Positions 1-64,000 of a stretch of DNA of 64,000 bases are shown piece by piece. Position 1 is the first letter of the stretch, and every line of letters starts with the position of its first letter. Source of the stretch: Neptunomonas japonica JAMM 1380 (lineage in GTDB: Bacteria > Pseudomonadota > Gammaproteobacteria > Pseudomonadales > Balneatricaceae); assembly GCF_016592555.1 (NCBI RefSeq), contig NZ_AP014546.1, forward strand, positions 1,240,001 to 1,304,000, written 5' to 3'. Below the pieces are notes generated by a model. The model saw only the letters and a list, made by a program, of their open reading frames with translations, had not been told where the DNA came from and did not search any database. The position numbers were made by a program, and so were the translations under genes.

Positions 1-1098
1 CGGGAGTTGGTTAATAGTTTTCAAGAGACTGTTCAAAAACTAAGCGAAAACTCAAATAACATTACAAATATTCTGACGATGGTTCAGGAGTTTTCTGAAC
101 AAACCAACCTGCTCGCTTTAAATGCTTCTATTGAGGCGGCTAGAGCCGGTGAGGCAGGTAGAGGCTTTGCTGTAGTAGCCGATGAAGTGCGCAGTCTTTC
201 TAAAAAGGTTAGTGTCGCTACTCATGAAATTGATAAAAATATCAACGAAATGGGTGAGTTAGTTGAATACACTCGAAGCAGCGCAAATAATATACAAAGC
301 TATGTCCTTAATACTGAAGGTTTTATAGAAAACACTAATGCCCAATTTACACGCTTAGTTGATGATTTTGAGTTAGTGAGTGCTGAGTTAACAGGAATTA
401 GTACTGCTATTGATGAGCTTTCCTATACGAATAAACAATCACATAACCATGTTACTGAAATTACTAAGATTGCTCATGATATTAAACATGAAATGGATGA
501 GTCCCAGACTCATTCCACTGATCTAGAGCTAGCAACAGAAGAAACGCAAGAGCTGCTTTCTCGCTTTAATATTGGGTACGGTGGTTTTGAAAGCATGATT
601 GCAGCTGGGCGCCACTGGGTGGCGCAAACTACGGAAGCAATTAATGTGTTGGCTGAAAATGGGCAAGATGTATTTGATACGAGTTATCAGCGAACAAATG
701 AGGGGCAGCAACCTGAAAAATTTGATGTGAGCTATGTGGATGCTTATGAGGCTTCCTTGCGACCACTATTTGATGGGTTTATCAGTGATAGGCCTGAGTT
801 TATTTATGCTATTGCTGTTGATAAAAATGGCTACGTTCCCGCTCATCATACTAAAGTTTCTCATGGAATAACCGGAGATTTTACTGTCGATAATCTTAAA
901 AGTCGCCATTGCCGTATTTTTGTAGGTAATCGAGCAGAGGTAAGAAGAGCGACACATACAGCACCATTTTTACTGCAAACCTTTATCCGTGATACTGGGG
1001 AGGTGTTAAATGATCTCTCAATCCCTATCTATATTAATGGGCAGCATTGGGGGGCGCTAATTATGGGCTTTAACCCAGAGACCTTATTAGAAGAGTAA
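1..1098 (+). CDS. Methyl-accepting chemotaxis protein, 3' part
   Basis: The 5' end lies outside the window: the frame is open from base 1. The first 60 or so codons encode the conserved cytoplasmic hairpin tip of chemoreceptors ([17 protein letters not shown], then [12 protein letters not shown]), which contacts CheA and CheW. A further coiled coil follows. The last 150 residues form a globular domain that resembles the Cache/PAS-like tail of some marine receptors, with [21 protein letters not shown] and [13 protein letters not shown]-terminal sensory domain suggests that at least part of the ligand sensing is cytoplasmic. No ligand can be inferred. Confidence 0.9.
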
Positions 1099-1150
1099 GC
1101 TTTTTTGTTAATAATGGTGTCTTCTCAGTCAGGTTTTCAAATTTAAATAA

Positions 1151-1954
1151 TTAAAACTCATTATTGAAAACAAGCTGTTCAATCATTTTCTTCATCATGT
1201 CGTAAGAAAGTGGTTTTGCACACAAGGCTGATACACCAGCGCTTTGAATGGCTGCAAGTTGGCTTTTGTTTTGTTCAGATGTGACCATCATTATTGGAAT
1301 GGTCGCTTGTTCACCATGCGTTCGAATATACTCAACCATCTCGCGGCCATCAATATTAGGCATGTTGTAGTCGGAAATGATTAGATCAAATGTTTGCTGT
1401 TTGAGTATATTGAGTGCTTGTGCGCCGTCGACTGCTTCCGTAATATCGTGAATGCCTAAGTTGTCGAGAATCTGGTGCAAATATTTACGAGAAACCAAGC
1501 TGTCATCGACAAGAAGTATTTTTAGGTTTTCAAATGCCTCTGTTTTGTCTTCATCTGGAGTATCAAGGTCAATCAAATAGTGCAGAGTGCTTTGTAGAGA
1601 AATGCCTAATTCTTTACGTGTAAAAGGCTTAGGTAAGATAGCAATAGCACCCGATTGTCTTATGGGTTCAAGATAACGATAGTGCGTTTCTGATGAAATC
1701 AGTAGAAATGTTATATTGCAAAGGTTAGGGTCCCCGCGCATCTCTTTAACAACCTCTGTACCTGTCATGTCAGGTAAATGCATGGATGATAAGACTATAT
1801 CGGGAGTTTGTAGCTGTATAGCGCTGAGTGCAGAACGTCCATCACTGAACTCATCAATATTATCTATTCCAAAGCTTTTCAGATGGTTAACGATAATCGT
1901 CCTTTGTACTCTTGACGGTTCAATGATGAGTACAAACAATTCTGAAAAATTCAT
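1151..1954 (-). CDS. Response regulator with two receiver domains
   Basis: The protein has 267 residues and consists of two CheY-like receiver domains in tandem (about 5-125 and 143-265) with no output domain. The second is complete: an acidic pair in LLVDDS, the phosphoacceptor Asp in ISDYNMP, and a Lys in AKPLS. In the first, the phosphoacceptor position reads LSSMHLP, so Ser replaces Asp, and the acidic cluster is reduced to IIEPS; its Lys in PKPF remains. It probably relays or receives phosphate through the second domain only. It lies next to and converges with a chemoreceptor gene, so a chemotaxis-linked role is plausible but unproven. Confidence 0.88.
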   Translation of the reverse strand: MNFSELFVLIIEPSRVQRTIIVNHLKSFGIDNIDEFSDGRSALSAIQLQTPDIVLSSMHLPDMTGTEVVKEMRGDPNLCNITFLLISSETHYRYLEPIRQSGAIAILPKPFTRKELGISLQSTLHYLIDLDTPDEDKTEAFENLKILLVDDSLVSRKYLHQILDNLGIHDITEAVDGAQALNILKQQTFDLIISDYNMPNIDGREMVEYIRTHGEQATIPIMMVTSEQNKSQLAAIQSAGVSALCAKPLSYDMMKKMIEQLVFNNEF

Positions 1955-2228
1955 ATTAGATCTCTATATAACAAAAGCTAGTGTATTAGAGAATTAGTCT
2001 AGCACCCGTTTTTGTGTTTTGCGTAGTAAGGCCATGATTGGTAATTAATTATTTATACTTTTGCTGTGGTGCGAATAAAGAGCAAGCTTAACTGATGCGG
2101 GTTGGTTGAATTTAGTGCTGCAAGCTCTGCAACACTGTGTTGTTGAGATTTATTATATTTATAATTGCTGATGTTTGTGTCTGTTGCCATACTGGCGAAC
2201 CGTAAAATGCAGAACTACAGGACCAAAA

Positions 2229-3398
2229 ATGAACCGCAGTGTCATATTGCTATCGTTATGTCAGGCTTTATTGGGCACTGGGAATGTACTGTTGATTTCT
2301 GTAAATGGTTTGATTGGTCAATCATTGTCGCCTTCAGATGCACTCATTACATTACCCATTGCGATGCAGTTTGTTGGACTTATGTTGGCGACTATACCCG
2401 CCTCATTATTAATGCAGAGGATTGGTCGCCGTAATGGTTTTTATCTAGGTAACTCGTTAGGCATCATCGGTGCTGTTTTGTCTGCTGTTGCACTGGTGTA
2501 CCAAAACTTCTTCTTTTTTTGTGTTGGCACTACTTTGCTCGGAGTGGGTATTGGGTTTGGCACTTTATATCGTTTTGCGGCTGTTGAAGCATGTGAACCT
2601 GAACATAAAAACCGTGCTATATCGATGGTTATGTTTGGTGGTGTATTGGCTGCTATTATTGGCCCGGCTTTAGCTGTAGAAAGTCGTGGCTGGGTTTCAA
2701 GTCAAGAGTTTGTTGGCTCATTTGTTGGTTTGGTTGGCCTTTATATAATTGCGTTGCTGTTGCTAACAGGCGTATCAATTCCAAAGACAGGTGCTTCTTC
2801 AGTTAATCTAGGTGAGCAGCGCTCATTGCTGACGATTGTGAGTCAGCCTGTCTTTGTCGTGGCTGTTGTTGTCGGTATGGTGAGCTATACCGTTATGAAC
2901 TTATTAATGACAGCGACGCCATTAGCGATGGCGCGTTGTGGCTTTTCATTTCCGCAAACTGCTTGGGTGATTGAATGGCATGTACTGGGTATGTTTTTGC
3001 CTTCATTTTTTACTGGGCGACTGATTCAACGCTTTGGGACGACAACAATGATGCTTTTGGGTGGCGTTATCATGTTGGCGTGCATTTTTATTAATCTTAA
3101 TGGTAAAACTGAATGGCATTTTTGGAGTGCGCTATTCTTGCTGGGGCTGGGTTGGAACTTCATGTTTATTAGCGCAACGAGTCTTGTGACTGGGGCGTAT
3201 ACTGATCAGGAGCGGGCTAAAACCCAAGCAACAAATGAGTTTATGGTATTTGGTATGGTCACTATATCGGCATTAAGTGCTGGTTGGTTAGAGGTCAGTA
3301 TGGGGTGGGAAGCCATGAATGCTCTAATGATCCCTGTCGTTATCTGGGCAATGCTGGTAGTTATTGCTCTGTCGAAAAAAGTAAAGTTACAGTCTTAA
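2229..3398 (+). CDS. Major facilitator superfamily transporter
   Basis: A 389-residue inner-membrane protein with about twelve hydrophobic segments. The loop LLMQRIGRRNGFYLG after the second helix is the MFS signature between TM2 and TM3, and a second copy (GRLIQRFGTTTMML) sits in the C-terminal half. I place the start at the ATG at 2229, which has AGGA at a good distance. The longer frame from a TTG at 2175 would add 18 polar residues and lacks a binding site. It converges with the next gene, with only 15 bp between stops. The substrate cannot be predicted. Confidence 0.85.
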   Translation: MNRSVILLSLCQALLGTGNVLLISVNGLIGQSLSPSDALITLPIAMQFVGLMLATIPASLLMQRIGRRNGFYLGNSLGIIGAVLSAVALVYQNFFFFCVGTTLLGVGIGFGTLYRFAAVEACEPEHKNRAISMVMFGGVLAAIIGPALAVESRGWVSSQEFVGSFVGLVGLYIIALLLLTGVSIPKTGASSVNLGEQRSLLTIVSQPVFVVAVVVGMVSYTVMNLLMTATPLAMARCGFSFPQTAWVIEWHVLGMFLPSFFTGRLIQRFGTTTMMLLGGVIMLACIFINLNGKTEWHFWSALFLLGLGWNFMFISATSLVTGAYTDQERAKTQATNEFMVFGMVTISALSAGWLEVSMGWEAMNALMIPVVIWAMLVVIALSKKVKLQS

Positions 3399-3413
3399 TT
3401 AAGTGTCTCGACG

Positions 3414-3830
3414 CTAAAAAGGATTAGCGCCCTTCTTTAAACGAACAATTTCATGTTTTAGTTTAATTAGTTCGTGTCGGTTTATCTCATTGTGTAGTGG
3501 TTGGATTTTGGTGTGCCATTGCCAAAATCCAACAATCATTGCTAAAAGGCTCCAACCAATCAGCACACCAAGAGTAATCGAATAAAACTGTTTATTCGAT
3601 GCATCTAAGTCGGATTGTCGATCTATCACCTGTAGCGTTACTTTTTGCTCTAGAGTAGGGGCTCTGATGCCCTCAAGAACGGACGCTTTTACATAGCGAT
3701 CAAACACTCGGCTGTTATATTCTTCCGTCAGTTGGAAAAAGAGAACAACTAAAGTGATCGTAGAAAGTAGACCGGTAAGGGCATAAAATTTATAGATGTT
3801 ATCAGTGGATGCGGTTGTTTTAGGCTGCAC
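3414..3830 (-). CDS. Hypothetical two-helix membrane protein
   Basis: 138 residues. I do not recognise the family. There are two hydrophobic helices, at about 16-34 and 84-103, separated by a polar stretch of some 45 residues that probably faces the periplasm. The C-terminus is basic and likely helical, with many Lys, Arg and His. It stands alone between the MFS gene and ptsP, with 160 bp on the ptsP side that hold no recognisable signal. Confidence 0.6.
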   Translation of the reverse strand: MQPKTTASTDNIYKFYALTGLLSTITLVVLFFQLTEEYNSRVFDRYVKASVLEGIRAPTLEQKVTLQVIDRQSDLDASNKQFYSITLGVLIGWSLLAMIVGFWQWHTKIQPLHNEINRHELIKLKHEIVRLKKGANPF

Positions 3831-3993
3831 GATACTACCTGGCTGCAGTTGAGTATAGCCAACATCTTAATGAAAAATTCAAACACCATCTATAGATGAG
3901 TGAGTTTTGGCTGAAAATATTTTTAAATTTTCTGGTAAATATTAAAATATAGGCTATGAGGAGGTTTCTTTAGTTTTAAATCCTTTTGTAAAC

Positions 3994-6243
3994 TTATAGA
4001 CCAAACTCTTTAATTTTCTTAGAAAGCACCTTACGTACTTCTGTTTCATCTTCAGCGACGTTAGCTTTGGTCAGCAATTTTAGCAAGTCTTCGCGTTTCA
4101 GTTGTCGTATTAGCCATTTTATCTTGGGGATTCTGTGGGCACTCAGGCTGAGTCGATCAAACCCCATCGCGATGAGTAGTAGTACTGAAGCTGGATCTGC
4201 AGCCATTTCGCCACACAACGAAACCGGTAAATTAAGTTCTGAGCACTTTTTCTTGATCATTTGAAGCGCGACCAGTACTGCTGGGTGGAGGTGATCAAAT
4301 AAACTGGAGACTTTAGGGTTGTTTCGATCAACGGCGAGTAGGTATTGAGTTAGGTCGTTTGAGCCAATAGAAACAAAATCTATATAGGGAGCGACTTTAT
4401 CTAATAACAGCATAGCAGAAGGTACTTCTATCATAATGCCGAGCTTGGGCTTACTAACTTGTTTGCCTTCCTTTTTTAGCTCAAGCAATGATTGTTGGAT
4501 AAGCTCTTTAATTGATTTTATTTCATCAATACGGCTTACCATCGGTACAAGAATCTGCAGATTATCTCGGCCATGAGCGGCACGTAACATGGCGCGAATT
4601 TGCGTGATCTGTAAAGCAGTATTATCTAACGTGAAGCGGATGCCTCGCCAGCCTAAGTAGGGGTTTTCTTCTTTAAATGAGAAATACGGAAGCTGTTTGT
4701 CTCCGCCTATGTCCAGCGTTCGCATTGATACTGGGCGCGGGCTGTAAGCATCTATGACCTCTTTATAAACTTGGTATTGTTCCTCTTCTGTAGGAAAGTT
4801 GTCATGTACCATAAACGGGATTTCTGAGCGGTATAGACCGACGCCTTCAGCACCATTTCGTAAGCCGGGTGAAACGTCGGCTAATAATCCTGTGTTTGTA
4901 TGAAGTGTGACATGAAACCCATCAAGCGTGACGGCGGGTAAGTCTTTATATTTCGCTAATGTTTCGTTGAATTGTTGCTCGTGTTTCGCGAGTAAACGAT
5001 ACTCTCGCACCATCTCTTTTGGTGGTGATATTACCACTTCACCGCGGTTGCCATCGACTATGCTTAGTTGGCCGCGATAACGTTTAATGTCAAGGTCAGA
5101 GACCCCCATGACGGCGGGTAGGCCGAGGGCGTTTGCTACAATAGATGTGTGCGATAATGCTGAACCAGATGTGCTTATAATGCCTTGAATCTGAGAGGAG
5201 TTATATTCAGATAAATCAGCGATGCTAATTAAATCACCGGCAAGAATGATAGGGGTTTGGCTATCAGGTGACGTTGTTCGTTCGTGCTTAGCCATTTGTG
5301 TCATCAGTTTGATGGCTATGTTTTTTACATCTTCTCCCCTTGCTTTCATATAGGGGTCGTCTGCCATCTCAAATACCGCGGCTAGCTCAAACGCCGTCTC
5401 TCGAACGGACCACATAGCGCTGTTCCCTGATTGAATTTTATCTAAGGTTCCATCTTTTAGCTCAGGGCTTTCAAGCATCATTCGATAAACAGAAAATAGA
5501 GAAATAATGTCTTCAGGTAAATCCTTCTTTATTTTATTAGCGCCATGCTCAAGATCATCAATAACTTTTTGTAAAGCTGTTTCAAACAGGTCTTGTTCAT
5601 CTTCTAGGTTGGAGTTGCTTTTATCAGGTTCAACCTGTAGATCAATATGGGTATTGATATGAACGAGCTCACCAATACCAATGCCCGATGAGCTGACAAT
5701 ACCGTTAAAGCGTTTATATAGCTTCCCAGGACGCCGTTTAGGGATCCACTCACCGGATTTTTGGATGTTGGAGAGTGTCGCTGCCAGTTGGGATGCAATG
5801 GTAATGAGAAAGGCTTCAGTTTCTTGCGAGAACGGTTTTTTTACTTTGCCTTGTACAACAATAACGCCTACCAATTGGCGCAGATGAATCAGGGGCACAC
5901 CCATAAACTGTTTATATGTCGTCTCTTGAGCTTGCGGGAAAAGTACGAATTTGTCGTGTGAAGAGGCATCAGCAAGGTTGAGAGAATGTTTAGTAGAGGC
6001 GATGGAACCCACTAATCCTTCATCTAACCCCAGCTTTATTTTACCCACGGAGGTTTTTGATAAGCCTTGAGTGGCCGCCAAAATAAGCTTGGAACGTGTG
6101 GGGGATTTAAGGTAAAGGCTACATACCGGTACGTCCATTAACTGGCTTAAACGCGCTACAATTGTTTGCATAGCAGTCATGGCACTTTCGGCGTCAGATA
6201 TTTCTTGAACTAGTGTCGTTAGGGTAGCCAGTGAGTGCTGCAT
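3994..6243 (-). CDS. ptsP: Phosphoenolpyruvate-protein phosphotransferase PtsP (EI-Ntr)
   Basis: First enzyme of the nitrogen phosphotransferase system: it moves phosphate from PEP to NPr (PtsO). At 749 residues it is close to the usual length. An N-terminal GAF domain (about 1-150) is followed by the EI N-terminal and swivelling domains, with the phosphorylated His near residue 365 in the motif SHTSIVANALGLPAVMG. The C-terminal PEP-binding barrel contains LYRSEIPFM, SNDLTQYLL and SLCGEMA. I chose the ATG at 6243 because the GAF domain begins right after it and AGGA precedes it; an upstream extension of 23 residues looks unlikely. The rppH gene that often sits just upstream is absent here. 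Confidence 0.95.
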   Translation of the reverse strand: MQHSLATLTTLVQEISDAESAMTAMQTIVARLSQLMDVPVCSLYLKSPTRSKLILAATQGLSKTSVGKIKLGLDEGLVGSIASTKHSLNLADASSHDKFVLFPQAQETTYKQFMGVPLIHLRQLVGVIVVQGKVKKPFSQETEAFLITIASQLAATLSNIQKSGEWIPKRRPGKLYKRFNGIVSSSGIGIGELVHINTHIDLQVEPDKSNSNLEDEQDLFETALQKVIDDLEHGANKIKKDLPEDIISLFSVYRMMLESPELKDGTLDKIQSGNSAMWSVRETAFELAAVFEMADDPYMKARGEDVKNIAIKLMTQMAKHERTTSPDSQTPIILAGDLISIADLSEYNSSQIQGIISTSGSALSHTSIVANALGLPAVMGVSDLDIKRYRGQLSIVDGNRGEVVISPPKEMVREYRLLAKHEQQFNETLAKYKDLPAVTLDGFHVTLHTNTGLLADVSPGLRNGAEGVGLYRSEIPFMVHDNFPTEEEQYQVYKEVIDAYSPRPVSMRTLDIGGDKQLPYFSFKEENPYLGWRGIRFTLDNTALQITQIRAMLRAAHGRDNLQILVPMVSRIDEIKSIKELIQQSLLELKKEGKQVSKPKLGIMIEVPSAMLLLDKVAPYIDFVSIGSNDLTQYLLAVDRNNPKVSSLFDHLHPAVLVALQMIKKKCSELNLPVSLCGEMAADPASVLLLIAMGFDRLSLSAHRIPKIKWLIRQLKREDLLKLLTKANVAEDETEVRKVLSKKIKEFGL

Positions 6244-6435
6244 GAAAGCGTCCTGTATGGATTCTGACAGGGAGAAAAACTTATAATCGCACATAAAACA
6301 ATTATTTATCAATGGCTGCTGTAATTGAGTTCCAGTAAGATGCAGTATCCACTTTGTCTTGGATATATGTGGTTATTAACCCCAATAGAAACATCCTAAA
6401 TACGGGTGTTTTGATAATAAGAGCAGGAGATTAAA

Positions 6436-6660
6436 GTGAAAAGTTTTCTGTTTTCTACGGAAGATGATCGTGGTGGTGTAATGCTATGTGATATCGAGAC
6501 GTTGGAAGATGCTGTGGTTTATCTTGGTAAGCGCTTTAATGGTGTGATTAGGGTGGAACAAGGCAAAGATGTTTGGACAACTGACGGAGGGTTTGTCTTT
6601 GTCGATAAGCCACATGCTGTTGCTGAAAGCGCCGAAGATACTGAAGTGTTAACTACTTAG
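6436..6660 (+). CDS. Small hypothetical protein upstream of recC
   Basis: 74 residues from a GTG start with a strong AGGAG seven bases upstream. The protein is acidic, with no signal peptide or membrane helix. Its middle, KRFNGVIRVEQGKDVWTTDGG, alternates polar and hydrophobic residues like a small beta-rich fold. It ends 46 bp before recC in the same direction and may be cotranscribed with it. I do not recognise the family. Confidence 0.6.
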   Translation: MKSFLFSTEDDRGGVMLCDIETLEDAVVYLGKRFNGVIRVEQGKDVWTTDGGFVFVDKPHAVAESAEDTEVLTT

Positions 6661-6706
6661 ATGCAATCAGCAGATTGAGATATCTATAAAAATACAGAGT
6701 AAGCTC

Positions 6707-9700
6707 ATGCTAAGGATTTATCACTCGAACGCGTTGGATACCCTGCGTGATGTATTGGTTGAGATGATTAAGAGTGATCCTCAAACCGACCCCTTTATCG
6801 CAGATCAGATCCTTGTTCAGAGCCCAGGTATGGCGCAATGGCTTAAACTGGAATTGGCTGAGCGATTGGGCATAGCTGCCAATATTGAGTTTCCTCTACC
6901 GGCTAGCTTTTTGTGGAGGGTCTTTGTCGCAGCGTTGGAAGATGTACCAGAGCGTTCTGCGTACAATAAGGCCTCCATGACGTGGATATTGATGAGGATT
7001 CTGCCAGAGCATCTAAATGATGAGCAGTTCTCTATACTCAACCAGTACCTTAAACAAGACGATGAACCTCTGCGCCTTTACCATCTTTGCGCCCGAGTGG
7101 CTGACCTTTATGACCAATACCTTGTATATCGGCCCGATTGGATCGCCGCGTGGGAGCAAGGCGATAATCAGCCAGCCAGTGACGAGGATCAGCGTTGGCA
7201 GCCTGTTCTGTGGCGAGCCATTGTGGCTGATACAGAGCAGAGAGGATTGCCACATTGGCATCGTGCAAATATGTATGAAACCTTTATTGGCGCTCTCAGT
7301 GATAAGCATGTAAGCCTTGCAGGTATACCGCAACGTATATTTGTTTTTGGTATCTCCGCGTTACCTCAAAACTATATTGAAGCACTGGCCGCACTAGGGC
7401 AAAAAATTGATGTTCATTTAATGCTAGCTAACCCGTGCAGGCATTATTGGGGTGATATTGTCGACCCTGGTTATTTGGCCCGACTAAACCGAATGTGGTT
7501 ATCAAAACCTCAGAGCTCCGGTAGCGCTTCAGGGTTAGATCTTTATCAAGTGGGGCATCCCTTATTGGCATCCATGGGTAAGTTGGGCCGGGATTATTTA
7601 CACCTTATTCAGCAAATGGAGCTACCCGAAGTAGGGCTGTTTGAGGAAGCGGGTTATGAAACACTTTTGGGGGCGCTGCAAACAGATATTCTGGAGTTAA
7701 ATAACCGGGGCTCTACTCCTGAATCAGCTGTTAATGAAAACAATGGCTTATACGATATTGATGCAAATCTTTTGCCGATCACTTTCTCTGCTAGCGATAG
7801 AAGTATTCAGCTACATGGTGCCCACAGCGCATTACGCGAAGTGGAAGTATTGCAAGACCAGTTATTGGCCATGTTTGACAGTGATGCTGAACTAAAGCCT
7901 CGCGATATTATTGTGATGATGCCTGATGTGACGCACTACGCACCCTACATTGATGCTGTTTTTGGCAACGCTGAGCATCAGCATTTTTTACCCTACTCAA
8001 TTTCTGATCGCTCGGCGGAGCAAGAGATTCCTCTACTGAGCAGTTTTTTACAGCTTATCGGCATTAACCATAGTCGTTTTACTGTCTCTGAAGTCATTGA
8101 GTTATTAGAACTTCCGGCAACACTACGACGGTTTGAATTGGAGCAAGAAGACTTCGAAAATATTCGTCATTGGATTAATGAAACAGGCATTCACTGGGGC
8201 TTAGATCAAAACTCACGTGCGGATGCGGGAGGGGCTATTTTTGAACAAAATAGCTGGTATTTTGGGTTGGACCGCCTTTTTAGTGGTTATGCGCTAGGTG
8301 CTGCTGAGACGGTATGGAATGGTATTGCACCCTTTGAGGGAGCCACTGGCTTATCTTCTGCTGCATTAGGGCAGTTATCAGCTTTTTTGACTTCGTTAGA
8401 TGAGTTTCGTGTTAGCTTCGCCGGTGAGCACTCGCTGACTGAGTGGATTGTCCAAGTACAGCAGATGATTGATGCTATGTATCTGCCTGATGAACGTGAT
8501 CATGAAGCTTTGGAACTCATCTATCGAGCACTTGAGTCGTTACGTGAAACGTTCCAGGAAGTCGCATTTGAGCAAAAAATAGATATCGCTATATTACAGG
8601 ATTATCTCAAAGAACAGTTATCGAGCCAGCGATCTTCACAACGCTTTTTATCGGGGCAAATCAATTTCTGCACTTTAATGCCCATGCGAGCCATCCCTTT
8701 TAAGGTTGTCTGTTTACTTGGAATGAATGATAGCGACTACCCTCGCTCAATACCGCCAATGGGTTTTGACCTTATGGTTGATCACCCGCGTAAGGGAGAT
8801 CGCTCTCGCCGAGATGATGATCGCTATCTGTTTCTTGAGGCCTTATTATCTGCTCGAGAAACACTTTATATTAGTTATGTTGGTCGCTCGATTGCAGACA
8901 ACTCTAAACGAGTGCCATCGGTACTGGTGAGTGAAGTGTTGGAATATTGTGATCAGGCCTACCGGATTGAAGACCAAGGCCTCTCCATTAAGGGGGGCTT
9001 AGTTCAAGAGCATCTATTGATCGAGCATCCATTAACTGCTTATAGCGGTGCTTATTTTGATGGAGCTGCGGATAACTTGTTTAGTTATAACGCTCGTTGG
9101 GCTATTCCGCAGGATAAGCAATATAAAGCAGAGAGCTTTATTAAAGGAAAGTTAACCGCAATAGAAAATGATGTACTTGAGCTGGATGATCTGATCGCCT
9201 TTTACCGGCACCCCATTCAGTTTTTCTTTCAAAAAAGAATGCAGATTTATTTTCGTGATGACGAGCTAGTACTGTCAGATGAAGAGCCTTTTAGTCTGGA
9301 ACCCTTGATTGATTATAAATTGCGTAAAAGGTTGTTGCAGTCAGCGGTACGCGGTGATGGATTACAAACAACAGCGCATTATATCCGCCAAGCAGGGATA
9401 CTTCCTGTTGGAAAAGCTGGTGATATCGAGCTGTCTAAAAGAGTGCATGATATTGGCGAGCTCTATGAGAAGATGCAGCCCTTAATGGCGGGTTCACCCC
9501 GTCGTTTGGAAATCAATCTTGCATTTGAGGAGTTAGAGCAAAGCTTACAATTACAGGGTTGGATTAATGATGTCTACCCAAGTGGCGTACTGAAATATGA
9601 TGTGTCGAAAGTCTCTGGAAGACACCGTTTTATGACCTGGATTCAACATTTAGCCTGTTGTGCAGCAGGGCTTTCTGAGCGTACGGTATATCGTGGCTTG

Positions 9701-10036
9701 AGTGAGCAATTTAGTTTTAAGCCACTCCCTGCTGATTTGGCTTATGCTCAATTGAGTCGTTTAGTACGTGTTTATCTAGAAGGGCAGCGATTACCGCTTA
9801 ACTGGGTACCTGAGCCTGCATGGAAGTGGCTAAGTTTGCGCCAGAACGATGAAGAAAAAGCACGTAAAGATGCCCAAAATCGTTTCGAAAGTGATCGAGG
9901 TGGAGACTGTAATAACCCGTATGTACGTAGGGTTTATCCTGAATGGCGAATGTTAGCGCCAGGCATCTATGATTATTCTGAGCAGTTATTTGGTGAGATG
10001 CTGAATTATTTGGAAGTGGATAAAGATGACAATTAA
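6707..10036 (+). CDS. recC: Exodeoxyribonuclease V subunit gamma (RecC)
   Basis: The 1109-residue RecC subunit of RecBCD, the helicase-nuclease that processes double-strand breaks and recognises Chi. Family features include the start MLRIYHSNALD, the motif SPGMAQWLKLELAERLGIAANIE (read in two parts: SPGMAQWLK and LAERLGIAANIEFPLP), and the inactive helicase/nuclease-like body with MPMRAIPFKVVCLLGMND near residue 660. It opens a recC-recB-recD block and overlaps recB by 11 bp, so the subunits are probably translationally coupled. The ptr gene found between recC and recB in enteric bacteria is absent, as in pseudomonads. Confidence 0.95.
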   Translation: MLRIYHSNALDTLRDVLVEMIKSDPQTDPFIADQILVQSPGMAQWLKLELAERLGIAANIEFPLPASFLWRVFVAALEDVPERSAYNKASMTWILMRILPEHLNDEQFSILNQYLKQDDEPLRLYHLCARVADLYDQYLVYRPDWIAAWEQGDNQPASDEDQRWQPVLWRAIVADTEQRGLPHWHRANMYETFIGALSDKHVSLAGIPQRIFVFGISALPQNYIEALAALGQKIDVHLMLANPCRHYWGDIVDPGYLARLNRMWLSKPQSSGSASGLDLYQVGHPLLASMGKLGRDYLHLIQQMELPEVGLFEEAGYETLLGALQTDILELNNRGSTPESAVNENNGLYDIDANLLPITFSASDRSIQLHGAHSALREVEVLQDQLLAMFDSDAELKPRDIIVMMPDVTHYAPYIDAVFGNAEHQHFLPYSISDRSAEQEIPLLSSFLQLIGINHSRFTVSEVIELLELPATLRRFELEQEDFENIRHWINETGIHWGLDQNSRADAGGAIFEQNSWYFGLDRLFSGYALGAAETVWNGIAPFEGATGLSSAALGQLSAFLTSLDEFRVSFAGEHSLTEWIVQVQQMIDAMYLPDERDHEALELIYRALESLRETFQEVAFEQKIDIAILQDYLKEQLSSQRSSQRFLSGQINFCTLMPMRAIPFKVVCLLGMNDSDYPRSIPPMGFDLMVDHPRKGDRSRRDDDRYLFLEALLSARETLYISYVGRSIADNSKRVPSVLVSEVLEYCDQAYRIEDQGLSIKGGLVQEHLLIEHPLTAYSGAYFDGAADNLFSYNARWAIPQDKQYKAESFIKGKLTAIENDVLELDDLIAFYRHPIQFFFQKRMQIYFRDDELVLSDEEPFSLEPLIDYKLRKRLLQSAVRGDGLQTTAHYIRQAGILPVGKAGDIELSKRVHDIGELYEKMQPLMAGSPRRLEINLAFEELEQSLQLQGWINDVYPSGVLKYDVSKVSGRHRFMTWIQHLACCAAGLSERTVYRGLSEQFSFKPLPADLAYAQLSRLVRVYLEGQRLPLNWVPEPAWKWLSLRQNDEEKARKDAQNRFESDRGGDCNNPYVRRVYPEWRMLAPGIYDYSEQLFGEMLNYLEVDKDDN

Positions 10037-13000
10037 ACTTCTTGATCCGGTCACGCTTCCGATAAAGGGACAGTGCTTAATTGAAGCCAGTGCAGGCACG
10101 GGTAAAACCTACACATTGGCGGCCTTGTATCTACGTTTGCTGTTAGGGCTTGGTTCTGGGGCGAAGAATAACGAGGAAGAGGGTAGTGACGAAGGTGCAC
10201 AGGTGCCTTTAGGTGTCGAGCAGATTCTGGTGGTGACCTTTACAGAAGCCGCCACCCAAGAGTTGCGAGATAGAATTAGGCAGCGTATTCGCGAAGCACG
10301 TAAAGCTTTTATAAGTGGCCATACGAGCGACCCTCTGTTATCCCGGCTGTTGGAACAAACATCGCAACACCAAGATAAGGCTCGGTTGTTGGAGCTAGCT
10401 GCCGCTGAAATGGATCAAGCGGCTATTTTTACTATTCATGGCTTTTGCCAACGAATGCTAAAACAACATGCTTTTGAGAGCGGCGCTCTCTTTAATCAAG
10501 AACTAACGACTGATGATGCCCCACTTATTCGCCAAGCGCTTCTTGATTATTGGCGGGATACCTTTTACCGGGCGCCTGATGAGCTGGCAGCACAGATGCT
10601 ACAGCAGTTTAAAACTCCGGATCTATTATTACCGGCTATTCGTAGCTTTTTAGCCATTCATGAGCTTGTACAGCAGCCTGATTATAGCCAATTTGATCTT
10701 AAAGAAGGTTGGTTGGCTGAAAAACAGGCTTTATCTACATTTAAACAGGACTGGCTAGAGTCAGTCTCAGATATTACGACTTTAATTGATGCTTCTGGTG
10801 TTAATAAGCGCCGTTATAGTAAGCGCAATTTGCCTAATTGGCTGGAAGCTGTTTCTGCGTATGCACAAGGGGAAACGCCACATGCACCTTGGGATAAACT
10901 GAACTATTTTCGTGATTCAGTCATTGCTGAGGATTGCCCTAAAGGCTCACCCCCTAGCCATCCTATCTTTCAGCAAGTAGATGATTTATTTGATTTACGT
11001 GTGCCTGTAAAAGCTGTCGTTGTTTCACAAGCCATTGGTGAGGTGAAGCAGCGTTTACAGGCCGAAAAAGCGCGCCATCAGTTATTGGCATTTGATGACC
11101 TTCTGACGCAATTAGCTTATGCATTGCGTAAAGAGGACGGAGAGCGTTTAGCCGATGCTATTCGCAAACAGTATCCAATCGCTATGATTGATGAGTTTCA
11201 GGATACTGACCCGTTACAGTATGCGATTTTTAATCAAATTTATCCGGCAGCACCTTCTGCTTTGCTGATGATTGGTGATCCTAAGCAATCCATTTATGCA
11301 TTTCGTGGCGCTGATATTTTCACCTACATGCAAGCCCGTAAACAGGTTACTGCGCACTATACATTGGATACCAATTGGCGTTCGTCTACCACTATGGTTG
11401 CGGCAGTTAATGCTTTATTTTCATATGTAGAGTCCCCCTTTATCTATGATCGAGATATTCCGTTTTATGCGGCCAAAGCATCAGCTCATGCTGATAAAAG
11501 CCCCTTTACGTGTAATGGGAAGGTTCAATCTTCACTGAATTTTTGGCTGGCTGAGGAGACGCTAAGTGTTGCTGATTACCTGACTCAATATGCTTTGGGT
11601 TGTGCTCAGCATATAGAGTCTGTTTTAACTTCTGGCCTTTATCAGATAGGTCGTCGTGCTGTTCAACCTGCGGATATTGCGGTGTTAGTTCGTGACCGCA
11701 AAGAAGCGAAAGAGGTCCAGCAAGCGTTACGTAATTGTGGTGTTGACTCTGTGTTTTTGTCGAGCCGTGAAAGTGTATTTAGTACTGTTGAGGCTCGAGA
11801 ATTCTTTTATATTTTACAGGCTATTACTGAGCCCACAGACGAGCGCATGATGCGAACCGCACTGGCAACAGGGTTGTTTCATCTGGATATGTCTGAATTA
11901 GATGATTTATGCCAAAGCGAATTGGAGTGGGAAGCGCTGGTGGAAGAATTTCAGCAGTATCGCGAGCATTGGTTACGTCTAGGTGTTTTGCCAATGTTGC
12001 ATAACTTGCTGACAACCAGAGGTTTATCATATCGCGTACTAGTATCTAATGACGGGGAGCGTCGCTTAACGGATCTGTTGCACTTAGGGGAGTTGCTTCA
12101 GAAAGCGAGCCAAGAAGTGGAAGGCTTGATGGGTGTTATTCGCTGGTTTGCCGAGCATTTAGCGAGCCCTAATCAAAATTCTGATGAGCAGCAGTTGCAC
12201 TTAGAAAGTGATCGTTCTCGTGTGACGATTATCACTATCCATAAATCTAAAGGCCTAGAATACGAATTAGTATATTTGCCGTTTATTTGTCGGTACCGAG
12301 AAAGTAGCTCTTCACTGTTTCATGATGATGAAGGACGAGCTGTATTGAGTTTAGCACCTGATGATGAGATAGAAGCACAGGTTGAAAAAGAGCGTTTAGC
12401 TGAAGATTTGCGCTTGCTTTATGTGGCTATAACGCGTGCAGTACATGCGTGTTATTTGGGTGTGAGTGATATTCGTTACCGTAATAGTAAGAAAGGCAAA
12501 ACAGTGAACAGTGCGTTGGGGTATCTGTTAATGGGGCAGGAGCCTGATATTATTGCGGCTGTTGATCTTTTTTCTGCCAGTTATCCTGCGCTTAATGTAC
12601 AGCCTGTACCAACTTCTGCTCCAGATCAAAATACGCAGGATATGTTTGCAGAACCAAAACTTGAGTTACAGGTATTAACTACTAGAGAGTTCTCCGGGGA
12701 TATTCAGCGAGATTGGCGTGTGACTAGCTATTCGGCACTGAGCCGGTTTCATACACAAGAGCCTGTTACTGAAGTGATTCTGGATCTTGAAGTATTGGAA
12801 GAGCAAGACCTTGTGGAAGATGATTTAACGGGTGTCTTCAATATTTTTACATTTCATCGTGGTGCAGTAGCCGGTACTTTTTTACATACATTATTTGAAG
12901 AGATTGATTTTGCGAACGTTACGGCGCAGCAACTTGATGAGGTATTAGAGAAGCATTTGTTGCTGAGTGGTTTTGAGCCAGAATGGCAACCCGTTTTATC

Positions 13001-13559
13001 TGAGTTTGTATTAAAAACCTTGCAAGTTCCACTGCTTCAGGCAGGTTGTTGTCTGAAAGATATTGCGTTACATGACCGTTTAGTCGAGATGGAATTTGTA
13101 TTGCCCTTTGCTGGGATAAATGCGGCTTCATTGAATCAATTGTTGCGCCAGTATGACCCTTTGGCAATGCGTGCCGGAGAGCTACAGTTTGATCAGTTGC
13201 AGGGCATGTTGAAAGGCTATGTCGATTTGACTATGCGCTACGCTGGCCGCTATTACATTGTTGATTATAAGTCTAACCATCTGGGGTATAGCGCAGCTGA
13301 TTATAATCAAACGGCAATGGAGCAGGCGATGATTGGGCATCGTTATGATTTTCAGTATGTTCTTTATACATTGGCGTTGCACCGTTTGTTGAGAAGCCGC
13401 TTAGTAGATTACAACTACGAAACTGACGTCGGTGGAGTGTACTATCTGTTTATTCGCGGAATGAACTTATCTGATGCTGAACAAGGTGTGTTTTATACTA
13501 AGCCAGATTTTGCATTGATTGATGCCTTGGACAAATTGTTTGAAGAGGGCTGTGTATGA
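10026..13559 (+). CDS. recB: Exodeoxyribonuclease V subunit beta (RecB)
   Basis: The 1177-residue UvrD-like 3'-5' helicase and nuclease subunit of RecBCD. Walker A is EASAGTGKTYTLA at about 20-32, motif II is DEFQDTDPLQ near 390, and motif VI includes LRLLYVAITRA near 800. The C-terminal nuclease domain holds YIVDYKSNHLG near 1077-1087; its Asp and Lys match the metal-binding D1080 and K1082 of the E. coli enzyme. All catalytic motifs seen are intact. The stop overlaps the recD start by four bases (ATGA). Confidence 0.95.
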   Translation: MTIKLLDPVTLPIKGQCLIEASAGTGKTYTLAALYLRLLLGLGSGAKNNEEEGSDEGAQVPLGVEQILVVTFTEAATQELRDRIRQRIREARKAFISGHTSDPLLSRLLEQTSQHQDKARLLELAAAEMDQAAIFTIHGFCQRMLKQHAFESGALFNQELTTDDAPLIRQALLDYWRDTFYRAPDELAAQMLQQFKTPDLLLPAIRSFLAIHELVQQPDYSQFDLKEGWLAEKQALSTFKQDWLESVSDITTLIDASGVNKRRYSKRNLPNWLEAVSAYAQGETPHAPWDKLNYFRDSVIAEDCPKGSPPSHPIFQQVDDLFDLRVPVKAVVVSQAIGEVKQRLQAEKARHQLLAFDDLLTQLAYALRKEDGERLADAIRKQYPIAMIDEFQDTDPLQYAIFNQIYPAAPSALLMIGDPKQSIYAFRGADIFTYMQARKQVTAHYTLDTNWRSSTTMVAAVNALFSYVESPFIYDRDIPFYAAKASAHADKSPFTCNGKVQSSLNFWLAEETLSVADYLTQYALGCAQHIESVLTSGLYQIGRRAVQPADIAVLVRDRKEAKEVQQALRNCGVDSVFLSSRESVFSTVEAREFFYILQAITEPTDERMMRTALATGLFHLDMSELDDLCQSELEWEALVEEFQQYREHWLRLGVLPMLHNLLTTRGLSYRVLVSNDGERRLTDLLHLGELLQKASQEVEGLMGVIRWFAEHLASPNQNSDEQQLHLESDRSRVTIITIHKSKGLEYELVYLPFICRYRESSSSLFHDDEGRAVLSLAPDDEIEAQVEKERLAEDLRLLYVAITRAVHACYLGVSDIRYRNSKKGKTVNSALGYLLMGQEPDIIAAVDLFSASYPALNVQPVPTSAPDQNTQDMFAEPKLELQVLTTREFSGDIQRDWRVTSYSALSRFHTQEPVTEVILDLEVLEEQDLVEDDLTGVFNIFTFHRGAVAGTFLHTLFEEIDFANVTAQQLDEVLEKHLLLSGFEPEWQPVLSEFVLKTLQVPLLQAGCCLKDIALHDRLVEMEFVLPFAGINAASLNQLLRQYDPLAMRAGELQFDQLQGMLKGYVDLTMRYAGRYYIVDYKSNHLGYSAADYNQTAMEQAMIGHRYDFQYVLYTLALHRLLRSRLVDYNYETDVGGVYYLFIRGMNLSDAEQGVFYTKPDFALIDALDKLFEEGCV

Positions 13560-15403
13560 AGTTGCTTGATGATTTGCATACACAGGGCTTTCTAAGGCCT
13601 CTTGATCTTCACTTTGCACGCTGGCTTATTCAGCAACAACCTAAAGCTCCTGAAGCGCTGATATTACTTGCAGCCTTGGCTAGCCAGCAGTTAGGAGAGG
13701 GGCATGTATGTATTCACTTGGCTAAATTAGAGCTTATCTGGTCGGCTTGGCCTAGCTCACTTCGTGACCAGGCGAGCTTGCTTGTCTCTTCACAGCCAGC
13801 TGATACCCTCTTAGACCACGATATTTTGGGAGATGGTGGGCAGTTAACACCGTTGGTCTTAGATAAAGAGCGTTTATATCTTTATCGGTATTGGCAATAT
13901 GAATGCCAGGTAGCAAGAAGCTTGTTAGCCAGAACTAGCTCTGTTGAGCTTGATACTGCTTTTCTAAAAGAAAAGCTGGATGGCTTATTTGGAGAAGGTG
14001 AGATTGCTAATAGTGAGCTTGATGTTTCTCCTGATGGGCAACGGGTAGCAGCTGCTATCGCTGTATTGCAATCAATGGCTATTATCAGTGGAGGGCCAGG
14101 AACCGGTAAGACCACTACGATTACAAGAATGCTGGCCATTTACTTACAAATTCAGAAGCAGCAGAGCCCAGAGGTAACCCCTGTTATTTGTTTGGCGGCG
14201 CCCACTGGAAAGGCCGCTGCACGTCTCTCCGAATCTATTAGTATGGCTCGAGACTCTCTTGCGGTAAGTGATGATATTAAACAGATGATTCCTGATCAAG
14301 GAACAACGCTGCATCGTTTATTGGGCGCTCGGCCTGGACAAGCTTCTTTTAAATATAATGCAGATAATCCGCTGCACCTTGATTTACTGGTAGTCGATGA
14401 AGCATCCATGATCGACCTGCCGCTTATGGCAAACTTATTATTGGCGCTTCCTGAGCAGGCTAGGCTCATTTTAATCGGGGATAAAGAGCAGCTAGCCTCG
14501 GTTGAGGCAGGAAGTGTCTTAGGGGACGTATGCTCTGTTCCTGAAGAGGTGGCAAACACTGAGGCAATGGCAGCGCTTTTGTATGAAACATGCCAAGTGC
14601 CACTATTGAAAACTAACAGCGTTCAACCATTTTCTGATTCGGTTGCTTTTTTGAAACACAGTTACCGGTTCTCTCAAGATAGCGGTATTGGTGCACTTGC
14701 TAGGGCCGTGAATGCTGGCGATGCCAAACAGCTGAAATCTGTATTAGCGTCAGGTTATGCTGATTTGCAGCGCATCACTGCTACTGCTGGTAATGAGCAG
14801 CTGATTCAACATATGTTGGAAAAGTATCGGGAGTACCTGAGTATTCTCAATAGCGGCGCAGAGCCGGCTGAAGTAATAAAACAGTTTTCGGTTTTTCGTG
14901 TGTTATGTGGTTTGCGTAAAGGGGTTTTTGGTGTTGAGGCTCTGAACACAGCTTTTGAAAAAGAAGCACAAAACCGTGGTCTTATCCAGATGAAAGGGCG
15001 TTGGTATTCTGGGAGGCCTGTTATGATCACTCGCAATGACCGTGCTTTGCGTTTGTATAATGGTGATATCGGTATTGCTTTGGAGGATGTTGAGACTCGC
15101 CAACTAAAAGTGTGGTTTGAGCAGGGAGGGGAGTTGGTTTCCTACTCAACAAGCCGTCTGCCTCAGCATGAGACTGTTTTTGCGATGACCGTACATAAAA
15201 GCCAAGGATCAGAGTTTGATGATGTTACGCTTGTATTGGCAGAAGAAGCCAAGGTAATCAGTCGTGAGCTTGTCTATACCGGCATTACTCGCGCAAAAAA
15301 GCATTGTGCACTTTATGGCTCGTTAAAAACGATAACAGCTTCGATTGAGAAGCCAACTGTTAGAATGAGTGGACTTGCCGCAAGAATATGGGGTACCCAG
15401 TAG
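13556..15403 (+). CDS. recD: Exodeoxyribonuclease V subunit alpha (RecD)
   Basis: The 615-residue 5'-3' superfamily 1B helicase subunit of RecBCD, also required for nuclease activity and for blocking RecA loading before Chi. Walker A is SGGPGTGKTTTITRM near residue 180, motif II is VVDEASMIDLPLM near 280, and the C-terminal UvrD-like motif is TVHKSQGSEFDDV with YTGITRAKK. It overlaps recB by four bases, which implies coupled translation and one recCBD transcript. Confidence 0.95.
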   Translation: MKLLDDLHTQGFLRPLDLHFARWLIQQQPKAPEALILLAALASQQLGEGHVCIHLAKLELIWSAWPSSLRDQASLLVSSQPADTLLDHDILGDGGQLTPLVLDKERLYLYRYWQYECQVARSLLARTSSVELDTAFLKEKLDGLFGEGEIANSELDVSPDGQRVAAAIAVLQSMAIISGGPGTGKTTTITRMLAIYLQIQKQQSPEVTPVICLAAPTGKAAARLSESISMARDSLAVSDDIKQMIPDQGTTLHRLLGARPGQASFKYNADNPLHLDLLVVDEASMIDLPLMANLLLALPEQARLILIGDKEQLASVEAGSVLGDVCSVPEEVANTEAMAALLYETCQVPLLKTNSVQPFSDSVAFLKHSYRFSQDSGIGALARAVNAGDAKQLKSVLASGYADLQRITATAGNEQLIQHMLEKYREYLSILNSGAEPAEVIKQFSVFRVLCGLRKGVFGVEALNTAFEKEAQNRGLIQMKGRWYSGRPVMITRNDRALRLYNGDIGIALEDVETRQLKVWFEQGGELVSYSTSRLPQHETVFAMTVHKSQGSEFDDVTLVLAEEAKVISRELVYTGITRAKKHCALYGSLKTITASIEKPTVRMSGLAARIWGTQ

Positions 15404-15417
15404 CTAGGAGATACCCC
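15390..15417. terminator. Weak hairpin at the recD end
   Basis: GGGGTA at 15390-15395 pairs with TACCCC at 15412-15417 across the recD stop codon. There is no clean T tract on either strand, so termination is uncertain. It lies between recD and the facing small-peptide gene. Confidence 0.3.
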
Positions 15418-15441
15418 GTTATTATGTAGAATGTAGAGGAC

Positions 15442-15594
15442 TTAACGGTGGCGCTTATGTCGAGTATCTAGGGGCCGATTATAATCCGATTTTATTTTAA
15501 TCGGACGCATTTCATTGTTTTGCTTGGATGCTAGTAATATTTTTCCTGCATACACAGCGACAATAGCTACAGCAAGTGTGGTTAAAATAATCAT
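15442..15594 (-). CDS. 50-residue single-helix membrane peptide
   Basis: A short gene with ATG at 15594 and a perfectly placed GAGGAG site. The N-terminus (MIILTTLAVAIVAVYAGKIL) is one transmembrane helix. The remaining 28 residues are polar and strongly basic, ending DTRHKRHR, so they should lie in the cytoplasm. It starts 42 bp after the glutaredoxin stop on the same strand, which suggests cotranscription. I do not recognise the family. The strong ribosome-binding site and the membrane-plus-basic-tail design argue for a real small protein. Confidence 0.6.
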   Translation of the reverse strand: MIILTTLAVAIVAVYAGKILLASKQNNEMRPIKIKSDYNRPLDTRHKRHR

Positions 15595-15636
15595 AAAGCT
15601 CCTCACATTTGTCAATTACTAGTATTACTTTAGACT

Positions 15637-15879
15637 TTAAAGGCCTAATTCGGCAACTTTATTTGAAAATTCAGTGTAACCGCCAACATGCTCTTGACCA
15701 ATAAAAATCTGCGGTACAGTAACAACTGGTTTACCAATAGTTTTTTCAAGATCTGCTTGGCTGATGTTTTCCTTATGTATATCTAGGTACTTAAAGTCTA
15801 AATCTTTTATCTCACATAGCTGTTTTGCTCTTGTGCAAAACCCACATCCTTCTTTTCCAAAAATAGTAACACGTTCCAT
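15637..15879 (-). CDS. Glutaredoxin, GrxA type
   Basis: 80 residues, thioredoxin fold. The active site is CGFC (residues 11-14) instead of the usual CPYC. The cis-Pro region VTVPQIFIGQEHVGGYTEF closely follows E. coli GrxA, including the GGYT glutathione-binding loop. It reduces protein disulfides and mixed disulfides using glutathione. The start at 15879 gives the standard N-terminus MERVTIFGKEGC; the longer frame adds an 18-residue leader not seen in the family. The small basic membrane peptide follows downstream. Confidence 0.9.
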   Translation of the reverse strand: MERVTIFGKEGCGFCTRAKQLCEIKDLDFKYLDIHKENISQADLEKTIGKPVVTVPQIFIGQEHVGGYTEFSNKVAELGL

Positions 15880-16429
15880 AGGATTGCCCTGTTGTTTAAT
15901 ATTAATTAGGTAATGAAACACCCGTTCCGGCATGTTCTCAAATGGTATATAGCTATGCCATAGATAAGAAAAATTAATCAGCAGCTATCGTCACGGTTTG
16001 CTCCACAAAAACGGTGGATAACGCTGTAGACATCCTCTTTGTGATTTAGTTTAGCCGCTATATACCTTAATTCGGGTGCTTTGATTAAAAATCAAACAAT
16101 GTTAATAAGTTAACAGTTATCAATGGTTGCCTATATTGTTTGTGATGGCGCTACGTATACTACGAATTGACCAGTACTCTAGGCCTAATTCTTCAAGACT
16201 TTTTACAAAGAATCCGTATAATTCGCGCCAATATGCCCCATGTGAATGGCAAATTGTCACATTCATATGTTTTTAGTCAGCACGAAAATGCTGGGGGCAG
16301 GCATCCAGTTGTTGACGAAACCAAAAGTTTCGTTGCAGTGTGGCTTCAGAGTGATTTACTTATGAGAGTCAGTACTATTGGGTGTGATTTTCAGATCCCA
16401 TATTTATATTTGAAATGGTGAAGATCAAA
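15880..16429. other. Long intergenic region upstream of mqo
   Basis: About 550 bp divergent between the glutaredoxin gene and mqo. An 84-codon frame inside it (16167-16421) has no binding site and a composition unlike a protein, so I treat the stretch as non-coding. It contains a TATAAT at 16217-16222 that could be a -10 element, but no good -35 at the right distance, and a 7-bp inverted repeat listed separately. I see no RNA gene in it. Confidence 0.5.
16315..16333. promoter_or_regulatory. Inverted repeat upstream of mqo
   Basis: ACGAAAC at 16315-16321 and GTTTCGT at 16327-16333 form a perfect 7-bp inverted repeat with a 5-base spacer, about 100 bp before the mqo start. It could be a regulator operator or an mRNA leader hairpin. 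No regulator is assigned. Confidence 0.3.
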
Positions 16430-17911
16430 ATGATAGCAAAATCGGCAGATGTACTGTTAGTTGGCGCAGGTGCAATGAGCACTACCCTAGGTATGCTCTT
16501 GAAACAACTCGACCCTAACATAAATATCGTGATGGTAGAGCGTTTGGGCCATGTTGCTCATGAGAGTACAGATGGATGGAATAATGCTGGCACAGGGCAT
16601 GCAGCCTATTGTGAGCTGAACTATACCCCTAAAAAAGATGATGGCAGTATTGATACTAGCAAAGCTTTTGCCATCAATTCAGCGTTTGAAGTCAGCCTAC
16701 AGTTTTGGTCTTACTTAGTTAAGCAAGGTGCGTTACCAAAACCGGAAAACTTTATTCATGCAACACCTCATCAAAGCTTTGTTTGGGGTGAGGATAACGT
16801 TGAGTTCTTGCGTAAACGATATGAAGCTCTTAGTCAGTCAGCCCAGTTTTGCGATATGGAATACAGTGAAGATCCTCATGTTTTACGTGAGTGGATGCCA
16901 CTGATTATTGAAAATCGTGATCCTATGGAGCCTGTTGCTGGTACACGTGTACGTTATGGTGCAGATGTAGATTTTGGCTCTTTAGCACGTAATATGACGA
17001 CTCATCTTGAGCAGCAAGATAATTTTGAGCTACTGCTGAGTAATTCGGTCACAGATCTTGAGCAGCAAGAAGATGGTCAGTGGCAGGTAGAGCTCAAAAA
17101 CTCAAAAACAGGTGCTGAAAGAACAATTACATCACGCTTTGTCTTTTTAGGTGCCGGTGGTGGTGCATTACCTTTATTGCAATTGTCAGGTATTGCTGAA
17201 GGTGATGGCTATGGCGGGTTCCCCGTTAGTGGCCAATGGTTAGTGTGTAAGAAGCCTGAAATTGTTGATAAGCATTTAGCAAAAGTTTACGGTTTAGCGC
17301 CGATCGGTGCGCCACCGATGTCTGTTCCGCACTTGGATACGCGCATTATTAGTGGGCAAAAAGCATTGCTGTTCGGACCTTTCGCTGGCTTTACCACAAA
17401 ATTCCTAAAGCAAGGGTCTATGCTTGACCTACCTAAAAGCCTACGTATTAATAACTTAGTATCAATGTTGTCTGTTGGTAAGAACAACATGGATCTAACA
17501 CGCTATCTGATTAGCGAAGCGATGCAGTCACATGAAGAGCGTGTTGACTCTCTTCGTAACTTCTATCCTGAGGCTAAAAATGATGATTGGGAGTTGGCTG
17601 AAGCGGGTCAACGCGTTCAGATCATCAAAAAAGATGAAGAAAAAGGTGGAAAGCTAGAGTTTGGTACTGAAGTCATTGCCTCGGCTGATCATACTTTGGC
17701 TGCTTTACTTGGTGCCTCTCCTGGCGCGTCAACAGCGGTGAATACTATGATCGACATTGTCGGGCGTTGTTTCCCTGAGCGTATGGCAACTCCTGAGTGG
17801 CAAAGTAAAATGAAGGAGATGGTTCCTTCTTATGGTGAGTCTTTACCAGATAATCCTGAGTTATTGAAAACTGTGCGTCAATATACACTTTCAACGTTGG
17901 AACTGGATTAG
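16430..17911 (+). CDS. mqo: Malate:quinone oxidoreductase
   Basis: FAD-dependent peripheral membrane enzyme that oxidises malate to oxaloacetate and passes electrons to quinone, bypassing NAD-linked malate dehydrogenase. The N-terminal FAD-binding glycine motif is VLLVGAGAMSTTLGMLL, followed by the family signatures DGWNNAGTGHAAYCELNYT and, near the C-terminus, LGASPGASTAVNTM. At 493 residues it is full length. I prefer the ATG at 16430 because GGTGA lies just before it; an ATG five codons upstream (16415) has no binding site. A strong terminator follows. Confidence 0.95.
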   Translation: MIAKSADVLLVGAGAMSTTLGMLLKQLDPNINIVMVERLGHVAHESTDGWNNAGTGHAAYCELNYTPKKDDGSIDTSKAFAINSAFEVSLQFWSYLVKQGALPKPENFIHATPHQSFVWGEDNVEFLRKRYEALSQSAQFCDMEYSEDPHVLREWMPLIIENRDPMEPVAGTRVRYGADVDFGSLARNMTTHLEQQDNFELLLSNSVTDLEQQEDGQWQVELKNSKTGAERTITSRFVFLGAGGGALPLLQLSGIAEGDGYGGFPVSGQWLVCKKPEIVDKHLAKVYGLAPIGAPPMSVPHLDTRIISGQKALLFGPFAGFTTKFLKQGSMLDLPKSLRINNLVSMLSVGKNNMDLTRYLISEAMQSHEERVDSLRNFYPEAKNDDWELAEAGQRVQIIKKDEEKGGKLEFGTEVIASADHTLAALLGASPGASTAVNTMIDIVGRCFPERMATPEWQSKMKEMVPSYGESLPDNPELLKTVRQYTLSTLELD

Positions 17912-17943
17912 TAGCTTCGCTCGATCACTAAGCAATAGTTATA

Positions 17944-17969
17944 AAAAAGCCGACAATTGTCGGCTTTTT
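17944..17969. terminator. Bidirectional intrinsic terminator
   Basis: A perfect palindrome, AAAAAGCCGAC-AATT-GTCGGCTTTTT. It has an A tract on one side and a T tract on the other, so it can end both mqo (plus strand) and the SH3-domain gene (minus strand). Confidence 0.92.
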
Positions 17970-17988
17970 ATTTGCTCGTTGACGCGGC

Positions 17989-18564
17989 TTACTTATAGCC
18001 AGTCGTCACGGCGTTTTTCTTTTTAGGTAGATAAGGTACCAGTAAACCTAGTAAGACACCTCCTAATGCAACTAAGCCTCCATAAGTGAACCAACGCATA
18101 AGGTTGCTCTCATCCATATTGTCTATCTGGCGATTCAGGTCTTTGATTTCGGTATTTAGTTTAGTCAGTTGGTCTGAGTAAGTACCGTTTTCAGTTTTGA
18201 ATGTATCTAATTCTCCTCTGAGGGTTTGGATTTCAGAGGATTGTTGTTTAACGAGTACTTGGCTTGTTTCTAGTGCTGTTTCAAGTTTAGGTACTCTAAT
18301 CTGGATACTATCACCGTTATCCACATTGTTTGCATCTACCCAGCCTGTTTTCCCTGAAGCGGTGCGGATTTGAATAAATTTCCCATCACTACTCTTTCTG
18401 AGTATGTTTATCGGTGATCCACTACGAACACGCCCGGAAATTTTGTATTGATTGCTCGGTCCACCATGAACAAAAACAAAAACATTGTCGGCGATATGGC
18501 CTTTTTCTGCATGAACGGGGAGGGATGCTGAGATGATTGCAGCAGCAAGTATATATTTCTTCAT
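17989..18564 (-). CDS. SH3-domain protein, YgiM/TIGR04211 family
   Basis: 191 residues. Signal peptide at 1-19 (cleavage after VHA). A bacterial SH3 domain at about 25-95 contains the typical GRVRSGSPINILRK and GKTGWVDANNV. A coiled coil (about 100-155) and a single C-terminal transmembrane helix (about 160-182) with a short basic tail (PKKKNA) follow. This is the architecture of E. coli YgiM. It should sit in the inner membrane with the SH3 domain in the periplasm, possibly near peptidoglycan. The molecular function is not established. Confidence 0.88.
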   Translation of the reverse strand: MKKYILAAAIISASLPVHAEKGHIADNVFVFVHGGPSNQYKISGRVRSGSPINILRKSSDGKFIQIRTASGKTGWVDANNVDNGDSIQIRVPKLETALETSQVLVKQQSSEIQTLRGELDTFKTENGTYSDQLTKLNTEIKDLNRQIDNMDESNLMRWFTYGGLVALGGVLLGLLVPYLPKKKNAVTTGYK

Positions 18565-18754
18565 TATTCAGAGAGCCTTTGTCTCGGATGAATGTATTGT
18601 ATGAGTATCTCTGAGGAGAGCCTATAGTAAACGATTTTGTATAAAATACGATTGAAAATCTCTACTAAAGTTCCTTTTGATGTAGGTTTTTTTAATCCAT
18701 ACATGGATAATGCCGCTCTGTTTACATAAGACCAATTAGACGAAGGAGTCATAA

Positions 18755-19582
18755 ATGGAAAAATTTCTAGATCCAGAGCTGTTGATTAATATTCAGAATG
18801 AATATGTTCTACCTTGGGGCATTAATATCGTTATGGCGTTGGCCGTATTCATTATCGGGCGGATTGTTATCGGGCTGGTGATGAGGCTTGTAAGAAAGTT
18901 ATTAAACAAGTCCAAAATGGACAATATGCTCATTAACTTTGTGACGTCCATTTTGGGCTCTTTGCTGCTGCTTTTTGTTATTGTTGCATCGCTTGATCAA
19001 CTGGGGGTGAATACTTCTTCTTTGATAGCGATTGTTGGTGCTGCTGGATTGGCCATTGGTTTATCTTTGCAGGATTCTCTGAAGAATTTTGCCGCCGGTG
19101 TTTTGCTGGTGGTGTTTCGCCCGTTTCGTGAAGGTGACTTCGTTGAGGCCGCTGGAGTATCTGGCGTCGTAGAGAGTATTTCGATTTTTAGTACAGTTAT
19201 GCGTACGGGTGATAATCGTGAAGTGATTGTGCCAAACGGCCCTATTTATAGTGGTGTTATTACAAACTATTCAAAACGTGATACACGACGAGTTGATATG
19301 GTTTTTGGGATTGGTTATGAAGCAAACCTTCTGCAAGCTAAGCAGTTGTTGGCAGATATTCTTGCTGAGGACGAGCGTATTTTAGCCGAGCCTAAGAGTG
19401 TGATCGCTGTTTCAGAGCTAGCGGATAGTAGCGTGAACTTTGTAGTGCGTCCTTGGGTAAGAACTGGAGATTATTGGAACGTTCTTTGGGATACCACTGA
19501 AAAGGTAAAATTGCGCTTTGATGAAGCTGGCATCTCGATACCATTCCCGCAAATGGATGTACACGTACATAAGCAGGACTGA
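18755..19582 (+). CDS. Small-conductance mechanosensitive channel, MscS family
   Basis: 275 residues, matching E. coli MscS in length. Three N-terminal helices are followed by the pore helix GAAGLAIGLSLQDSLKNFAAGVLL (conserved AGLAIGLSLQDSL core, about 93-115). The beta domain contains FRPFREGDFVE, and NGPIYSGVITNYSK follows in the cytoplasmic cage. The ATG at 18755 is preceded by AAGGAG. The protein opens under membrane tension and protects against hypo-osmotic shock, which fits a marine host. It is divergent from the SH3 gene. Confidence 0.93.
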   Translation: MEKFLDPELLINIQNEYVLPWGINIVMALAVFIIGRIVIGLVMRLVRKLLNKSKMDNMLINFVTSILGSLLLLFVIVASLDQLGVNTSSLIAIVGAAGLAIGLSLQDSLKNFAAGVLLVVFRPFREGDFVEAAGVSGVVESISIFSTVMRTGDNREVIVPNGPIYSGVITNYSKRDTRRVDMVFGIGYEANLLQAKQLLADILAEDERILAEPKSVIAVSELADSSVNFVVRPWVRTGDYWNVLWDTTEKVKLRFDEAGISIPFPQMDVHVHKQD

Positions 19583-19590
19583 GCGAGTGG

Positions 19591-19618
19591 ACGCTAAATT
19601 CAAGAGTGAGTTTAGCGT
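19591..19618. terminator. Hairpin between convergent mscS and SLC5-STAC genes
   Basis: ACGCTAAA at 19591-19598 pairs with TTTAGCGT at 19611-19618 in the gap between two facing genes. There is no T tract after it on either strand, so it may act only as an RNA-stabilising 3' structure. Confidence 0.4.
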
Positions 19619-19631
19619 GCAGTCATAACAT

Positions 19632-21833
19632 CTATTTAAGTGAAGGGTTGCGAGGCAGCTGAGTTAGTTGGCTTCTTAATTCTTCATTTTCTTGATTAGC
19701 TCGTTGTGCTTCCATTCTGTATTTGAAAATTTCTTCGTATCTGTCTTCTAATTTTGTTTCAAGCACTACAATCTCTTTTTGTTGACCACTGACAGTGTCT
19801 TCCAAGGTGTCAATTTGAGACTGCAAGTCTGACAGCATGCCGAAGCCGTTTGGTAATAAATCTTCATCATCGCTGTTTTTTTCCTGAGTGATACTTTGTG
19901 TGCCTAACTCATTAACAATGTGGCTATATAACGCTTTTAGGTCGCTAGATTCACGTTCTGTGTAACGAATGGTTTGTTCTAGGGCGCTGTGTGCGCTAGC
20001 TGCACCAATAGAGCCTGCAAGTAAGTGCTCTAGCATGCGGTGGAATTCGATTAGCTCAATGATGGTTATGTGCGTCTGGCCAAGAACCTGTAAATCTTCA
20101 GCAATGGTGTATACAGATTCTCTGGCTTTGTCTGCACTAAGGTACTGCGAGAGTAAGCTTTTGGCCTCTTCAATTTTGGTATTCAGTGTTATATACGCGT
20201 CTAACCCCGTTGGGCGGGCTTTGTTGCCTGTTTTTTGTGGCTGCAGTGCTGTCATAAACTCAGTGGTAAGTGTTCTTTCATCTTTATGAGGCTGGTATAC
20301 AAGAGAGCCGATAATATAAAAACTGATGTTAAATAGCAGAGTCCATATAACACTGTGAGTAAGTGGGTGAAGCCCGTCTAGCCCTAAAAATGCTTCCGGG
20401 TTTAATAACTCAATACCCCAAGGGCCATGAGTTAAAATATCTGGGTTTAACCAGCCTTGTTTAATAAACGTAGGGAGACCTAGCGTATAGCACCAAAGGG
20501 CAAAACCAGCGAGTAAGCCTGCAAAAGCGCCGCCACTGTTGGCGCGTTGCCAAAACATTCCGCCGAAGACGGCAGGGGCAAACTGCAAAATAGCAGCAAA
20601 TGAGAGTAGGCCTATAGCTGCAAGAATATAGGAATCACTGAACTCACGTTCAAACCAATAGCTACTGACTAAAATTAAAGCAACCAATACCCAGCGGATT
20701 TGTAATAAGTAGGCGCGTAATCGTTGTGCTGATGTAACGGATTCAATAATAGGCAAAACTAGGTGATTCGATACCATGGTCGCTAGTGTCATCGTTGTAA
20801 TGATGATCATTCCTGTGGCGGCTGAAAACCCTCCAATAAAAGCAAACATGGTGAGGCCGCTATAGCCTGCTTGTTGTGGCAAAAGTAATACAAAGAAGTC
20901 TGCTGACTCAGAGGGTAAGCCACTGAGTAGGCCTGCCGCGGCCAGTGGTATAACAAATAAATTGATCGCAATTATGTAAAGCGGGAACAGCCACATGGCC
21001 GTTTTTATATGCTTTTGGTCTGTGTTCTCAATGACAGCTACATGGAACTGACGTGGTAAAAGGAAGATGCCAGCAAAACTTAATACAATAAGCGTCAACC
21101 ACATGCTAGCGCTATTCGTTGCCGCGTCAAACTGCGTTAGGTATGAGAGGTTTGCTTCAGCCATACGTGTACTGATGTCGGTGAAACCATCATAAAGAAT
21201 GAAGCAGACAAATAATCCTACACAAATAAAGGCGGCCAGTTTTACAATGCTTTCAACGACAAGCGCTACAATCATTCCTTGATGACGCTCTGTGGGATCA
21301 AGCCGCCTTACACCAAACATGATGGTGAAGGCTGTCATCAAAAGCGTCACTAGAAGGCCGCTATACTCACCGTTTGATCCTTGCTGATGAGTGATTATAT
21401 CAAACGAATTAACAATAGCTTTGAGTTGTAACGCGATATAAGGAAGGATGCCGATAAGGGCGATGAACGTTACTAAGCCCGCAATGCGTTGTGAGCGTCG
21501 ATATCGAGTAGATATAAAGTCGGCAATGCTGGTGATACGGAATGTTTCTTTTATGGCAACCATTTTTCGTAAAGTAACCCACCAAAAAACGATACCAATC
21601 AGCGCACCAACATAAATACCTAAAAACAATAACCCAGAAGTGCTAGCAAAGCCTACGCTTCCATAAAATGTCCATGAAGTATGAAACACAGCAAGAGATA
21701 GAGCATAAACCCAAGGGCTTTTTAGTGGAGCTCCTGTCTTGGCTATTCTCCTTTCAACCAGCTGCGCAACTACAAATAGCACTAGCATATAAAGGATAAC
21801 GGTTGAAATGACAGCTAAGGGCGAAAACATCAA
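19632..21833 (-). CDS. SLC5-family transporter with STAC-like domain and coiled coil, no kinase
   Basis: 733 residues. The first 500 or so form a sodium:solute symporter (SLC5/PutP-like) of about 13 helices. The N-terminal region, with HTSWTFYGSVGFAS and SIADFISTRYRRSQRIAGL, resembles the transporter part of the CbrA histidine kinase. After a linker, residues about 560-640 look like the STAC domain that joins SLC5 units to kinases, and the last 60 or so form a coiled coil. No DHp or ATPase domain follows. It may be a stand-alone sensor-transporter or signal through a separate kinase. CbrA is known for histidine uptake and nutrient control; the substrate here is unknown. Confidence 0.8.
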   Translation of the reverse strand: MMFSPLAVISTVILYMLVLFVVAQLVERRIAKTGAPLKSPWVYALSLAVFHTSWTFYGSVGFASTSGLLFLGIYVGALIGIVFWWVTLRKMVAIKETFRITSIADFISTRYRRSQRIAGLVTFIALIGILPYIALQLKAIVNSFDIITHQQGSNGEYSGLLVTLLMTAFTIMFGVRRLDPTERHQGMIVALVVESIVKLAAFICVGLFVCFILYDGFTDISTRMAEANLSYLTQFDAATNSASMWLTLIVLSFAGIFLLPRQFHVAVIENTDQKHIKTAMWLFPLYIIAINLFVIPLAAAGLLSGLPSESADFFVLLLPQQAGYSGLTMFAFIGGFSAATGMIIITTMTLATMVSNHLVLPIIESVTSAQRLRAYLLQIRWVLVALILVSSYWFEREFSDSYILAAIGLLSFAAILQFAPAVFGGMFWQRANSGGAFAGLLAGFALWCYTLGLPTFIKQGWLNPDILTHGPWGIELLNPEAFLGLDGLHPLTHSVIWTLLFNISFYIIGSLVYQPHKDERTLTTEFMTALQPQKTGNKARPTGLDAYITLNTKIEEAKSLLSQYLSADKARESVYTIAEDLQVLGQTHITIIELIEFHRMLEHLLAGSIGAASAHSALEQTIRYTERESSDLKALYSHIVNELGTQSITQEKNSDDEDLLPNGFGMLSDLQSQIDTLEDTVSGQQKEIVVLETKLEDRYEEIFKYRMEAQRANQENEELRSQLTQLPRNPSLK

Positions 21834-21939
21834 AATTTGCCTTTCAATAGTGCTTTTTTTGAAGAGATATAACTTAGTTAGATATAGCCTGATTGTAACG
21901 CGTTTTTGGCGATAGGCTTAAATACTATTTTTTCGAATG

Positions 21940-22197
21940 TTAGGGTGTATGCTCATTGTGAGAGCATTTGCATGCTGGTGGTACGGGATCCATGCCACCT
22001 TCATGCCATGGGTGACACTTTAGGATCCTACGAGAACCCAGCCCAATACCTTTTAAAATGCCGTGGGTTTCGATTGCTTCGAGCATATAATGTGAGCAGC
22101 TAGGGTAAAAGCGGCAGTTACTACCAAGAAAAGGGCTGATAGCGTATTGATAAATCCGGATCAAGCCTGTGAGTACTGCCGTAATCGCTTTTTTCAA
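21940..22197 (-). CDS. yidD: Membrane protein insertion efficiency factor YidD
   Basis: 85 residues, the length of E. coli YidD. Conserved signatures are [20 protein letters not shown] and [16 protein letters not shown], with all expected Cys residues. It assists YidC/Sec-dependent insertion at the inner membrane via an amphipathic N-terminal helix. I chose the TTG at 22197, four bases after the upstream gene's stop and with GAGAG in the binding-site position. The longer frame would overlap the upstream gene and add 23 atypical residues. The usual neighbours rnpA and yidC are not here, which is unusual for this gene. Confidence 0.88.
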
Positions 22198-22201
22198 AAT
22201 A

Positions 22202-23041
22202 TTAACTCTCGGCGCAGTTTTTTTCTGCGCGTAAAAGGAAATCATCAAACTGATGATCTGCTTCATGATCTAATTCAGCACCGCCAAAGCTTATTTCAAC
22301 CGGAATATTAGTATCTGCAATGGTTATATCTCGATTGGCAACGGCGGATTTGATACGAAGAGTGACGATGTCAGTTTGTTCTAACGTTGCATCAATTAAG
22401 CAAATAACAAAGCTTTTATTATCTAACCTTGCTGCATAGTCAGATTCGCGTAAAACGTCTTTTAAGGAGCGTGATAAGTTGATTAGTACATGATCTCCCA
22501 TCGCATAACCGTAGCTTTGATTAATGTGGCGCATATTGGCTATAGTGACGACTAGGATGGAAACTGGGTTATTGTAACGTTTTGAGCGAGCAATATCTTG
22601 AGCGCCCATCAAGAAAAGTTGCTGCCTATTGAAAAGACCGGTTAGCGGGTCATGTGTTGCTTGTGCCTGCAGTGCGTTTTCAGTTTGTACTTGGGAGCTA
22701 ATATCTTGAAAAAAGATATAGACTTGTTTCTGGGCAAAGAAGAAGGTTGCATCGTAGTAACGAATGCCAGCTCCGCTCATTAGCGTTATATGCTGTTGAT
22801 GTGAGCTTTTAGATTCGGTTGCCTGTTGCGTATGTTGAGTTAAAACAGCCAGGCTTTCTTCTGATTGGTTTAAATTCGTGAGGGCTAAGTTGATTAACTC
22901 AGAAACTTGAGTATGAAATACGTGTCCAGCAGCTTCATTGGCATACACAATCTGCATATTTTCAACCACGAGAATAGCATTTGGGTTGAATTCTACTAAA
23001 GGGTTTGAAGCGTGTTCTGTTAAAGCTGTCTCAATACTCAT
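22202..23041 (-). CDS. Degenerate GGDEF-domain protein with PAS-like sensor
   Basis: 279 residues. The N-terminal 115 or so look like a PAS domain ([20 protein letters not shown]). The C-terminal part is a GGDEF fold starting with [14 protein letters not shown]. The active-site motif is lost: where GGDEF should be the sequence reads DNKSF, and the metal-binding Asp of the first strand is replaced (VVTIANM). It is therefore unlikely to make cyclic di-GMP and may bind nucleotide or act as a scaffold. The start at 23041 gives a clean N-terminus (MSIETALTE). It overlaps nothing but sits four bases from yidD, suggesting coupling. Confidence 0.8.
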
Positions 23042-23103
23042 ATAAAATCCATGTGTTTGCTTTCTGCTTCCATAATACGAACTAATAAACAGAATGAACA
23101 TAT

Positions 23104-23138
23104 AAAAAAAGCTGCTGAAGTTTATCTCCAGCAGCTGG
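23104..23138 (-). terminator. Intrinsic terminator of phoH
   Basis: Read on the minus strand: CAGCTGCTG, an 11-base loop, CAGCAGCT, then seven T. It starts 4 bp after the phoH stop codon, and the downstream GGDEF gene is therefore probably transcribed separately. Confidence 0.88.
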
Positions 23139-23142
23139 GTTA

Positions 23143-24528
23143 TTATAAATTCTCTTCGGCGTATTCGGCCAGTCTTGAGCGGAAAATTCCTTCAAAATGT
23201 ACGTTTGCAGCACCATCGAAACCTTTAAAGCGTTCGACAATATAGGTGAGTCCGGAAGTGAGGGGAGTAAGGTAGTTTGAATCAATTTGAGCCAAGTTGC
23301 CCAAACAGATCATTTTTGTTCCTTTTCCTGAGCGTGTCAGGATAGTTTTTAGTTGAGATGGTGTTAGGTTTTGTGCTTCATCAATGATGACGACAGCATC
23401 CTGAATGCTTCTACCACGAATAAAATTCAAAGATTTAAATTGGATGTTTGCTTTTTCTATTGTGTACTTGACGCTACTTAACGGGCGCTCATCATTTTCA
23501 TGCATGGCTTCCAAGTTGTCATTGATAGCGCTCATCCACGGGGTCATTTTCTCTTCTTCAGTACCGGGTAAAAAACCAATATCTTCTGCAACAGGTGGCG
23601 TTGAACGTGTCACTATAATTTTATTATAGCGTTTATCCTCTATCACCATTTCGAGTGCGCTGGCTAAGGCGATCAGTGTTTTACCTGAGCCTGCTGCGCC
23701 ATTAAGAATGGCTAAATCTATGTTTGGATCCAGCACCGATTGCATGGCAAAGGCTTGGAATATATTGATCGGTGATATGCCCCAGCAACTTTGTTGCATT
23801 AAGTGCTCGTAACCTAAGTCGAGTAAAATGATTTCGTTGTCGTTAATCGCAACAACACGTGCTGCGAAATCTTTGGTATCGTCAAAGATGTATTCGCTGA
23901 TGTATGCCTCAGGGATTAACGACTTGTCGACATGATGGTAGGTATGTCCATCTTTTTGAATACTTTTTACTTGGTCAACCTTCTCCCAAAATGTGCCATC
24001 TAAATGTGTATGGCCAGCAGGTAGTAAGTCGATATCAGAAACTAACTGGTCTGTGCGATAGTCTTCAACTTGTTCAAGACCTGCGCCTAATGCTTTTAGA
24101 CGCATGTTGATGTCTTTAGTGACTAGAATAACTTCTCTATGGGTGGTAGTTGATTGAAGGTGTAACGCGCAATTGATGATGAGGTTATCTTTTTTGTTAC
24201 TGGTTAAAAAGCCAGGACGGGCGGTAAGTTCATGGTCTGGAAAAATACTGAGTTTACCGAGCCTTTCTTCACGCCCCTTTCCAGGGAGGGGGATCTGAAC
24301 GCCTTTAGTTATTTGTGATGGAGAAGTAGCGGTGGATAAAATGTCATCAATAGCTTTAATAGCGTAGCGTGCTTCTTGGGCGACATTTTTTTTACGATCC
24401 TTGATGTCATCGAGTTCTTCTAGAACTGTCATTGGGATAGCGACATCTTGCTCTTTAAATTCGTATAGGCATTTGGGGTCATGCAGCAGAACGTTGGTAT
24501 CGAGAATATAGAGTTTTGTTGCGCTCAT
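23143..24528 (-). CDS. PIN-domain PhoH family ATPase
   Basis: 461 residues. A PIN ribonuclease-like domain at the N-terminus (YILDTNVLLHDPKCL, then ELDDIKDRK) is followed by a PhoH-type RNA helicase/ATPase domain. That domain has Walker A LNGAAGSGKTLIA near 280 and Walker B VVIIDEAQNLTPSQLK near 380. Such PIN-PhoH fusions (YlaK/PhoH2 type) couple RNA unwinding to cleavage in some bacteria. Both domains keep their key residues. It stands alone, with its own terminator downstream. Confidence 0.92.
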   Translation of the reverse strand: MSATKLYILDTNVLLHDPKCLYEFKEQDVAIPMTVLEELDDIKDRKKNVAQEARYAIKAIDDILSTATSPSQITKGVQIPLPGKGREERLGKLSIFPDHELTARPGFLTSNKKDNLIINCALHLQSTTTHREVILVTKDINMRLKALGAGLEQVEDYRTDQLVSDIDLLPAGHTHLDGTFWEKVDQVKSIQKDGHTYHHVDKSLIPEAYISEYIFDDTKDFAARVVAINDNEIILLDLGYEHLMQQSCWGISPINIFQAFAMQSVLDPNIDLAILNGAAGSGKTLIALASALEMVIEDKRYNKIIVTRSTPPVAEDIGFLPGTEEEKMTPWMSAINDNLEAMHENDERPLSSVKYTIEKANIQFKSLNFIRGRSIQDAVVIIDEAQNLTPSQLKTILTRSGKGTKMICLGNLAQIDSNYLTPLTSGLTYIVERFKGFDGAANVHFEGIFRSRLAEYAEENL

Positions 24529-24636
24529 GGCTCTATCCTTTTATAGCCGAAACAGAGAATGACAAACTTAATAGACCTTCAATATTCATGATAGTCTAAT
24601 GTTTTGTATTTGTGGTCAACTTTTCTGGAGAAGTGT

Positions 24637-25341
24637 ATGGGGTATCAGTCAGTTGTTATTCTAACGGGGGCGGGTATATCTGCTGAATCAGGGATTCGCA
24701 CGTTTAGAGCTAGCGATGGGCTGTGGGAAGATCATCATATAGAGGATGTAGCCACTCCAGAAGGTTTTCATCGAGATCCAGAGCTAGTGCATCAGTTTTA
24801 TAATAGTCGTCGTGAGCAATTGTTGAGTGAAGCTGTGCAACCTAATGATGCCCATAAAGCGCTGGTAACTCTCGAGAAGCACTTTAAGGGTGATTTCCTC
24901 TTAGTAACACAAAATGTTGATAACCTACATGAGCGGGCGGGAAGTGATGCAGTGATTCATATGCATGGCGAATTGCTTAATATGCGCTGTAGCCAAACGG
25001 GCTTTGTTTCTTTGGTACAAAATAATACTAGCCCTTTAGATCGATGTGTCTGTTGTGGGCTTCAAGGCACTTTACGGCCTGATATTGTTTGGTTTGGTGA
25101 AGAACCGATGCAAATGAATCATATCTATACCGCCCTAAGTCAGTGTGATCTGTTTTTATCGATAGGAACTTCTGGTCATGTTTATCCAGCGGCTGGCTTT
25201 GTAGAAGTCGCTAATGAGGCGGGCGCTGATACGGTTGAGATTAATCTTGAGCCTTCTCGTAAAGAGTCTCATTTTAAAGCGCATTTTTATGGGCCTGCAA
25301 GTGAGCAGTTACCACGCTTTGTTGATGGGTTGCTCAGCTAA
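24637..25341 (+). CDS. cobB: NAD-dependent protein deacylase, CobB type
   Basis: 234 residues, sirtuin fold. NAD-binding motifs are [11 protein letters not shown] and [12 protein letters not shown], and the catalytic His is in HMHGELL. The zinc site follows the CobB pattern (one Cys at CSQTG, two at CVCC). The Tyr and Arg in QFYNSRR match the pair that allows desuccinylation as well as deacetylation in class III sirtuins. I use the ATG at 24637, which has GGAGAAG upstream; the longer frame adds an unconserved leader. It should regulate metabolic enzymes, for example acetyl-CoA synthetase, by lysine deacylation. Confidence 0.93.
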
Positions 25342-25464
25342 AGTTAAGAAAGGAAAATATAAGTTTTTGTTATTTATAGATATACCTGTAATAAAAAGTG
25401 AACTATGTTGAAGTATATAGAGCTGTATATGCTCTTATTTTATTTTTAAGGATGGGTGGCGTCT

Positions 25465-26835
25465 ATGATCACTGAACATTTTATTAATGCAAGTGTAACG
25501 CCCTTGGAGAGCATGGATACTCTCTCTCCACATGAGGTTGCCAAATTACAAGATATCAGCCAAAGGGGGTTGTATCGTTTATTTCGTCAATGTTGCTTGG
25601 CGGTATTAAATACGGGTAGTGAACTTGATAGTACTCGTACAGTGTTACACCGCTTTCGTGAGTTCGATATACGTATTAAGCACAAGCATAGAGGTGTTCA
25701 ACTTGAGCTAATTAATGCACCTGCTTCTGCATTTGTTGATGGGGAAATTATTCAAGGTATTCGTGAGCACTTGTTTACGGTGCTTCGTGATCTATTGTAT
25801 GTAGGGGATGAGCTTGATCAATGCTGTGTTGGTTTAACGGAATCAGAGAGTATTACCAACACGGTATTTCATATCTTACGCCACGCTTCAGCAATGAGAC
25901 CGCACGTAAAACCTAACTTAGTGGTCTGTTGGGGGGGGCATTCGATTCAGCGATTAGAGTACGACTATACTAAGGAAGTCGGCTATGAGCTGGGTTTGCG
26001 TTCCTTTGATATTTGTACGGGTTGTGGTCCTGGTGCTATGAAAGGTCCTATGAAAGGAGCCACCATAGCACATGCAAAACAACGTAAAGAGAGCCCGCGT
26101 TATATTGGTTTGACTGAGCCTGGTATTATTGCAGCGGAGTCACCGAATCCGATTGTTAATGAGCTGGTGACTTTACCGGATATTGAAAAGCGACTGGAAG
26201 CGTTTGTGCGATTAGGGCACGGAATCATTGTATTTCCTGGAGGGGCCGGTACTGCTGAAGAGATTCTCTACATGCTCGGGATTCTTCTTCATCCTAAAAA
26301 TAGAAATGTTCCTTTTCCTCTGGTGTTTACTGGTCCTGCAGGCAGTGAGGCTTACTTTGAAACCGTGGATCGTTTTATTAAAGCAACGATCGGTGCGCGT
26401 GCTGCAGAGCGTTATGAGATTGTCGTAGGTGATCCTCATGGCGTTGCTGTGAGAATGAGGGAGGGTCTAGAGAAAGTTTTGGCTTATCGCAAAAAGACTG
26501 ACGAGTCGTACCATTACAATTGGCAGCTATATATACCACACGAATTTCAGCAGCCTTTTGAGCCGACACATGAAGAAATGGCGCAACTAAATCTTCGTGA
26601 AGGACAACCCGATTATATTTTGGCTGCTCAGCTTAGAAAGGCGCTTTCAGGTATTGTTGCTGGCAATGTAAAAGAGCCGGGGGTGTTGGCCATTGAAAAG
26701 CACGGACCTTTTGAGCTCACGGGTGATAAAGATATTATGCAGTCACTGGATCAATTACTGGCATCGTTTGTTGAACAAAAACGCATGAAGATTAATCATG
26801 AAGAGTACCAGCCTTGTTATAAAATAGTGAATTAG
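25465..26835 (+). CDS. ppnN: Pyrimidine/purine nucleotide 5'-monophosphate nucleosidase PpnN
   Basis: 456 residues, very similar in outline to E. coli PpnN (YgdH, 454). The N-terminus MITEHFINASVTPLESMD leads into a LOG-type Rossmann domain with the nucleotide-binding motifs CTGCGPGAMKGPMKGA and PGGAGTAEEILYMLG. The enzyme splits nucleoside monophosphates to base and ribose 5-phosphate, and in E. coli it is stimulated by ppGpp. I chose the ATG at 25465; a GTG three codons earlier lies too close to the AAGGA site. It ends at a shared terminator. Confidence 0.93.
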   Translation: MITEHFINASVTPLESMDTLSPHEVAKLQDISQRGLYRLFRQCCLAVLNTGSELDSTRTVLHRFREFDIRIKHKHRGVQLELINAPASAFVDGEIIQGIREHLFTVLRDLLYVGDELDQCCVGLTESESITNTVFHILRHASAMRPHVKPNLVVCWGGHSIQRLEYDYTKEVGYELGLRSFDICTGCGPGAMKGPMKGATIAHAKQRKESPRYIGLTEPGIIAAESPNPIVNELVTLPDIEKRLEAFVRLGHGIIVFPGGAGTAEEILYMLGILLHPKNRNVPFPLVFTGPAGSEAYFETVDRFIKATIGARAAERYEIVVGDPHGVAVRMREGLEKVLAYRKKTDESYHYNWQLYIPHEFQQPFEPTHEEMAQLNLREGQPDYILAAQLRKALSGIVAGNVKEPGVLAIEKHGPFELTGDKDIMQSLDQLLASFVEQKRMKINHEEYQPCYKIVN

Positions 26836-26885
26836 AGGCGTGTTCTTATCAGTTAATGTTTCTCGATGTCATTATGTAAAGCGAT

Positions 26886-26917
26886 AAAAAAGGAGTCTCA
26901 ATTGAGACTCCTTTTTA
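26886..26917. terminator. Bidirectional intrinsic terminator
   Basis: A perfect palindrome, GGAGTCTCAATTGAGACTCC, is flanked by an A tract on the left and a T tract on the right. It serves both ppnN (plus) and the thiolase gene (minus). Confidence 0.93.
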
Positions 26918-26947
26918 TTTGCTACGCATAAACGTAGTTGCTATTGC

Positions 26948-28132
26948 TTAAACACGCTCTAGCAAAGCTGCGATACCTTGACCACCACCGATACACATAG
27001 TGACGACAGCATAACGTCCTTCAACGCGCTGTAGCTCGTGTAATGCTTTTACTGTAATGATCGCTCCAGTAGCACCGATTGGGTGGCCCAAAGAGATACC
27101 AGAACCATTAGGGTTCACTTTGTCTGCTGGAAGATCTAAATCGCGTGCCACAGCCAGAGCTTGAGCCGCAAATGCTTCGTTTACTTCCCAAACATCAATA
27201 TCGCCGACAGTTAGGCCTGCTTCATCAAGAAGCTTGCGTACAGCTGGTACAGGGCCGATACCCATGTACTTAGGCTCAACACCTACAAACGAGTAACCTG
27301 CTAAACGAGCCATCGGCTTAAGGCCACGTGATTTCGCTTCATCTGCACTCATCATGGTCACCGCAGCCGCCGCATCGTTAAGACCTGATGCGTTACCAGC
27401 AGTTACACTACCATCACGTTTAAAGGCTGGGCGTAGCTTCGTCATATCTTCTATTTTACAGCCTAGGCGGGTGTGCTCATCTGTATCAAAGAAGGTACTG
27501 CCTTTACGGCTTTTAAGTTCAATCGGTAAAATTTGATCTTTGAAACGGCCCGCAGCGGTAGCTGCTTCAGCGCGTTGGTGACTTAGTGTCGCTAATGCAT
27601 CTTGGTCTTCACGGCTAATGTCCCACTTATCAGCAACATTTTCAGCCGTGATACCCATATGGGTGTCATCAAATGGGCAGGTTAGGGCACCAACCATTGC
27701 GTCAATAATAGCGCCATCACCCATGCGTTGGCCGAAGCGAGCACTCGGCATCCAGTATTGTGAGCGACTCATTACTTCAGAACCACCGGCAACGGCTGCG
27801 GTGCACTGGCCTAGCTCAATTTGCTGTGCAGCCGTAATAATGGCTTGCAAACCACTACCGCATAGACGGTTTACAGTAAGAGAAGGTGTTTCGTGTGGCA
27901 AGCCGCCATCAACTGCAGCAACTCGGCCAATATACATATCACGGCGTTCGGTATGGATTACATTTCCGATAACGCTATGTCCAAAAGCGGTAGGCTCAAC
28001 CCCTGAACGCTGAACTGCTTCGCCAACGACGGCTGCTGCTAGTTCACATGGAGTTTTAGTTTTCAGGCTGCCACCGAAACCACCGATAGCTGTACGTACG
28101 CCACTTAAAAAAACAACATCATGCTGACTCAT
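26948..28132 (-). CDS. Acetyl-CoA C-acyltransferase (beta-ketothiolase, BktB type)
   Basis: 394 residues, biosynthetic-type thiolase. The nucleophile Cys is near residue 90 in NRLCGSGLQA, the catalytic His at 350 in GHPIGATGA, and the second Cys at 380 in CIGGGQG. The overall sequence, for example TERRDMYIGRVAAVDGG and TAGNASGLNDAAAAV, most resembles BktB of Cupriavidus. That enzyme condenses acetyl-CoA with acetyl- or propionyl-CoA and also cleaves longer ketoacyl-CoAs. It stands alone, so its pathway (polyhydroxyalkanoate, fatty acid or aromatic degradation) is open. AAAGGA precedes the start. Confidence 0.92.
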   Translation of the reverse strand: MSQHDVVFLSGVRTAIGGFGGSLKTKTPCELAAAVVGEAVQRSGVEPTAFGHSVIGNVIHTERRDMYIGRVAAVDGGLPHETPSLTVNRLCGSGLQAIITAAQQIELGQCTAAVAGGSEVMSRSQYWMPSARFGQRMGDGAIIDAMVGALTCPFDDTHMGITAENVADKWDISREDQDALATLSHQRAEAATAAGRFKDQILPIELKSRKGSTFFDTDEHTRLGCKIEDMTKLRPAFKRDGSVTAGNASGLNDAAAAVTMMSADEAKSRGLKPMARLAGYSFVGVEPKYMGIGPVPAVRKLLDEAGLTVGDIDVWEVNEAFAAQALAVARDLDLPADKVNPNGSGISLGHPIGATGAIITVKALHELQRVEGRYAVVTMCIGGGQGIAALLERV

Positions 28133-28374
28133 ACCCTACTTTCCTTTTTTAATATAATAGTAACTCTAGCTATAGTTCTGAACTGGGGAAATACATTCAG
28201 AACCACAGAACATAAACCATATTTACTACAGTAGTGATACTGGTCTATAGACAATTGGTTTAGTTTTTAGACTATTGAGTAATGCTATGAAGTGAATATA
28301 CAGGTGTTTTATGACAACTCTGAAATTTATGGGTATATTTAGCGCTGTTTGGGAAAGCCTTTAAGGGGCAGCGA

Positions 28375-29352
28375 TTGAAGAATAAGTTAATAGTCACGTT
28401 AACAACCGTTCGTGGCTCACGTCAGTACTCTTTAGGGCAAGTTGCACGCTATATTGTGGCGCTGGTTGTTGTGTTATTTGCTACAAGTTTTTTTATCTCC
28501 AACTGGTTTTTAGTGAAAACAAGCGACGACTTATCTGATCTTGAAGAAGATCATGAACAGCTAAATGATCAATATGAAATGATGCTGGGAACACAGAATC
28601 TATACAAAAATGAGTTAGATCAGTTAAGTGTTTCATTATCGCGAGTTGCAAGTCAGCGTGATAAGTTACAAGCTGAAAATATTCGTATGGGTGATAAGCT
28701 TTATGAGGGGAATAACCGTCTAGGTGAGCTACATGCTACACTAGGCGCAAGTCTGAGTGGCTTGGAGGCTCTGCTAAATGTAGAACCATCAAGCGATATG
28801 TCAAAAGAGCGGCTTGAGTCTTTGACAATGATGGCTAACCAACGTTTGTTTATGCTAAACAGTATCCCTAACGGTGTACCTATTCAAGCTATCAGAATTA
28901 GTGATGGTTTTGGTATGCGGATGCATCCTATTCGTAAAAAACGTGTAATGCATCATGGCATTGATTATAAAGCGAATACAGGAACACCAGTGTACTCGAC
29001 AGCGGATGGCGTAGTAGAGTCTGCAGGTAATAAGCATGATGGCTATGGCAAACAGGTTGTGATTCTTCATGGCTTTGGTTTTAAGTCCAGTTATAGTCAT
29101 TTGAATAAAATTGAAGTAAGTAGTGGCGAATTTGTTCATAAAGGACAGAAAATAGCTGAAAGCGGCAATACAGGTAAATCTACCGGGCCGCATCTGCATT
29201 ATGAAGTGCGCCATCTCTATTCGAAGATTAATCCAGCGCCTTTTGTCGCGTGGAATATTGCTAACTTTGATACAATTTTTTCTACAGTGAAGAGTGTAAA
29301 ATGGGCATCCTTAAAAAATCTCTATCCTCTAAATCAAACCGTTCAGCCATAA
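28375..29352 (+). CDS. M23-family (LytM) peptidoglycan endopeptidase
   Basis: 325 residues from a TTG start with AAGGGG upstream. One transmembrane helix (about 23-46), a periplasmic coiled coil (about 52-120) and a C-terminal M23 domain (about 175-290). The zinc ligands are visible in HHGIDYKANTGTPV and HLHYEVR, so the enzyme should be active against peptide cross-links. Its 3' end overlaps the bactofilin gene by 52 bp. M23 peptidases paired with bactofilins control cell shape in several bacteria (for example Csd1/CcmA in Helicobacter), so a joint role in wall growth is likely. Confidence 0.9.
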   Translation: MKNKLIVTLTTVRGSRQYSLGQVARYIVALVVVLFATSFFISNWFLVKTSDDLSDLEEDHEQLNDQYEMMLGTQNLYKNELDQLSVSLSRVASQRDKLQAENIRMGDKLYEGNNRLGELHATLGASLSGLEALLNVEPSSDMSKERLESLTMMANQRLFMLNSIPNGVPIQAIRISDGFGMRMHPIRKKRVMHHGIDYKANTGTPVYSTADGVVESAGNKHDGYGKQVVILHGFGFKSSYSHLNKIEVSSGEFVHKGQKIAESGNTGKSTGPHLHYEVRHLYSKINPAPFVAWNIANFDTIFSTVKSVKWASLKNLYPLNQTVQP

Positions 29353-29762
29353 CTATTATTGCTGAAGGGAACAAGTTTTCTGGCGAAATGAATATCGTTG
29401 GTAAAATGCATATAGATGGGATGTTCGAAGGGAATATCAACTCGTTGGATAACATATCAATTGGTAAAACTGGTCACGTATCAGGCAATATTAAAGCCAA
29501 GCATATGACGGTTAGCGGCTTGTTGGAAGGTGAAGTCGTATGTGATGAGTTGCATATCGAGAAAGGCGGAAAAGTTCGAGCGATGGTGCTTAGCAAAATT
29601 ATGAGCATTGACCCTGCCGGCTGTTTTCAGGGGGAGCGAAGAGAAAATGCAAGCCCGGCTTATCCCGCAGCAAAAGCTGTCGATTATGAATCTGGTGTAG
29701 ATGCTATTGATTCTTTACCCGATAAGATTACTTTAACAACACCTGAAAAGCAGAACTCTTAG
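29301..29762 (+). CDS. Bactofilin (polymer-forming cytoskeletal protein)
   Basis: 153 residues. The central part (about 17-105) is the bactofilin beta-helix, with repeating turns such as GEMNIVGKMHIDGMFEGNI and HVSGNIKAKHMTVSGLLEGEV. The tails are polar and less ordered. It should form non-polar filaments attached to the membrane. It begins inside the M23 peptidase gene in another frame and ends three bases before the amidotransferase gene. The start at 29301 fits the family N-terminus, although its binding site is weak, which agrees with coupled translation. Confidence 0.9.
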   Translation: MGILKKSLSSKSNRSAITIIAEGNKFSGEMNIVGKMHIDGMFEGNINSLDNISIGKTGHVSGNIKAKHMTVSGLLEGEVVCDELHIEKGGKVRAMVLSKIMSIDPAGCFQGERRENASPAYPAAKAVDYESGVDAIDSLPDKITLTTPEKQNS

Positions 29763-29765
29763 CCT

Positions 29766-30566
29766 ATGTGTGAATTGCTTGGTATGAGTGCCAATGTGCC
29801 TACTGATATCTGTTTTAGTTTTAGTGGCTTAATGCAACGAGGCGGTGAAACAGGCCCACATCGTGATGGTTGGGGAATTGCTTTTTATGAAGGGAAGGGA
29901 GTGAGGACATTTCATGATCCCGCACCAAGCTGCCATTCAGTCATTGCTCGGCTAATAAAAAGCCACCCTATTAAAAGCTTGGTTGTTATAAGTCATATTC
30001 GACAGGCTAATGTAGGCCAGGTTTGTTTAGAAAATACTCACCCTTTTATTCGTGAATTGTGGGGGTTTAGTTGGTCTTTTGCTCATAATGGGCAGCTCGA
30101 TAAACGTATTTTTGATCTTCCTCTGGTTTTTTACAAGCCGGTGGGAAGTACTGATAGTGAATATGCATTTTGTTGGTTATTAGACCAAGTACGTTTGGCG
30201 TTTCCAGAACGACCTGAAAATATTGATGAGTTAACGACATTTATTCATCAGCGCTGTGAGCAGTTACGAGAGTTGGGCGTATTCAATATGTTGTTGTCTG
30301 AGTCTGAATACTTATTTACTTACTGCACTACTAAATTGTCCTGGCTTACTAGGCGAGCGCCTTTTGGTGAAGCAAGCTTGAAAGACGACGATTTGACGGT
30401 GGATTTTTGTAAAGAAACGACAGATAACGATATTGTTACCGTTATTGCTACAGACCCACTTACTGATAATGAAGCATGGATTACTTTAAATACGGGTGAA
30501 ATGGTGGTGTTTCAAGGAGGACTGGATAAGGATCGCCGTTTGTCACGCAGCGCTTATGATGAATGA
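29766..30566 (+). CDS. Class II glutamine amidotransferase, YafJ type
   Basis: 266 residues. After removal of the initiator Met the chain begins with the catalytic Cys ([10 protein letters not shown]). Further Ntn-hydrolase glutaminase motifs are [28 protein letters not shown] and SFAHNGQL. There is no synthase domain, as in E. coli YafJ, whose acceptor is unknown. It follows the bactofilin gene by three bases and is probably on the same transcript. Confidence 0.9.
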
Positions 30567-30600
30567 CGGCCAAGTGTTGGTTAGTCATTATTATTAAAAC

Positions 30601-32274
30601 ATGGATAGGACTACTTTGAAGCAGACAACAGATCTTCCCGTTTCAACTATTACTGAATTGTTGTCTCTTTCATGTAAGCGTTACACTTACCTTCCTGCGT
30701 TTACTCATGCTGGTGCTACGCTAGAGTATCAAGAGTTAGATCGGCTAAGCACACACTTTGCTTCTTACATTCAACATCATACATTGTTAGAAAAAGGTGA
30801 CCGAATAGCGCTATTGTTACCAAATTTACTTCAGTTTCCTGTTGCTCTTTTTGGTGCGTTGAAAGCGGGTCTTGTTGTTATTAACCTCAACCCTCAATTT
30901 ACTGCTAATGAATTGCAGCGACAAATGCAAGACAGTGAAGCGAAAGCAGCTGTTGTACTATCTCAAATGAGTGAGAATTTAGCAGAAATAATCAATACAA
31001 CATCGTTGCAAACCGTTATTGTAACGAATGTAGTTGATCTCCATTCGCCTATGACGCGCTGGTGGTATACGTTTTCTAGCAATTGGCAACTGTCTGACAG
31101 CGGTCTGGATAGCTTTGCTGGCACGGTTGGCTTTAGAAAAGCTCTTAAATTAGGTGAAAAGAAGTTATTTAAAAAGGTCAGCATTTGTCCTGATGATCTT
31201 GCTTTTTTACAATATACTGGAGGGACTACGGGAGTCGCGAAAGGTGTAATGCTACATCATCGACAGCTTATTGCTAATATGCACCAGATAAATGATGTGC
31301 TTAGTGAAATACTTGTTTCTGGAAAAGAAGTAGTTTGCACTCCGTTACCTATTTACCATATTTATTCTTTAACTTTTCATTGTCTTGTTATGTTGTCTCA
31401 CGGTAGTCATATGGTGTTAATCCCAAATCCTAGGGATCTTGATGCATTGGTTGGCGAATTCGTAAAGTATCCTTTCACTATTCTTGCTGGCCTCAATACA
31501 CATTTTATCGGTTTGTGTCAGCATTCAATATTTGTACAGCTAGATTTTAACTCTCTCAAAGCAACATTTTCTGGTGGTGTCGCCTTAACCCAATCAGCGG
31601 CTCATGAGTGGGAGAGTGTGACAGGCAGCAGAGTATTAGAAGGATATGGATTAACAGAAGCATCGCCGGTTGTTTCGGCCAATAGTCCAAGGTCTGTGGC
31701 TTCTGGGACAGTTGGGAAACCTTTGCGCGATACTCAAGTTAAAATCTTAGGGGAAGAGGGAGATGTGCTTTCTTATGGAGAGACCGGCGAGTTGTGGGTA
31801 AAGGGGCCGCAGGTAATGCAGGGGTATTGGAATAAGCCTGTAGATACCAAGCAGGTATTGGTGGATGGTTGGTTAAAAACAGGTGATATTGCAAGAGTAG
31901 ATCCTCAGGGCAATATTCAAATTGTTGATCGCCAAAAGGATATGATCAATGTCTCTGGTTTTGCTGTTTATCCAAATGAATTAGAGAAAGTCATTAGCTG
32001 TCATCCTGATGTGTTGGAGTGTGCCGCAATTGGTATTCCAGACGAGATTTGCGGAGAGCACATCAAGCTCTACGTAGTTTCCTCTAACCAACGGCTTTCG
32101 ATTCGTGATGTTAGGGATTACTGTCGTGAGCGCTTGACCTCATATAAAGTGCCTCGTGTCGTCGAATTTAGAAAAAGCTTACCGCATAATGGCGTAGGTA
32201 AGGTTCTCCGTCGCCAGCTACGCGAGGAGGAGCTTAATGCTTTGCAACATCCTAAATACGGTCGTCATCTTTAA
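30601..32274 (+). CDS. Long-chain fatty acid--CoA ligase (FadD-like)
   Basis: 557 residues of the ANL adenylating family. The phosphate-binding loop is QYTGGTTGVAKGVML near 205. The adenylate motif is YGLTEASPVV near 350, the hinge motif is GWLKTGDIARVD near 425, and the C-terminal catalytic Lys is in HNGVGKVLRRQL. It activates fatty acids to acyl-CoA through acyl-AMP. Its length and motifs match FadD (561 in E. coli). A short alkyl or aromatic acid remains possible as substrate. Confidence 0.88.
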   Translation: MDRTTLKQTTDLPVSTITELLSLSCKRYTYLPAFTHAGATLEYQELDRLSTHFASYIQHHTLLEKGDRIALLLPNLLQFPVALFGALKAGLVVINLNPQFTANELQRQMQDSEAKAAVVLSQMSENLAEIINTTSLQTVIVTNVVDLHSPMTRWWYTFSSNWQLSDSGLDSFAGTVGFRKALKLGEKKLFKKVSICPDDLAFLQYTGGTTGVAKGVMLHHRQLIANMHQINDVLSEILVSGKEVVCTPLPIYHIYSLTFHCLVMLSHGSHMVLIPNPRDLDALVGEFVKYPFTILAGLNTHFIGLCQHSIFVQLDFNSLKATFSGGVALTQSAAHEWESVTGSRVLEGYGLTEASPVVSANSPRSVASGTVGKPLRDTQVKILGEEGDVLSYGETGELWVKGPQVMQGYWNKPVDTKQVLVDGWLKTGDIARVDPQGNIQIVDRQKDMINVSGFAVYPNELEKVISCHPDVLECAAIGIPDEICGEHIKLYVVSSNQRLSIRDVRDYCRERLTSYKVPRVVEFRKSLPHNGVGKVLRRQLREEELNALQHPKYGRHL

Positions 32275-32300
32275 TAAGACCTTTTTATAAAATATTTCAT

Positions 32301-35300
32301 GTGAATTCTGTGAACAATAATACTCAGCAAATCTCTTCCTTATGTAAGCAGCTTGATACGTGTCGCACGGTTGATCGAGAGCGCTTACGTCATTCTATTA
32401 ATAAAATGGCAGAGCGCATAACAAATGCATTGCCGATTGATAGGACGCTAGCCTCTATTGAGTCCCAAATAGAGACGAGCCAAAAGCAGGTGTCACAGAA
32501 GCAATTGTTGATAGGTGATATTAACTACCCTGCATTACCAATCGCAGATAGAAAAGATGAAATAAAAGAAGCCATTAGTCAGCATCAAGTCGTGGTGATT
32601 GCTGGCGAAACTGGTTCTGGTAAAACTACTCAGTTACCTAAGATCTGTTTGGAGCTAGGCTATGGCGCTCAGGGGTTAATAGGTCATACACAGCCTCGAA
32701 GGCTTGCGGCACGAACTGTAGCCACGCGTATTGCAGAAGAGCTTGGCACTGAGGTGGGTGCTAAAGTAGGTTATCAGGTTCGTTTTACTGATTTAGTGAG
32801 TGACAACTCTCTTATTAAGCTTATGACTGATGGTATCTTGCTGGCAGAAACTCAGCATGATCCGTTATTGTCAAAGTATCAGGTTGTTATTATTGATGAA
32901 GCGCACGAAAGAAGCCTGAATATTGATTTTTTATTGGGCTACATTAAACGTATTTTGCCGCGACGTCCTGATCTTAAGTTAGTGATTACTTCTGCCACAA
33001 TAGATTTAGAGCGATTTTCTGAGCACTTTGATGGTGCCCCTATTATTGAGGTGTCTGGTCGTACTTATCCTGTTGAAACAATTTACCGTCCTTTGCTAAG
33101 TGATGAAGAAGGCTTACAAGATAAAACACTTCTGCAGGGTACTTATGAAGCTGTTAATGAAATTATTGAGCTTGATAAAGCGGCGAAGCGAGCCGGTGCG
33201 CGCGATATTCTGATTTTTCTAAGTGGCGAGAGGGAAATTAGAGAATCTGCAGAGATGCTGAGAAAAGCGCAACTACGAGATACCGAAGTGATGCCATTAT
33301 ATGCGCGTTTGAGTGTATCCGAGCAAAATAGAATATTTCAGGGAACTCGCAGTGCCGGTAGGCGAATAGTGCTTGCTACTAACGTGGCAGAAACTTCTGT
33401 TACTGTACCTAATATTCGTTACGTGATCGATACAGGTGTTGCACGTATTTCACGATACAGCTATCGCTCAAAAGTTCAGCGCTTGCCCATTGAAGCTATT
33501 TCTCAGGCTAGCGCCAATCAGCGAGCGGGGCGCTGTGGACGAGTTGCTGCCGGGGTTTGTGTTCGTCTTTATAGTGAAGAGGATTTTAAGCAGCGCCCAG
33601 CTTTTACAGATGCAGAGATACGACGTACGAATCTAGCCGCTGTTATTCTTCAAATGCTCAACTTAAAGCTTGGTAATATTGCTGACTTCCCTTTTATTGA
33701 TCCGCCTGATAGTCGTTTTATTAGTGATGGTTTTAAGTTGCTAGAAGAGCTGGGGGCTGTGACTACGCACAGGCAAATGACCTCCTTGGGCAAAAAGCTC
33801 AGTAAGCTTCCGGTTGACCCACGTATTGGTCGAATGATTATTGAGGCTGAAAAACAGGGGGCTCTTAAAGAAACCATAGTAATCGCTAGTGCGTTGAGTT
33901 CTCAAGATGCTCGAGAGCGCCCACTCGATAAGCAGCAGGCAGCTGATGAAAAGCATAAACAGTTTGCAGATGAGGAGTCCGATTTTGTAACTATGTTGAA
34001 TCTCTGGGATCAGTATGAAGAGCAGCGTCAAGAGCTTTCGCAAAATCAGTTACGAAAATATTGCCAGCAAAATTTTCTTTCTTTTATGCGTATGCGAGAG
34101 TGGCGTGATGTGCATCGCCAATTGCATTTAGCGGCTAAGCAGTTAGGACTGAAAGAAAATAAAGTTCCAGCGGAGTACCGGGAATTACATATCTCGCTGT
34201 TGTCTGGGTTGCTGAGCCATATTGGTTTTAAACAGGAAAATAAAGAGTTTCTTGGTGCTCGTAATCGTCGTTTTCATGTTTTTCCTGCCTCCGCTTTATT
34301 TAAGAAACCACCGAAATGGGTGATGGCTGCTGAAATGGTTGAGACCACTAAGTTGTACGCTCGTATGTTGGCTCGTATTGAGCCTGAGTGGGCTGAGTCG
34401 TTGGCGAAACATCTTGTGAAACGTTCATATCTTGAGCCTTCTTGGCATAAGAAACGGGCACAGGTGGTAGCAACGGAGCAAGTATCGCTTTTTGGATTAC
34501 TAATTATTCCTAAACGCACCGTGCACTACGGGGTTATTGATTCAGCAGTTTCGCATCAGATATTTATTCGCTCAGCGCTTGTCGAAGGTGACTTTTACAC
34601 AAAAGGAAAATTCTTTAATCATAACCGAGGCTTGTTAGAACAAATTGAAACATTAGAAGCTAAATCTCGGCGTAAAGACTTGCTGGTGGATGAAGACACG
34701 CTCTATGACTTTTATGCACGTAAGTTTATTGACTTGCAGGGAGAGCATATAGTCAATGGTGCAGGGTTTGAAAAGTGGCGCAAAGAGGCTGAGTTTAAGC
34801 AAGCAGAAGTGCTTTATCTGACGGAAAAAGACCTTTTGCAGCGCTGTGCCTCGCATGTGTCACAAAGTGATTATCCCGATGAATTTGAATGGAAGGGGAT
34901 AAAGCTAAACTTAAGTTATCACTTTGAGCCGGGAGCCGTCGATGATGGTGTATCCATTTCGGTTCCATTGGCACTTCTGCGCCAGTTGCCGGTTAAGCGA
35001 CTTGAATGGCTTGTACCAGGAATGCTCAGAGAAAAATGTACTGCTTTGCTTAAAGGCTTACCAAAACAGCGCCGTAAAAACTTTGTACCTGTACCTGACT
35101 ATGCTGGAGCTATCTCTGAAGCAATGCTTTTTTCTGAAGGTGATTTGTTCGAAGCGATGGCTCATCAATTGTTGCGTATGAGTGGCGTTCGGCTTGAGTC
35201 ATCAGAGTTAAGTCAGATTCAGTTGGATGACCATTACCGCATCAATATTAAATTACTTGATGATCAAGGGCGTTTAGTTGCTGAAAATCGAGATTGGGGC

Positions 35301-36251
35301 TTCTTGTGTGAGCACTTTGGCTCGTCCTCTGATGCAGCTATAAAAGAAGGGCCAGAAGACAGTTGGGGGCGTAAAGGGATAACTGAGTGGGATTTTGGTG
35401 AACTGGCAGAAAAAGTGCAGTTGCGCCAAGCTGGTGGCATTATGATTGATGCTTGGCCAATGCTTGTCGACCGTAAAGACAGTGTTGAACTTATGTTGGC
35501 GATGAATAAAGCTGAAGCTGTTCAAGCTTCCATTCAGGGTTTTACACGGCTAGCCATGTTATCGATGAATCCGCAGATTCGTACAAGTCGCTCCAAAATT
35601 CCTCATTTAAATGAAAGTTTATTGTTTGCTAGTAAAATATTTACAAAAAAAGATTTAGAAGAAAATGTCATTCGCCAGTCGGTAAGACGTGTGATGAAGT
35701 TAGATGAGACGCTTCCTGCATCGAGAGAAGAGTTTGCCGAAAAAATTAAGAAAGCAAAGGTGGAATTAAGCGCTAGCGTGCAAGAGTTAGCTAGGTTAGT
35801 TTTTTCAATACATAAGCAATACCACGCTATTGTGAAGCAGTTGAGCTCTAGTGTTTCATTTGAGTCGGTGACTATATTGAATGATATTAAAAACCAGCTC
35901 GAAAATTTAGTCTTTAAAAACTACATATCCTACATCTCGTGGTCTGAGCTAAATCAATACCCCAGATATATGGATGCCATTATATTGCGCCTAGAAAAGT
36001 TTCCTCGTGAAATTCAGCGTCAGCGTCTGTTAAGTGAGCAGTTGCAACAGCTTTGGAGAGCGTTTGTGGAGTTAAAAGAACACAAAACAAAGCTGGGAGG
36101 GAGTAATGCGTTGTGGGTTGAGCAGCTAAATAGTTATCGGTGGTACTTGGAAGAATATAGGGTCTCACTTTTTGCTCAGCAGCTAGGGACGTCGGTGAGT
36201 GTTTCTGAGAAAAGAGTACGCCAGCGTTGGAAAGATGTGCAAGCTGATTGA
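32301..36251 (+). CDS. hrpA: ATP-dependent RNA helicase HrpA
   Basis: 1316 residues, a DEAH-box helicase of the bacterial HrpA group. Walker A is AGETGSGKTTQLPK near 97-110, the DEAH box is IIDEAHERSLN near 200, and motif VI is SANQRAGRCGRV near 410. HA2, OB and the long C-terminal DUF3418 region follow. HrpA has been linked to rescue of stalled ribosomes and fimbrial mRNA processing in E. coli. The start is a GTG with no clear Shine-Dalgarno site; a second GTG three codons on is equally possible. Confidence 0.95.
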   Translation: MNSVNNNTQQISSLCKQLDTCRTVDRERLRHSINKMAERITNALPIDRTLASIESQIETSQKQVSQKQLLIGDINYPALPIADRKDEIKEAISQHQVVVIAGETGSGKTTQLPKICLELGYGAQGLIGHTQPRRLAARTVATRIAEELGTEVGAKVGYQVRFTDLVSDNSLIKLMTDGILLAETQHDPLLSKYQVVIIDEAHERSLNIDFLLGYIKRILPRRPDLKLVITSATIDLERFSEHFDGAPIIEVSGRTYPVETIYRPLLSDEEGLQDKTLLQGTYEAVNEIIELDKAAKRAGARDILIFLSGEREIRESAEMLRKAQLRDTEVMPLYARLSVSEQNRIFQGTRSAGRRIVLATNVAETSVTVPNIRYVIDTGVARISRYSYRSKVQRLPIEAISQASANQRAGRCGRVAAGVCVRLYSEEDFKQRPAFTDAEIRRTNLAAVILQMLNLKLGNIADFPFIDPPDSRFISDGFKLLEELGAVTTHRQMTSLGKKLSKLPVDPRIGRMIIEAEKQGALKETIVIASALSSQDARERPLDKQQAADEKHKQFADEESDFVTMLNLWDQYEEQRQELSQNQLRKYCQQNFLSFMRMREWRDVHRQLHLAAKQLGLKENKVPAEYRELHISLLSGLLSHIGFKQENKEFLGARNRRFHVFPASALFKKPPKWVMAAEMVETTKLYARMLARIEPEWAESLAKHLVKRSYLEPSWHKKRAQVVATEQVSLFGLLIIPKRTVHYGVIDSAVSHQIFIRSALVEGDFYTKGKFFNHNRGLLEQIETLEAKSRRKDLLVDEDTLYDFYARKFIDLQGEHIVNGAGFEKWRKEAEFKQAEVLYLTEKDLLQRCASHVSQSDYPDEFEWKGIKLNLSYHFEPGAVDDGVSISVPLALLRQLPVKRLEWLVPGMLREKCTALLKGLPKQRRKNFVPVPDYAGAISEAMLFSEGDLFEAMAHQLLRMSGVRLESSELSQIQLDDHYRINIKLLDDQGRLVAENRDWGFLCEHFGSSSDAAIKEGPEDSWGRKGITEWDFGELAEKVQLRQAGGIMIDAWPMLVDRKDSVELMLAMNKAEAVQASIQGFTRLAMLSMNPQIRTSRSKIPHLNESLLFASKIFTKKDLEENVIRQSVRRVMKLDETLPASREEFAEKIKKAKVELSASVQELARLVFSIHKQYHAIVKQLSSSVSFESVTILNDIKNQLENLVFKNYISYISWSELNQYPRYMDAIILRLEKFPREIQRQRLLSEQLQQLWRAFVELKEHKTKLGGSNALWVEQLNSYRWYLEEYRVSLFAQQLGTSVSVSEKRVRQRWKDVQAD

Positions 36252-36595
36252 GATCAATAAAAAATAAATCTCAAGTATTAAAGGTGGCAGGAAACTTTCA
36301 AAGGGTTGCGGTGTCTCCTTTGCTGTGGTTTAATTGCGCACAATTTAATCATGTGCGTAAATTTGGTGTTTTAGAGAAAAATGCTCATGATTCATAAAAA
36401 TAACGGTTATTGATAAAGTAACAGTTAAAGAAGAATTGATAGGCATATGAAATAAAAGTAAAAAAATTACTTCATATGTTTGAAATATTTTAAAATTATA
36501 GTACTTTCTTATATAGCACTGTTCTAAAAAAGAGCGGGCATTAAGAAAAACTTGAATTCACTACTAGTATGTTGAATCTTGAAGGGGAAATATTG
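36252..36595. other. Intergenic region before the porin gene
   Basis: 344 bp, AT-rich, presumably the promoter and long leader of the strongly expressed porin. It contains CGCACA/TGTGCG and CAAAGG/CCTTTG short inverted repeats near its left end and the larger hairpin at 36444-36478. I could not place an unambiguous -35/-10 pair. Confidence 0.5.
36444..36478. promoter_or_regulatory. Hairpin in the porin upstream region
   Basis: CATATGAA at 36444-36451 pairs with TTCATATG at 36471-36478, and an inner GTAA pairs with TTAC, leaving a one-sided bulge. It lies about 120 bp before the porin ATG. It could be a regulator-binding palindrome or an mRNA leader structure. Confidence 0.35.
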
Positions 36596-37474
36596 ATGAA
36601 AAAGTCACTGATCGCTCTAGCTGTTGCTGGTGCTCTGACTGCTCCAATGGTTGCACAGGCTGACGCTACACTTTACGGTTCTTTGCGCCTTAAAGTAGTT
36701 GCTGAAGAAAATAAAGACCTAGATGTTGCTGATAACGCTTCACGTATCGGTATCAAAGGTTCTGTAGACACTAACATTGATGGCGTTAAAGCTATCTACC
36801 GTGGTGAGTGGAAAGTTAACGGTGCTGGTGCTAGCGAAGCTGACTTCGGCGCTGGTCGTTTGGCTTACGTTGGTTTGACAGGTGGTTTCGGTACTGCTGC
36901 AATCGGTCAGCAGTGGACTCCTGAATACAGCTTCGTAACTGGCGCTGTTGATATTCTTGATGGTAACTCTACTGCTCTTACAGTAGACGTTTTCCGTGCA
37001 AGCAACGTGATCTCTTACGTTACTCCTAACATGGGTGGTTTCCAGGGTGCTCTTGCTGTTGTTGCTGATGGTAGCACTACAAATGGCGAAGACGCTGATT
37101 CTTATCACCTAGCTGCTAAATACGGCATGGCTGGTTTCACTGGTGGTATCTCATACATCAGCAATGAAGCTGTAGATGATGCTAACAGAACTGCTGTTTC
37201 TGTTTCTTATGCTGCTGATGCTCTATATGTTGCTGCTTTGTACCAAGATAAAGAAGCACTAGATGACAACCAGTATGAACTAGCTGGTTCTTACGCTTTC
37301 GGTAACACTAAACTGCTAGCTAACTTCGCTAAAGAAGGCGATGCTAAAGGTTACGGTATCGAAGTTCAGCAGACTCTAGGTAAGCAAGCTCGTGTATTTG
37401 CTAACTACTTAGAAGAAAATGAAGATGCTGGTGACGGCGACACTTTCTCTGCTGGTATGCGCGTAGACTTCTAA
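36596..37474 (+). CDS. Gram-negative outer-membrane porin
   Basis: 292 residues. The signal peptide (1-22, ending MVAQA) is followed by alternating beta strands starting ATLYGSLRLKVV and closing with the porin-type terminal Phe (FSAGMRVDF). It should form a trimeric general diffusion pore. The codon use is strongly biased to a few codons (GCT, GGT, GTT), unlike the neighbours, which signals very high expression. I chose the ATG at 36596 after GAAGGGGAAA; a 9-residue upstream extension is unlikely. It is shorter than the common 330-370 residues. Confidence 0.92.
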   Translation: MKKSLIALAVAGALTAPMVAQADATLYGSLRLKVVAEENKDLDVADNASRIGIKGSVDTNIDGVKAIYRGEWKVNGAGASEADFGAGRLAYVGLTGGFGTAAIGQQWTPEYSFVTGAVDILDGNSTALTVDVFRASNVISYVTPNMGGFQGALAVVADGSTTNGEDADSYHLAAKYGMAGFTGGISYISNEAVDDANRTAVSVSYAADALYVAALYQDKEALDDNQYELAGSYAFGNTKLLANFAKEGDAKGYGIEVQQTLGKQARVFANYLEENEDAGDGDTFSAGMRVDF

Positions 37475-37499
37475 TCTAAACTTAGATTAGTAATTCGCT

Positions 37500-37526
37500 T
37501 AAAAGGCTCCTTCGGGAGTCTTTTTG
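37500..37526 (+). terminator. Terminator of the porin gene
   Basis: AAAGGCTCC, a TTCG tetraloop, GGAGTCTTT and a T run, 26 bp after the stop. A second perfect palindrome (CTAATCTAA/TTAGATTAG) overlaps the stop codon and may protect the 3' end. Confidence 0.88.
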
Positions 37527-37601
37527 CGTTTTATAAAAGTTTGATTTTATTTTCTAGTACAGTGTCTTACAATTAAGTTTTAGTCGTTTCAGGAAGTGAT
37601 A

Positions 37602-38312
37602 ATGTTCAATAAGCAAGCAGCAGGCTTTGGGTGCGGTGTTGCACTCATGTTTTCTTTTTATACTTCTGGTGCTATTGCGGCTGTTGAAAGTGACCCTTGG
37701 GAAGGAGTTAATAGAACAGTCTATAAAATTAACAAAACCGCTGACCGTGCGCTTTTAAAACCACTTGCTCAAGGCTATCACGCTGTGACTCCTGATATAG
37801 TTGAAACTGGAGTGCATAACTTTTTCTCAAATCTTGGCGATGTCACTTCATTAGCGAATAATATTTTGCAGTTAAAGCTAGAAGGTAGCGTTAAGGATTT
37901 TTCTCGTATTGTTTTCAATAGCACATTTGGTATTGCTGGCTTGATAGATGTGGCAACGCCAATGGGTATTCAAAGTAGCGATGAGGACTTTGGGCAAACG
38001 CTAGGCTATTGGGGTGTGAAGCCTGGGCCATATGTCGTATTGCCTTTATTTGGCCCAAGTTCTGTTCGTGATGGCTTGGGGCGAATTCCAGATGCTGCGA
38101 CGAATGTCTGGGCAAATGAAGTAGAGCATATTCCTACGCGTAACACCGGCTTTGGTGTTAACTTGTTAGATACGCGTGTAGGTTTGTTTTCAGCTGAAAA
38201 ACTAATTACAGGTGATGAGTATAGCTTTGTGCGTGATGCTTATTTACAGCAGCGGGATTACGCAGTTAAAGATGGGCAAATGGATGGGCAGTTTAATCAG
38301 GACGATTTTTAG
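37602..38312 (+). CDS. mlaA: MlaA/VacJ-family outer-membrane lipid asymmetry protein
   Basis: 236 residues. The body follows MlaA: DPWEGVNRTVYKINKTADR, NILQLKLEGSVKDFSR, FGQTLGYWGVKPGPYVVLPLFGPSSVRD. MlaA with OmpC removes misplaced phospholipids from the outer leaflet and passes them to MlaC. Odd feature: the expected lipobox is missing. The only early Cys is in GFGCG, ahead of the hydrophobic core, and the region ends in a type I-like site (AIA). The ATG at 37602 has AGGAAG upstream. It lies before the PP2C gene, as in pseudomonads. Confidence 0.9.
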   Translation: MFNKQAAGFGCGVALMFSFYTSGAIAAVESDPWEGVNRTVYKINKTADRALLKPLAQGYHAVTPDIVETGVHNFFSNLGDVTSLANNILQLKLEGSVKDFSRIVFNSTFGIAGLIDVATPMGIQSSDEDFGQTLGYWGVKPGPYVVLPLFGPSSVRDGLGRIPDAATNVWANEVEHIPTRNTGFGVNLLDTRVGLFSAEKLITGDEYSFVRDAYLQQRDYAVKDGQMDGQFNQDDF

Positions 38313-38347
38313 CGATAATTTTTCTTGATCAGATTAAACTATTATTT

Positions 38348-39502
38348 ATGACAACACACCTATCAGATATACAGCTAGTTGGTTTTGAAAAAGCGGACTT
38401 ACCTTTAGTTAAGTCTGTTTTAGCTGATATGAACTCTGGTACGAGCTGTTCTGTATCAGCGGTAAGCGCCCCGCATTTTAAGCACTTTGGTATTTGTGTC
38501 TTATTTGTTTCCAGTGGATCTGATTTAGAGCAATTGGCCGATTTGCTGAGTGATGACGGGCGATTTCCTATCGTACTTGTTTTATCTAGTAGTAGCGATG
38601 TCTCTGTGATTAGGGCTTTGAGAGCGGGCGCAGATGATGTTTTTTATCTGGAAAGCCTGCAGTCAGAATATGAGGAGTTTATAAGCTCCCTGCAAGCAAA
38701 GTTGACTCGATGTCGCCTGCTATATGAAAGGTTGATTTATCGAGAAGGGTTAGAGGCATCCCTAGAAGAGCTTAAGGATGACCAGTACGCCGCTTTTCAA
38801 GTGCAAAATCGTTTGCTTCCAGTTAAAAAACAAGTAATACAGAATATTGAGTATCAATATAGCATTACGCCTTCTCTTATTGTAAGTGGAGACTTTGTTG
38901 ATGTTCTGCCTATCAATAATGAGCTTACCTTATTTTATCTGGCGGATGTCTCTGGTCACGGAGCATCATCAGCGTTAGTAACGGTGCTTCTTAAAAATAT
39001 AACCAGTCGCCTGCTTCGAAACTTTAGGCGTGACTCAAGTTATGACATCCTGTCGCCTTTAAAAACTCTTAATCGTATAAATTCTGAACTATGTTCTTTG
39101 GCTTTGGATAAGCATTTAACTATCTTTGCTGGTTTGATCAATAACACAGATAATACGCTTACTTATGCCGTAGGTGGGCACCATCCGATGCCTGTGTATA
39201 AGTCGTCAAGTAGTATGTTTGTGTTGGAGGGGCGGGGAATGCCGGTTGGTTTATTTTCGGATGCTGTTTTTTCACAAAATCAGATAGAGTTAGATACGGA
39301 GTTTTCACTGTCTGTCTTTTCCGATGGCGTGTTGGAGCTTTTGCCTCAAAGTTCAATTTCTGAAAAAGAGCAAGGTCTTTATGAGTGGCTAGAGAGTAAC
39401 AGTGCAGATTTAGAAGTACTGAAATCTTATATATTTGATTCAAGTGAGCATCTGGAACAGTATCCTGATGATATTACCATAATGACTGTGTCGAGAGTTT
39501 AA
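38348..39502 (+). CDS. PP2C (SpoIIE-type) phosphatase with degenerate receiver domain
   Basis: 384 residues. A CheY-like fold at 1-120 is followed by a helical linker and a PPM/SpoIIE serine phosphatase domain (about 155-384). The metal sites are visible: GDFVDV, ADVSGHGASS, SDGVLE and DDITIM. In the receiver the phosphoacceptor Asp is absent (ICVLFVSSG), as are the usual acidic pair and the Lys. It most likely dephosphorylates the STAS protein encoded 2 bp downstream. The arrangement matches the RssB/RssC pair of Pseudomonas, including the flanking mlaA and tal-dusA genes. Confidence 0.87.
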   Translation: MTTHLSDIQLVGFEKADLPLVKSVLADMNSGTSCSVSAVSAPHFKHFGICVLFVSSGSDLEQLADLLSDDGRFPIVLVLSSSSDVSVIRALRAGADDVFYLESLQSEYEEFISSLQAKLTRCRLLYERLIYREGLEASLEELKDDQYAAFQVQNRLLPVKKQVIQNIEYQYSITPSLIVSGDFVDVLPINNELTLFYLADVSGHGASSALVTVLLKNITSRLLRNFRRDSSYDILSPLKTLNRINSELCSLALDKHLTIFAGLINNTDNTLTYAVGGHHPMPVYKSSSSMFVLEGRGMPVGLFSDAVFSQNQIELDTEFSLSVFSDGVLELLPQSSISEKEQGLYEWLESNSADLEVLKSYIFDSSEHLEQYPDDITIMTVSRV

Positions 39503-39504
39503 TC

Positions 39505-39987
39505 ATGAGTCTGGGCTCAATTTTTTATGCTGTTGTAGATAACCACTATGTCATTAAATTTGTTGGTGAAGTGCGCTTAACGCTGTGTTCGTCTTTGGAT
39601 ACTCATATTGAGCGGATACTATCATCAGATCAGTGTGACCAAGTGTTAGTGGATTTAACAGAAGCAACTTGTCTTGATAGCACGACTTTTGGACTTATAG
39701 CAAAGCTAGCGATACGTGCCAAGAATAAGGAATTCCCTACGCCTGTTTTAGTGTCGACGCACGATGATGTGACGAAAACTTTATTGAGTATGGGGTTTGA
39801 TCATATTTTTGTTTTACTTGAGTCTTTACCCAAGACTCAATGTGAATTGCAGCATGTTCCGGTAGTGCAAGAGTCCGTTGAGGCAACTCAGCTTCGTATT
39901 ATTAGTGCCCATAAAATTTTAATGTCGTTAAATGATTCAAACTATGAAGCATTTAATAATCTGATTAGTGTGTTAGAGCAAAAATAG
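39505..39987 (+). CDS. STAS-domain anti-sigma factor antagonist
   Basis: 160 residues. A STAS domain (about 8-105) carries the phosphorylatable serine at position 59 in TCLDSTTFGLIAKLA, followed by a helical tail of 50 residues. Unphosphorylated antagonists of this type bind an anti-sigma or partner kinase; the phosphatase two bases upstream should control its phosphorylation. No kinase or anti-sigma gene is in the window. The non-coding RNA locus begins about 45 bp after its stop. Confidence 0.88.
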   Translation: MSLGSIFYAVVDNHYVIKFVGEVRLTLCSSLDTHIERILSSDQCDQVLVDLTEATCLDSTTFGLIAKLAIRAKNKEFPTPVLVSTHDDVTKTLLSMGFDHIFVLLESLPKTQCELQHVPVVQESVEATQLRIISAHKILMSLNDSNYEAFNNLISVLEQK

Positions 39988-40021
39988 GACTTTTTCCTAT
40001 AGCCTCGATTTATGCAGTCTG

Positions 40022-40027
40022 TAGAAT
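40022..40027 (+). promoter_or_regulatory. Candidate -10 of the Rsm-like RNA
   Basis: TAGAAT, about seven bases before the proposed RNA start. No good -35 lies at 16-18 bp, which would suit an activator-dependent promoter. I did not find a clear GacA box (TGTAAG-N6-CTTACA) upstream. Confidence 0.45.
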
Positions 40028-40033
40028 AACGGT

Positions 40034-40170
40034 TGTCAGGGATGCAGCAGGGATGTTGATTTAACGAACGGAATTGTTCGTCTGGCCATCGCATCAGGAT
40101 TGTTGTGATGATTTACATGGATGTGAACGAAGGGCTCGTTGCAGGATGCATTTAGAGCCCTTTATTTTTT
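40034..40170 (+). ncRNA. RsmY/RsmZ/CsrB-like regulatory RNA
   Basis: About 135 nt with no open frame and six GGA motifs, at 40040, 40051, 40070, 40097, 40119 and 40144. Several sit in hairpin loops: ACGAAC-GGAATT-GTTCGT, CATCA-GGATTGTTG-TGATG, ACA-TGGA-TGT and TGCA-GGA-TGCA. The contexts (CAGGGA, ACGGA, CAGGA, ATGGA) match the ANGGA target of CsrA/RsmA. An intrinsic terminator ends the transcript. Length and motif count agree with RsmY and RsmZ. The expected role is to sequester CsrA/RsmA and so relieve repression of its mRNAs. Start and end are estimates from sequence. Confidence 0.8.
40131..40170 (+). terminator. Terminator of the Rsm-like RNA
   Basis: AGGGCTC at 40131-40137 pairs with GAGCCCT at 40155-40161, followed by TTATTTTTT. 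The loop contains a small hairpin presenting the last GGA. Confidence 0.85.
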
Positions 40171-41134
40171 ATATGCTTACTTCGTGGCTTGCTAGTACTT
40201 GTTCTAACTTTACCTGATCCGCTGCGAAATTCCTTATACCTTCCGCTAGTTTTTCTGTTGCCATTGCATCTTCATTCATTAACCATCGAAAAGTTGCTTC
40301 GTCATTATCTGGAATGGCGATCTCTGAAGTAGCTGTTTCTGTGCTTAGCTTTTGAGGTAATGCAGCATGAGAGTTTTCTAGTTCGCTCATTAGTTGTGGG
40401 CTGATGGTGAGTCGATCACAACCCGCAAGGCACTGGATTTCAGTAATACTTCTAAAGCTGGCACCCATCACAATGGTTTTATAATCATTTACTTTATAAA
40501 AGTTATAGATGCTTGAAACAGAGACTACACCAGGATCTAATTCGCCAGAATAGTCTTGTTCAGGTTGCTTCGCTTTATACCAGTCTAAAATGCGTCCAAC
40601 AAAAGGCGAGATCAAGTAAGCGCCTGCATCGGCACAGGCAGCGGCTTGTGCAAAGCTAAAGAGCAAAGTTAGGTTACAGTTAATGCCTTCTTTTTCTAAA
40701 ATTCGGGCTGCTTGTATGCCTTCCCAAGTTGATGCAATTTTTATTAAGATGCGATCATTGCTGATGCCTGCATCGTTATATAAGCGAATGAGTTGGTGTG
40801 CTTGTTCAACTGTCGCAGCGGTATCAAAAGATAGGCGGGCGTCCACCTCGGTAGAAATCCTGCCAGGAATTATTTTAAGAATCTCTAGGCCGATTAAAAC
40901 GCTTAGTTTTTGGGTCATCAAAGAGAGCTGTGTTTTAGGCTCTTGGCTTTGCTCATATGCCCACGCTTTGGCTTGGTCAAGCAAAGGGCTATAGATAGCT
41001 AGGCCAGCTGCTTTGAGTAGCAGTGATGGGTTTGTGGTTGCATCCACGGGCGTGAATTGGCTGATAGCCTCTATATCACCCGTATCGGCAACTACGGTTG
41101 TCATTGATTTAAGTTGCTGCAGTTGGCTTTCCAT
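40169..41134 (-). CDS. tal: Transaldolase
   Basis: 321 residues, TalB type. It transfers a dihydroxyacetone unit in the non-oxidative pentose phosphate pathway. The Schiff-base Lys falls at residue 132 in [11 protein letters not shown], exactly as in E. coli TalB, which supports the ATG at 41134 (N-terminus [20 protein letters not shown]). An ATG five codons upstream is possible. Other signatures are [26 protein letters not shown] and [12 protein letters not shown]. It is 33 bp from dusA and probably shares its transcript. Confidence 0.95.
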
Positions 41135-41167
41135 GGGTTGGATTTCCATAAATTATCTTTTGGTGAA

Positions 41168-42187
41168 TTAGTTAAACTCTTTTATTTTAGCGAGGGCTTG
41201 TTGAATCACTTCAATACCCGCACCACGTTTGTGAGCTTGTTCACTAATCAGGCGGCGAAATTGCTTACCTCCAGGCATACCATGAAATATACCTAAAATA
41301 TGTCGAGATATGTGATTAAGGTATACATCTTGCCTGAGCTGTTCTTCAATATAGGGTAAATACGCTTCAATAGCCTCTATACGGCTCATAGTCTGTTGGT
41401 TTGTGCCATATAGAGCATTATCCACTTCGGCGAGTATATAGGGGTTTTGGTAGGCCTCTCTTCCCATCATGACGCCGTCAACATATTTAAGGTGCTCTTG
41501 AGAGTCGTCTAAGGTTTTGATGCCACCGTTAATGATAATTTCAAGCTCAGGAAAAGCTTGTTTAAGCTTATAAACCCTATCGTATTGTAAAGGTGGTACA
41601 TCTCGATTTTCTTTCGGACTAAGGCCCTGCAAAATAGCTTTTCGAGCATGTACGATAAATGTGTTGCACCCTGAAGTCTTTACAGTATCGACAAAGTGGT
41701 GAAGAAGCTCGTCGCTATCGAGGTTATCAATACCTAAGCGGTGCTTAATGGTGACTGGGATATCTACGGCTTCCTGCATAGCTGACATGCAATCACGCAC
41801 TTTTTCAGGGTACTCCATTAAGCAAGCGCCAATCATATTGTTCTGAACGCGATCACTTGGGCAGCCAACATTTAAATTAACTTCATCATAGCCATATTCT
41901 TGTGCCAGACGTGCGCATTTTGCTAGATCTGTTGGATCGCTGCCACCGAGTTGTAGAGCGACGGGGTGTTCGCCTTCGTTATAAGCGAGGTGGCGATGCT
42001 TATCACCAAAAATTAGCGCGCCTGATGTGACCATCTCTGAATAAAGCACGGTATTTTGGGATAAGACACGATGAAACATGCGACAGTGCTTATCTGTCCA
42101 ATCCATCATAGGTGCTATGCAAAAGCGGCGATTCAGCGTATCCCGCGTGGTGTCTGATTTTAAGGCTGTATTCGTTGAGTTATTCAA
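41168..42187 (-). CDS. dusA: tRNA-dihydrouridine(20/20a) synthase DusA
   Basis: 339 residues, FMN-dependent TIM barrel that reduces uridines 20 and 20a of tRNA. Motifs: CIAPMMDWTDKHCRM, LQLGGSDPTDLA, NLNVGCPSDRVQNN with the catalytic Cys, IKHRLGID and INGGIKT. The only plausible start is a TTG at 42187; no ATG occurs before the conserved APMMDW core and no good binding site is seen. The 5' end of dusA is a known integration site for islands, and integrase debris lies directly upstream, so the start region may have been rebuilt by past integration. Confidence 0.93.
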   Translation of the reverse strand: MNNSTNTALKSDTTRDTLNRRFCIAPMMDWTDKHCRMFHRVLSQNTVLYSEMVTSGALIFGDKHRHLAYNEGEHPVALQLGGSDPTDLAKCARLAQEYGYDEVNLNVGCPSDRVQNNMIGACLMEYPEKVRDCMSAMQEAVDIPVTIKHRLGIDNLDSDELLHHFVDTVKTSGCNTFIVHARKAILQGLSPKENRDVPPLQYDRVYKLKQAFPELEIIINGGIKTLDDSQEHLKYVDGVMMGREAYQNPYILAEVDNALYGTNQQTMSRIEAIEAYLPYIEEQLRQDVYLNHISRHILGIFHGMPGGKQFRRLISEQAHKRGAGIEVIQQALAKIKEFN

Positions 42188-42227
42188 TGTTCTATTTTAG
42201 GCCGTTTGGGGTTGTTTTAGCATATAG

Positions 42228-42279
42228 AGTGCTACAAAAAGTGCTACATAAACCCGTGTAGCACTGGCTTTGTAGCACT
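42228..42279. repeat. Nested GTGCTAC repeats beside dusA
   Basis: Four copies of one heptamer: GTGCTAC at 42229-42235 and 42241-42247, and its reverse complement GTAGCAC at 42258-42264 and 42272-42278. The inner pair forms a 9-bp inverted repeat (AGTGCTACA/TGTAGCACT) and the outer pair a 10-bp one (GTGCTACAAA/TTTGTAGCAC). Placed between the dusA 5' end and an integrase remnant, they look like integrase arm-binding or attachment-region sites left from an excised or decayed element. Confidence 0.6.
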
Positions 42280-42288
42280 GGAATGCTG

Positions 42289-42453
42289 ATGACAGCTATC
42301 ACACCGCGTAAACGAAGAGGTGGATTTGTTGCGCATACCGTTCAAATTCGTATTCGTCGAGCTGGCAAGATTATATATCAAGAATCAAAAACATTCGATC
42401 AGCGCAAGCTAGCTGAGCGATGGGCGCGAAAGCGTGAGGCTTTTTTTAATTGA
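42289..42453 (+). pseudogene. Truncated DusA-type site-specific integrase, N-terminal remnant
   Basis: 54 codons encoding an N-terminal DNA-binding segment of a tyrosine integrase (TAITPRKRRGGFVAHTVQIR, then SKTFDQRKLAERWARKREA). The frame stops where the core-binding domain should begin, and no catalytic domain follows. A +1 frame extends the reading about 15 residues before another stop. Integrases with this N-terminus are typical of elements inserted in the 5' end of dusA, and dusA starts 100 bp away in the opposite direction. An in-frame ATG two codons upstream (42283) is also possible. Confidence 0.7.
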
Positions 42454-42596
42454 TGAGGTTTCAGGTGTGTATGTATTAAGTGGGTGCGATTAATGAGATG
42501 CAAAAGCAGAATATGTGACTACTTTGGTGCTGGAGGGGCATTTATTGTGACGTATTCGGTATGTTAATTCTGCTGCATATATGGGTAGGAAATACC

Positions 42597-42695
42597 TTAT
42601 GCTCTCGCTATAAAGCAGATAATACCCATTACAAGCGCGCCGGATAAGGCGGATAGTACGCAGGCTATTATCATTGGTTTATATTCGTTATTCAT
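42597..42695 (-). CDS. 32-residue membrane peptide
   Basis: ATG at 42695 with a strong AGGGGAG site eight bases upstream. The peptide has a short polar N-terminus (MNNEYKP), one hydrophobic helix of about 22 residues containing Gly and Cys, and ends ARA. No family is recognised. The good binding site supports translation, but the length makes a chance frame possible. Confidence 0.45.
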   Translation of the reverse strand: MNNEYKPMIIACVLSALSGALVMGIICFIARA

Positions 42696-42904
42696 GTGGC
42701 TCCCCTTTTTGCATTGGTTCAGTATAGGTGGTTGTTTGGGGAGGTGGTGTTAATTGTTTGTGATTTTGTTAACAAAGGGGTTATCAGTGCTAGCGCATTT
42801 AGCTTTAATAGTGCTGGATAGTCGGAATGCGTTAGTATCTTTGGGTATATAAAAGCTGATGTACTAGTAAGGATTGGTACTGCAAATAGAGCTTAAAAAG
42901 TGAA

Positions 42905-42933
42905 ATAAAAAAGCCCTGCAAGTAGCAGGGCTT
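42905..42933 (-). terminator. Terminator of the paa operon
   Basis: On the minus strand AAGCCCTGC, a 5-base loop, GCAGGGCTT and a T run, 30 bp after the paaE stop. Confidence 0.9.
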
Positions 42934-42963
42934 AAGAGTTTAAGATAAGTGCAGTCGGAGGGT

Positions 42964-44061
42964 TTAGCGCTGGTCGAAATCGACCACGACTTTATCTGAT
43001 ATAGGGTGTGCTTGGCAGCTCAGAATATAACCGGCTTCGATCTCGTGTTTTTCAAGACCGTGAGTGATGTCCATATCGACTTCACCTTCTACTAGCTTGC
43101 ATTTGCAGGTAGAGCATACACCAGCCTTACAGGCGTAAGGTAATTCCATACCATTGTCCATGCCCGCATCTAAGATGTTTGAGCCTACAGTGGCCAGTTC
43201 AAACATGATTGAGCGACCATCAGCAACCACAGTTACTTTACTCAGTTTTTCCTCGCCAAACTCTTCGATACGTTTCTGGGCTTTGTCTAGAATCGCTTGG
43301 GAGTCGGCTGATGAATTTGCAAACAGCTCGTAATGAATCTGATCGTCGCTTAAGCCTTCCATGCGAAAGCCCCGAGATACTTCAGACATCATTGACTCGG
43401 GTCCACAAATAAAGGCTTCATCAGTGCTCTTGATATCAATCAAGCCGCTTTTTTGAAGAGCGAATCCTTTCTTGTTATCAATACGGCCATTAAGTAAATC
43501 AGCGCCTTGGTCTTCAAAATCCATAATATTGATCCACTGGAAGCGATCCATATAACGGTTTTTGACAAAGTTTAGCTCTTCTTTGAACATCACTGAGTTG
43601 CTACGACGGTTGCCGTAGATCAATGTAACACGGCTATCAGCTTCAACATCTAGTACGGATTTTATAATCGAGATCATGGGCGTAATACCTGAGCCTACAG
43701 CGATACACATGTAGTTCTTGGTATTGTTGGCTTTGAGCTCGGTATGGAAGCTACCTTGGGGAGGCATAACTTCTATTTCATCACCGGCTTTAAAAGTATC
43801 ATTAGCAAAGTTTGAAAACTTACCGTTTTTTACGCGTTTGATACCTACGCGCATATGCCCATCGTTAATGCCTGAACATATGGAATATGAACGACGCACA
43901 TCTTCACCGTCGATCATGGCTTTAATTGTCAAAAATTGACCTTGGATAAATGTAAATTTTTCTTTTAGAGCTTCTGGAACATCGAATGTTACACAGACAG
44001 CCGTATCCGTTTCCGGTTGTACGTCAGCTATCTTTAATGTGTAGAAATTGGTGTCAGACAT
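42964..44061 (-). CDS. paaE: Phenylacetyl-CoA epoxidase reductase subunit PaaE
   Basis: 365 residues. An FAD/NADPH ferredoxin reductase module (RSYSICSGINDGHMRVGIKR in part: RSYSICSG; then GSGITPMISII) is followed by a C-terminal plant-type 2Fe-2S ferredoxin domain with cysteines in CKAGVCSTCKCKLVEG and LSCQAHP. It supplies electrons to the di-iron PaaA. Last gene of paaABCDE, 8 bp after paaD, with a terminator behind it. Confidence 0.95.
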   Translation of the reverse strand: MSDTNFYTLKIADVQPETDTAVCVTFDVPEALKEKFTFIQGQFLTIKAMIDGEDVRRSYSICSGINDGHMRVGIKRVKNGKFSNFANDTFKAGDEIEVMPPQGSFHTELKANNTKNYMCIAVGSGITPMISIIKSVLDVEADSRVTLIYGNRRSNSVMFKEELNFVKNRYMDRFQWINIMDFEDQGADLLNGRIDNKKGFALQKSGLIDIKSTDEAFICGPESMMSEVSRGFRMEGLSDDQIHYELFANSSADSQAILDKAQKRIEEFGEEKLSKVTVVADGRSIMFELATVGSNILDAGMDNGMELPYACKAGVCSTCKCKLVEGEVDMDITHGLEKHEIEAGYILSCQAHPISDKVVVDFDQR

Positions 44062-44069
44062 CGCTTCAC

Positions 44070-44612
44070 CTATATCTTTTTAAAATAGTCAAATGGCTCA
44101 CTGCAATCATTGCATTGGAACAGTGCTTTGCAGGCAGTAGAGCCAAACTCACTGATCCTTCGAGTATTTCTGGAATTACAATGTGGGCATTGGGCATGAG
44201 CTTCTGGTGTTAAACCTTCTTCACAAAGATCGGCATCTTCAGGTGGCGCAATGCCATACTCGCGAAGATTTTTACGTCCTTGTGGCGACATCCACTCGGA
44301 ACTCCAGGCTGGCGAGAGCTTGGTTTTTATAACCACCTCTTGATAGCCTGCTTTGTTGAGTTCGGCTTTTACATCGCTACTGATGGTATCCATAGCAGGG
44401 CAGCCAGAATAGGTGGGAGTGATAGTCACTACCACACTGCTTCCGTCGAGCTCTACATCACGCAAAATACCTAGATCCCAAATACTCAGAACGGGCACTT
44501 CAGGATCTTTTACTTCATCGAGAATATCCCAGAGATTTTTTACCTCTGCGTTATTGCGTTGTTGCAGACGTTGATACTGTTCGTCTGGCATCAGTGAGAT
44601 CTGTTTCATCAT
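44070..44612 (-). CDS. paaD: Phenylacetate degradation protein PaaD
   Basis: 180 residues. An N-terminal MIP18/SufT-like domain (LWDILDEVKDPEVPVLSIWD in part: VKDPEVPVLSIWDLG; TPTYSGCPAMD) and a C-terminal zinc-ribbon (CPHCNSRNTRR and CNDCSEPFDY). It is thought to help mature the iron-sulfur cluster of PaaE. It begins with two ATGs in a row after a TTG, right at the paaC stop; I use 44612. Confidence 0.93.
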   Translation of the reverse strand: MMKQISLMPDEQYQRLQQRNNAEVKNLWDILDEVKDPEVPVLSIWDLGILRDVELDGSSVVVTITPTYSGCPAMDTISSDVKAELNKAGYQEVVIKTKLSPAWSSEWMSPQGRKNLREYGIAPPEDADLCEEGLTPEAHAQCPHCNSRNTRRISEFGSTACKALFQCNDCSEPFDYFKKI

Positions 44613-44615
44613 CAA

Positions 44616-45380
44616 TTACCACTGGCAACCGGGGTGGGAGCGGTGCACGATTTGCATTTGGGTCAGCATGTGGCCCAAGTTTTCTGTGTGATAACCGGTG
44701 CGCCCGCCACGTACAGCCCAGCTATCTTCAGGAACTGTTATGGTTGCTTCTGTGAGAATAGCACTGACTTCTTTGTGCCATTGATCACGCAGCTTAGAGA
44801 CATCAACACCGATACCGTTGTCAGCCAATAACTGCTCAGTTTCATCCATGTCGAACATCTCATGGGTATAGCCCCATAGTTGGTCAACTGCTTTTTGGGT
44901 ACGCTTGTGGCTTTCTTCGGTACCATCTCCAAGACGGTGGACCCAGTCACGACTGCGGCGCACGTGGTACTTTGTTTCTTTGACTGATTTTGCAGCGACG
45001 GCGGCGAGTCTTTCATCTTTTGATTGTGCAAGCTTAGGTAGTACTAGGCTGTAGTAAACATCAGCAAGCAGCTGGCGAACTTGCGAATAGGCAAAGTCAC
45101 CGCGTGGCATTTCTAGTAATAGCAGGTTGCGATAGTCTCGATCACTACGCATATAAGCAAAATCGTCTTCGGTACGGCCATCATCAGCAAGTTCTGCTGC
45201 ATAGGTGTAGAACATACGTGCACGACCTACGTAATCTAATGATACGTTGGCATAGGCGATATCTTCTTCTAAAAATGGGCCATAGCTTACCCATTCAGAT
45301 ATGCGGTGTCCCAATACAACAGCATCGTCGCCTAAGCGAGTCGCGTATTCCAGTGTGGCTGCTTTAATTGCATCGCTCAT
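44616..45380 (-). CDS. paaC: Phenylacetyl-CoA epoxidase structural subunit PaaC
   Basis: 254 residues, ferritin-like but without a functional di-iron site. It forms the stabilising partner of PaaA in the epoxidase heterodimer. Family signatures: LGDDAVVLGHRISEW, EMPRGDFAYSQVRQLL and KYHVRRSRDWVHRLGDG. It lies 20 bp after paaB. Confidence 0.95.
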   Translation of the reverse strand: MSDAIKAATLEYATRLGDDAVVLGHRISEWVSYGPFLEEDIAYANVSLDYVGRARMFYTYAAELADDGRTEDDFAYMRSDRDYRNLLLLEMPRGDFAYSQVRQLLADVYYSLVLPKLAQSKDERLAAVAAKSVKETKYHVRRSRDWVHRLGDGTEESHKRTQKAVDQLWGYTHEMFDMDETEQLLADNGIGVDVSKLRDQWHKEVSAILTEATITVPEDSWAVRGGRTGYHTENLGHMLTQMQIVHRSHPGCQW

Positions 45381-45400
45381 CTTAAATAGTCCTCACTGAA

Positions 45401-45688
45401 TTACATGTTGTTAACTGGATCAGGCAATACATAATAAGTCGCGTGACGGTATGGTTTGTCGTCTGAAGGGTCGTAAAAACTCTCAGCATCATCTTCTTGA
45501 GAAGCGCAGATATCGTTTGATTTCATTACCCAAATGCTAACGCCTTCGCTGCGACGGGTGTAACAATCGCGAGCGTATTCTAGCGCCTGAGCGTGATCTT
45601 CTGCGTGTAAGCTGCCTACATGTTTATGATCAAGACCACGTTTTGAGCGGATGAACACTTCAAACAGTTCTAGTTTTTCAGTTGTCAT
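45401..45688 (-). CDS. paaB: Phenylacetyl-CoA epoxidase subunit PaaB
   Basis: 95 residues, the small subunit that joins PaaAC dimers in the epoxidase. Signatures: [19 protein letters not shown] and [10 protein letters not shown]. Its start overlaps the paaA stop by four bases. Confidence 0.95.
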
Positions 45689-46641
45689 ATCAGATACCCC
45701 TTACGCCACGTTTTTTGTTTTGTTGGCATTTTTTTGTCGTTATATGCAGTAATAGCATCACGTACCCAAGCGCCTTCTTCATGAGCGGCAACATGGTGCT
45801 CAATACGCTGGCGGTTACAGTGGCCATTTCCGTTGATTACGCTGTAGAACTCTTCCCAGTCAATGTCGCCATGATCATAATGACCACGCTCTTCATTCCA
45901 CTTGATCGCAGGATCTGGGTGCTCTAGTCCTAAAAATTCGATCTGTGGAACTGTCTGATCGATAAATTTCTGGCGTAAGTCGTCATTGGTTTCACGTTTG
46001 ATCTTCCACTCCATTGATTTTGCAGAGTGTGCGGATTCTGAGTCGTGTGGGCCAAACATCATTAGTGCTGGCCAATAGAAGCGGTTCAGAGAATCCTGTG
46101 CCATCTGCTTCTGTTCCGGCGATCCTTGAGCGAGAACTAGCAATGCTTCATAGCCTTGACGCTGATGGAAGCTTTCTTCTTTACAGATGCGAATCATGCC
46201 GCGTGAATAGGGGCCGTATGAGGTGCGTTGTAGAGATACTTGATTCACAATAGCCGCGCCATCAACCAGCCAACCAATAGCACCCACATCACCCCAGGTA
46301 AGGGTAGGGTAGTTAAAAATAGATGCGTATTTAGCAGTGCCTTTTTGTAATGCTTCGATCATTTCGGCACGAGAGATACCGAGCGTTTCGCAAGCACTGT
46401 AAAGGTACAGTCCGTGGCCTGCTTCATCTTGCACTTTGGATAGCAGAACGACTTTACGACGCAAAGAAGGTGCACGGGTAATCCAGTTTCCTTCAGGTTG
46501 CATACCGATTACTTCAGAGTGTGCATGCTGAGACATCTGACGGGTTACATTTTTGCGGTATGCATCCGGCATCCAGTCCTTGGGTTCGATTTTCTCTTCA
46601 GCGTTGATCTTACGCATGAAATTTTGTTCTTCTGGCGTCAT
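45685..46641 (-). CDS. paaA: Phenylacetyl-CoA epoxidase catalytic subunit PaaA
   Basis: 318 residues, the di-iron monooxygenase subunit that makes 1,2-epoxyphenylacetyl-CoA. Iron-binding motifs: [17 protein letters not shown] and [14 protein letters not shown]. First gene of the five-gene operon. The ligase (paaK), isomerase (paaG) and ring-opening enzyme (paaZ) needed for the pathway are not in this window. Confidence 0.95.
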
Positions 46642-47087
46642 TTTTCTGCTCTCCGATGTTCTGGTTCGTTTGTCAGACTACGAATTTTTTATTGTCTTCA
46701 TAGCAGTCAGCATCTACCCAATCGTGCTATTGGTCTTGCCGTTTATCGTATAAAAAACTCACCTTTGAGGAAGGCTTATCCGTTACATATAACAGCGATA
46801 GAATAAATGTACCTCGAAATTTTTTTAAATGATACATAAAATTACATAAAAACATAAATTATTGTATCACTTGATTATGTTTTAACACTTCTATCCCAGT
46901 GTTTATGAGACTTTTGGCGATACTGTAAAGTTTATATTTGTAAATTAATAAGATTGAAATCAAGACGTAAGTCTAGAAAATAGGCGATAAAACAGAGATA
47001 AAAAATAGTTTTTTTATTAAAAGAAAAAGAAGAAAAGCTAGAAGGTTTTTTAGCGTATGTACAATGATGTGTCTGTTAAATGGAACG
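46642..47087. other. Control region upstream of paaA
   Basis: About 445 bp between paaA and the glycerophosphodiesterase gene, both on the minus strand. The part from 46800 to 47040 is very AT-rich. It contains the paired TGATACA sites listed separately and a TTTAGCGT/ACGCTAAA long-loop inverted repeat near 47050. No coding frame is convincing. Confidence 0.5.
46830..46869. promoter_or_regulatory. Candidate paa operator (paired TGATACA sites)
   Basis: TGATACA at 46830-46836 and its reverse complement TGTATCA at 46863-46869, with similar flanks (AARTGATACA). They lie about 190-230 bp upstream of paaA. They resemble half-sites of a dimeric repressor; a PaaX or PaaR-type regulator is a guess from context. 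Confidence 0.35.
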
Positions 47088-47804
47088 CTAAAGCAGGTGA
47101 GGTGTGTCCGATATAATGCTGTTTACACCCATGCCCCACAGTTCTTTAGCGGCACTAGAATCATTGCATGTGTAGACGATCAATTGGTAACCGGCCGCTG
47201 TAATGGCGTGTGCAAGTCGTGGTGTTAAGCATTCCCAATCACAATGTAAGCTAACGGCATTGAGCTCTTGCATTGTATTGTGCCAGTCACTGTCTATTTC
47301 TTCGTAAAGCAGGCCTAGAGGTTGCTCTAAATCAAGTTGCCGGTAATAGCGTAAAATGTCATGGTCAAAACTGCTGATCAACAATGGCTTGCTGCTGCTC
47401 CAATGTTTTTTGATAGTGGGGTGGATAAGGGCTGTTATTTTTTGTGGTGAAATTCCTTCCTGTGGTTTTAGTTCAAGATTAAGACCCATGTTTAGACTAG
47501 AGATTAATTTCAGTGCTTTGGTGAGTGTGGGAATTTGTTCACCGCTGAACTCCTCAGAAAACCATCTACCAGCATCTATGCTCGGTAAATGCTCAGAAGT
47601 GATGTTGAGTAAAGAGCCTTGGCTGTTACTGCAACGCTCCAATGTGTCGTCATGACAGAGAACAACGGTAGCATCGCCTAAAATACTCGCATCAACTTCA
47701 ACCCAATCTATATTATGTTGAGCCGCCGCTTTAATAGATACCAATGTATTTTCTGGGGCTAAGGATGCTAAACCTCGGTGGCCAATAATACGACTTGCTT
47801 TCAT
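47088..47804 (-). CDS. Glycerophosphodiester phosphodiesterase
   Basis: 238 residues, GDPD TIM barrel, cytoplasmic type like UgpQ. Catalytic region: IGHRGLASLAPENTLVSI (His and Arg), VEVDASILGDATVVLCHDDTLERCS in two parts (EVDAS; CHDDTLERC), and LNLELKP. It hydrolyses glycerophosphodiesters from phospholipid turnover to glycerol 3-phosphate and alcohol. It follows the LemA gene by 45 bp. Confidence 0.93.
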   Translation of the reverse strand: MKASRIIGHRGLASLAPENTLVSIKAAAQHNIDWVEVDASILGDATVVLCHDDTLERCSNSQGSLLNITSEHLPSIDAGRWFSEEFSGEQIPTLTKALKLISSLNMGLNLELKPQEGISPQKITALIHPTIKKHWSSSKPLLISSFDHDILRYYRQLDLEQPLGLLYEEIDSDWHNTMQELNAVSLHCDWECLTPRLAHAITAAGYQLIVYTCNDSSAAKELWGMGVNSIISDTPHLL

Positions 47805-47849
47805 TGCAGCGTCTCCTAAAAATATTCGCTATTTAAAGGCTTATGTTTA

Positions 47850-48434
47850 TCAAAATTTCACACTTGGTACTTTTTTAACTTCGCTAGCTTCGGCTTCATC
47901 CAATTCAAAAAACTCAAATTTAGTAAAGCTAAAGCGCGTTGCCACTAAATTGGATGGGAAGCTATCGACCATGATATTAAGCTCTCGTACTGAGCCATTG
48001 TAAAAGCGCCGTGCCATTTGGATTTGGTCCTCCAGTTCTTTTAGCTGTCCTTGCAGATCTAAAAAATTACTATTAGCTTTTAAGTCAGGATAATCTTCTG
48101 CTAATGCGAACAGTTGTCGCAGAGCACCAGATAGCATTGTTTCGGCTTGTGCAGTAGAGTTTGTCGTTGTTTGTCCTGCTTGCATTGCTGTGTTACGTGC
48201 ACTGATGACTGTTTCTAAGGTTGCCTGTTCGTGCGAAGCGTAGCCTTTAACAGTTTCGATAAGGTTAGGTATTAGGTTATGACGGCGCTTTAGCTGCACC
48301 TCTATACCGCTCCATGCTTCTTCTGTTCTTGCGCGTTTATCAACTAACCCGTTGTACAAGCTGATAACGTAAAGAACGAGAGCAACAATAAGCCCAAGAA
48401 TAATTGAGAGTGTTAACACAAGATTTATCTCCAT
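47850..48434 (-). CDS. LemA family protein
   Basis: 194 residues. N-terminal transmembrane helix (about 5-26) and a four-helix periplasmic or cytoplasmic bundle with the family signatures YNGLVDKRARTEEAWSGIE in part (RTEEAWSGIEVQLKRRH), LIPNLIETVKGYASHE and RRFYNGSVRELN. It is often paired with a DUF2207 membrane protein, as here. The function is not well defined. Confidence 0.92.
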   Translation of the reverse strand: MEINLVLTLSIILGLIVALVLYVISLYNGLVDKRARTEEAWSGIEVQLKRRHNLIPNLIETVKGYASHEQATLETVISARNTAMQAGQTTTNSTAQAETMLSGALRQLFALAEDYPDLKANSNFLDLQGQLKELEDQIQMARRFYNGSVRELNIMVDSFPSNLVATRFSFTKFEFFELDEAEASEVKKVPSVKF

Positions 48435-48515
48435 CACTAAGCGTAACTAGGCATGTTAAAGGTTGATATTAAAGTTTGAAGTTTAGCTTACTACAACTGA
48501 ATGCTTCCCGTATTT

Positions 48516-50447
48516 TTACCAGCCACCCCCACCACCCCCACCACCGCCGCCCCCCGATGAGCCGCCACTAAAACCGCTGCCTGAGGAAGACGGGGGTGTA
48601 GAAGACGATGCAATGGCGCTATCTAGCCCAGTGGCTAGGCTTGATGATAATGAAGAAATATGGCCATAGTTGTGGCCTTTGTACCAGTGTAATGAGCTGT
48701 GACTGTTGATAGTTTTAGCCATCAGTATTTCAGTAAATTTTTCACCCCATTCATTTTCCACCCCAAGTGCAATGGCATAAGGTAAGTATTGCTCAAACAG
48801 CTCAGGCGTTTTTTCGGGCGGGTGTTGAGCGTTAAGCAAGTCTTTTTCCGCTATAGCTAGATAGCTTTTAAAGCCTTCAATACTATCCAAAGTTACTCTG
48901 CCTGCTATGGTGGGAGCCTCCAGCAGCCAGTAAAATAACACAAGGGAAAGGCCTGATATTAAGCAATATGTGGGGAGGGCAATGCTCTCTATATCGAATG
49001 AGAACTCCCCAAACATTGAGATGAAAGGTCCTCCCGCGGTAAAAATGAAAACCGCTGGCAAAAGTGCAGGTATGAGTTTGAAAATGTTTCTGGCAGGTGA
49101 TGACGAGTTAACCGCACGGATAGAGCGGCGAACGGCAGTGATAAATACACTACCGAAGATACCAGCAAATACCGATAGGAATATTAGTTCTACACGTTGG
49201 TCTTGAATGGCCATAAAAATGCCTAGAGCAATGGCAAGCGCCGCTCCTGCAAAAAACCAGAACCGGTTGTTAGAAAAGTTTTGCTTGGCATACTCTCGAA
49301 TTAGAGTCTTTTTAAGTTTTAATTGCGTGTTAGAGACGGTTTGTGAATATTTGCCACCAATACTTCGTTGTTGGCGGTTATTTTTAAATAGCTCTGTAGC
49401 TAATGCTTGTTCACTAGGAAACAGCTCTGTCGTACTCCCCGTTCTAGTGATTATGTAACTACTGTTATTCGAAGTGGGTTGAATGGTTATGTAGCCTTTT
49501 ACGGCGAGGTTAATTAATGCAGCAGTAAAAGCTGAGGGTTTAACACGTCGATCTTTTATGAATTGGCAGGCTGCTGGAGATAATCCTTTTGGAGGAGAGA
49601 ATAGAGGGATAATGGTACCGCTCTTAGGGTCCCGACCTACTGCAAACCAAGCCAACAGTAAGTAACCTAAAATAATGAGGGTGCTCACCCCTGAAAAAAT
49701 AGTCATACGAAAATCTTGGATGAACCAGCTACTTTGTTGTGATGCTGATGGCGGGTTTATGATGCCTTTATTCCAGGCGACAACAATACTCATCCCTTCG
49801 CGAAGGTTGAGCACTTGGCTGCTATTGAATGAAACTTCAAATGGAAGTTTTTGTACGGCATTAGCATAACTTGAAGTGCTGCCCATTTTTCCGGTAAAGA
49901 CGGTATAGTCTTTAATAACAGCGCTCGAGGGGAGTGATATGGTTGCGCTTGCTTTATCAATAGGAAATGTAAACCCATGGCCTATTGCGTTAAAGTACAG
50001 CTCATCTTGCTGCGCTAAAAACTGTATTTGTCGATTGGTACGGTAAAAAATTTCATACGTATGCTGGCCCTTAGATACATATTTATCTTTATCGCCAATA
50101 TATATGCGGATGCCATTTTGTTGCTTTTGGGTGTGATATGGCTCGTTTTCTCCATCACGCGTAACGCTAACAACTTCAAAACCAACATGGTGTTTCTCAG
50201 GAGCGACGAGGGCGTTAGGCGTGGTGGCAGGTATAGTATACGTCGTGGGAAAGTCACGATAGATTCCTCGCCTGATCGCTGCATGCTCTGCTGTCACAGT
50301 GATTGTTTCTGTGACGAGTAGCTCGCCATCTTCTGTTACTAGAATGCGCGTATCGTAATTGAGTATGCGCTCTTGTGAGAAGGCTGAAGACGTCGTCAGT
50401 AATAAAAACAACAGCATGATATAGCATGCAAATGTATTCCTTTTCAC
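48516..50447 (-). CDS. DUF2207 membrane protein with glycine-rich tail
   Basis: 643 residues. Signal peptide (1-24), a beta-rich extracytoplasmic DUF2207 domain (about 28-245), a helix at about 255, a cytoplasmic segment, then further helices near 400-500. It ends in a Ser/Gly-rich tail with 11 consecutive Gly and a final Trp. The tail and domain order are typical of DUF2207 partners of LemA; poly-Gly tails also occur in related TPM proteins. The gene precedes lemA by about 80 bp. Function unknown. Confidence 0.88.
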   Translation of the reverse strand: MKRNTFACYIMLLFLLLTTSSAFSQERILNYDTRILVTEDGELLVTETITVTAEHAAIRRGIYRDFPTTYTIPATTPNALVAPEKHHVGFEVVSVTRDGENEPYHTQKQQNGIRIYIGDKDKYVSKGQHTYEIFYRTNRQIQFLAQQDELYFNAIGHGFTFPIDKASATISLPSSAVIKDYTVFTGKMGSTSSYANAVQKLPFEVSFNSSQVLNLREGMSIVVAWNKGIINPPSASQQSSWFIQDFRMTIFSGVSTLIILGYLLLAWFAVGRDPKSGTIIPLFSPPKGLSPAACQFIKDRRVKPSAFTAALINLAVKGYITIQPTSNNSSYIITRTGSTTELFPSEQALATELFKNNRQQRSIGGKYSQTVSNTQLKLKKTLIREYAKQNFSNNRFWFFAGAALAIALGIFMAIQDQRVELIFLSVFAGIFGSVFITAVRRSIRAVNSSSPARNIFKLIPALLPAVFIFTAGGPFISMFGEFSFDIESIALPTYCLISGLSLVLFYWLLEAPTIAGRVTLDSIEGFKSYLAIAEKDLLNAQHPPEKTPELFEQYLPYAIALGVENEWGEKFTEILMAKTINSHSSLHWYKGHNYGHISSLSSSLATGLDSAIASSSTPPSSSGSGFSGGSSGGGGGGGGGGGW

Positions 50448-50587
50448 TGTTGCTTTCCTCGTTGCTTAGATAAAAAAATTAACTGAGTTTAGCGTTATCT
50501 TCTCCTATAGTCTGCGTCGTTATGCCACATTTTTTGTAATATTAGTTGGTGCTAAAGTTGCATTTTCTAATGCGATGGGGGTGTAGT

Positions 50588-52567
50588 GTGAAGAGTGCGA
50601 GAAAAGTTCTTTGTATTTTTGTGTCATTAGTATCTGTTAGTTCTGTAGCGGATGATAAACCGTTAGAAATTAAGGTTACTAGAGGCGCGCTAGAAGACGT
50701 TTCGGTTGAACACTTTTTTCCTGACACTCTTACCGTAAAGCCAGCTTCTGATATGGCAGAACTACTAAGTTCAGTTAATGGCGTGTCGGGAGTGCGTATG
50801 GGAGGGAGAGGCACTGATCTTATTATTCGTGGGCAACGCGAAACACAGCTGAATATTTTGTTAGATGGCGCTTACCTTCATGGAGGCTGCCCAAATCGAA
50901 TGGATCCTCCAACCACTTATGCTTCTGGCGATAGTTATGATTCGATTTCTCTTATCAAGGGGAGTCAAACGGTACTCTATGGAAGTGGAGGAAGTGGAGG
51001 TACTGTAATTCTGAAGCGTAATAAACCGGCTCTAAACGAGCAGGGGTATCATGCAAGTTACTCGGGTGTCGTGCGAAGTAATGGTGAGGGTGGTTCTATT
51101 TCTGCGGATATAGCTGGCGGAAATGATAATGGTTACATACGTTTTATCGGTGAAGTTGCTGATGTAGACAGCTACGAAGATGGCAATGGTGATACGGTAC
51201 GTTCAGCATATGAGTCTCGTTCTGGTTCCCTCATTCTAGGAGCTCAGCTGAGTGATAATACCGATTTAACAATGAGTTATGATCGTAATGAGGAGCGTGA
51301 TGTTCTATATGCCGGTGCTAATATGGATTCGCCCGAATCTAATGCTGATATTTACCGGATGAAACTTGAGCATCAGTTCAGCCATTCTGCAATTCAAAGC
51401 CTAAAAGCTGAACTATTTCAAAGTAATGTTGATCATTTAATGGATAGCTACTCGCTGCGGAATAGATCGATGGGTATGTATGCACCTAGTACTTCAGATA
51501 CCACGGGTGGGCGCATAACGTTAGACGCTTGGTTTGGCGCTCATCAAGCGACGTTTGGTGTGGATTATCAAAAAAATTCCCGCAATGGAGTGGTCTACAA
51601 TTATCCAGCTAACCAGCCAATGGGGCAATTATGGCCTGATGTGATAATTGAGCAAGTGGGTCTTTTTGGGGAAGTAAACCGTAGGCTTTCGTCACTAGAT
51701 CAAATTAAATTGGGGCTACGTTATGATTACATTACTGCCAATGCTGATAATGTAAATACGCTGTTTATGATGACGCAGACCGCAGCGGGCCTATATGGCA
51801 CAGTACCTCATCAACAGAATGAGCATAATATTGCGGGGTTTGCTACGTGGCAGCATAAGCTTGGATCTGACTACCAGCTAGCTATGACGGCTTCGCGAAG
51901 CGTACGCACAGCGGATGCAACAGAACGTTATATGGCAAAAAATAACTGGATAGGTAACCCTTGGATAGCGCCTGAGAAACATCATCAGCTTGAATGGGTT
52001 TTTAGTAATGTAGGCGAAACTCCATGGTCAATTTCAGCGTATTACAATAGAGTGAATGATTATATTCTACGTTATAAAGCGAGTGGTAAAGATAGGTATC
52101 AAAATGTTGATGCTGAGATTTATGGGGCTGACCTGGAATACCAATACCCCATTAATCATCAATGGTTACTGAAGAGTAGCCTGAGCTATACCGTGGGGAA
52201 TAACGTAGATAGTAACCAGCCATTGTCTCGAATTTCACCGTTATCTGCACAATTACAAGCATTATATTCTGCGACTACTTGGGAAGCGGGTGTGGTTGGT
52301 CGGTTTGTCGCTGCGCAGAATAATGTGTGTTTAGCCGCTTCAGACTGTGGAGGCTTAGATGTTACGAAAACACCAGGGTATGGTGTGGTTGATTTGTTTA
52401 TGGATTATCGTTTATCACCTGCTATATCGATGGCGGCTGGTGTCGATAACCTATTTGATAAAACATACCGCAATCATGAAAGTCGTGATGATGTGTTTGA
52501 CCCTATACCATTACAAGTTAATGAGCCGGGGCGTTCTGTTTGGCTAAAATTAACCGGTCGCTTTTAA
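50588..52567 (+). CDS. TonB-dependent copper receptor, OprC type
   Basis: 659 residues. Signal peptide ending SSVA, plug domain (MAELLSSVNGVSGVRMGGRG, then LIIRGQRETQLNILLDG) and a 22-strand barrel ending in an aromatic residue (WLKLTGRF). The motif HGGCPNRMDPPTTYA matches the Cys-x3-Met copper-binding site of Pseudomonas OprC. I start at the GTG at 50588, preceded by GGGGG; the upstream frame has no signal-like N-terminus. It should import copper through the outer membrane. Confidence 0.9.
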   Translation: MKSARKVLCIFVSLVSVSSVADDKPLEIKVTRGALEDVSVEHFFPDTLTVKPASDMAELLSSVNGVSGVRMGGRGTDLIIRGQRETQLNILLDGAYLHGGCPNRMDPPTTYASGDSYDSISLIKGSQTVLYGSGGSGGTVILKRNKPALNEQGYHASYSGVVRSNGEGGSISADIAGGNDNGYIRFIGEVADVDSYEDGNGDTVRSAYESRSGSLILGAQLSDNTDLTMSYDRNEERDVLYAGANMDSPESNADIYRMKLEHQFSHSAIQSLKAELFQSNVDHLMDSYSLRNRSMGMYAPSTSDTTGGRITLDAWFGAHQATFGVDYQKNSRNGVVYNYPANQPMGQLWPDVIIEQVGLFGEVNRRLSSLDQIKLGLRYDYITANADNVNTLFMMTQTAAGLYGTVPHQQNEHNIAGFATWQHKLGSDYQLAMTASRSVRTADATERYMAKNNWIGNPWIAPEKHHQLEWVFSNVGETPWSISAYYNRVNDYILRYKASGKDRYQNVDAEIYGADLEYQYPINHQWLLKSSLSYTVGNNVDSNQPLSRISPLSAQLQALYSATTWEAGVVGRFVAAQNNVCLAASDCGGLDVTKTPGYGVVDLFMDYRLSPAISMAAGVDNLFDKTYRNHESRDDVFDPIPLQVNEPGRSVWLKLTGRF

Positions 52568-52629
52568 AGCGTTAGGTTATGAGTTTTTATTAGATTAATG
52601 AATGCTTCTGCTGCTATCTGTGAAGTATC

Positions 52630-52669
52630 TGACATAGCGAATATACTTGAAAATATATTCGCTATGTCA
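52630..52669. repeat. 16-bp perfect inverted repeat
   Basis: TGACATAGCGAATATA at 52630-52645 and its exact reverse complement at 52654-52669, with an 8-base loop, between the converging oprC-like and lpxR-like genes. There is no T tract, so it is an imperfect candidate terminator, and it could equally be an RNA-stabilising hairpin or a dispersed repeat. Confidence 0.75.
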
Positions 52670-52686
52670 ACATTATCGCTCGACTC

Positions 52687-53715
52687 TTAATAAGAATAGG
52701 ACACGGTCAGCGAACCGTAGCTTTGAGCATCCAGCTGCGTTTCGAACTCTTTAGTACGATAGACGCGAGCGAAAGATACTTTCCACTTGTTGTATACCCC
52801 AGCCACACCAATAGCCGCATCTGCCACTATGTGCTTTTTAGAAACTGAATGGCTATCTTGATAAGAGTTCCCATCAAGAAATATATTTTGCAAAACTAGT
52901 CGTCCATCAAAAGAAGCGAATGCATGTAGTCCCCAGCCTTTTCGTAGGCGAGGGTCTTCATTGCCTGGAGCGCTGTTATCGCCACCAGGACGTAATGCTG
53001 ATGTACCAAAGTCATCTGGTAGGCGAAAACCAAAGCGTAGCTCGGCACCGGTATTGGCATAAGTGGCTACATTACCTAAGCTGCCACCGTAATGGGTAAT
53101 AAAGTCGTAGCTCAAGCGGCCATAAATAGGGCGTTTAGAGAGGCGGTGTTTATGCTCCCACACTACTTGAAACCCAGGCTCGTTTTTTAATTGGTTGTCC
53201 CATCCTTGAAATAGATCAATACCCCGGGTGCGGTGTACTAAATCTTGGGCTTCCTGAGCAAAGGCTGCAGGGCCTACAACGCCTAAATTAACTTCAACAG
53301 AATTAAGCGTGTTCTGTGTCTTTGCATGATAGCCAAAGCCTGCATATAACCAGCCTGCATACGGGCGATCATTTGGGTCGATAGTGGTTCTATCAGGATC
53401 TTCAGGTGTATACATCTGCTGGCCAATCGTGAAAACCAGATTGCGGTGTATATTGTCCTTGCTGTTTTCTGGGTCTGGGTAAAGTGGTGTGAACCAATAG
53501 TTTACTTCTCGTAGCCAAGAAGGGAGTTCAGGGTCATAGAGGTAAGTATCAATATCAGGTGAGACCCACGCTAAGCGAATACCGTTGGTGTAACTCTGGT
53601 CGGTATCGGCAAAGAGATCGTTTTCAAAGTAGAGGTTATGCGTCCAGGGCGCAGCAACCGCAGAAGTCGATGATAGCGTTAGTGCTATTAATAGTTGTAA
53701 GTATTGTGGTTTCAT
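52687..53715 (-). CDS. Lipid A deacylase LpxR family protein
   Basis: 342 residues. Signal peptide (1-21) and a 12-strand barrel of the LpxR/DUF2219 family. Conserved residues in NLYFENDLFADTDQSYTNGIRL (Asn, Asp and Thr of the active site) and in the PAAFAQEAQDLVHR region. It ends in an aromatic strand (TVSYSY). LpxR removes the 3'-acyloxyacyl chains from lipid A. Last gene of the operon, starting one base after the dsbB stop. Confidence 0.88.
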   Translation of the reverse strand: MKPQYLQLLIALTLSSTSAVAAPWTHNLYFENDLFADTDQSYTNGIRLAWVSPDIDTYLYDPELPSWLREVNYWFTPLYPDPENSKDNIHRNLVFTIGQQMYTPEDPDRTTIDPNDRPYAGWLYAGFGYHAKTQNTLNSVEVNLGVVGPAAFAQEAQDLVHRTRGIDLFQGWDNQLKNEPGFQVVWEHKHRLSKRPIYGRLSYDFITHYGGSLGNVATYANTGAELRFGFRLPDDFGTSALRPGGDNSAPGNEDPRLRKGWGLHAFASFDGRLVLQNIFLDGNSYQDSHSVSKKHIVADAAIGVAGVYNKWKVSFARVYRTKEFETQLDAQSYGSLTVSYSY

Positions 53716-53716
53716 T

Positions 53717-54250
53717 TTAAAAGAATAATTTAGGTTCAGGGCGTCGGGTTAGCAATCGCCATGTGATAAGAAATAGGAGTATGAATACCCCCATTGTTAT
53801 TTGGGGTAGGGATAGCCCAAGATACTGCCATGTGTTGTCTAAGCATTCATTATTGTTAGCCAATAGTGTTTGTAGATCAGATAAAAAGGGCAGGGTACTG
53901 CTCAGGGTTTCAAAATCTCTGTTAAAACCAGCACTGCAGATTGTTTCTGCGTGCTGTAATTCTAACCATACGTAACGCCCTGCAGCACTTAACCCTAAAA
54001 TGGCGAATAGCCAATTAATCAACCCATATAGGCGTTGGCCAAATGTCCAAGGGTTATGCACAAACGCCAAGAGAAATACTATGCTCATACACAATAAGCT
54101 CAGCCGAACGATGCTACATAAAGAGCAATTGATGGCACTGAGATGTTGTTCTAGGACTGTTGATGCATAAGCTAGAGATGCACCAGTAATGAAAAAACCT
54201 ACTAAATTTAACCTTCGGTAAGAAAATAGCGTGTTATCAGTTTTCTTCAC
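53717..54250 (-). CDS. Disulfide bond formation protein B (DsbB)
   Basis: 177 residues, near the 176 of E. coli DsbB. Four transmembrane helices. First redox pair in INCSLCSIVRLS; second pair formed by Cys in ETICSAGFN and NNECLDN. It reoxidises DsbA and passes electrons to quinone. I use the GTG at 54250 with AGGG upstream; a longer frame overlaps ydbL by 16 bp. DsbB within a lipid-transport operon is unusual. Confidence 0.85.
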   Translation of the reverse strand: MKKTDNTLFSYRRLNLVGFFITGASLAYASTVLEQHLSAINCSLCSIVRLSLLCMSIVFLLAFVHNPWTFGQRLYGLINWLFAILGLSAAGRYVWLELQHAETICSAGFNRDFETLSSTLPFLSDLQTLLANNNECLDNTWQYLGLSLPQITMGVFILLFLITWRLLTRRPEPKLFF

Positions 54251-54291
54251 ATGCAGCCCTATTTTAGTGTGTTGTCCCAGAGTTAAGACTG

Positions 54292-54633
54292 TTATTTTTT
54301 TAACCACTGCCCATTTGGTTTTTGCACATAACTGCCTTGAAGAGCTCTATCATACAGGCGCTGTCCAATGCGTATTTCCATTACCTTGAGTGTAACTCCG
54401 GCTTTCTTAGCGCTTTTAGTATAGGCGGATTTTCGCTTAGTGTTGATCTCATTAATTAAGTGAAGGGTGTTGTTATTGGGTGTCGCATGCACGCTGGCAA
54501 GGTAGCCAGAAGGTGTTTCACCAACAAGTCCTTGTGCCTTTGCTTCGCCTAATGTCACTGCCCAAGCGGGTGTTGCGATAACGCTAACGAGCAATAAAAG
54601 AGCACTTAGGAGTTTAGTGGTTGTCTGTATCAT
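54292..54633 (-). CDS. ydbL: YdbL family periplasmic protein
   Basis: 113 residues. Signal peptide (1-25) and the DUF1318 domain with TLGEAKAQGLVGETPSGYLA, INTKRKSAY and RIGQRLYDRALQGSYVQ. In E. coli YdbL is a periplasmic partner of YdbH and YnbE. 12 bp after ynbE. Confidence 0.93.
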   Translation of the reverse strand: MIQTTTKLLSALLLLVSVIATPAWAVTLGEAKAQGLVGETPSGYLASVHATPNNNTLHLINEINTKRKSAYTKSAKKAGVTLKVMEIRIGQRLYDRALQGSYVQKPNGQWLKK

Positions 54634-54645
54634 TAGTCTTTACTC

Positions 54646-54843
54646 CTAGAATAAATCGCTTTGGTCACTGAGAAGATCATCAATCTCACGATCAACTTTA
54701 ATAAGAATCTTGTGCTCAATTTTAACATTCAGATTAATATTTATAGGCTCATTGGGGACAGCAACCTGTACTTTGGGTGAGCAGCCCATAAGCAGGATAC
54801 TGCTAAGCAGTACGCCTGATAGAACCGTAATATTGCGTTGCAT
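54646..54843 (-). CDS. ynbE: YnbE family lipoprotein
   Basis: 65 residues with a lipobox (LLMGC, Cys 21) and conserved INLNVKIEHKILIKVDREID. It is anchored in the outer membrane and, in E. coli, forms a beta-strand extension of YdbH for a lipid bridge. Confidence 0.93.
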   Translation of the reverse strand: MQRNITVLSGVLLSSILLMGCSPKVQVAVPNEPININLNVKIEHKILIKVDREIDDLLSDQSDLF

Positions 54844-54866
54844 AAAGGTGTTCCTTCAACATTCGT

Positions 54867-57218
54867 CTAAGGTGTACGGTAACGTTTCTCTATCCTGTTC
54901 GTCAATTCGTCAGTGAATTGCAAGGTTTTCATGAGCTTATGCAGGTTCTCTTCAATATTTACTGAAAAATTCACCTGTTGCCCATTGTTCCATTCAGGAT
55001 TGTTGCCGCCTAACTGTGTTTTTAACAAGAGTGCTCCGTCCGGGGAGTAATCTGCCAATATAGACAACTTATTATAGTGAAAGTTAGAAAGTGCATCTAA
55101 AGCGATGCCTAAACCTAAATAAGAATCGCGCAATGCTTGGATGCTCGCATTTGGTTGGTAACGAATAATGCCTGGTCCACGTGCCTGTAACTTGCCTTGT
55201 GAAACACTCAAACCCACAATGCTATAGCGAAGTGGTAAGTCACCATCAAGAATGCCTTCACCGCTTAGCCCAGGCTGTTGCTCTAACTGTAATAAAGCGT
55301 CAAGAGAGAGGCTGCGTAGGTACAAGTCTGTGTTTATTGTTAGAGGGCTTAGTACGCTGTAAAAAGGAGCCAGTTGGAATGTTCCCTCTAGTAGCGACCC
55401 TGACAGGTGTCTAATGTCTGCTATGGCATTCGTTGTTCCAAGCTTATTAAGCCGAAATTCTGACTTTAGATTGCTTATCTGTATCCCCGCATCAATTTTA
55501 TCTACGGTCAGTGAGCCTTGCTCATCTATGCGCTTATCTCTGAGGTGGGTTTTGCTGTTTATGGATATTCCATCTACAGCAATATTTTCATGGGTAAGAC
55601 TTATATTATTTGCGATATGATTAATTGTGCCGTCTAAACGCCCGCTAAACCATTGAAAGTGCCCGGTCTGAGTATAATTCCCACTGGTGAAGGTTAACGC
55701 TTCTGGCAGCATGAAAGGTAGGTAGGGCTGCCATTGGGCTTTGCTGCCTGCTAGTGATATCTCTTTAGTCCGCCATTGCGCGTCAATTAACTCTCTGTCT
55801 AAATCAGCGCTCATGCTGATTGCAGTGCTTAGTGCAATGTCTTTGCTTTGAACACTAAGGCCTACCTTGAGATGATGTAAGTGGGCATATATATTTCCGC
55901 TAACACTCAAGCTGGGTAGTTTTTGCGTGCCTTGCCTTAGATTAATTAAACCTGCCTTGATGTTTATTGACGCTGTCCTTTGGGTAACATCGATATCTTT
56001 AAGTGCGAGCTTGATGGGTTTGCTGGCTATATATATGTCTGCATTGCTAATAGCGTGGGGTGTAATAGTAATGCTGAAAGGCTCTATCGTTGTTGTTCCA
56101 TTGTCCTGAATATTGAAAGCGCTGTTTAATTTAATGTTGGCTTTTGTGATTGCTAGTTCACTTCGCCTGAACTGAAAAATCGATAACTCACTTTGGGGTG
56201 CGAGGCTAAGTTTTAGCTTGTTAGGGTAGCTATACCCTATCGCTGAAGAAAGGTTTAAATATAAGCTCTTTAAACTGATATCTTCCGTGGTGTTAAGCGT
56301 GCCGTTGACACCTCTTAAAGGGTGGCTTGCCCACATATTAAACCGGTTATCTTGTGTAGTTGTGAGGCTTAGCAGCCACTCTTCAATATTGCCTTCATAG
56401 TACTTTGCAAATGAAAGGTCAGTTTTTCCTGAGTAAGATCCGCTGATAGCCGGTATTTTTTCTATTTCTGGAAGCGCTAGTAGGCGTGCTAGTTTTAGGG
56501 TTTTTTCTAAATCTAAGGAGTGTAATGTTTGCAGAGTAATGGTGTCGTCATTGCTGAACAATTGTCCCGTTAATCTGAAAACAGGATTGAAGATGGGGGC
56601 TGCCCGATCAATGATATTTATTGTAAAACGGTTGTCTTTTAATAGCGTAATGTCAGAGTGAGTTAACTCTTTTTCGTTGATGCTGCTGAGTACGCGGCTG
56701 AGTAGTCGCTCCTGAGTTAGAAATATATTTCCAGTAAATTGATAAAGAGGTTGATTAGGGCCGTGCCACTTTACACTCAATTGACCTATGACTAACTCAT
56801 CCGCAGGGGCAAAATCCAACCATGAATCTGGCAATAACAATGAGAGGTCAAGTGAAGAGAGGTCTTCTTCTGGCTCTTCAGCAGAATTTTTACCTGTCAT
56901 AGCAATATCAAGACTAGCAGAAGGGATTTCTATACGGCTCAGCTCACCTCTAAGAAATAAAGCCCATGGCTCGTAAGTGATGCGGATGGGGCCTGCGGTA
57001 AGTGTAGAAACACGATTGTCAGCATGTTTCTCAACGCTGATTTGGGAAATGAGCAGTTCTCGGTGGCTGGGATATTCAACGCTAAATACCGGTTTTTGAA
57101 AGCCTTGGTCTAGTAGCCAGCTCTCTACTACATTTTTAGCAATGAAGGGCATTGCAACATAGCTCAGCGAAGGTAGTGCCAATAGCACTACCAAACTAAG
57201 CAAAAGCCAGCGTTTCAT
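54867..57218 (-). CDS. ydbH: YdbH family intermembrane phospholipid transport protein
   Basis: 783 residues. N-terminal transmembrane helix (about 5-24), then a long beta-rich AsmA-like domain of the YdbH family and the C-terminal YdbH region (ALRDSYLGLGIALDALSNFHYNKLS in part: DALSNFHYNKLS). In E. coli YdbH, with TamB and YhdP, carries phospholipids to the outer membrane. The ATG at 57218 follows a weak GGGTAA; a TTG four codons upstream (57230) is alternative. Followed by ynbE and ydbL, the conserved order. Confidence 0.9.
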   Translation of the reverse strand: MKRWLLLSLVVLLALPSLSYVAMPFIAKNVVESWLLDQGFQKPVFSVEYPSHRELLISQISVEKHADNRVSTLTAGPIRITYEPWALFLRGELSRIEIPSASLDIAMTGKNSAEEPEEDLSSLDLSLLLPDSWLDFAPADELVIGQLSVKWHGPNQPLYQFTGNIFLTQERLLSRVLSSINEKELTHSDITLLKDNRFTINIIDRAAPIFNPVFRLTGQLFSNDDTITLQTLHSLDLEKTLKLARLLALPEIEKIPAISGSYSGKTDLSFAKYYEGNIEEWLLSLTTTQDNRFNMWASHPLRGVNGTLNTTEDISLKSLYLNLSSAIGYSYPNKLKLSLAPQSELSIFQFRRSELAITKANIKLNSAFNIQDNGTTTIEPFSITITPHAISNADIYIASKPIKLALKDIDVTQRTASINIKAGLINLRQGTQKLPSLSVSGNIYAHLHHLKVGLSVQSKDIALSTAISMSADLDRELIDAQWRTKEISLAGSKAQWQPYLPFMLPEALTFTSGNYTQTGHFQWFSGRLDGTINHIANNISLTHENIAVDGISINSKTHLRDKRIDEQGSLTVDKIDAGIQISNLKSEFRLNKLGTTNAIADIRHLSGSLLEGTFQLAPFYSVLSPLTINTDLYLRSLSLDALLQLEQQPGLSGEGILDGDLPLRYSIVGLSVSQGKLQARGPGIIRYQPNASIQALRDSYLGLGIALDALSNFHYNKLSILADYSPDGALLLKTQLGGNNPEWNNGQQVNFSVNIEENLHKLMKTLQFTDELTNRIEKRYRTP

Positions 57219-57238
57219 TTTATTACCCAACTAGCATG

Positions 57239-57583
57239 CTAGATGTTATCCAGCATAATATCGTCGAGGCGAGCAACTGCTATTTTTATCATAAAAATAA
57301 GCTCCGAATAATTATCCGTGTTCGCTTCAATATCTAAATCCCCCAAGCGATCCGCTATTTCATCTAAGGTTTCCCCTTGGGGGCTAATGTGGTTCTCTCT
57401 GAGTAACCAGTGAATCAGACCTGTTACTTCCGCTGCATTACTGACATCATCTAGATTATCTAAGAATTGATCACGCTTTTTACACAAAGCGGGCATGAGT
57501 AAATCATTGTCATCAGTACTTACATAGAGCCTGAGTAGCTCATCAGCTGTGGTTGCATTTTGAAGGTCTAGGTGATCACTCAT
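57239..57583 (-). CDS. Hypothetical acidic protein
   Basis: 114 residues, strongly acidic, mostly helical, with no signal peptide or membrane helix. I do not recognise the family. The start shares one base with the methyltransferase stop (TAATG), so the two are translated together. It precedes ydbH by 20 bp. Confidence 0.7.
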   Translation of the reverse strand: MSDHLDLQNATTADELLRLYVSTDDNDLLMPALCKKRDQFLDNLDDVSNAAEVTGLIHWLLRENHISPQGETLDEIADRLGDLDIEANTDNYSELIFMIKIAVARLDDIMLDNI

Positions 57584-58221
57584 TAGCGAATTTTCCTGAC
57601 GATATTCAGGCCATCTCGCACGGTAAGAAAAACATTTTCCATATCAGGATCATCAGCAATTAAACGGTTGGTTTCTACTAAGGTATCGTCTATTTCTGAT
57701 TCGGGTTGTAATACTTTTCCTGACCACAACACGTTATCTAAAATAATGAGACCGCCTGGACGCGTAAGCTCTTTTACTTTCAAGTAGTAGTCTAAGTAAC
57801 TGCGTTTGTCGGCATCAATGAAGGTGAAGTCCAGTGGTCCATCTATAGTTTCTAGCGTATCCAGTGCTTTGCCAAAGATGACATCGATTTTATTCCCATG
57901 TTCGCTACGCTCGAAAAAGGTTTTTGCAAACTCTATAGCACGAGGGTTAGTCTCACAGCAGATAAGCTTGCCATCAGCCGGCATCCCTTCGGCGATAGAT
58001 AATGCGGAATAACCCGTAAACATACCAATTTCAAGGGCGCGTTTAGGCTGGTGGATGGCGCTGAGCATTTTAAGTGTGCGGCCAACCAGTCTGCCGGATA
58101 GTTTTTGTGGCCAACCCATGGTTTCATTGGTGGCAGAAATTAGTTCTGTTAGTAGCGGTGGCTCTTCACTTGTATTGAGAAAAGCATAATCTTCAACGGC
58201 TTCGTTAACCAGGTATTCCAT
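57583..58221 (-). CDS. O-methyltransferase, COG4122 type
   Basis: 212 residues, a class I SAM-dependent methyltransferase of the catechol/caffeoyl-CoA O-methyltransferase group. SAM site: ALEIGMFTGYSALSIAEGM; metal/catalytic residues in FTFIDADKRSYLDYY and LILDNVLWSGKV. The substrate is not predictable. Starts at a TAATG overlap with the upstream gene. Confidence 0.9.
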   Translation of the reverse strand: MEYLVNEAVEDYAFLNTSEEPPLLTELISATNETMGWPQKLSGRLVGRTLKMLSAIHQPKRALEIGMFTGYSALSIAEGMPADGKLICCETNPRAIEFAKTFFERSEHGNKIDVIFGKALDTLETIDGPLDFTFIDADKRSYLDYYLKVKELTRPGGLIILDNVLWSGKVLQPESEIDDTLVETNRLIADDPDMENVFLTVRDGLNIVRKIR

Positions 58222-58541
58222 TAGTGCGGAATCTCTCTTAATAAGGCTTTGCTGGCCCAGCCGCTTATAGCTACGCCAGAAATGGGGATAAAAGTAAATT
58301 TGCAGAGAATAATATCACTTTCTACACAATGATTGATGCTTACTTGTGCTCCTGTAGGAGCAAGTTGGCAACCCGTAGTGGGTTTCTTGCCTACACCATA
58401 TAGGGCGTAATGAAGTAGTTTTCGATAATTTTTTTGAGAATTACATATTTGGTATCCACCTTCAGCGACTATCCATTGATCTGCAAAAGCGGTTAACGAA
58501 AAGCTGAGTAAGGATGTTAAAACAATAGCTGTTTTAATCAT
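58221..58541 (-). CDS. Hypothetical periplasmic SH3-like protein
   Basis: 106 residues. Signal peptide (1-20, cleavage after AFA). The mature chain has four Cys (two likely disulfides) and ends like an SH3b domain (GVAISGWASKALL). First gene of the packed envelope operon and its likely promoter-proximal gene. No function assigned. Confidence 0.65.
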   Translation of the reverse strand: MIKTAIVLTSLLSFSLTAFADQWIVAEGGYQICNSQKNYRKLLHYALYGVGKKPTTGCQLAPTGAQVSINHCVESDIILCKFTFIPISGVAISGWASKALLREIPH

Positions 58542-58696
58542 GAGAAGCCTTGGAGGTTATCTGTTGGTAGCCATGTTAAACGTGAAGTCGCTATCTGCAA
58601 AGTTGTTAGAGTGATTAAACGCAGAGATGGGTAGGGTTAGTCGTTAAATTCCTCTACAATCACGCCTATCAACCCCTTTAAGTGGAGTAACGGCGC

Positions 58697-59047
58697 GTGG
58701 ATCCTATTTTTACCTTTTTGATTACTGGTTTTGTTTCAATGTCTGCAGCATTGAGCGCGGGTGCAATTAATAAACTGCCAGACGAACAGAAAACGGGAAA
58801 GCTCGCTGAGCGTAATACCCAGGTTGCTATCATCATGGCAGGTAATTTAGCGGCGTTATCGATGATTGGCGCGATGGCATTTGGCATGCTTAACCTAGTG
58901 TGGTGGATTCCACTGGTCTGTTTATTCATCTCTTTCCCCGTGGTTCATATTTTAGTTATGCAGCGCTTGATAGGGGATGTTAAAAATTTGATATTAATGA
59001 CGCCATTGGTTATCGGTTCTATAGCGACTCTCTATTATTACTGGTAA
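58697..59047 (+). CDS. Hypothetical multi-helix membrane protein
   Basis: 116 residues from a GTG with GGAG upstream. Three to four hydrophobic segments (about 5-22, 45-65, 69-90, 98-114). I do not recognise the family. It lies seven bases before rmuC and is probably cotranscribed. Confidence 0.65.
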   Translation: MDPIFTFLITGFVSMSAALSAGAINKLPDEQKTGKLAERNTQVAIIMAGNLAALSMIGAMAFGMLNLVWWIPLVCLFISFPVVHILVMQRLIGDVKNLILMTPLVIGSIATLYYYW

Positions 59048-59053
59048 GCACTG

Positions 59054-60391
59054 ATGACCCTAGTGCAAATATTAGCCGGTTGGGATATGGCTAGCTCGCT
59101 AATAACAGCATTGCTGGTCGGTGTGATCGCGTTACTTTTATCGCAATTTATGCGAGCAAAGTGGCACTATCAGCGCGAGCAGTTAGAAAAGCATTTGCAT
59201 CAGCAGGAGCTAAAAGAGGTTCAGTACCAAGAGCGCTTATCCTATCTGTCTAAACTTGAAGATAAGGTTGATAATTTAGAGTTTGATCGTTCTGATTTAA
59301 GAGAACAGTTAGCTATTCGGCAAGCTCAAGTAGCTGAACTAGAGGCTAGATTGCATGCTGATAGAGAGTCCGCTGAAGAGAAGCTTGTTTTGTTGAGCGA
59401 GGCCAGGGATCAACTCAAGCAAGAGTTTCAAAACCTAGCAAATCAGATATTCGATGAAAAATCTCAGCGCTTTTCAGAGTCTAGTCGTAAAGAGATGGGA
59501 ATGTTGCTCACGCCTTTACGTGACCAGCTTGGCGACTTTAAGCGCCGGGTCGAAGATGTATATGATCGCGAAGCAAAAGATAGGCGTGCCCTACATACAG
59601 AAATTAGCCAGCTGAAACAGCTAAATGTGCAAATGAGCCAAGATGCAATCAACTTAACCCAGGCGCTTAAAGGCGAGAGTAAAACGCAGGGTAACTGGGG
59701 AGAAATTGTTCTTGAGCGCGTGCTTGAAGAATCGGGGTTGCGTAAAGGCCATGAATACGAAGTACAGGTCTCTTTAAAAAATCAGCAGCATCGTTACCAG
59801 CCCGATGTGATTGTCCATTTGCCTGATGGTAAAGACGTTATTATCGACTCTAAGGTATCGCTAACCGCTTACGAAAAGTATTGTTCAAGCGATAACGAAG
59901 CACATAGATTGCACCATAGAAAAGCTCATGCTATTTCATTACAAAATCATGTGCGCGGTTTAGGTGATAAAGCCTATCAAAAGCTAGAAGGGGTTCGTTC
60001 CTTAGATTTTGTGTTGATGTTTGTGCCTATTGAAGGGGCTTTTTTGTTGGCGCTAGAGCATGACCCCGAGCTTTTTCGGTTTGCTTTTGAACGCAACATT
60101 ATGCTGGTTAGCCCAACTACATTGTTAGTCACGTTACGTACAATTCAAAATATTTGGAGATACGAGCATCAAAGCCAAAATGCTCAAGAGATAGCTAAGC
60201 GTGGTGCTGACTTATACGACAAATTCGTTGGTTTTGTTGAGTCTCTTGAGGATGTTGGGAAGCACCTTTCTCGCGCACAGCAAGCTTATGATGTTTCGTT
60301 TAACCGTTTGTCGTCGGGCAGAGGTAACTTGATTCAGCAGGCCGTAGCATTAAATAGTTTGGGAGTAAGTGGCAAAAAAAGTGCTTCCTAA
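59054..60391 (+). CDS. rmuC: DNA recombination protein RmuC
   Basis: 445 residues. N-terminal membrane helix (about 13-32), coiled coil (about 35-190), then the RmuC nuclease-like domain: QGNWGEIVLERVLEESGLR, PDVIVHLPDGKDVIIDSKVSL and VPIEGAFLLALEHD. RmuC limits inversions at short repeats, presumably by cutting DNA structures at the membrane. Full length with conserved Asp and Lys in DSKV. Confidence 0.94.
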   Translation: MTLVQILAGWDMASSLITALLVGVIALLLSQFMRAKWHYQREQLEKHLHQQELKEVQYQERLSYLSKLEDKVDNLEFDRSDLREQLAIRQAQVAELEARLHADRESAEEKLVLLSEARDQLKQEFQNLANQIFDEKSQRFSESSRKEMGMLLTPLRDQLGDFKRRVEDVYDREAKDRRALHTEISQLKQLNVQMSQDAINLTQALKGESKTQGNWGEIVLERVLEESGLRKGHEYEVQVSLKNQQHRYQPDVIVHLPDGKDVIIDSKVSLTAYEKYCSSDNEAHRLHHRKAHAISLQNHVRGLGDKAYQKLEGVRSLDFVLMFVPIEGAFLLALEHDPELFRFAFERNIMLVSPTTLLVTLRTIQNIWRYEHQSQNAQEIAKRGADLYDKFVGFVESLEDVGKHLSRAQQAYDVSFNRLSSGRGNLIQQAVALNSLGVSGKKSAS

Positions 60392-60747
60392 ACGTTTTAC
60401 AGAAACTTCAGACGCTTCACTTGGGAATGAGGAGCTTTAAAGCAAGTCAATATGAGTAGCTTTCAGTGTGGTGAATTCACGCGTTAGTTGTTGTTTTTTT
60501 GGTTTTAAAAGAAAGCTAACGAGTGTTTTATACTTTCGTTTTAAGTGTTTGTTTGAAGCAAGTGTTTGTCTGGGTTGTTTGAAATTATAGCTTAATAAAT
60601 TGCTTGTCAGTAAATTTTACATCTTAAGTTTTTTAGATAGTTATTTATTTTCAATGCTTTGAATACTATGGCGATAATTTTTTTGGTTTGATCTGTGCAT
60701 GAGTTTATTTGTCTTCCGTTTTAATTCCTTTGAGAGGGAGTAAAATT
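60392..60747. other. AT-rich region before the PEP-CTERM gene
   Basis: 356 bp with many T and A runs and no convincing frame. I looked for a sigma-54 site, which often precedes PEP-CTERM genes, and found no GG-N10-GC match with good flanks. Confidence 0.5.
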
Positions 60748-61449
60748 ATGAAATGGAACAAATATTTGAACATGACCGTGTTGGCATCTGGTTTTTTGTT
60801 GTCATCAATGCCAGTTCAGGCAAATGTTTTAACGTATGATACTTGGACTACCAACTCTGGTGGTTCTCCTAATTACATCTTTACTATAGATGATTCAACT
60901 GCCGGCAAATTCAACTATAATTTAACAATTGATCCTTGGAATGCAGAAGCATTGGGCTTGTTTGTTGATTTTGGTAATCAGGATGTGGGTAACGCAGCAG
61001 CTGTAGGGCTTGTCGATACGACTACAATTGTTCCTGGCGGCTCGGGAGTTAGCTTGTTTGCTACTGATACCTCTTCGAATAATTGTGGAGGCGGCTGTAC
61101 TCTTAGCGGTTTGAATCCATCATTAATTGCCCCGGATGGTGAATGGGAATTGGTATTTCGTTTGGGTGATCAGGGGTATCAAGGTCAGCAAACCTTTAGT
61201 TGGGTGACTAATAGCTTTGGTCTAGGTTTATCTGACTTTGGTTTGGTAGGTATTCGTTCGCAGGTTTTCTGTAGTGGTACTGATTTACTTCCTGATGATC
61301 AAAGTAGTTGCGGGGGGAGTGATAAATCGTATAGTTCTACACCCAATACTCCGCCTAATAACAGCGTGCCAGAACCGTCAACGCTATTGTTATTTTGCTT
61401 CGGTCTTGCAGGGTTGCTCTATTCTCGCCGTCAAGTGTTGAAAGTATAG
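60748..61449 (+). CDS. PEP-CTERM sorting domain protein
   Basis: 233 residues. Signal peptide (1-25, ending PVQA), a beta-rich Gly/Ser/Asn-rich secreted body with four Cys, and the C-terminal PEP-CTERM signal: VPEPSTLLLFCFGLAG helix then basic SRRQ. Such proteins are processed by exosortase EpsH/XrtA and linked to exopolysaccharide and biofilm or floc formation. The start at 60748 has GAGAGGGAG upstream. No exosortase gene is present in the window. Confidence 0.88.
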   Translation: MKWNKYLNMTVLASGFLLSSMPVQANVLTYDTWTTNSGGSPNYIFTIDDSTAGKFNYNLTIDPWNAEALGLFVDFGNQDVGNAAAVGLVDTTTIVPGGSGVSLFATDTSSNNCGGGCTLSGLNPSLIAPDGEWELVFRLGDQGYQGQQTFSWVTNSFGLGLSDFGLVGIRSQVFCSGTDLLPDDQSSCGGSDKSYSSTPNTPPNNSVPEPSTLLLFCFGLAGLLYSRRQVLKV

Positions 61450-61494
61450 AGAGTTAAGCGTTTATCAACTCTCCATATTGGCAATTGCTGTTAA

Positions 61495-61944
61495 TTAAGG
61501 TGAGTTGCGACGCATTTCTCTATCAAAGTGAAACTTGCGTGAAGTAACGTGCTCTTCCATGGCACGTATTCGCTTGTCTACTTTGGTCATTCTTGCGCGT
61601 ATTTCTTCAATGCGGTTTGATGCTGATGCGCCGTAGTCAAACATCTTCTGCTTTAAATTGGGCTTTTTCTCGCTGTAGGCATGTGAAGTAAAGCTGCCTT
61701 CGTATGTGTTTCCTTTTTGTGTCTTGCTTTCATAAGGCCTGCTTGATAGCAAGAAAACAGCGGCTATATAAACCAATACCGCGAAAGCGCCGGTGAACAT
61801 AAATAATAAAATAGTGCATATTCTGACCCCTGTAGCTGACCACTGCATATTTTCTGCAATGCCGCCGCACACGCCTGCAATCCAGCGCTTATCGGTGCTG
61901 CGGTATAAGTCGATGTCATAACCTCGGTATTTAGCTGTGAACAT
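61495..61944 (-). CDS. pspC: Phage shock protein C domain protein
   Basis: 149 residues. PspC domain at about 9-70 (LYRSTDKRWIAGVCGGIAENM in part: WIAGVCGGIAENMQWSA) with a transmembrane helix (about 42-66), followed by a polar and helical C-terminal part longer than in E. coli PspC (119). It senses membrane stress with PspB and relieves PspA inhibition of PspF. Third gene of pspABC. Confidence 0.9.
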   Translation of the reverse strand: MFTAKYRGYDIDLYRSTDKRWIAGVCGGIAENMQWSATGVRICTILLFMFTGAFAVLVYIAAVFLLSSRPYESKTQKGNTYEGSFTSHAYSEKKPNLKQKMFDYGASASNRIEEIRARMTKVDKRIRAMEEHVTSRKFHFDREMRRNSP

Positions 61945-61953
61945 ACAGCCTCC

Positions 61954-62196
61954 TTAATCTACTGAATGACGAGTTTGCCAATCAGGCTGCTCTGCGTCGA
62001 GAATGGTTTCAAGGGTTTCTAGTCTGCTTTCAAGGCGCTCTACTTCCCCCATGGCTGCTTCCAGTGTTTGTTTATCTTCAGCCGAAAGCCCTTTGGAAGA
62101 GCGCCATCTGCTGACATAGTGCAATACTAGCCAGAGAGGAAGCACCATTCCCAGAAAGATAACTGTCGGTACGAAAAAGAACACGAAGCTAGACAT
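61954..62196 (-). CDS. pspB: Phage shock protein B
   Basis: 80 residues. N-terminal membrane helix (about 5-25) and a helical tail with LHYVSRWRSSKGLSAED and a leucine-rich coiled coil. Partner of PspC in the membrane. It lies 2 bp after pspA and 9 bp before pspC. Confidence 0.9.
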   Translation of the reverse strand: MSSFVFFFVPTVIFLGMVLPLWLVLHYVSRWRSSKGLSAEDKQTLEAAMGEVERLESRLETLETILDAEQPDWQTRHSVD

Positions 62197-62198
62197 TA

Positions 62199-62870
62199 TT
62201 AATCACCAGATTTGTTTTTGTTCATCTGAGCTTTAAGCTTTGCCATTGCTTGGTCAACTTTTTCGTTGCGTTCGAGATCTTCAATCTCGTTAGCAAGGTC
62301 CTTAGTGCCTAGGTCATAGCTTTCTACTTCAGCTTCCATATCATCCATCTTACGCTCATAACGTTCAAACTTATCAAACGCTTCATTTAGTTTGTCACGG
62401 CTAAAGCGGCGTTTAATCTCCAATCGAGAGCGCGTAGTTTGCTCTCTGGCCAGTAGCGATTTTTGTTTAGCTTTAGCATCATCAAGTTTGTGTTGTAGTT
62501 GAGATATTTCACTATTTAAGTCATTTAGGTGTTCTTCAATAGCATCAAGCTCTTGGTGTGCTATTTCCAGTGTTTCTGCAGCGGCCGCTTGTTCAGTTAG
62601 TGCTGCACGCGCAAGGTCTTCGCGTTTTTTGTTGAGAGCTAGTGCTGCTTTGCTTTCCCACTCGTCAGCATCTTTTTGTAGAGCAATGGCTCTACGCTCC
62701 AGCATTTTCTTGTCAGCAATGACTTTGGCAGATGTCGTGCGGACTTCAATTAATGTTTCTTCCATTTCTTGAATCATCAAGCGAATCATCTTTTCCGGGT
62801 CTTCAGCGCGATCCAGTAGTGAATTGATGTTGGCGTTAATAATGTCCTGAAAGCGAGAAAAAATACCCAT
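62199..62870 (-). CDS. pspA: Phage shock protein A
   Basis: 223 residues, ESCRT-III-like coiled coil of the PspA/Vipp1 family, starting MGIFSRFQDIINANINSLLD with DPEKMIRLMIQEMEETL. It inhibits PspF in resting cells and stabilises damaged membrane. First gene of the operon, behind a sigma-54 promoter. Confidence 0.95.
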   Translation of the reverse strand: MGIFSRFQDIINANINSLLDRAEDPEKMIRLMIQEMEETLIEVRTTSAKVIADKKMLERRAIALQKDADEWESKAALALNKKREDLARAALTEQAAAAETLEIAHQELDAIEEHLNDLNSEISQLQHKLDDAKAKQKSLLAREQTTRSRLEIKRRFSRDKLNEAFDKFERYERKMDDMEAEVESYDLGTKDLANEIEDLERNEKVDQAMAKLKAQMNKNKSGD

Positions 62871-62941
62871 TACGGTTCTCCTGAGTTGTACGTTATGCGC
62901 TTACTCGTTGTTTAATGAGTGTGCGTACTTACTGGTAGTTA

Positions 62942-62960
62942 TAGCGATTTTTGTGCCAAT
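62942..62960 (-). promoter_or_regulatory. Sigma-54 promoter of pspABC
   Basis: Minus strand TTGGCACAAAAATCGCTAT: -24 GG and -12 GC are separated by exactly ten bases, matching TGGCAC-N5-TTGC with one change. It lies about 75 bp upstream of the pspA start. Confidence 0.85.
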
Positions 62961-63032
62961 TAAGTAACTAATTGATTTTAATTGGTTTTATTGGGTGGTG
63001 TTGATTCGGCATGGTTTAACAGTGATTTTTTT

Positions 63033-63047
63033 AACTAAAAAATAGTT
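63033..63047. promoter_or_regulatory. Candidate PspF upstream activating site
   Basis: AACTA-AAAAA-TAGTT, a perfect 5-bp inverted repeat, followed by a related AGCTAA tract up to 63060. It lies upstream of the sigma-54 promoter and next to the pspF start, where PspF binding would both activate pspA and repress pspF. Confidence 0.5.
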
Positions 63048-63068
63048 TTTTTAGCTAATATATAGTCT

Positions 63069-64000
63069 ATGAGACTATCAAATAAAAAAACAATGTTAGG
63101 TGAATCCCCTTTAATGTTGGACCTATCTGACCAAATTTCCCGAATAGCACCACTCAATAAGCCGGTGCTGGTATTGGGGGAGAGGGGGACAGGTAAGGAG
63201 CTGGTTGCAGAGCGTGTTCACTTTCTATCGAAGCGTTGGGATCAAAGCTTCCTTAAAATTAGTTGTGCTTCGATGAATGATAATTTGCTGGATTCTGATC
63301 TTTTTGGACATGAAGTAGGGGCTTTTACCGGCGCTACAAAACGCCATTTAGGGCGCTTTGAAAGAGCAGAAGGCGGCACTCTTTTTCTTGATGAGGTGGC
63401 GACATGTTCAACACAGGTACAAGAAAAGCTGTTGAGAATTGTTGAGTACGGAGAGTATGAGCGCCTGGGTGGGCAACATACTTTGCAAGCAGACGTTCGT
63501 CTGGTTGCAGCAACGAATGATGATTTGCAAAAAATGTCTGAAAAGAAAGAGTTTCGAGCGGACTTATTAGATCGGTTAGCGTTTGATGTTATTCATATTC
63601 CTCCTCTTAGGTATCGTCAGGAAGATGTTTTGATTCTTGCTGAGAGTTTTGCTCTAAGTATGTGTTTTGAGCTTGAGCGACAGTACTTTTCGGGCTTTAC
63701 CGAGAGTGCCAAAAGTCAGATGTTGGAATATGACTGGCCTGGCAACGTGAGGGAGTTGCGTAATGCTGTTGAGCGAACGGTTTACAGGCAAGAATCTGCT
63801 GACGAACCAATAAATACGTTAGTTTTAGATCCTTTCAAAGCGAGCTGGCTGCAAGCGAAGGAAAGCCCTCTCGTTGTGGGAGCGCCTCCTGTTGCAGATA
63901 TTGATGAGGGTGGTCTGTCAGATCAGGTTGAAGCGCTTGAGCAGCAGCTCTTGTTAGATGCGCTTACAGCTACGCGTTTTAATCAAAAGCAAGCAGCTGA
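63069..64000 (+). CDS. pspF: Psp operon transcriptional activator PspF, 5' part
   Basis: Sigma-54 enhancer-binding protein, cut by the window end after about 310 codons. It begins directly with the AAA+ domain and has no receiver, as PspF should. Walker A is GERGTGKELVAERVH, the sigma-54 contact loop is GAFTGA, Walker B is GGTLFLDEVAT, and the arginine-finger region is FRADLLDRLAFDV. The start of the C-terminal HTH (RFNQKQAA) is just visible. Divergent from pspA. The ATG at 63069 gives MRLSNKKTMLGESP, aligning with E. coli PspF. Confidence 0.94.
   Translation, partial: MRLSNKKTMLGESPLMLDLSDQISRIAPLNKPVLVLGERGTGKELVAERVHFLSKRWDQSFLKISCASMNDNLLDSDLFGHEVGAFTGATKRHLGRFERAEGGTLFLDEVATCSTQVQEKLLRIVEYGEYERLGGQHTLQADVRLVAATNDDLQKMSEKKEFRADLLDRLAFDVIHIPPLRYRQEDVLILAESFALSMCFELERQYFSGFTESAKSQMLEYDWPGNVRELRNAVERTVYRQESADEPINTLVLDPFKASWLQAKESPLVVGAPPVADIDEGGLSDQVEALEQQLLLDALTATRFNQKQAA

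Follow-up and report, generated by a model that had tools for sequence, protein, structure and literature searches.

The rssC-tal intergenic region

We analyzed a 64,000-nucleotide stretch of the genome of Neptunomonas japonica JAMM 1380 (the window; coordinates given without a contig are positions within it). An earlier note, made from the letters alone, had placed a non-coding, RNA-like stretch between a STAS gene and tal. This was borne out, as 40034-40170 is intergenic, with the stop codon of rssC (39985-39987) upstream and the end of the convergent tal gene at 40169. The rssC gene is predicted to encode an RssC-like STAS protein and follows a gene predicted to encode an RssB-like protein; both proteins score under the cut-offs of the corresponding NCBIfam models (RssC_Pseudo, 172 bits with a cut-off of 250; RssB_Pseudo, 260 bits with a cut-off of 700). 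The genes at the locus are:

38348-39502, + strand: RssB-like protein with a SpoIIE-type phosphatase domain (Pfam SpoIIE, 98 bits)
39505-39987, + strand: RssC-like STAS protein, rssC (Pfam STAS); its stop codon is overlapped by a palindromic box
40035-40172, + strand: predicted CsrA-sponge sRNA gene, about 135 nt (fold, GGA exposure, orthologs, covariation)
40169-41149, - strand: transaldolase, tal, the convergent neighbor (TIGR00874, 480 bits)

The 5' end of the sRNA (40035) was inferred from the -10 element and the 3' end was set in a U-rich run, where it overlaps the last bases of tal.

GGA motifs and predicted fold

The earlier note had counted six GGA motifs in ANGGA contexts and one more in a terminator loop. 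There are six in all, starting at 40040, 40051, 40070, 40097, 40119 and 40144 with the terminator-loop copy included, and four of the six are in strict ANGGA context. Dinucleotide shuffles of the sRNA contained at least six GGA in 158 of 2000 cases and at least four ANGGA in 14 of 2000, and elsewhere in the 64 kb windows of 138 nt hold up to seven GGA, two of them also with four ANGGA. The GGA count alone is thus only mildly unusual. The 158 shuffles are the point in favor of a chance GGA cluster between convergent genes with no RNA gene, a disfavored reading to which we give next to no weight; against it are the conservation of the RNA in 12 other genomes, covariation that none of 500 shuffles equaled and the association of 54 of 79 box sites with GGA-rich sequence, all described below.

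The fold is a stronger signal than the number of GGA motifs. The predicted free energy is -45.5 kcal/mol compared with -34.0 (sd 3.7) for shuffled sequences (z -3.1), and one of 200 shuffles did as well. The GGA bases, most of which the earlier note had placed in hairpin loops, have a mean probability of being unpaired of 0.84 versus 0.40 in shuffles, none of 60 being equally high. The predicted elements are:

40045-40058, + strand: 5' hairpin CAGCA-GGGA-UGUUG, displaying a GGA (fold)
40064-40081, + strand: second hairpin, ACGAAC ... GUUCGU around a GGA (fold)
40087-40110, + strand: hairpin 3, stem CAUCGCA/UGUGAUG with a GGA in the loop region (covariation)
40112-40127, + strand: hairpin 4, with a UGGA loop (fold, local folding of orthologs)
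40129-40172, + strand: intrinsic terminator with a nested UGCA-GGA-UGCA loop and U-rich tail (fold, covariation)

The minimum-energy structure pairs the leading G of the second hairpin's GGA with U, and the pairing of this hairpin is kept in close relatives only. The terminator with a GGA-presenting loop that had been described is present as a stem of GAAGGGCUC/GAGCCCUUU, a loop bearing GGA and then the U-rich tail. It is absent from the list of a simple terminator scanner, we think because its loop is longer than 8.

Conservation and covariation of the RNA

Synteny beside rssC found orthologs better than a DNA search with the sRNA region, which matched 9 of 116 family genomes (this genome, five of the same genus and three weak matches elsewhere, L009-L011). 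By synteny the RNA next to rssC was found at 13 distinct loci including the window, that is in 12 further genomes, with lengths of 134-151 nt as cut. These are six loci from the genus Neptunomonas, two from Pontibacterium, two from Marinobacterium (one uncultured, one cultured), two from Neptuniibacter and one from an Oceanospirillaceae MAG. Judged by the STAS protein (95% identity), the closest genome with a species name is one of Neptunomonas japonica. Records with the same sequence were collapsed (L012, L013 and L014 repeat L004, L005 and L006). The tal gene follows the RNA at 12 of the 13; at the exception, L020, it is not within the locus. We left out L022, a match to merely 18 query residues, and L009-L011, which have no detectable rssC or tal, although L009 matches our covariance model of the rssC-linked RNA (R1) at E 7.5e-8. 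At E 0.01, R1 matched 24 of the 390 genomes of the order; 10 of these belong to the family, and the 14 from other families score 24-33 bits.

GGA exposure was above the shuffle mean in all 13 orthologs, with shuffles equally high in 0/60 to 5/60 cases. In the 13-row alignment, 96.4% of cells are paired over the 15 pairs counted in hairpin 3 and in the terminator, and 9 of the 15 have compensatory changes on both sides. Hairpin 3 contributes such changes in five of six counted pairs (93.6% of cells paired) and the terminator in four (98.3% of cells paired). The covariation score was 0.485 versus 0.270 for shuffled alignments, with 0 of 500 as high; kinship inflates this shuffle test, and slid versions of the structure, a control that preserves kinship, scored at most 0.234. 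The apical part of the terminator carries GGA in 12 of 13 orthologs and GGU in L017. Hairpin 4 is shifted between clades in the alignment, so we examined it by constrained local folding and left it uncounted; an equivalent was found in 12 of 13 orthologs, the exception being L007 as cut. The 5' half of the RNA is less conserved in its pairing, and since some 5' pairs hold in close relatives only, we claim covariation just for hairpin 3 and the terminator. The GGA hairpins are kept in relatives with compensatory changes, and conservation together with covariation is decisive support for an RNA.

These patterns also bear on the idea of a base-pairing (Hfq-type) RNA in which the GGA motifs serve as seeds or as decoys resembling an anti-Shine-Dalgarno sequence. 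A terminator with a U-rich tail would suit such an RNA, and CU-rich mRNA might pair with its GGA loops. We give this very little weight because GGA is preserved in the loops while the stems vary, and because a second RNA in this genome has GGA motifs and the box in common with the first yet is missed by a covariance model built on that first RNA.

A palindromic box in place of a -35 element

No sigma-70 -35/-10 pair was found on the + strand in 39850-40300, and TAGAAT has no matching -35. Two other elements precede the RNA:

39984-40000, palindromic (no strand): 17-bp box ATAGGACTTTTTCCTAT (ATAGGA-N5-TCCTAT), conserved, a proposed activator site centered at about -43
40022-40027, + strand: -10 element TAGAAT, 21 bp past the box (spacing of 21-23 in 13 of 13 orthologs)

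A box of the type WTARGA-N5-TCYTAT is found at 12 of the 13 rssC-linked loci and L017 has one imperfect half-site; a degenerate form is used at L008, L015-L017, L020 and L021. The -10 hexamers are TAGAAT, TAAAAT or TAACAT, and the box is centered at -38 to -44 from the assumed 5' end across the 13 loci. The box and the -10 spacing would fit the geometry of an activator-dependent promoter.

The region lies directly after rssC, reads the same way and has a terminator at its end, as would be expected of the 3' UTR of the rssBC operon or an RNA derived from it, with the terminator GGA there by chance. This deserves little weight, given the spaced box and -10 element between rssC and the RNA at 13 of 13 loci, the identical promoter architecture ahead of RNAs away from rssC and the covarying hairpins.

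A second predicted RNA beside thiD and the box across genomes

The genome contains eight TAGGA-N5-TCCTA sites compared with two for a reversed control. Of the seven other sites, the one at C1:3637543 has nine GGA in the 200 nt that come after it, and it has a CATAAT -10 element at the identical 21-bp spacing and a terminator hairpin with a GGA loop. It is flanked on one side by a TPP riboswitch and thiD and on the other by what reads on inspection as a glycosyltransferase-like gene. This RNA folds only slightly better than its shuffles, of which 15 of 200 did as well (z -1.55). In an alignment of seven representatives (four from this genus, three from genus g5; row L165 stops before its terminator) four GGA motifs are invariant in all seven. 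Model R1 left the thiD-linked RNA (L030) unmatched even at E 10.

Among the 114 family genomes the exact box, ATAGGA-N5-TCCTAT, occurs in 43, belonging to 12 of 16 genera, with 100 sites versus 41 for the reversed control (our sum of the table). The exact box is absent from the other 71, which may have a degenerate form or none. Of 74 box sites (a set that includes one contig taken twice), 54 have six or more GGA within 200 nt on one side, with a background of 4.4% per 200-nt window. For a stricter count we required six or more GGA in 200 nt together with a -10-like hexamer on the same side, 19-27 nt past the box, and examined 81 of the 100 sites, 79 of them distinct after two with identical flanks were dropped. 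By this rule 54 of the 79 qualified, compared with 19 of 4020 background sides, and 25 did not. The qualifying sites are from genera g1 (11), g2 (14), g5 (7), g7 (1), g8 (5), g10 (14) and g11 (2); the g7 site (L129) has an atypical box center and may be incidental. Four of the non-qualifying sites (L117, L136, L137, L147) have 8-12 GGA and no -10 by the rule, six (L125, L134, L142, L149, L152, L158) have five GGA and a -10, and the others lie ahead of slyD-like or exported-protein genes or beside nothing evident. With a slightly different window, a -10 element was found at an offset of 20-26 on 50 of 56 GGA-rich sides versus 10 of 56 opposite sides.

Two box-plus-RNA units stand in tandem at L106, L109, L113, L114, L115 and L155, with further tandem units at L149, where the second unit has five GGA, and at L169, beside rssC. 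The thiD-linked locus of genus g2 (L106, L109, L111, L113, L114, L115, L117) has, in the interval from thiD to the glycosyltransferase-like gene, either one or two GGA-rich RNAs marked by the box, and a TPP riboswitch is present in L106, L109 and L113, the ones scanned. At L144 (G055:C21) a GGA-rich, RNA-like side lies on the - strand of the box and tandem repeats of about 60 nt, each with GGA motifs, lie on the + side.

Other box sites are of a different kind. At L025, L167 and L168, in three genomes of the genus Neptunomonas, the box lies ahead of a conserved non-coding stretch with few GGA and an FKBP/SlyD-like gene, possibly another target of the regulator that would bind the box. The exact box L028 (G000:C1:1898574-1898590) has a glyoxalase-like gene on one side and, on the other, a divergent gene resembling a chemotaxis receptor, both named by inspection.

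There was no excess of the exact box outside the family among the 381 order genomes. It was found in 22 of 364 non-family genomes, with 23 sites versus about 50 for the reversed control by our count; being fewer than the control, these sites were judged to be chance.

CsrA, a BarA-like kinase and a GacA-like regulator

A CsrA/RsmA gene is present, with two csrA matches above the Pfam cut-off (L001 and L002). The L002 protein has 66 residues from ATG and its gene comes after one that reads as lysC by inspection. L001 (G000:C1:1547446-1547601, - strand) is a second, longer csrA with a cysteine-rich C-terminal extension, and its neighbors look mobile or phage-like on inspection.

The earlier note also implied a Gac/Rsm-type switch. 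The part of this that stood is a BarA/GacS-like kinase and a diverged UvrY/GacA-like regulator; the exact classical GacA box is absent. The kinase is a hybrid with an sCache_4 domain over cut-off and HisKA, HATPase and receiver domains. Its best NCBIfam match is BarA at 530 bits, under the equivalog cut-off of 890, and the next is LetS at 375. The best match in the genome to the NCBIfam UvrY/SirA/GacA model is L031 (160 bits with a cut-off of 280), and none of the 114 family genomes has a match over this cut-off. There is one match to L031 per genome at E 1e-40 in 102 of the 114, and the top five UvrY/GacA scores in the family (207-215 bits) lie among these matches. L031 is 37% identical to E. 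coli UvrY and its relatives 33-45%, with the other regulators examined in this genome at 22-34%; L032, whose best family is MctR, is close behind L031 at 34%. In a careful tree of the regulators the deep forks stay open and L031 lies within them.

In E. coli, uvrY, uvrC and pgsA are neighbors. The uvrC gene of the present genome has no GacA-like neighbor, and in G101 an L031-type gene directly follows two genes that by inspection read as uvrC and pgsA, an arrangement comparable to that of E. coli. L031 is probably a relocated, diverged GacA, and it would be the binder of the box. At five loci (L224, L226, L228, L229 and L231) a GacA-like gene lies near a KfrA-like gene by inspection, unlike the uvrC neighborhood; at the first four of these an unknown protein of about 154 residues or longer is encoded between the two.

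The classical site, TGTAAG-N6-CTTACA, has no exact copy in this genome, and its exact sites in the 114 family genomes number 12, compared with 12 for the reversed control (our count). The box could belong to a different regulator, either another NarL/FixJ-type protein or an unrelated palindrome binder, so that the RNA is a CsrA sponge that answers to a signal outside Gac. We regard this as possible, though doubtful. It would agree with the likeness of the box to the RcsAB box and with the three genomes (G043, G058 and G113) that have box hits and no L031 match at E 1e-40. It would also agree with the differences from TGTAAG-N6-CTTACA in half-site, spacer length and position (PMC4682653, PMC4950607; excerpts). 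Set against it are the finding that the best UvrY/SirA/GacA match is a one-per-genome regulator, L031, and the role of BarA-UvrY orthologs in driving CsrA-inhibitory RNAs in many gammaproteobacteria (PMC7652899, excerpt).

Discussion

The fold, the GGA display, the conservation and the csrA genes make a CsrA/RsmA-titrating RNA, as the earlier note had proposed, the best predicted reading, and we consider it very likely that the rssC-linked gene encodes a CsrA sponge RNA with its own box-driven promoter. This view draws on what can be read from the genomes, namely the fold, conservation, covariation, the box, the -10 spacing, the link from box to GGA-rich RNA and the csrA, barA-like and gacA-like genes. 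From these we infer transcription of the sponge RNA, its binding of CsrA and a signal that controls it.

In the mechanism we propose, 40035-40172 would be a free-standing Csr/Rsm sponge RNA gene of about 135 nt whose six GGA sites, mostly in hairpin loops, would bind CsrA dimers and so free CsrA-repressed mRNAs. The genome would contain at least two such genes, one beside rssC and one beside thiD, and both promoters would have the palindrome ATAGGA-N5-TCCTAT in place of a -35 region. RNA polymerase would be brought in by an activator bound to the box at about -43. The leading candidate for this role is the GacA/UvrY ortholog, diverged as it is, after phosphorylation by the BarA/GacS-like kinase; that a GacA ortholog is the activator we put at roughly even odds.

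A bolder reading, to which we give a probability of about 0.45, is that DNA-level rewiring of the Gac/Csr switch took place in one marine family. In most genera examined the GacA ortholog would have left the uvrC locus, its recognition would have changed from TGTAAG-N6-CTTACA to ATAGGA-N5-TCCTAT and it would activate from the -35 position. The box would then be a portable promoter module on many dissimilar sponge RNAs, several of them in tandem, and on a few protein genes. The finding added here is a lineage-specific box, a proposed operator, that marks these RNAs, most likely a Csr/Rsm sponge-RNA set driven through it.

With little sequence in common, Csr/Rsm sponge RNAs are difficult to detect. 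Rfam misses the RNAs described here, and a signature of fixed box plus spacing detects them directly, so that the Csr switch can be inventoried for the first time in Neptunomonas and its relatives. The evolution of a master operator, with joint change in a global regulator and in the sites it targets, becomes testable.

Comparison with known systems

No Rfam family matched the 64-kb window at gathering thresholds. The RsmY, RsmX, PrrB_RsmZ and CsrB models, with which the earlier note had suggested checking the RNA, and the CsrC model gave no match up to E 10 in 39700-40500 (801 bases), where there were unrelated sub-gathering hits only. At gathering, no Csr/Rsm family matched any of 19 loci including the second RNA; the scan returned six TPP riboswitches and one rRNA fragment. 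The rssC-linked RNA is thus no member of the Rfam RsmY, RsmZ or CsrB families, and with no Rfam match and no exact GacA box it is not literally an RsmY or RsmZ with a Gac box. Every class feature that sequence can address nevertheless supports the prediction that it works like RsmY, RsmZ and CsrB.

The RNA is like RsmY, RsmZ and RsmX of Pseudomonas in its similar size (RsmZ is 116 nt and RsmY 124 nt; PMC9308961, excerpt), in its GGA motifs in loops and in the GacS-like, GacA-like and CsrA set in the genome. It is unlike RsmY and RsmZ in having no Rfam match and no exact TGTAAG-N6-CTTACA, the UvrY/GacA site (PMC4682653, PMC4950607; excerpts), in the genome. The position also differs, as the Neptunomonas box is at about -43, whereas the GacA site is at -75 in rsmY and -196 in rsmZ of P. 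aeruginosa (PMC4950607, excerpt) and in E. coli csrB the UvrY inverted repeat is much more distant, at -183/-182 (PMC4682653, excerpt). Like CsrB and CsrC of E. coli, the RNA is a multi-GGA CsrA sponge (predicted here) present more than once per genome; unlike them, with 22 and 14 GGA (PMC11882849, excerpt), the rssC-linked RNA has six.

We found no description of the palindromic box or of a Neptunomonas sRNA in the open-licence PMC papers searched. The LetA site of Legionella is TNAGAAATTTCTNA, 14 bp, a sequence found in no paper of the literature searched; it has a similar look, and the Neptunomonas box has a 15-bp core with TAGGA/TCCTA half-sites. The RcsAB box of enterics, with the consensus TaAGaatatTCctA, resembles the Neptunomonas box, is one base shorter and drives capsule and flagellar genes. 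It is bound by RcsB with RcsA (PMC5829831, excerpt). LetA, a GacA-type regulator, is linked to two sponge RNAs, RsmY and RsmZ (PMC3048289, excerpt). Csr sponges of marine gammaproteobacteria include Pf1-Pf3 of Pseudoalteromonas, with 25, 21 and 9 GGA, and CsrR2 of Alcanivorax, with six unpaired GGA (PMC11882849, PMC9788540; excerpts). These belong to other host lineages, and the Neptunomonas RNA is likened to them by description.
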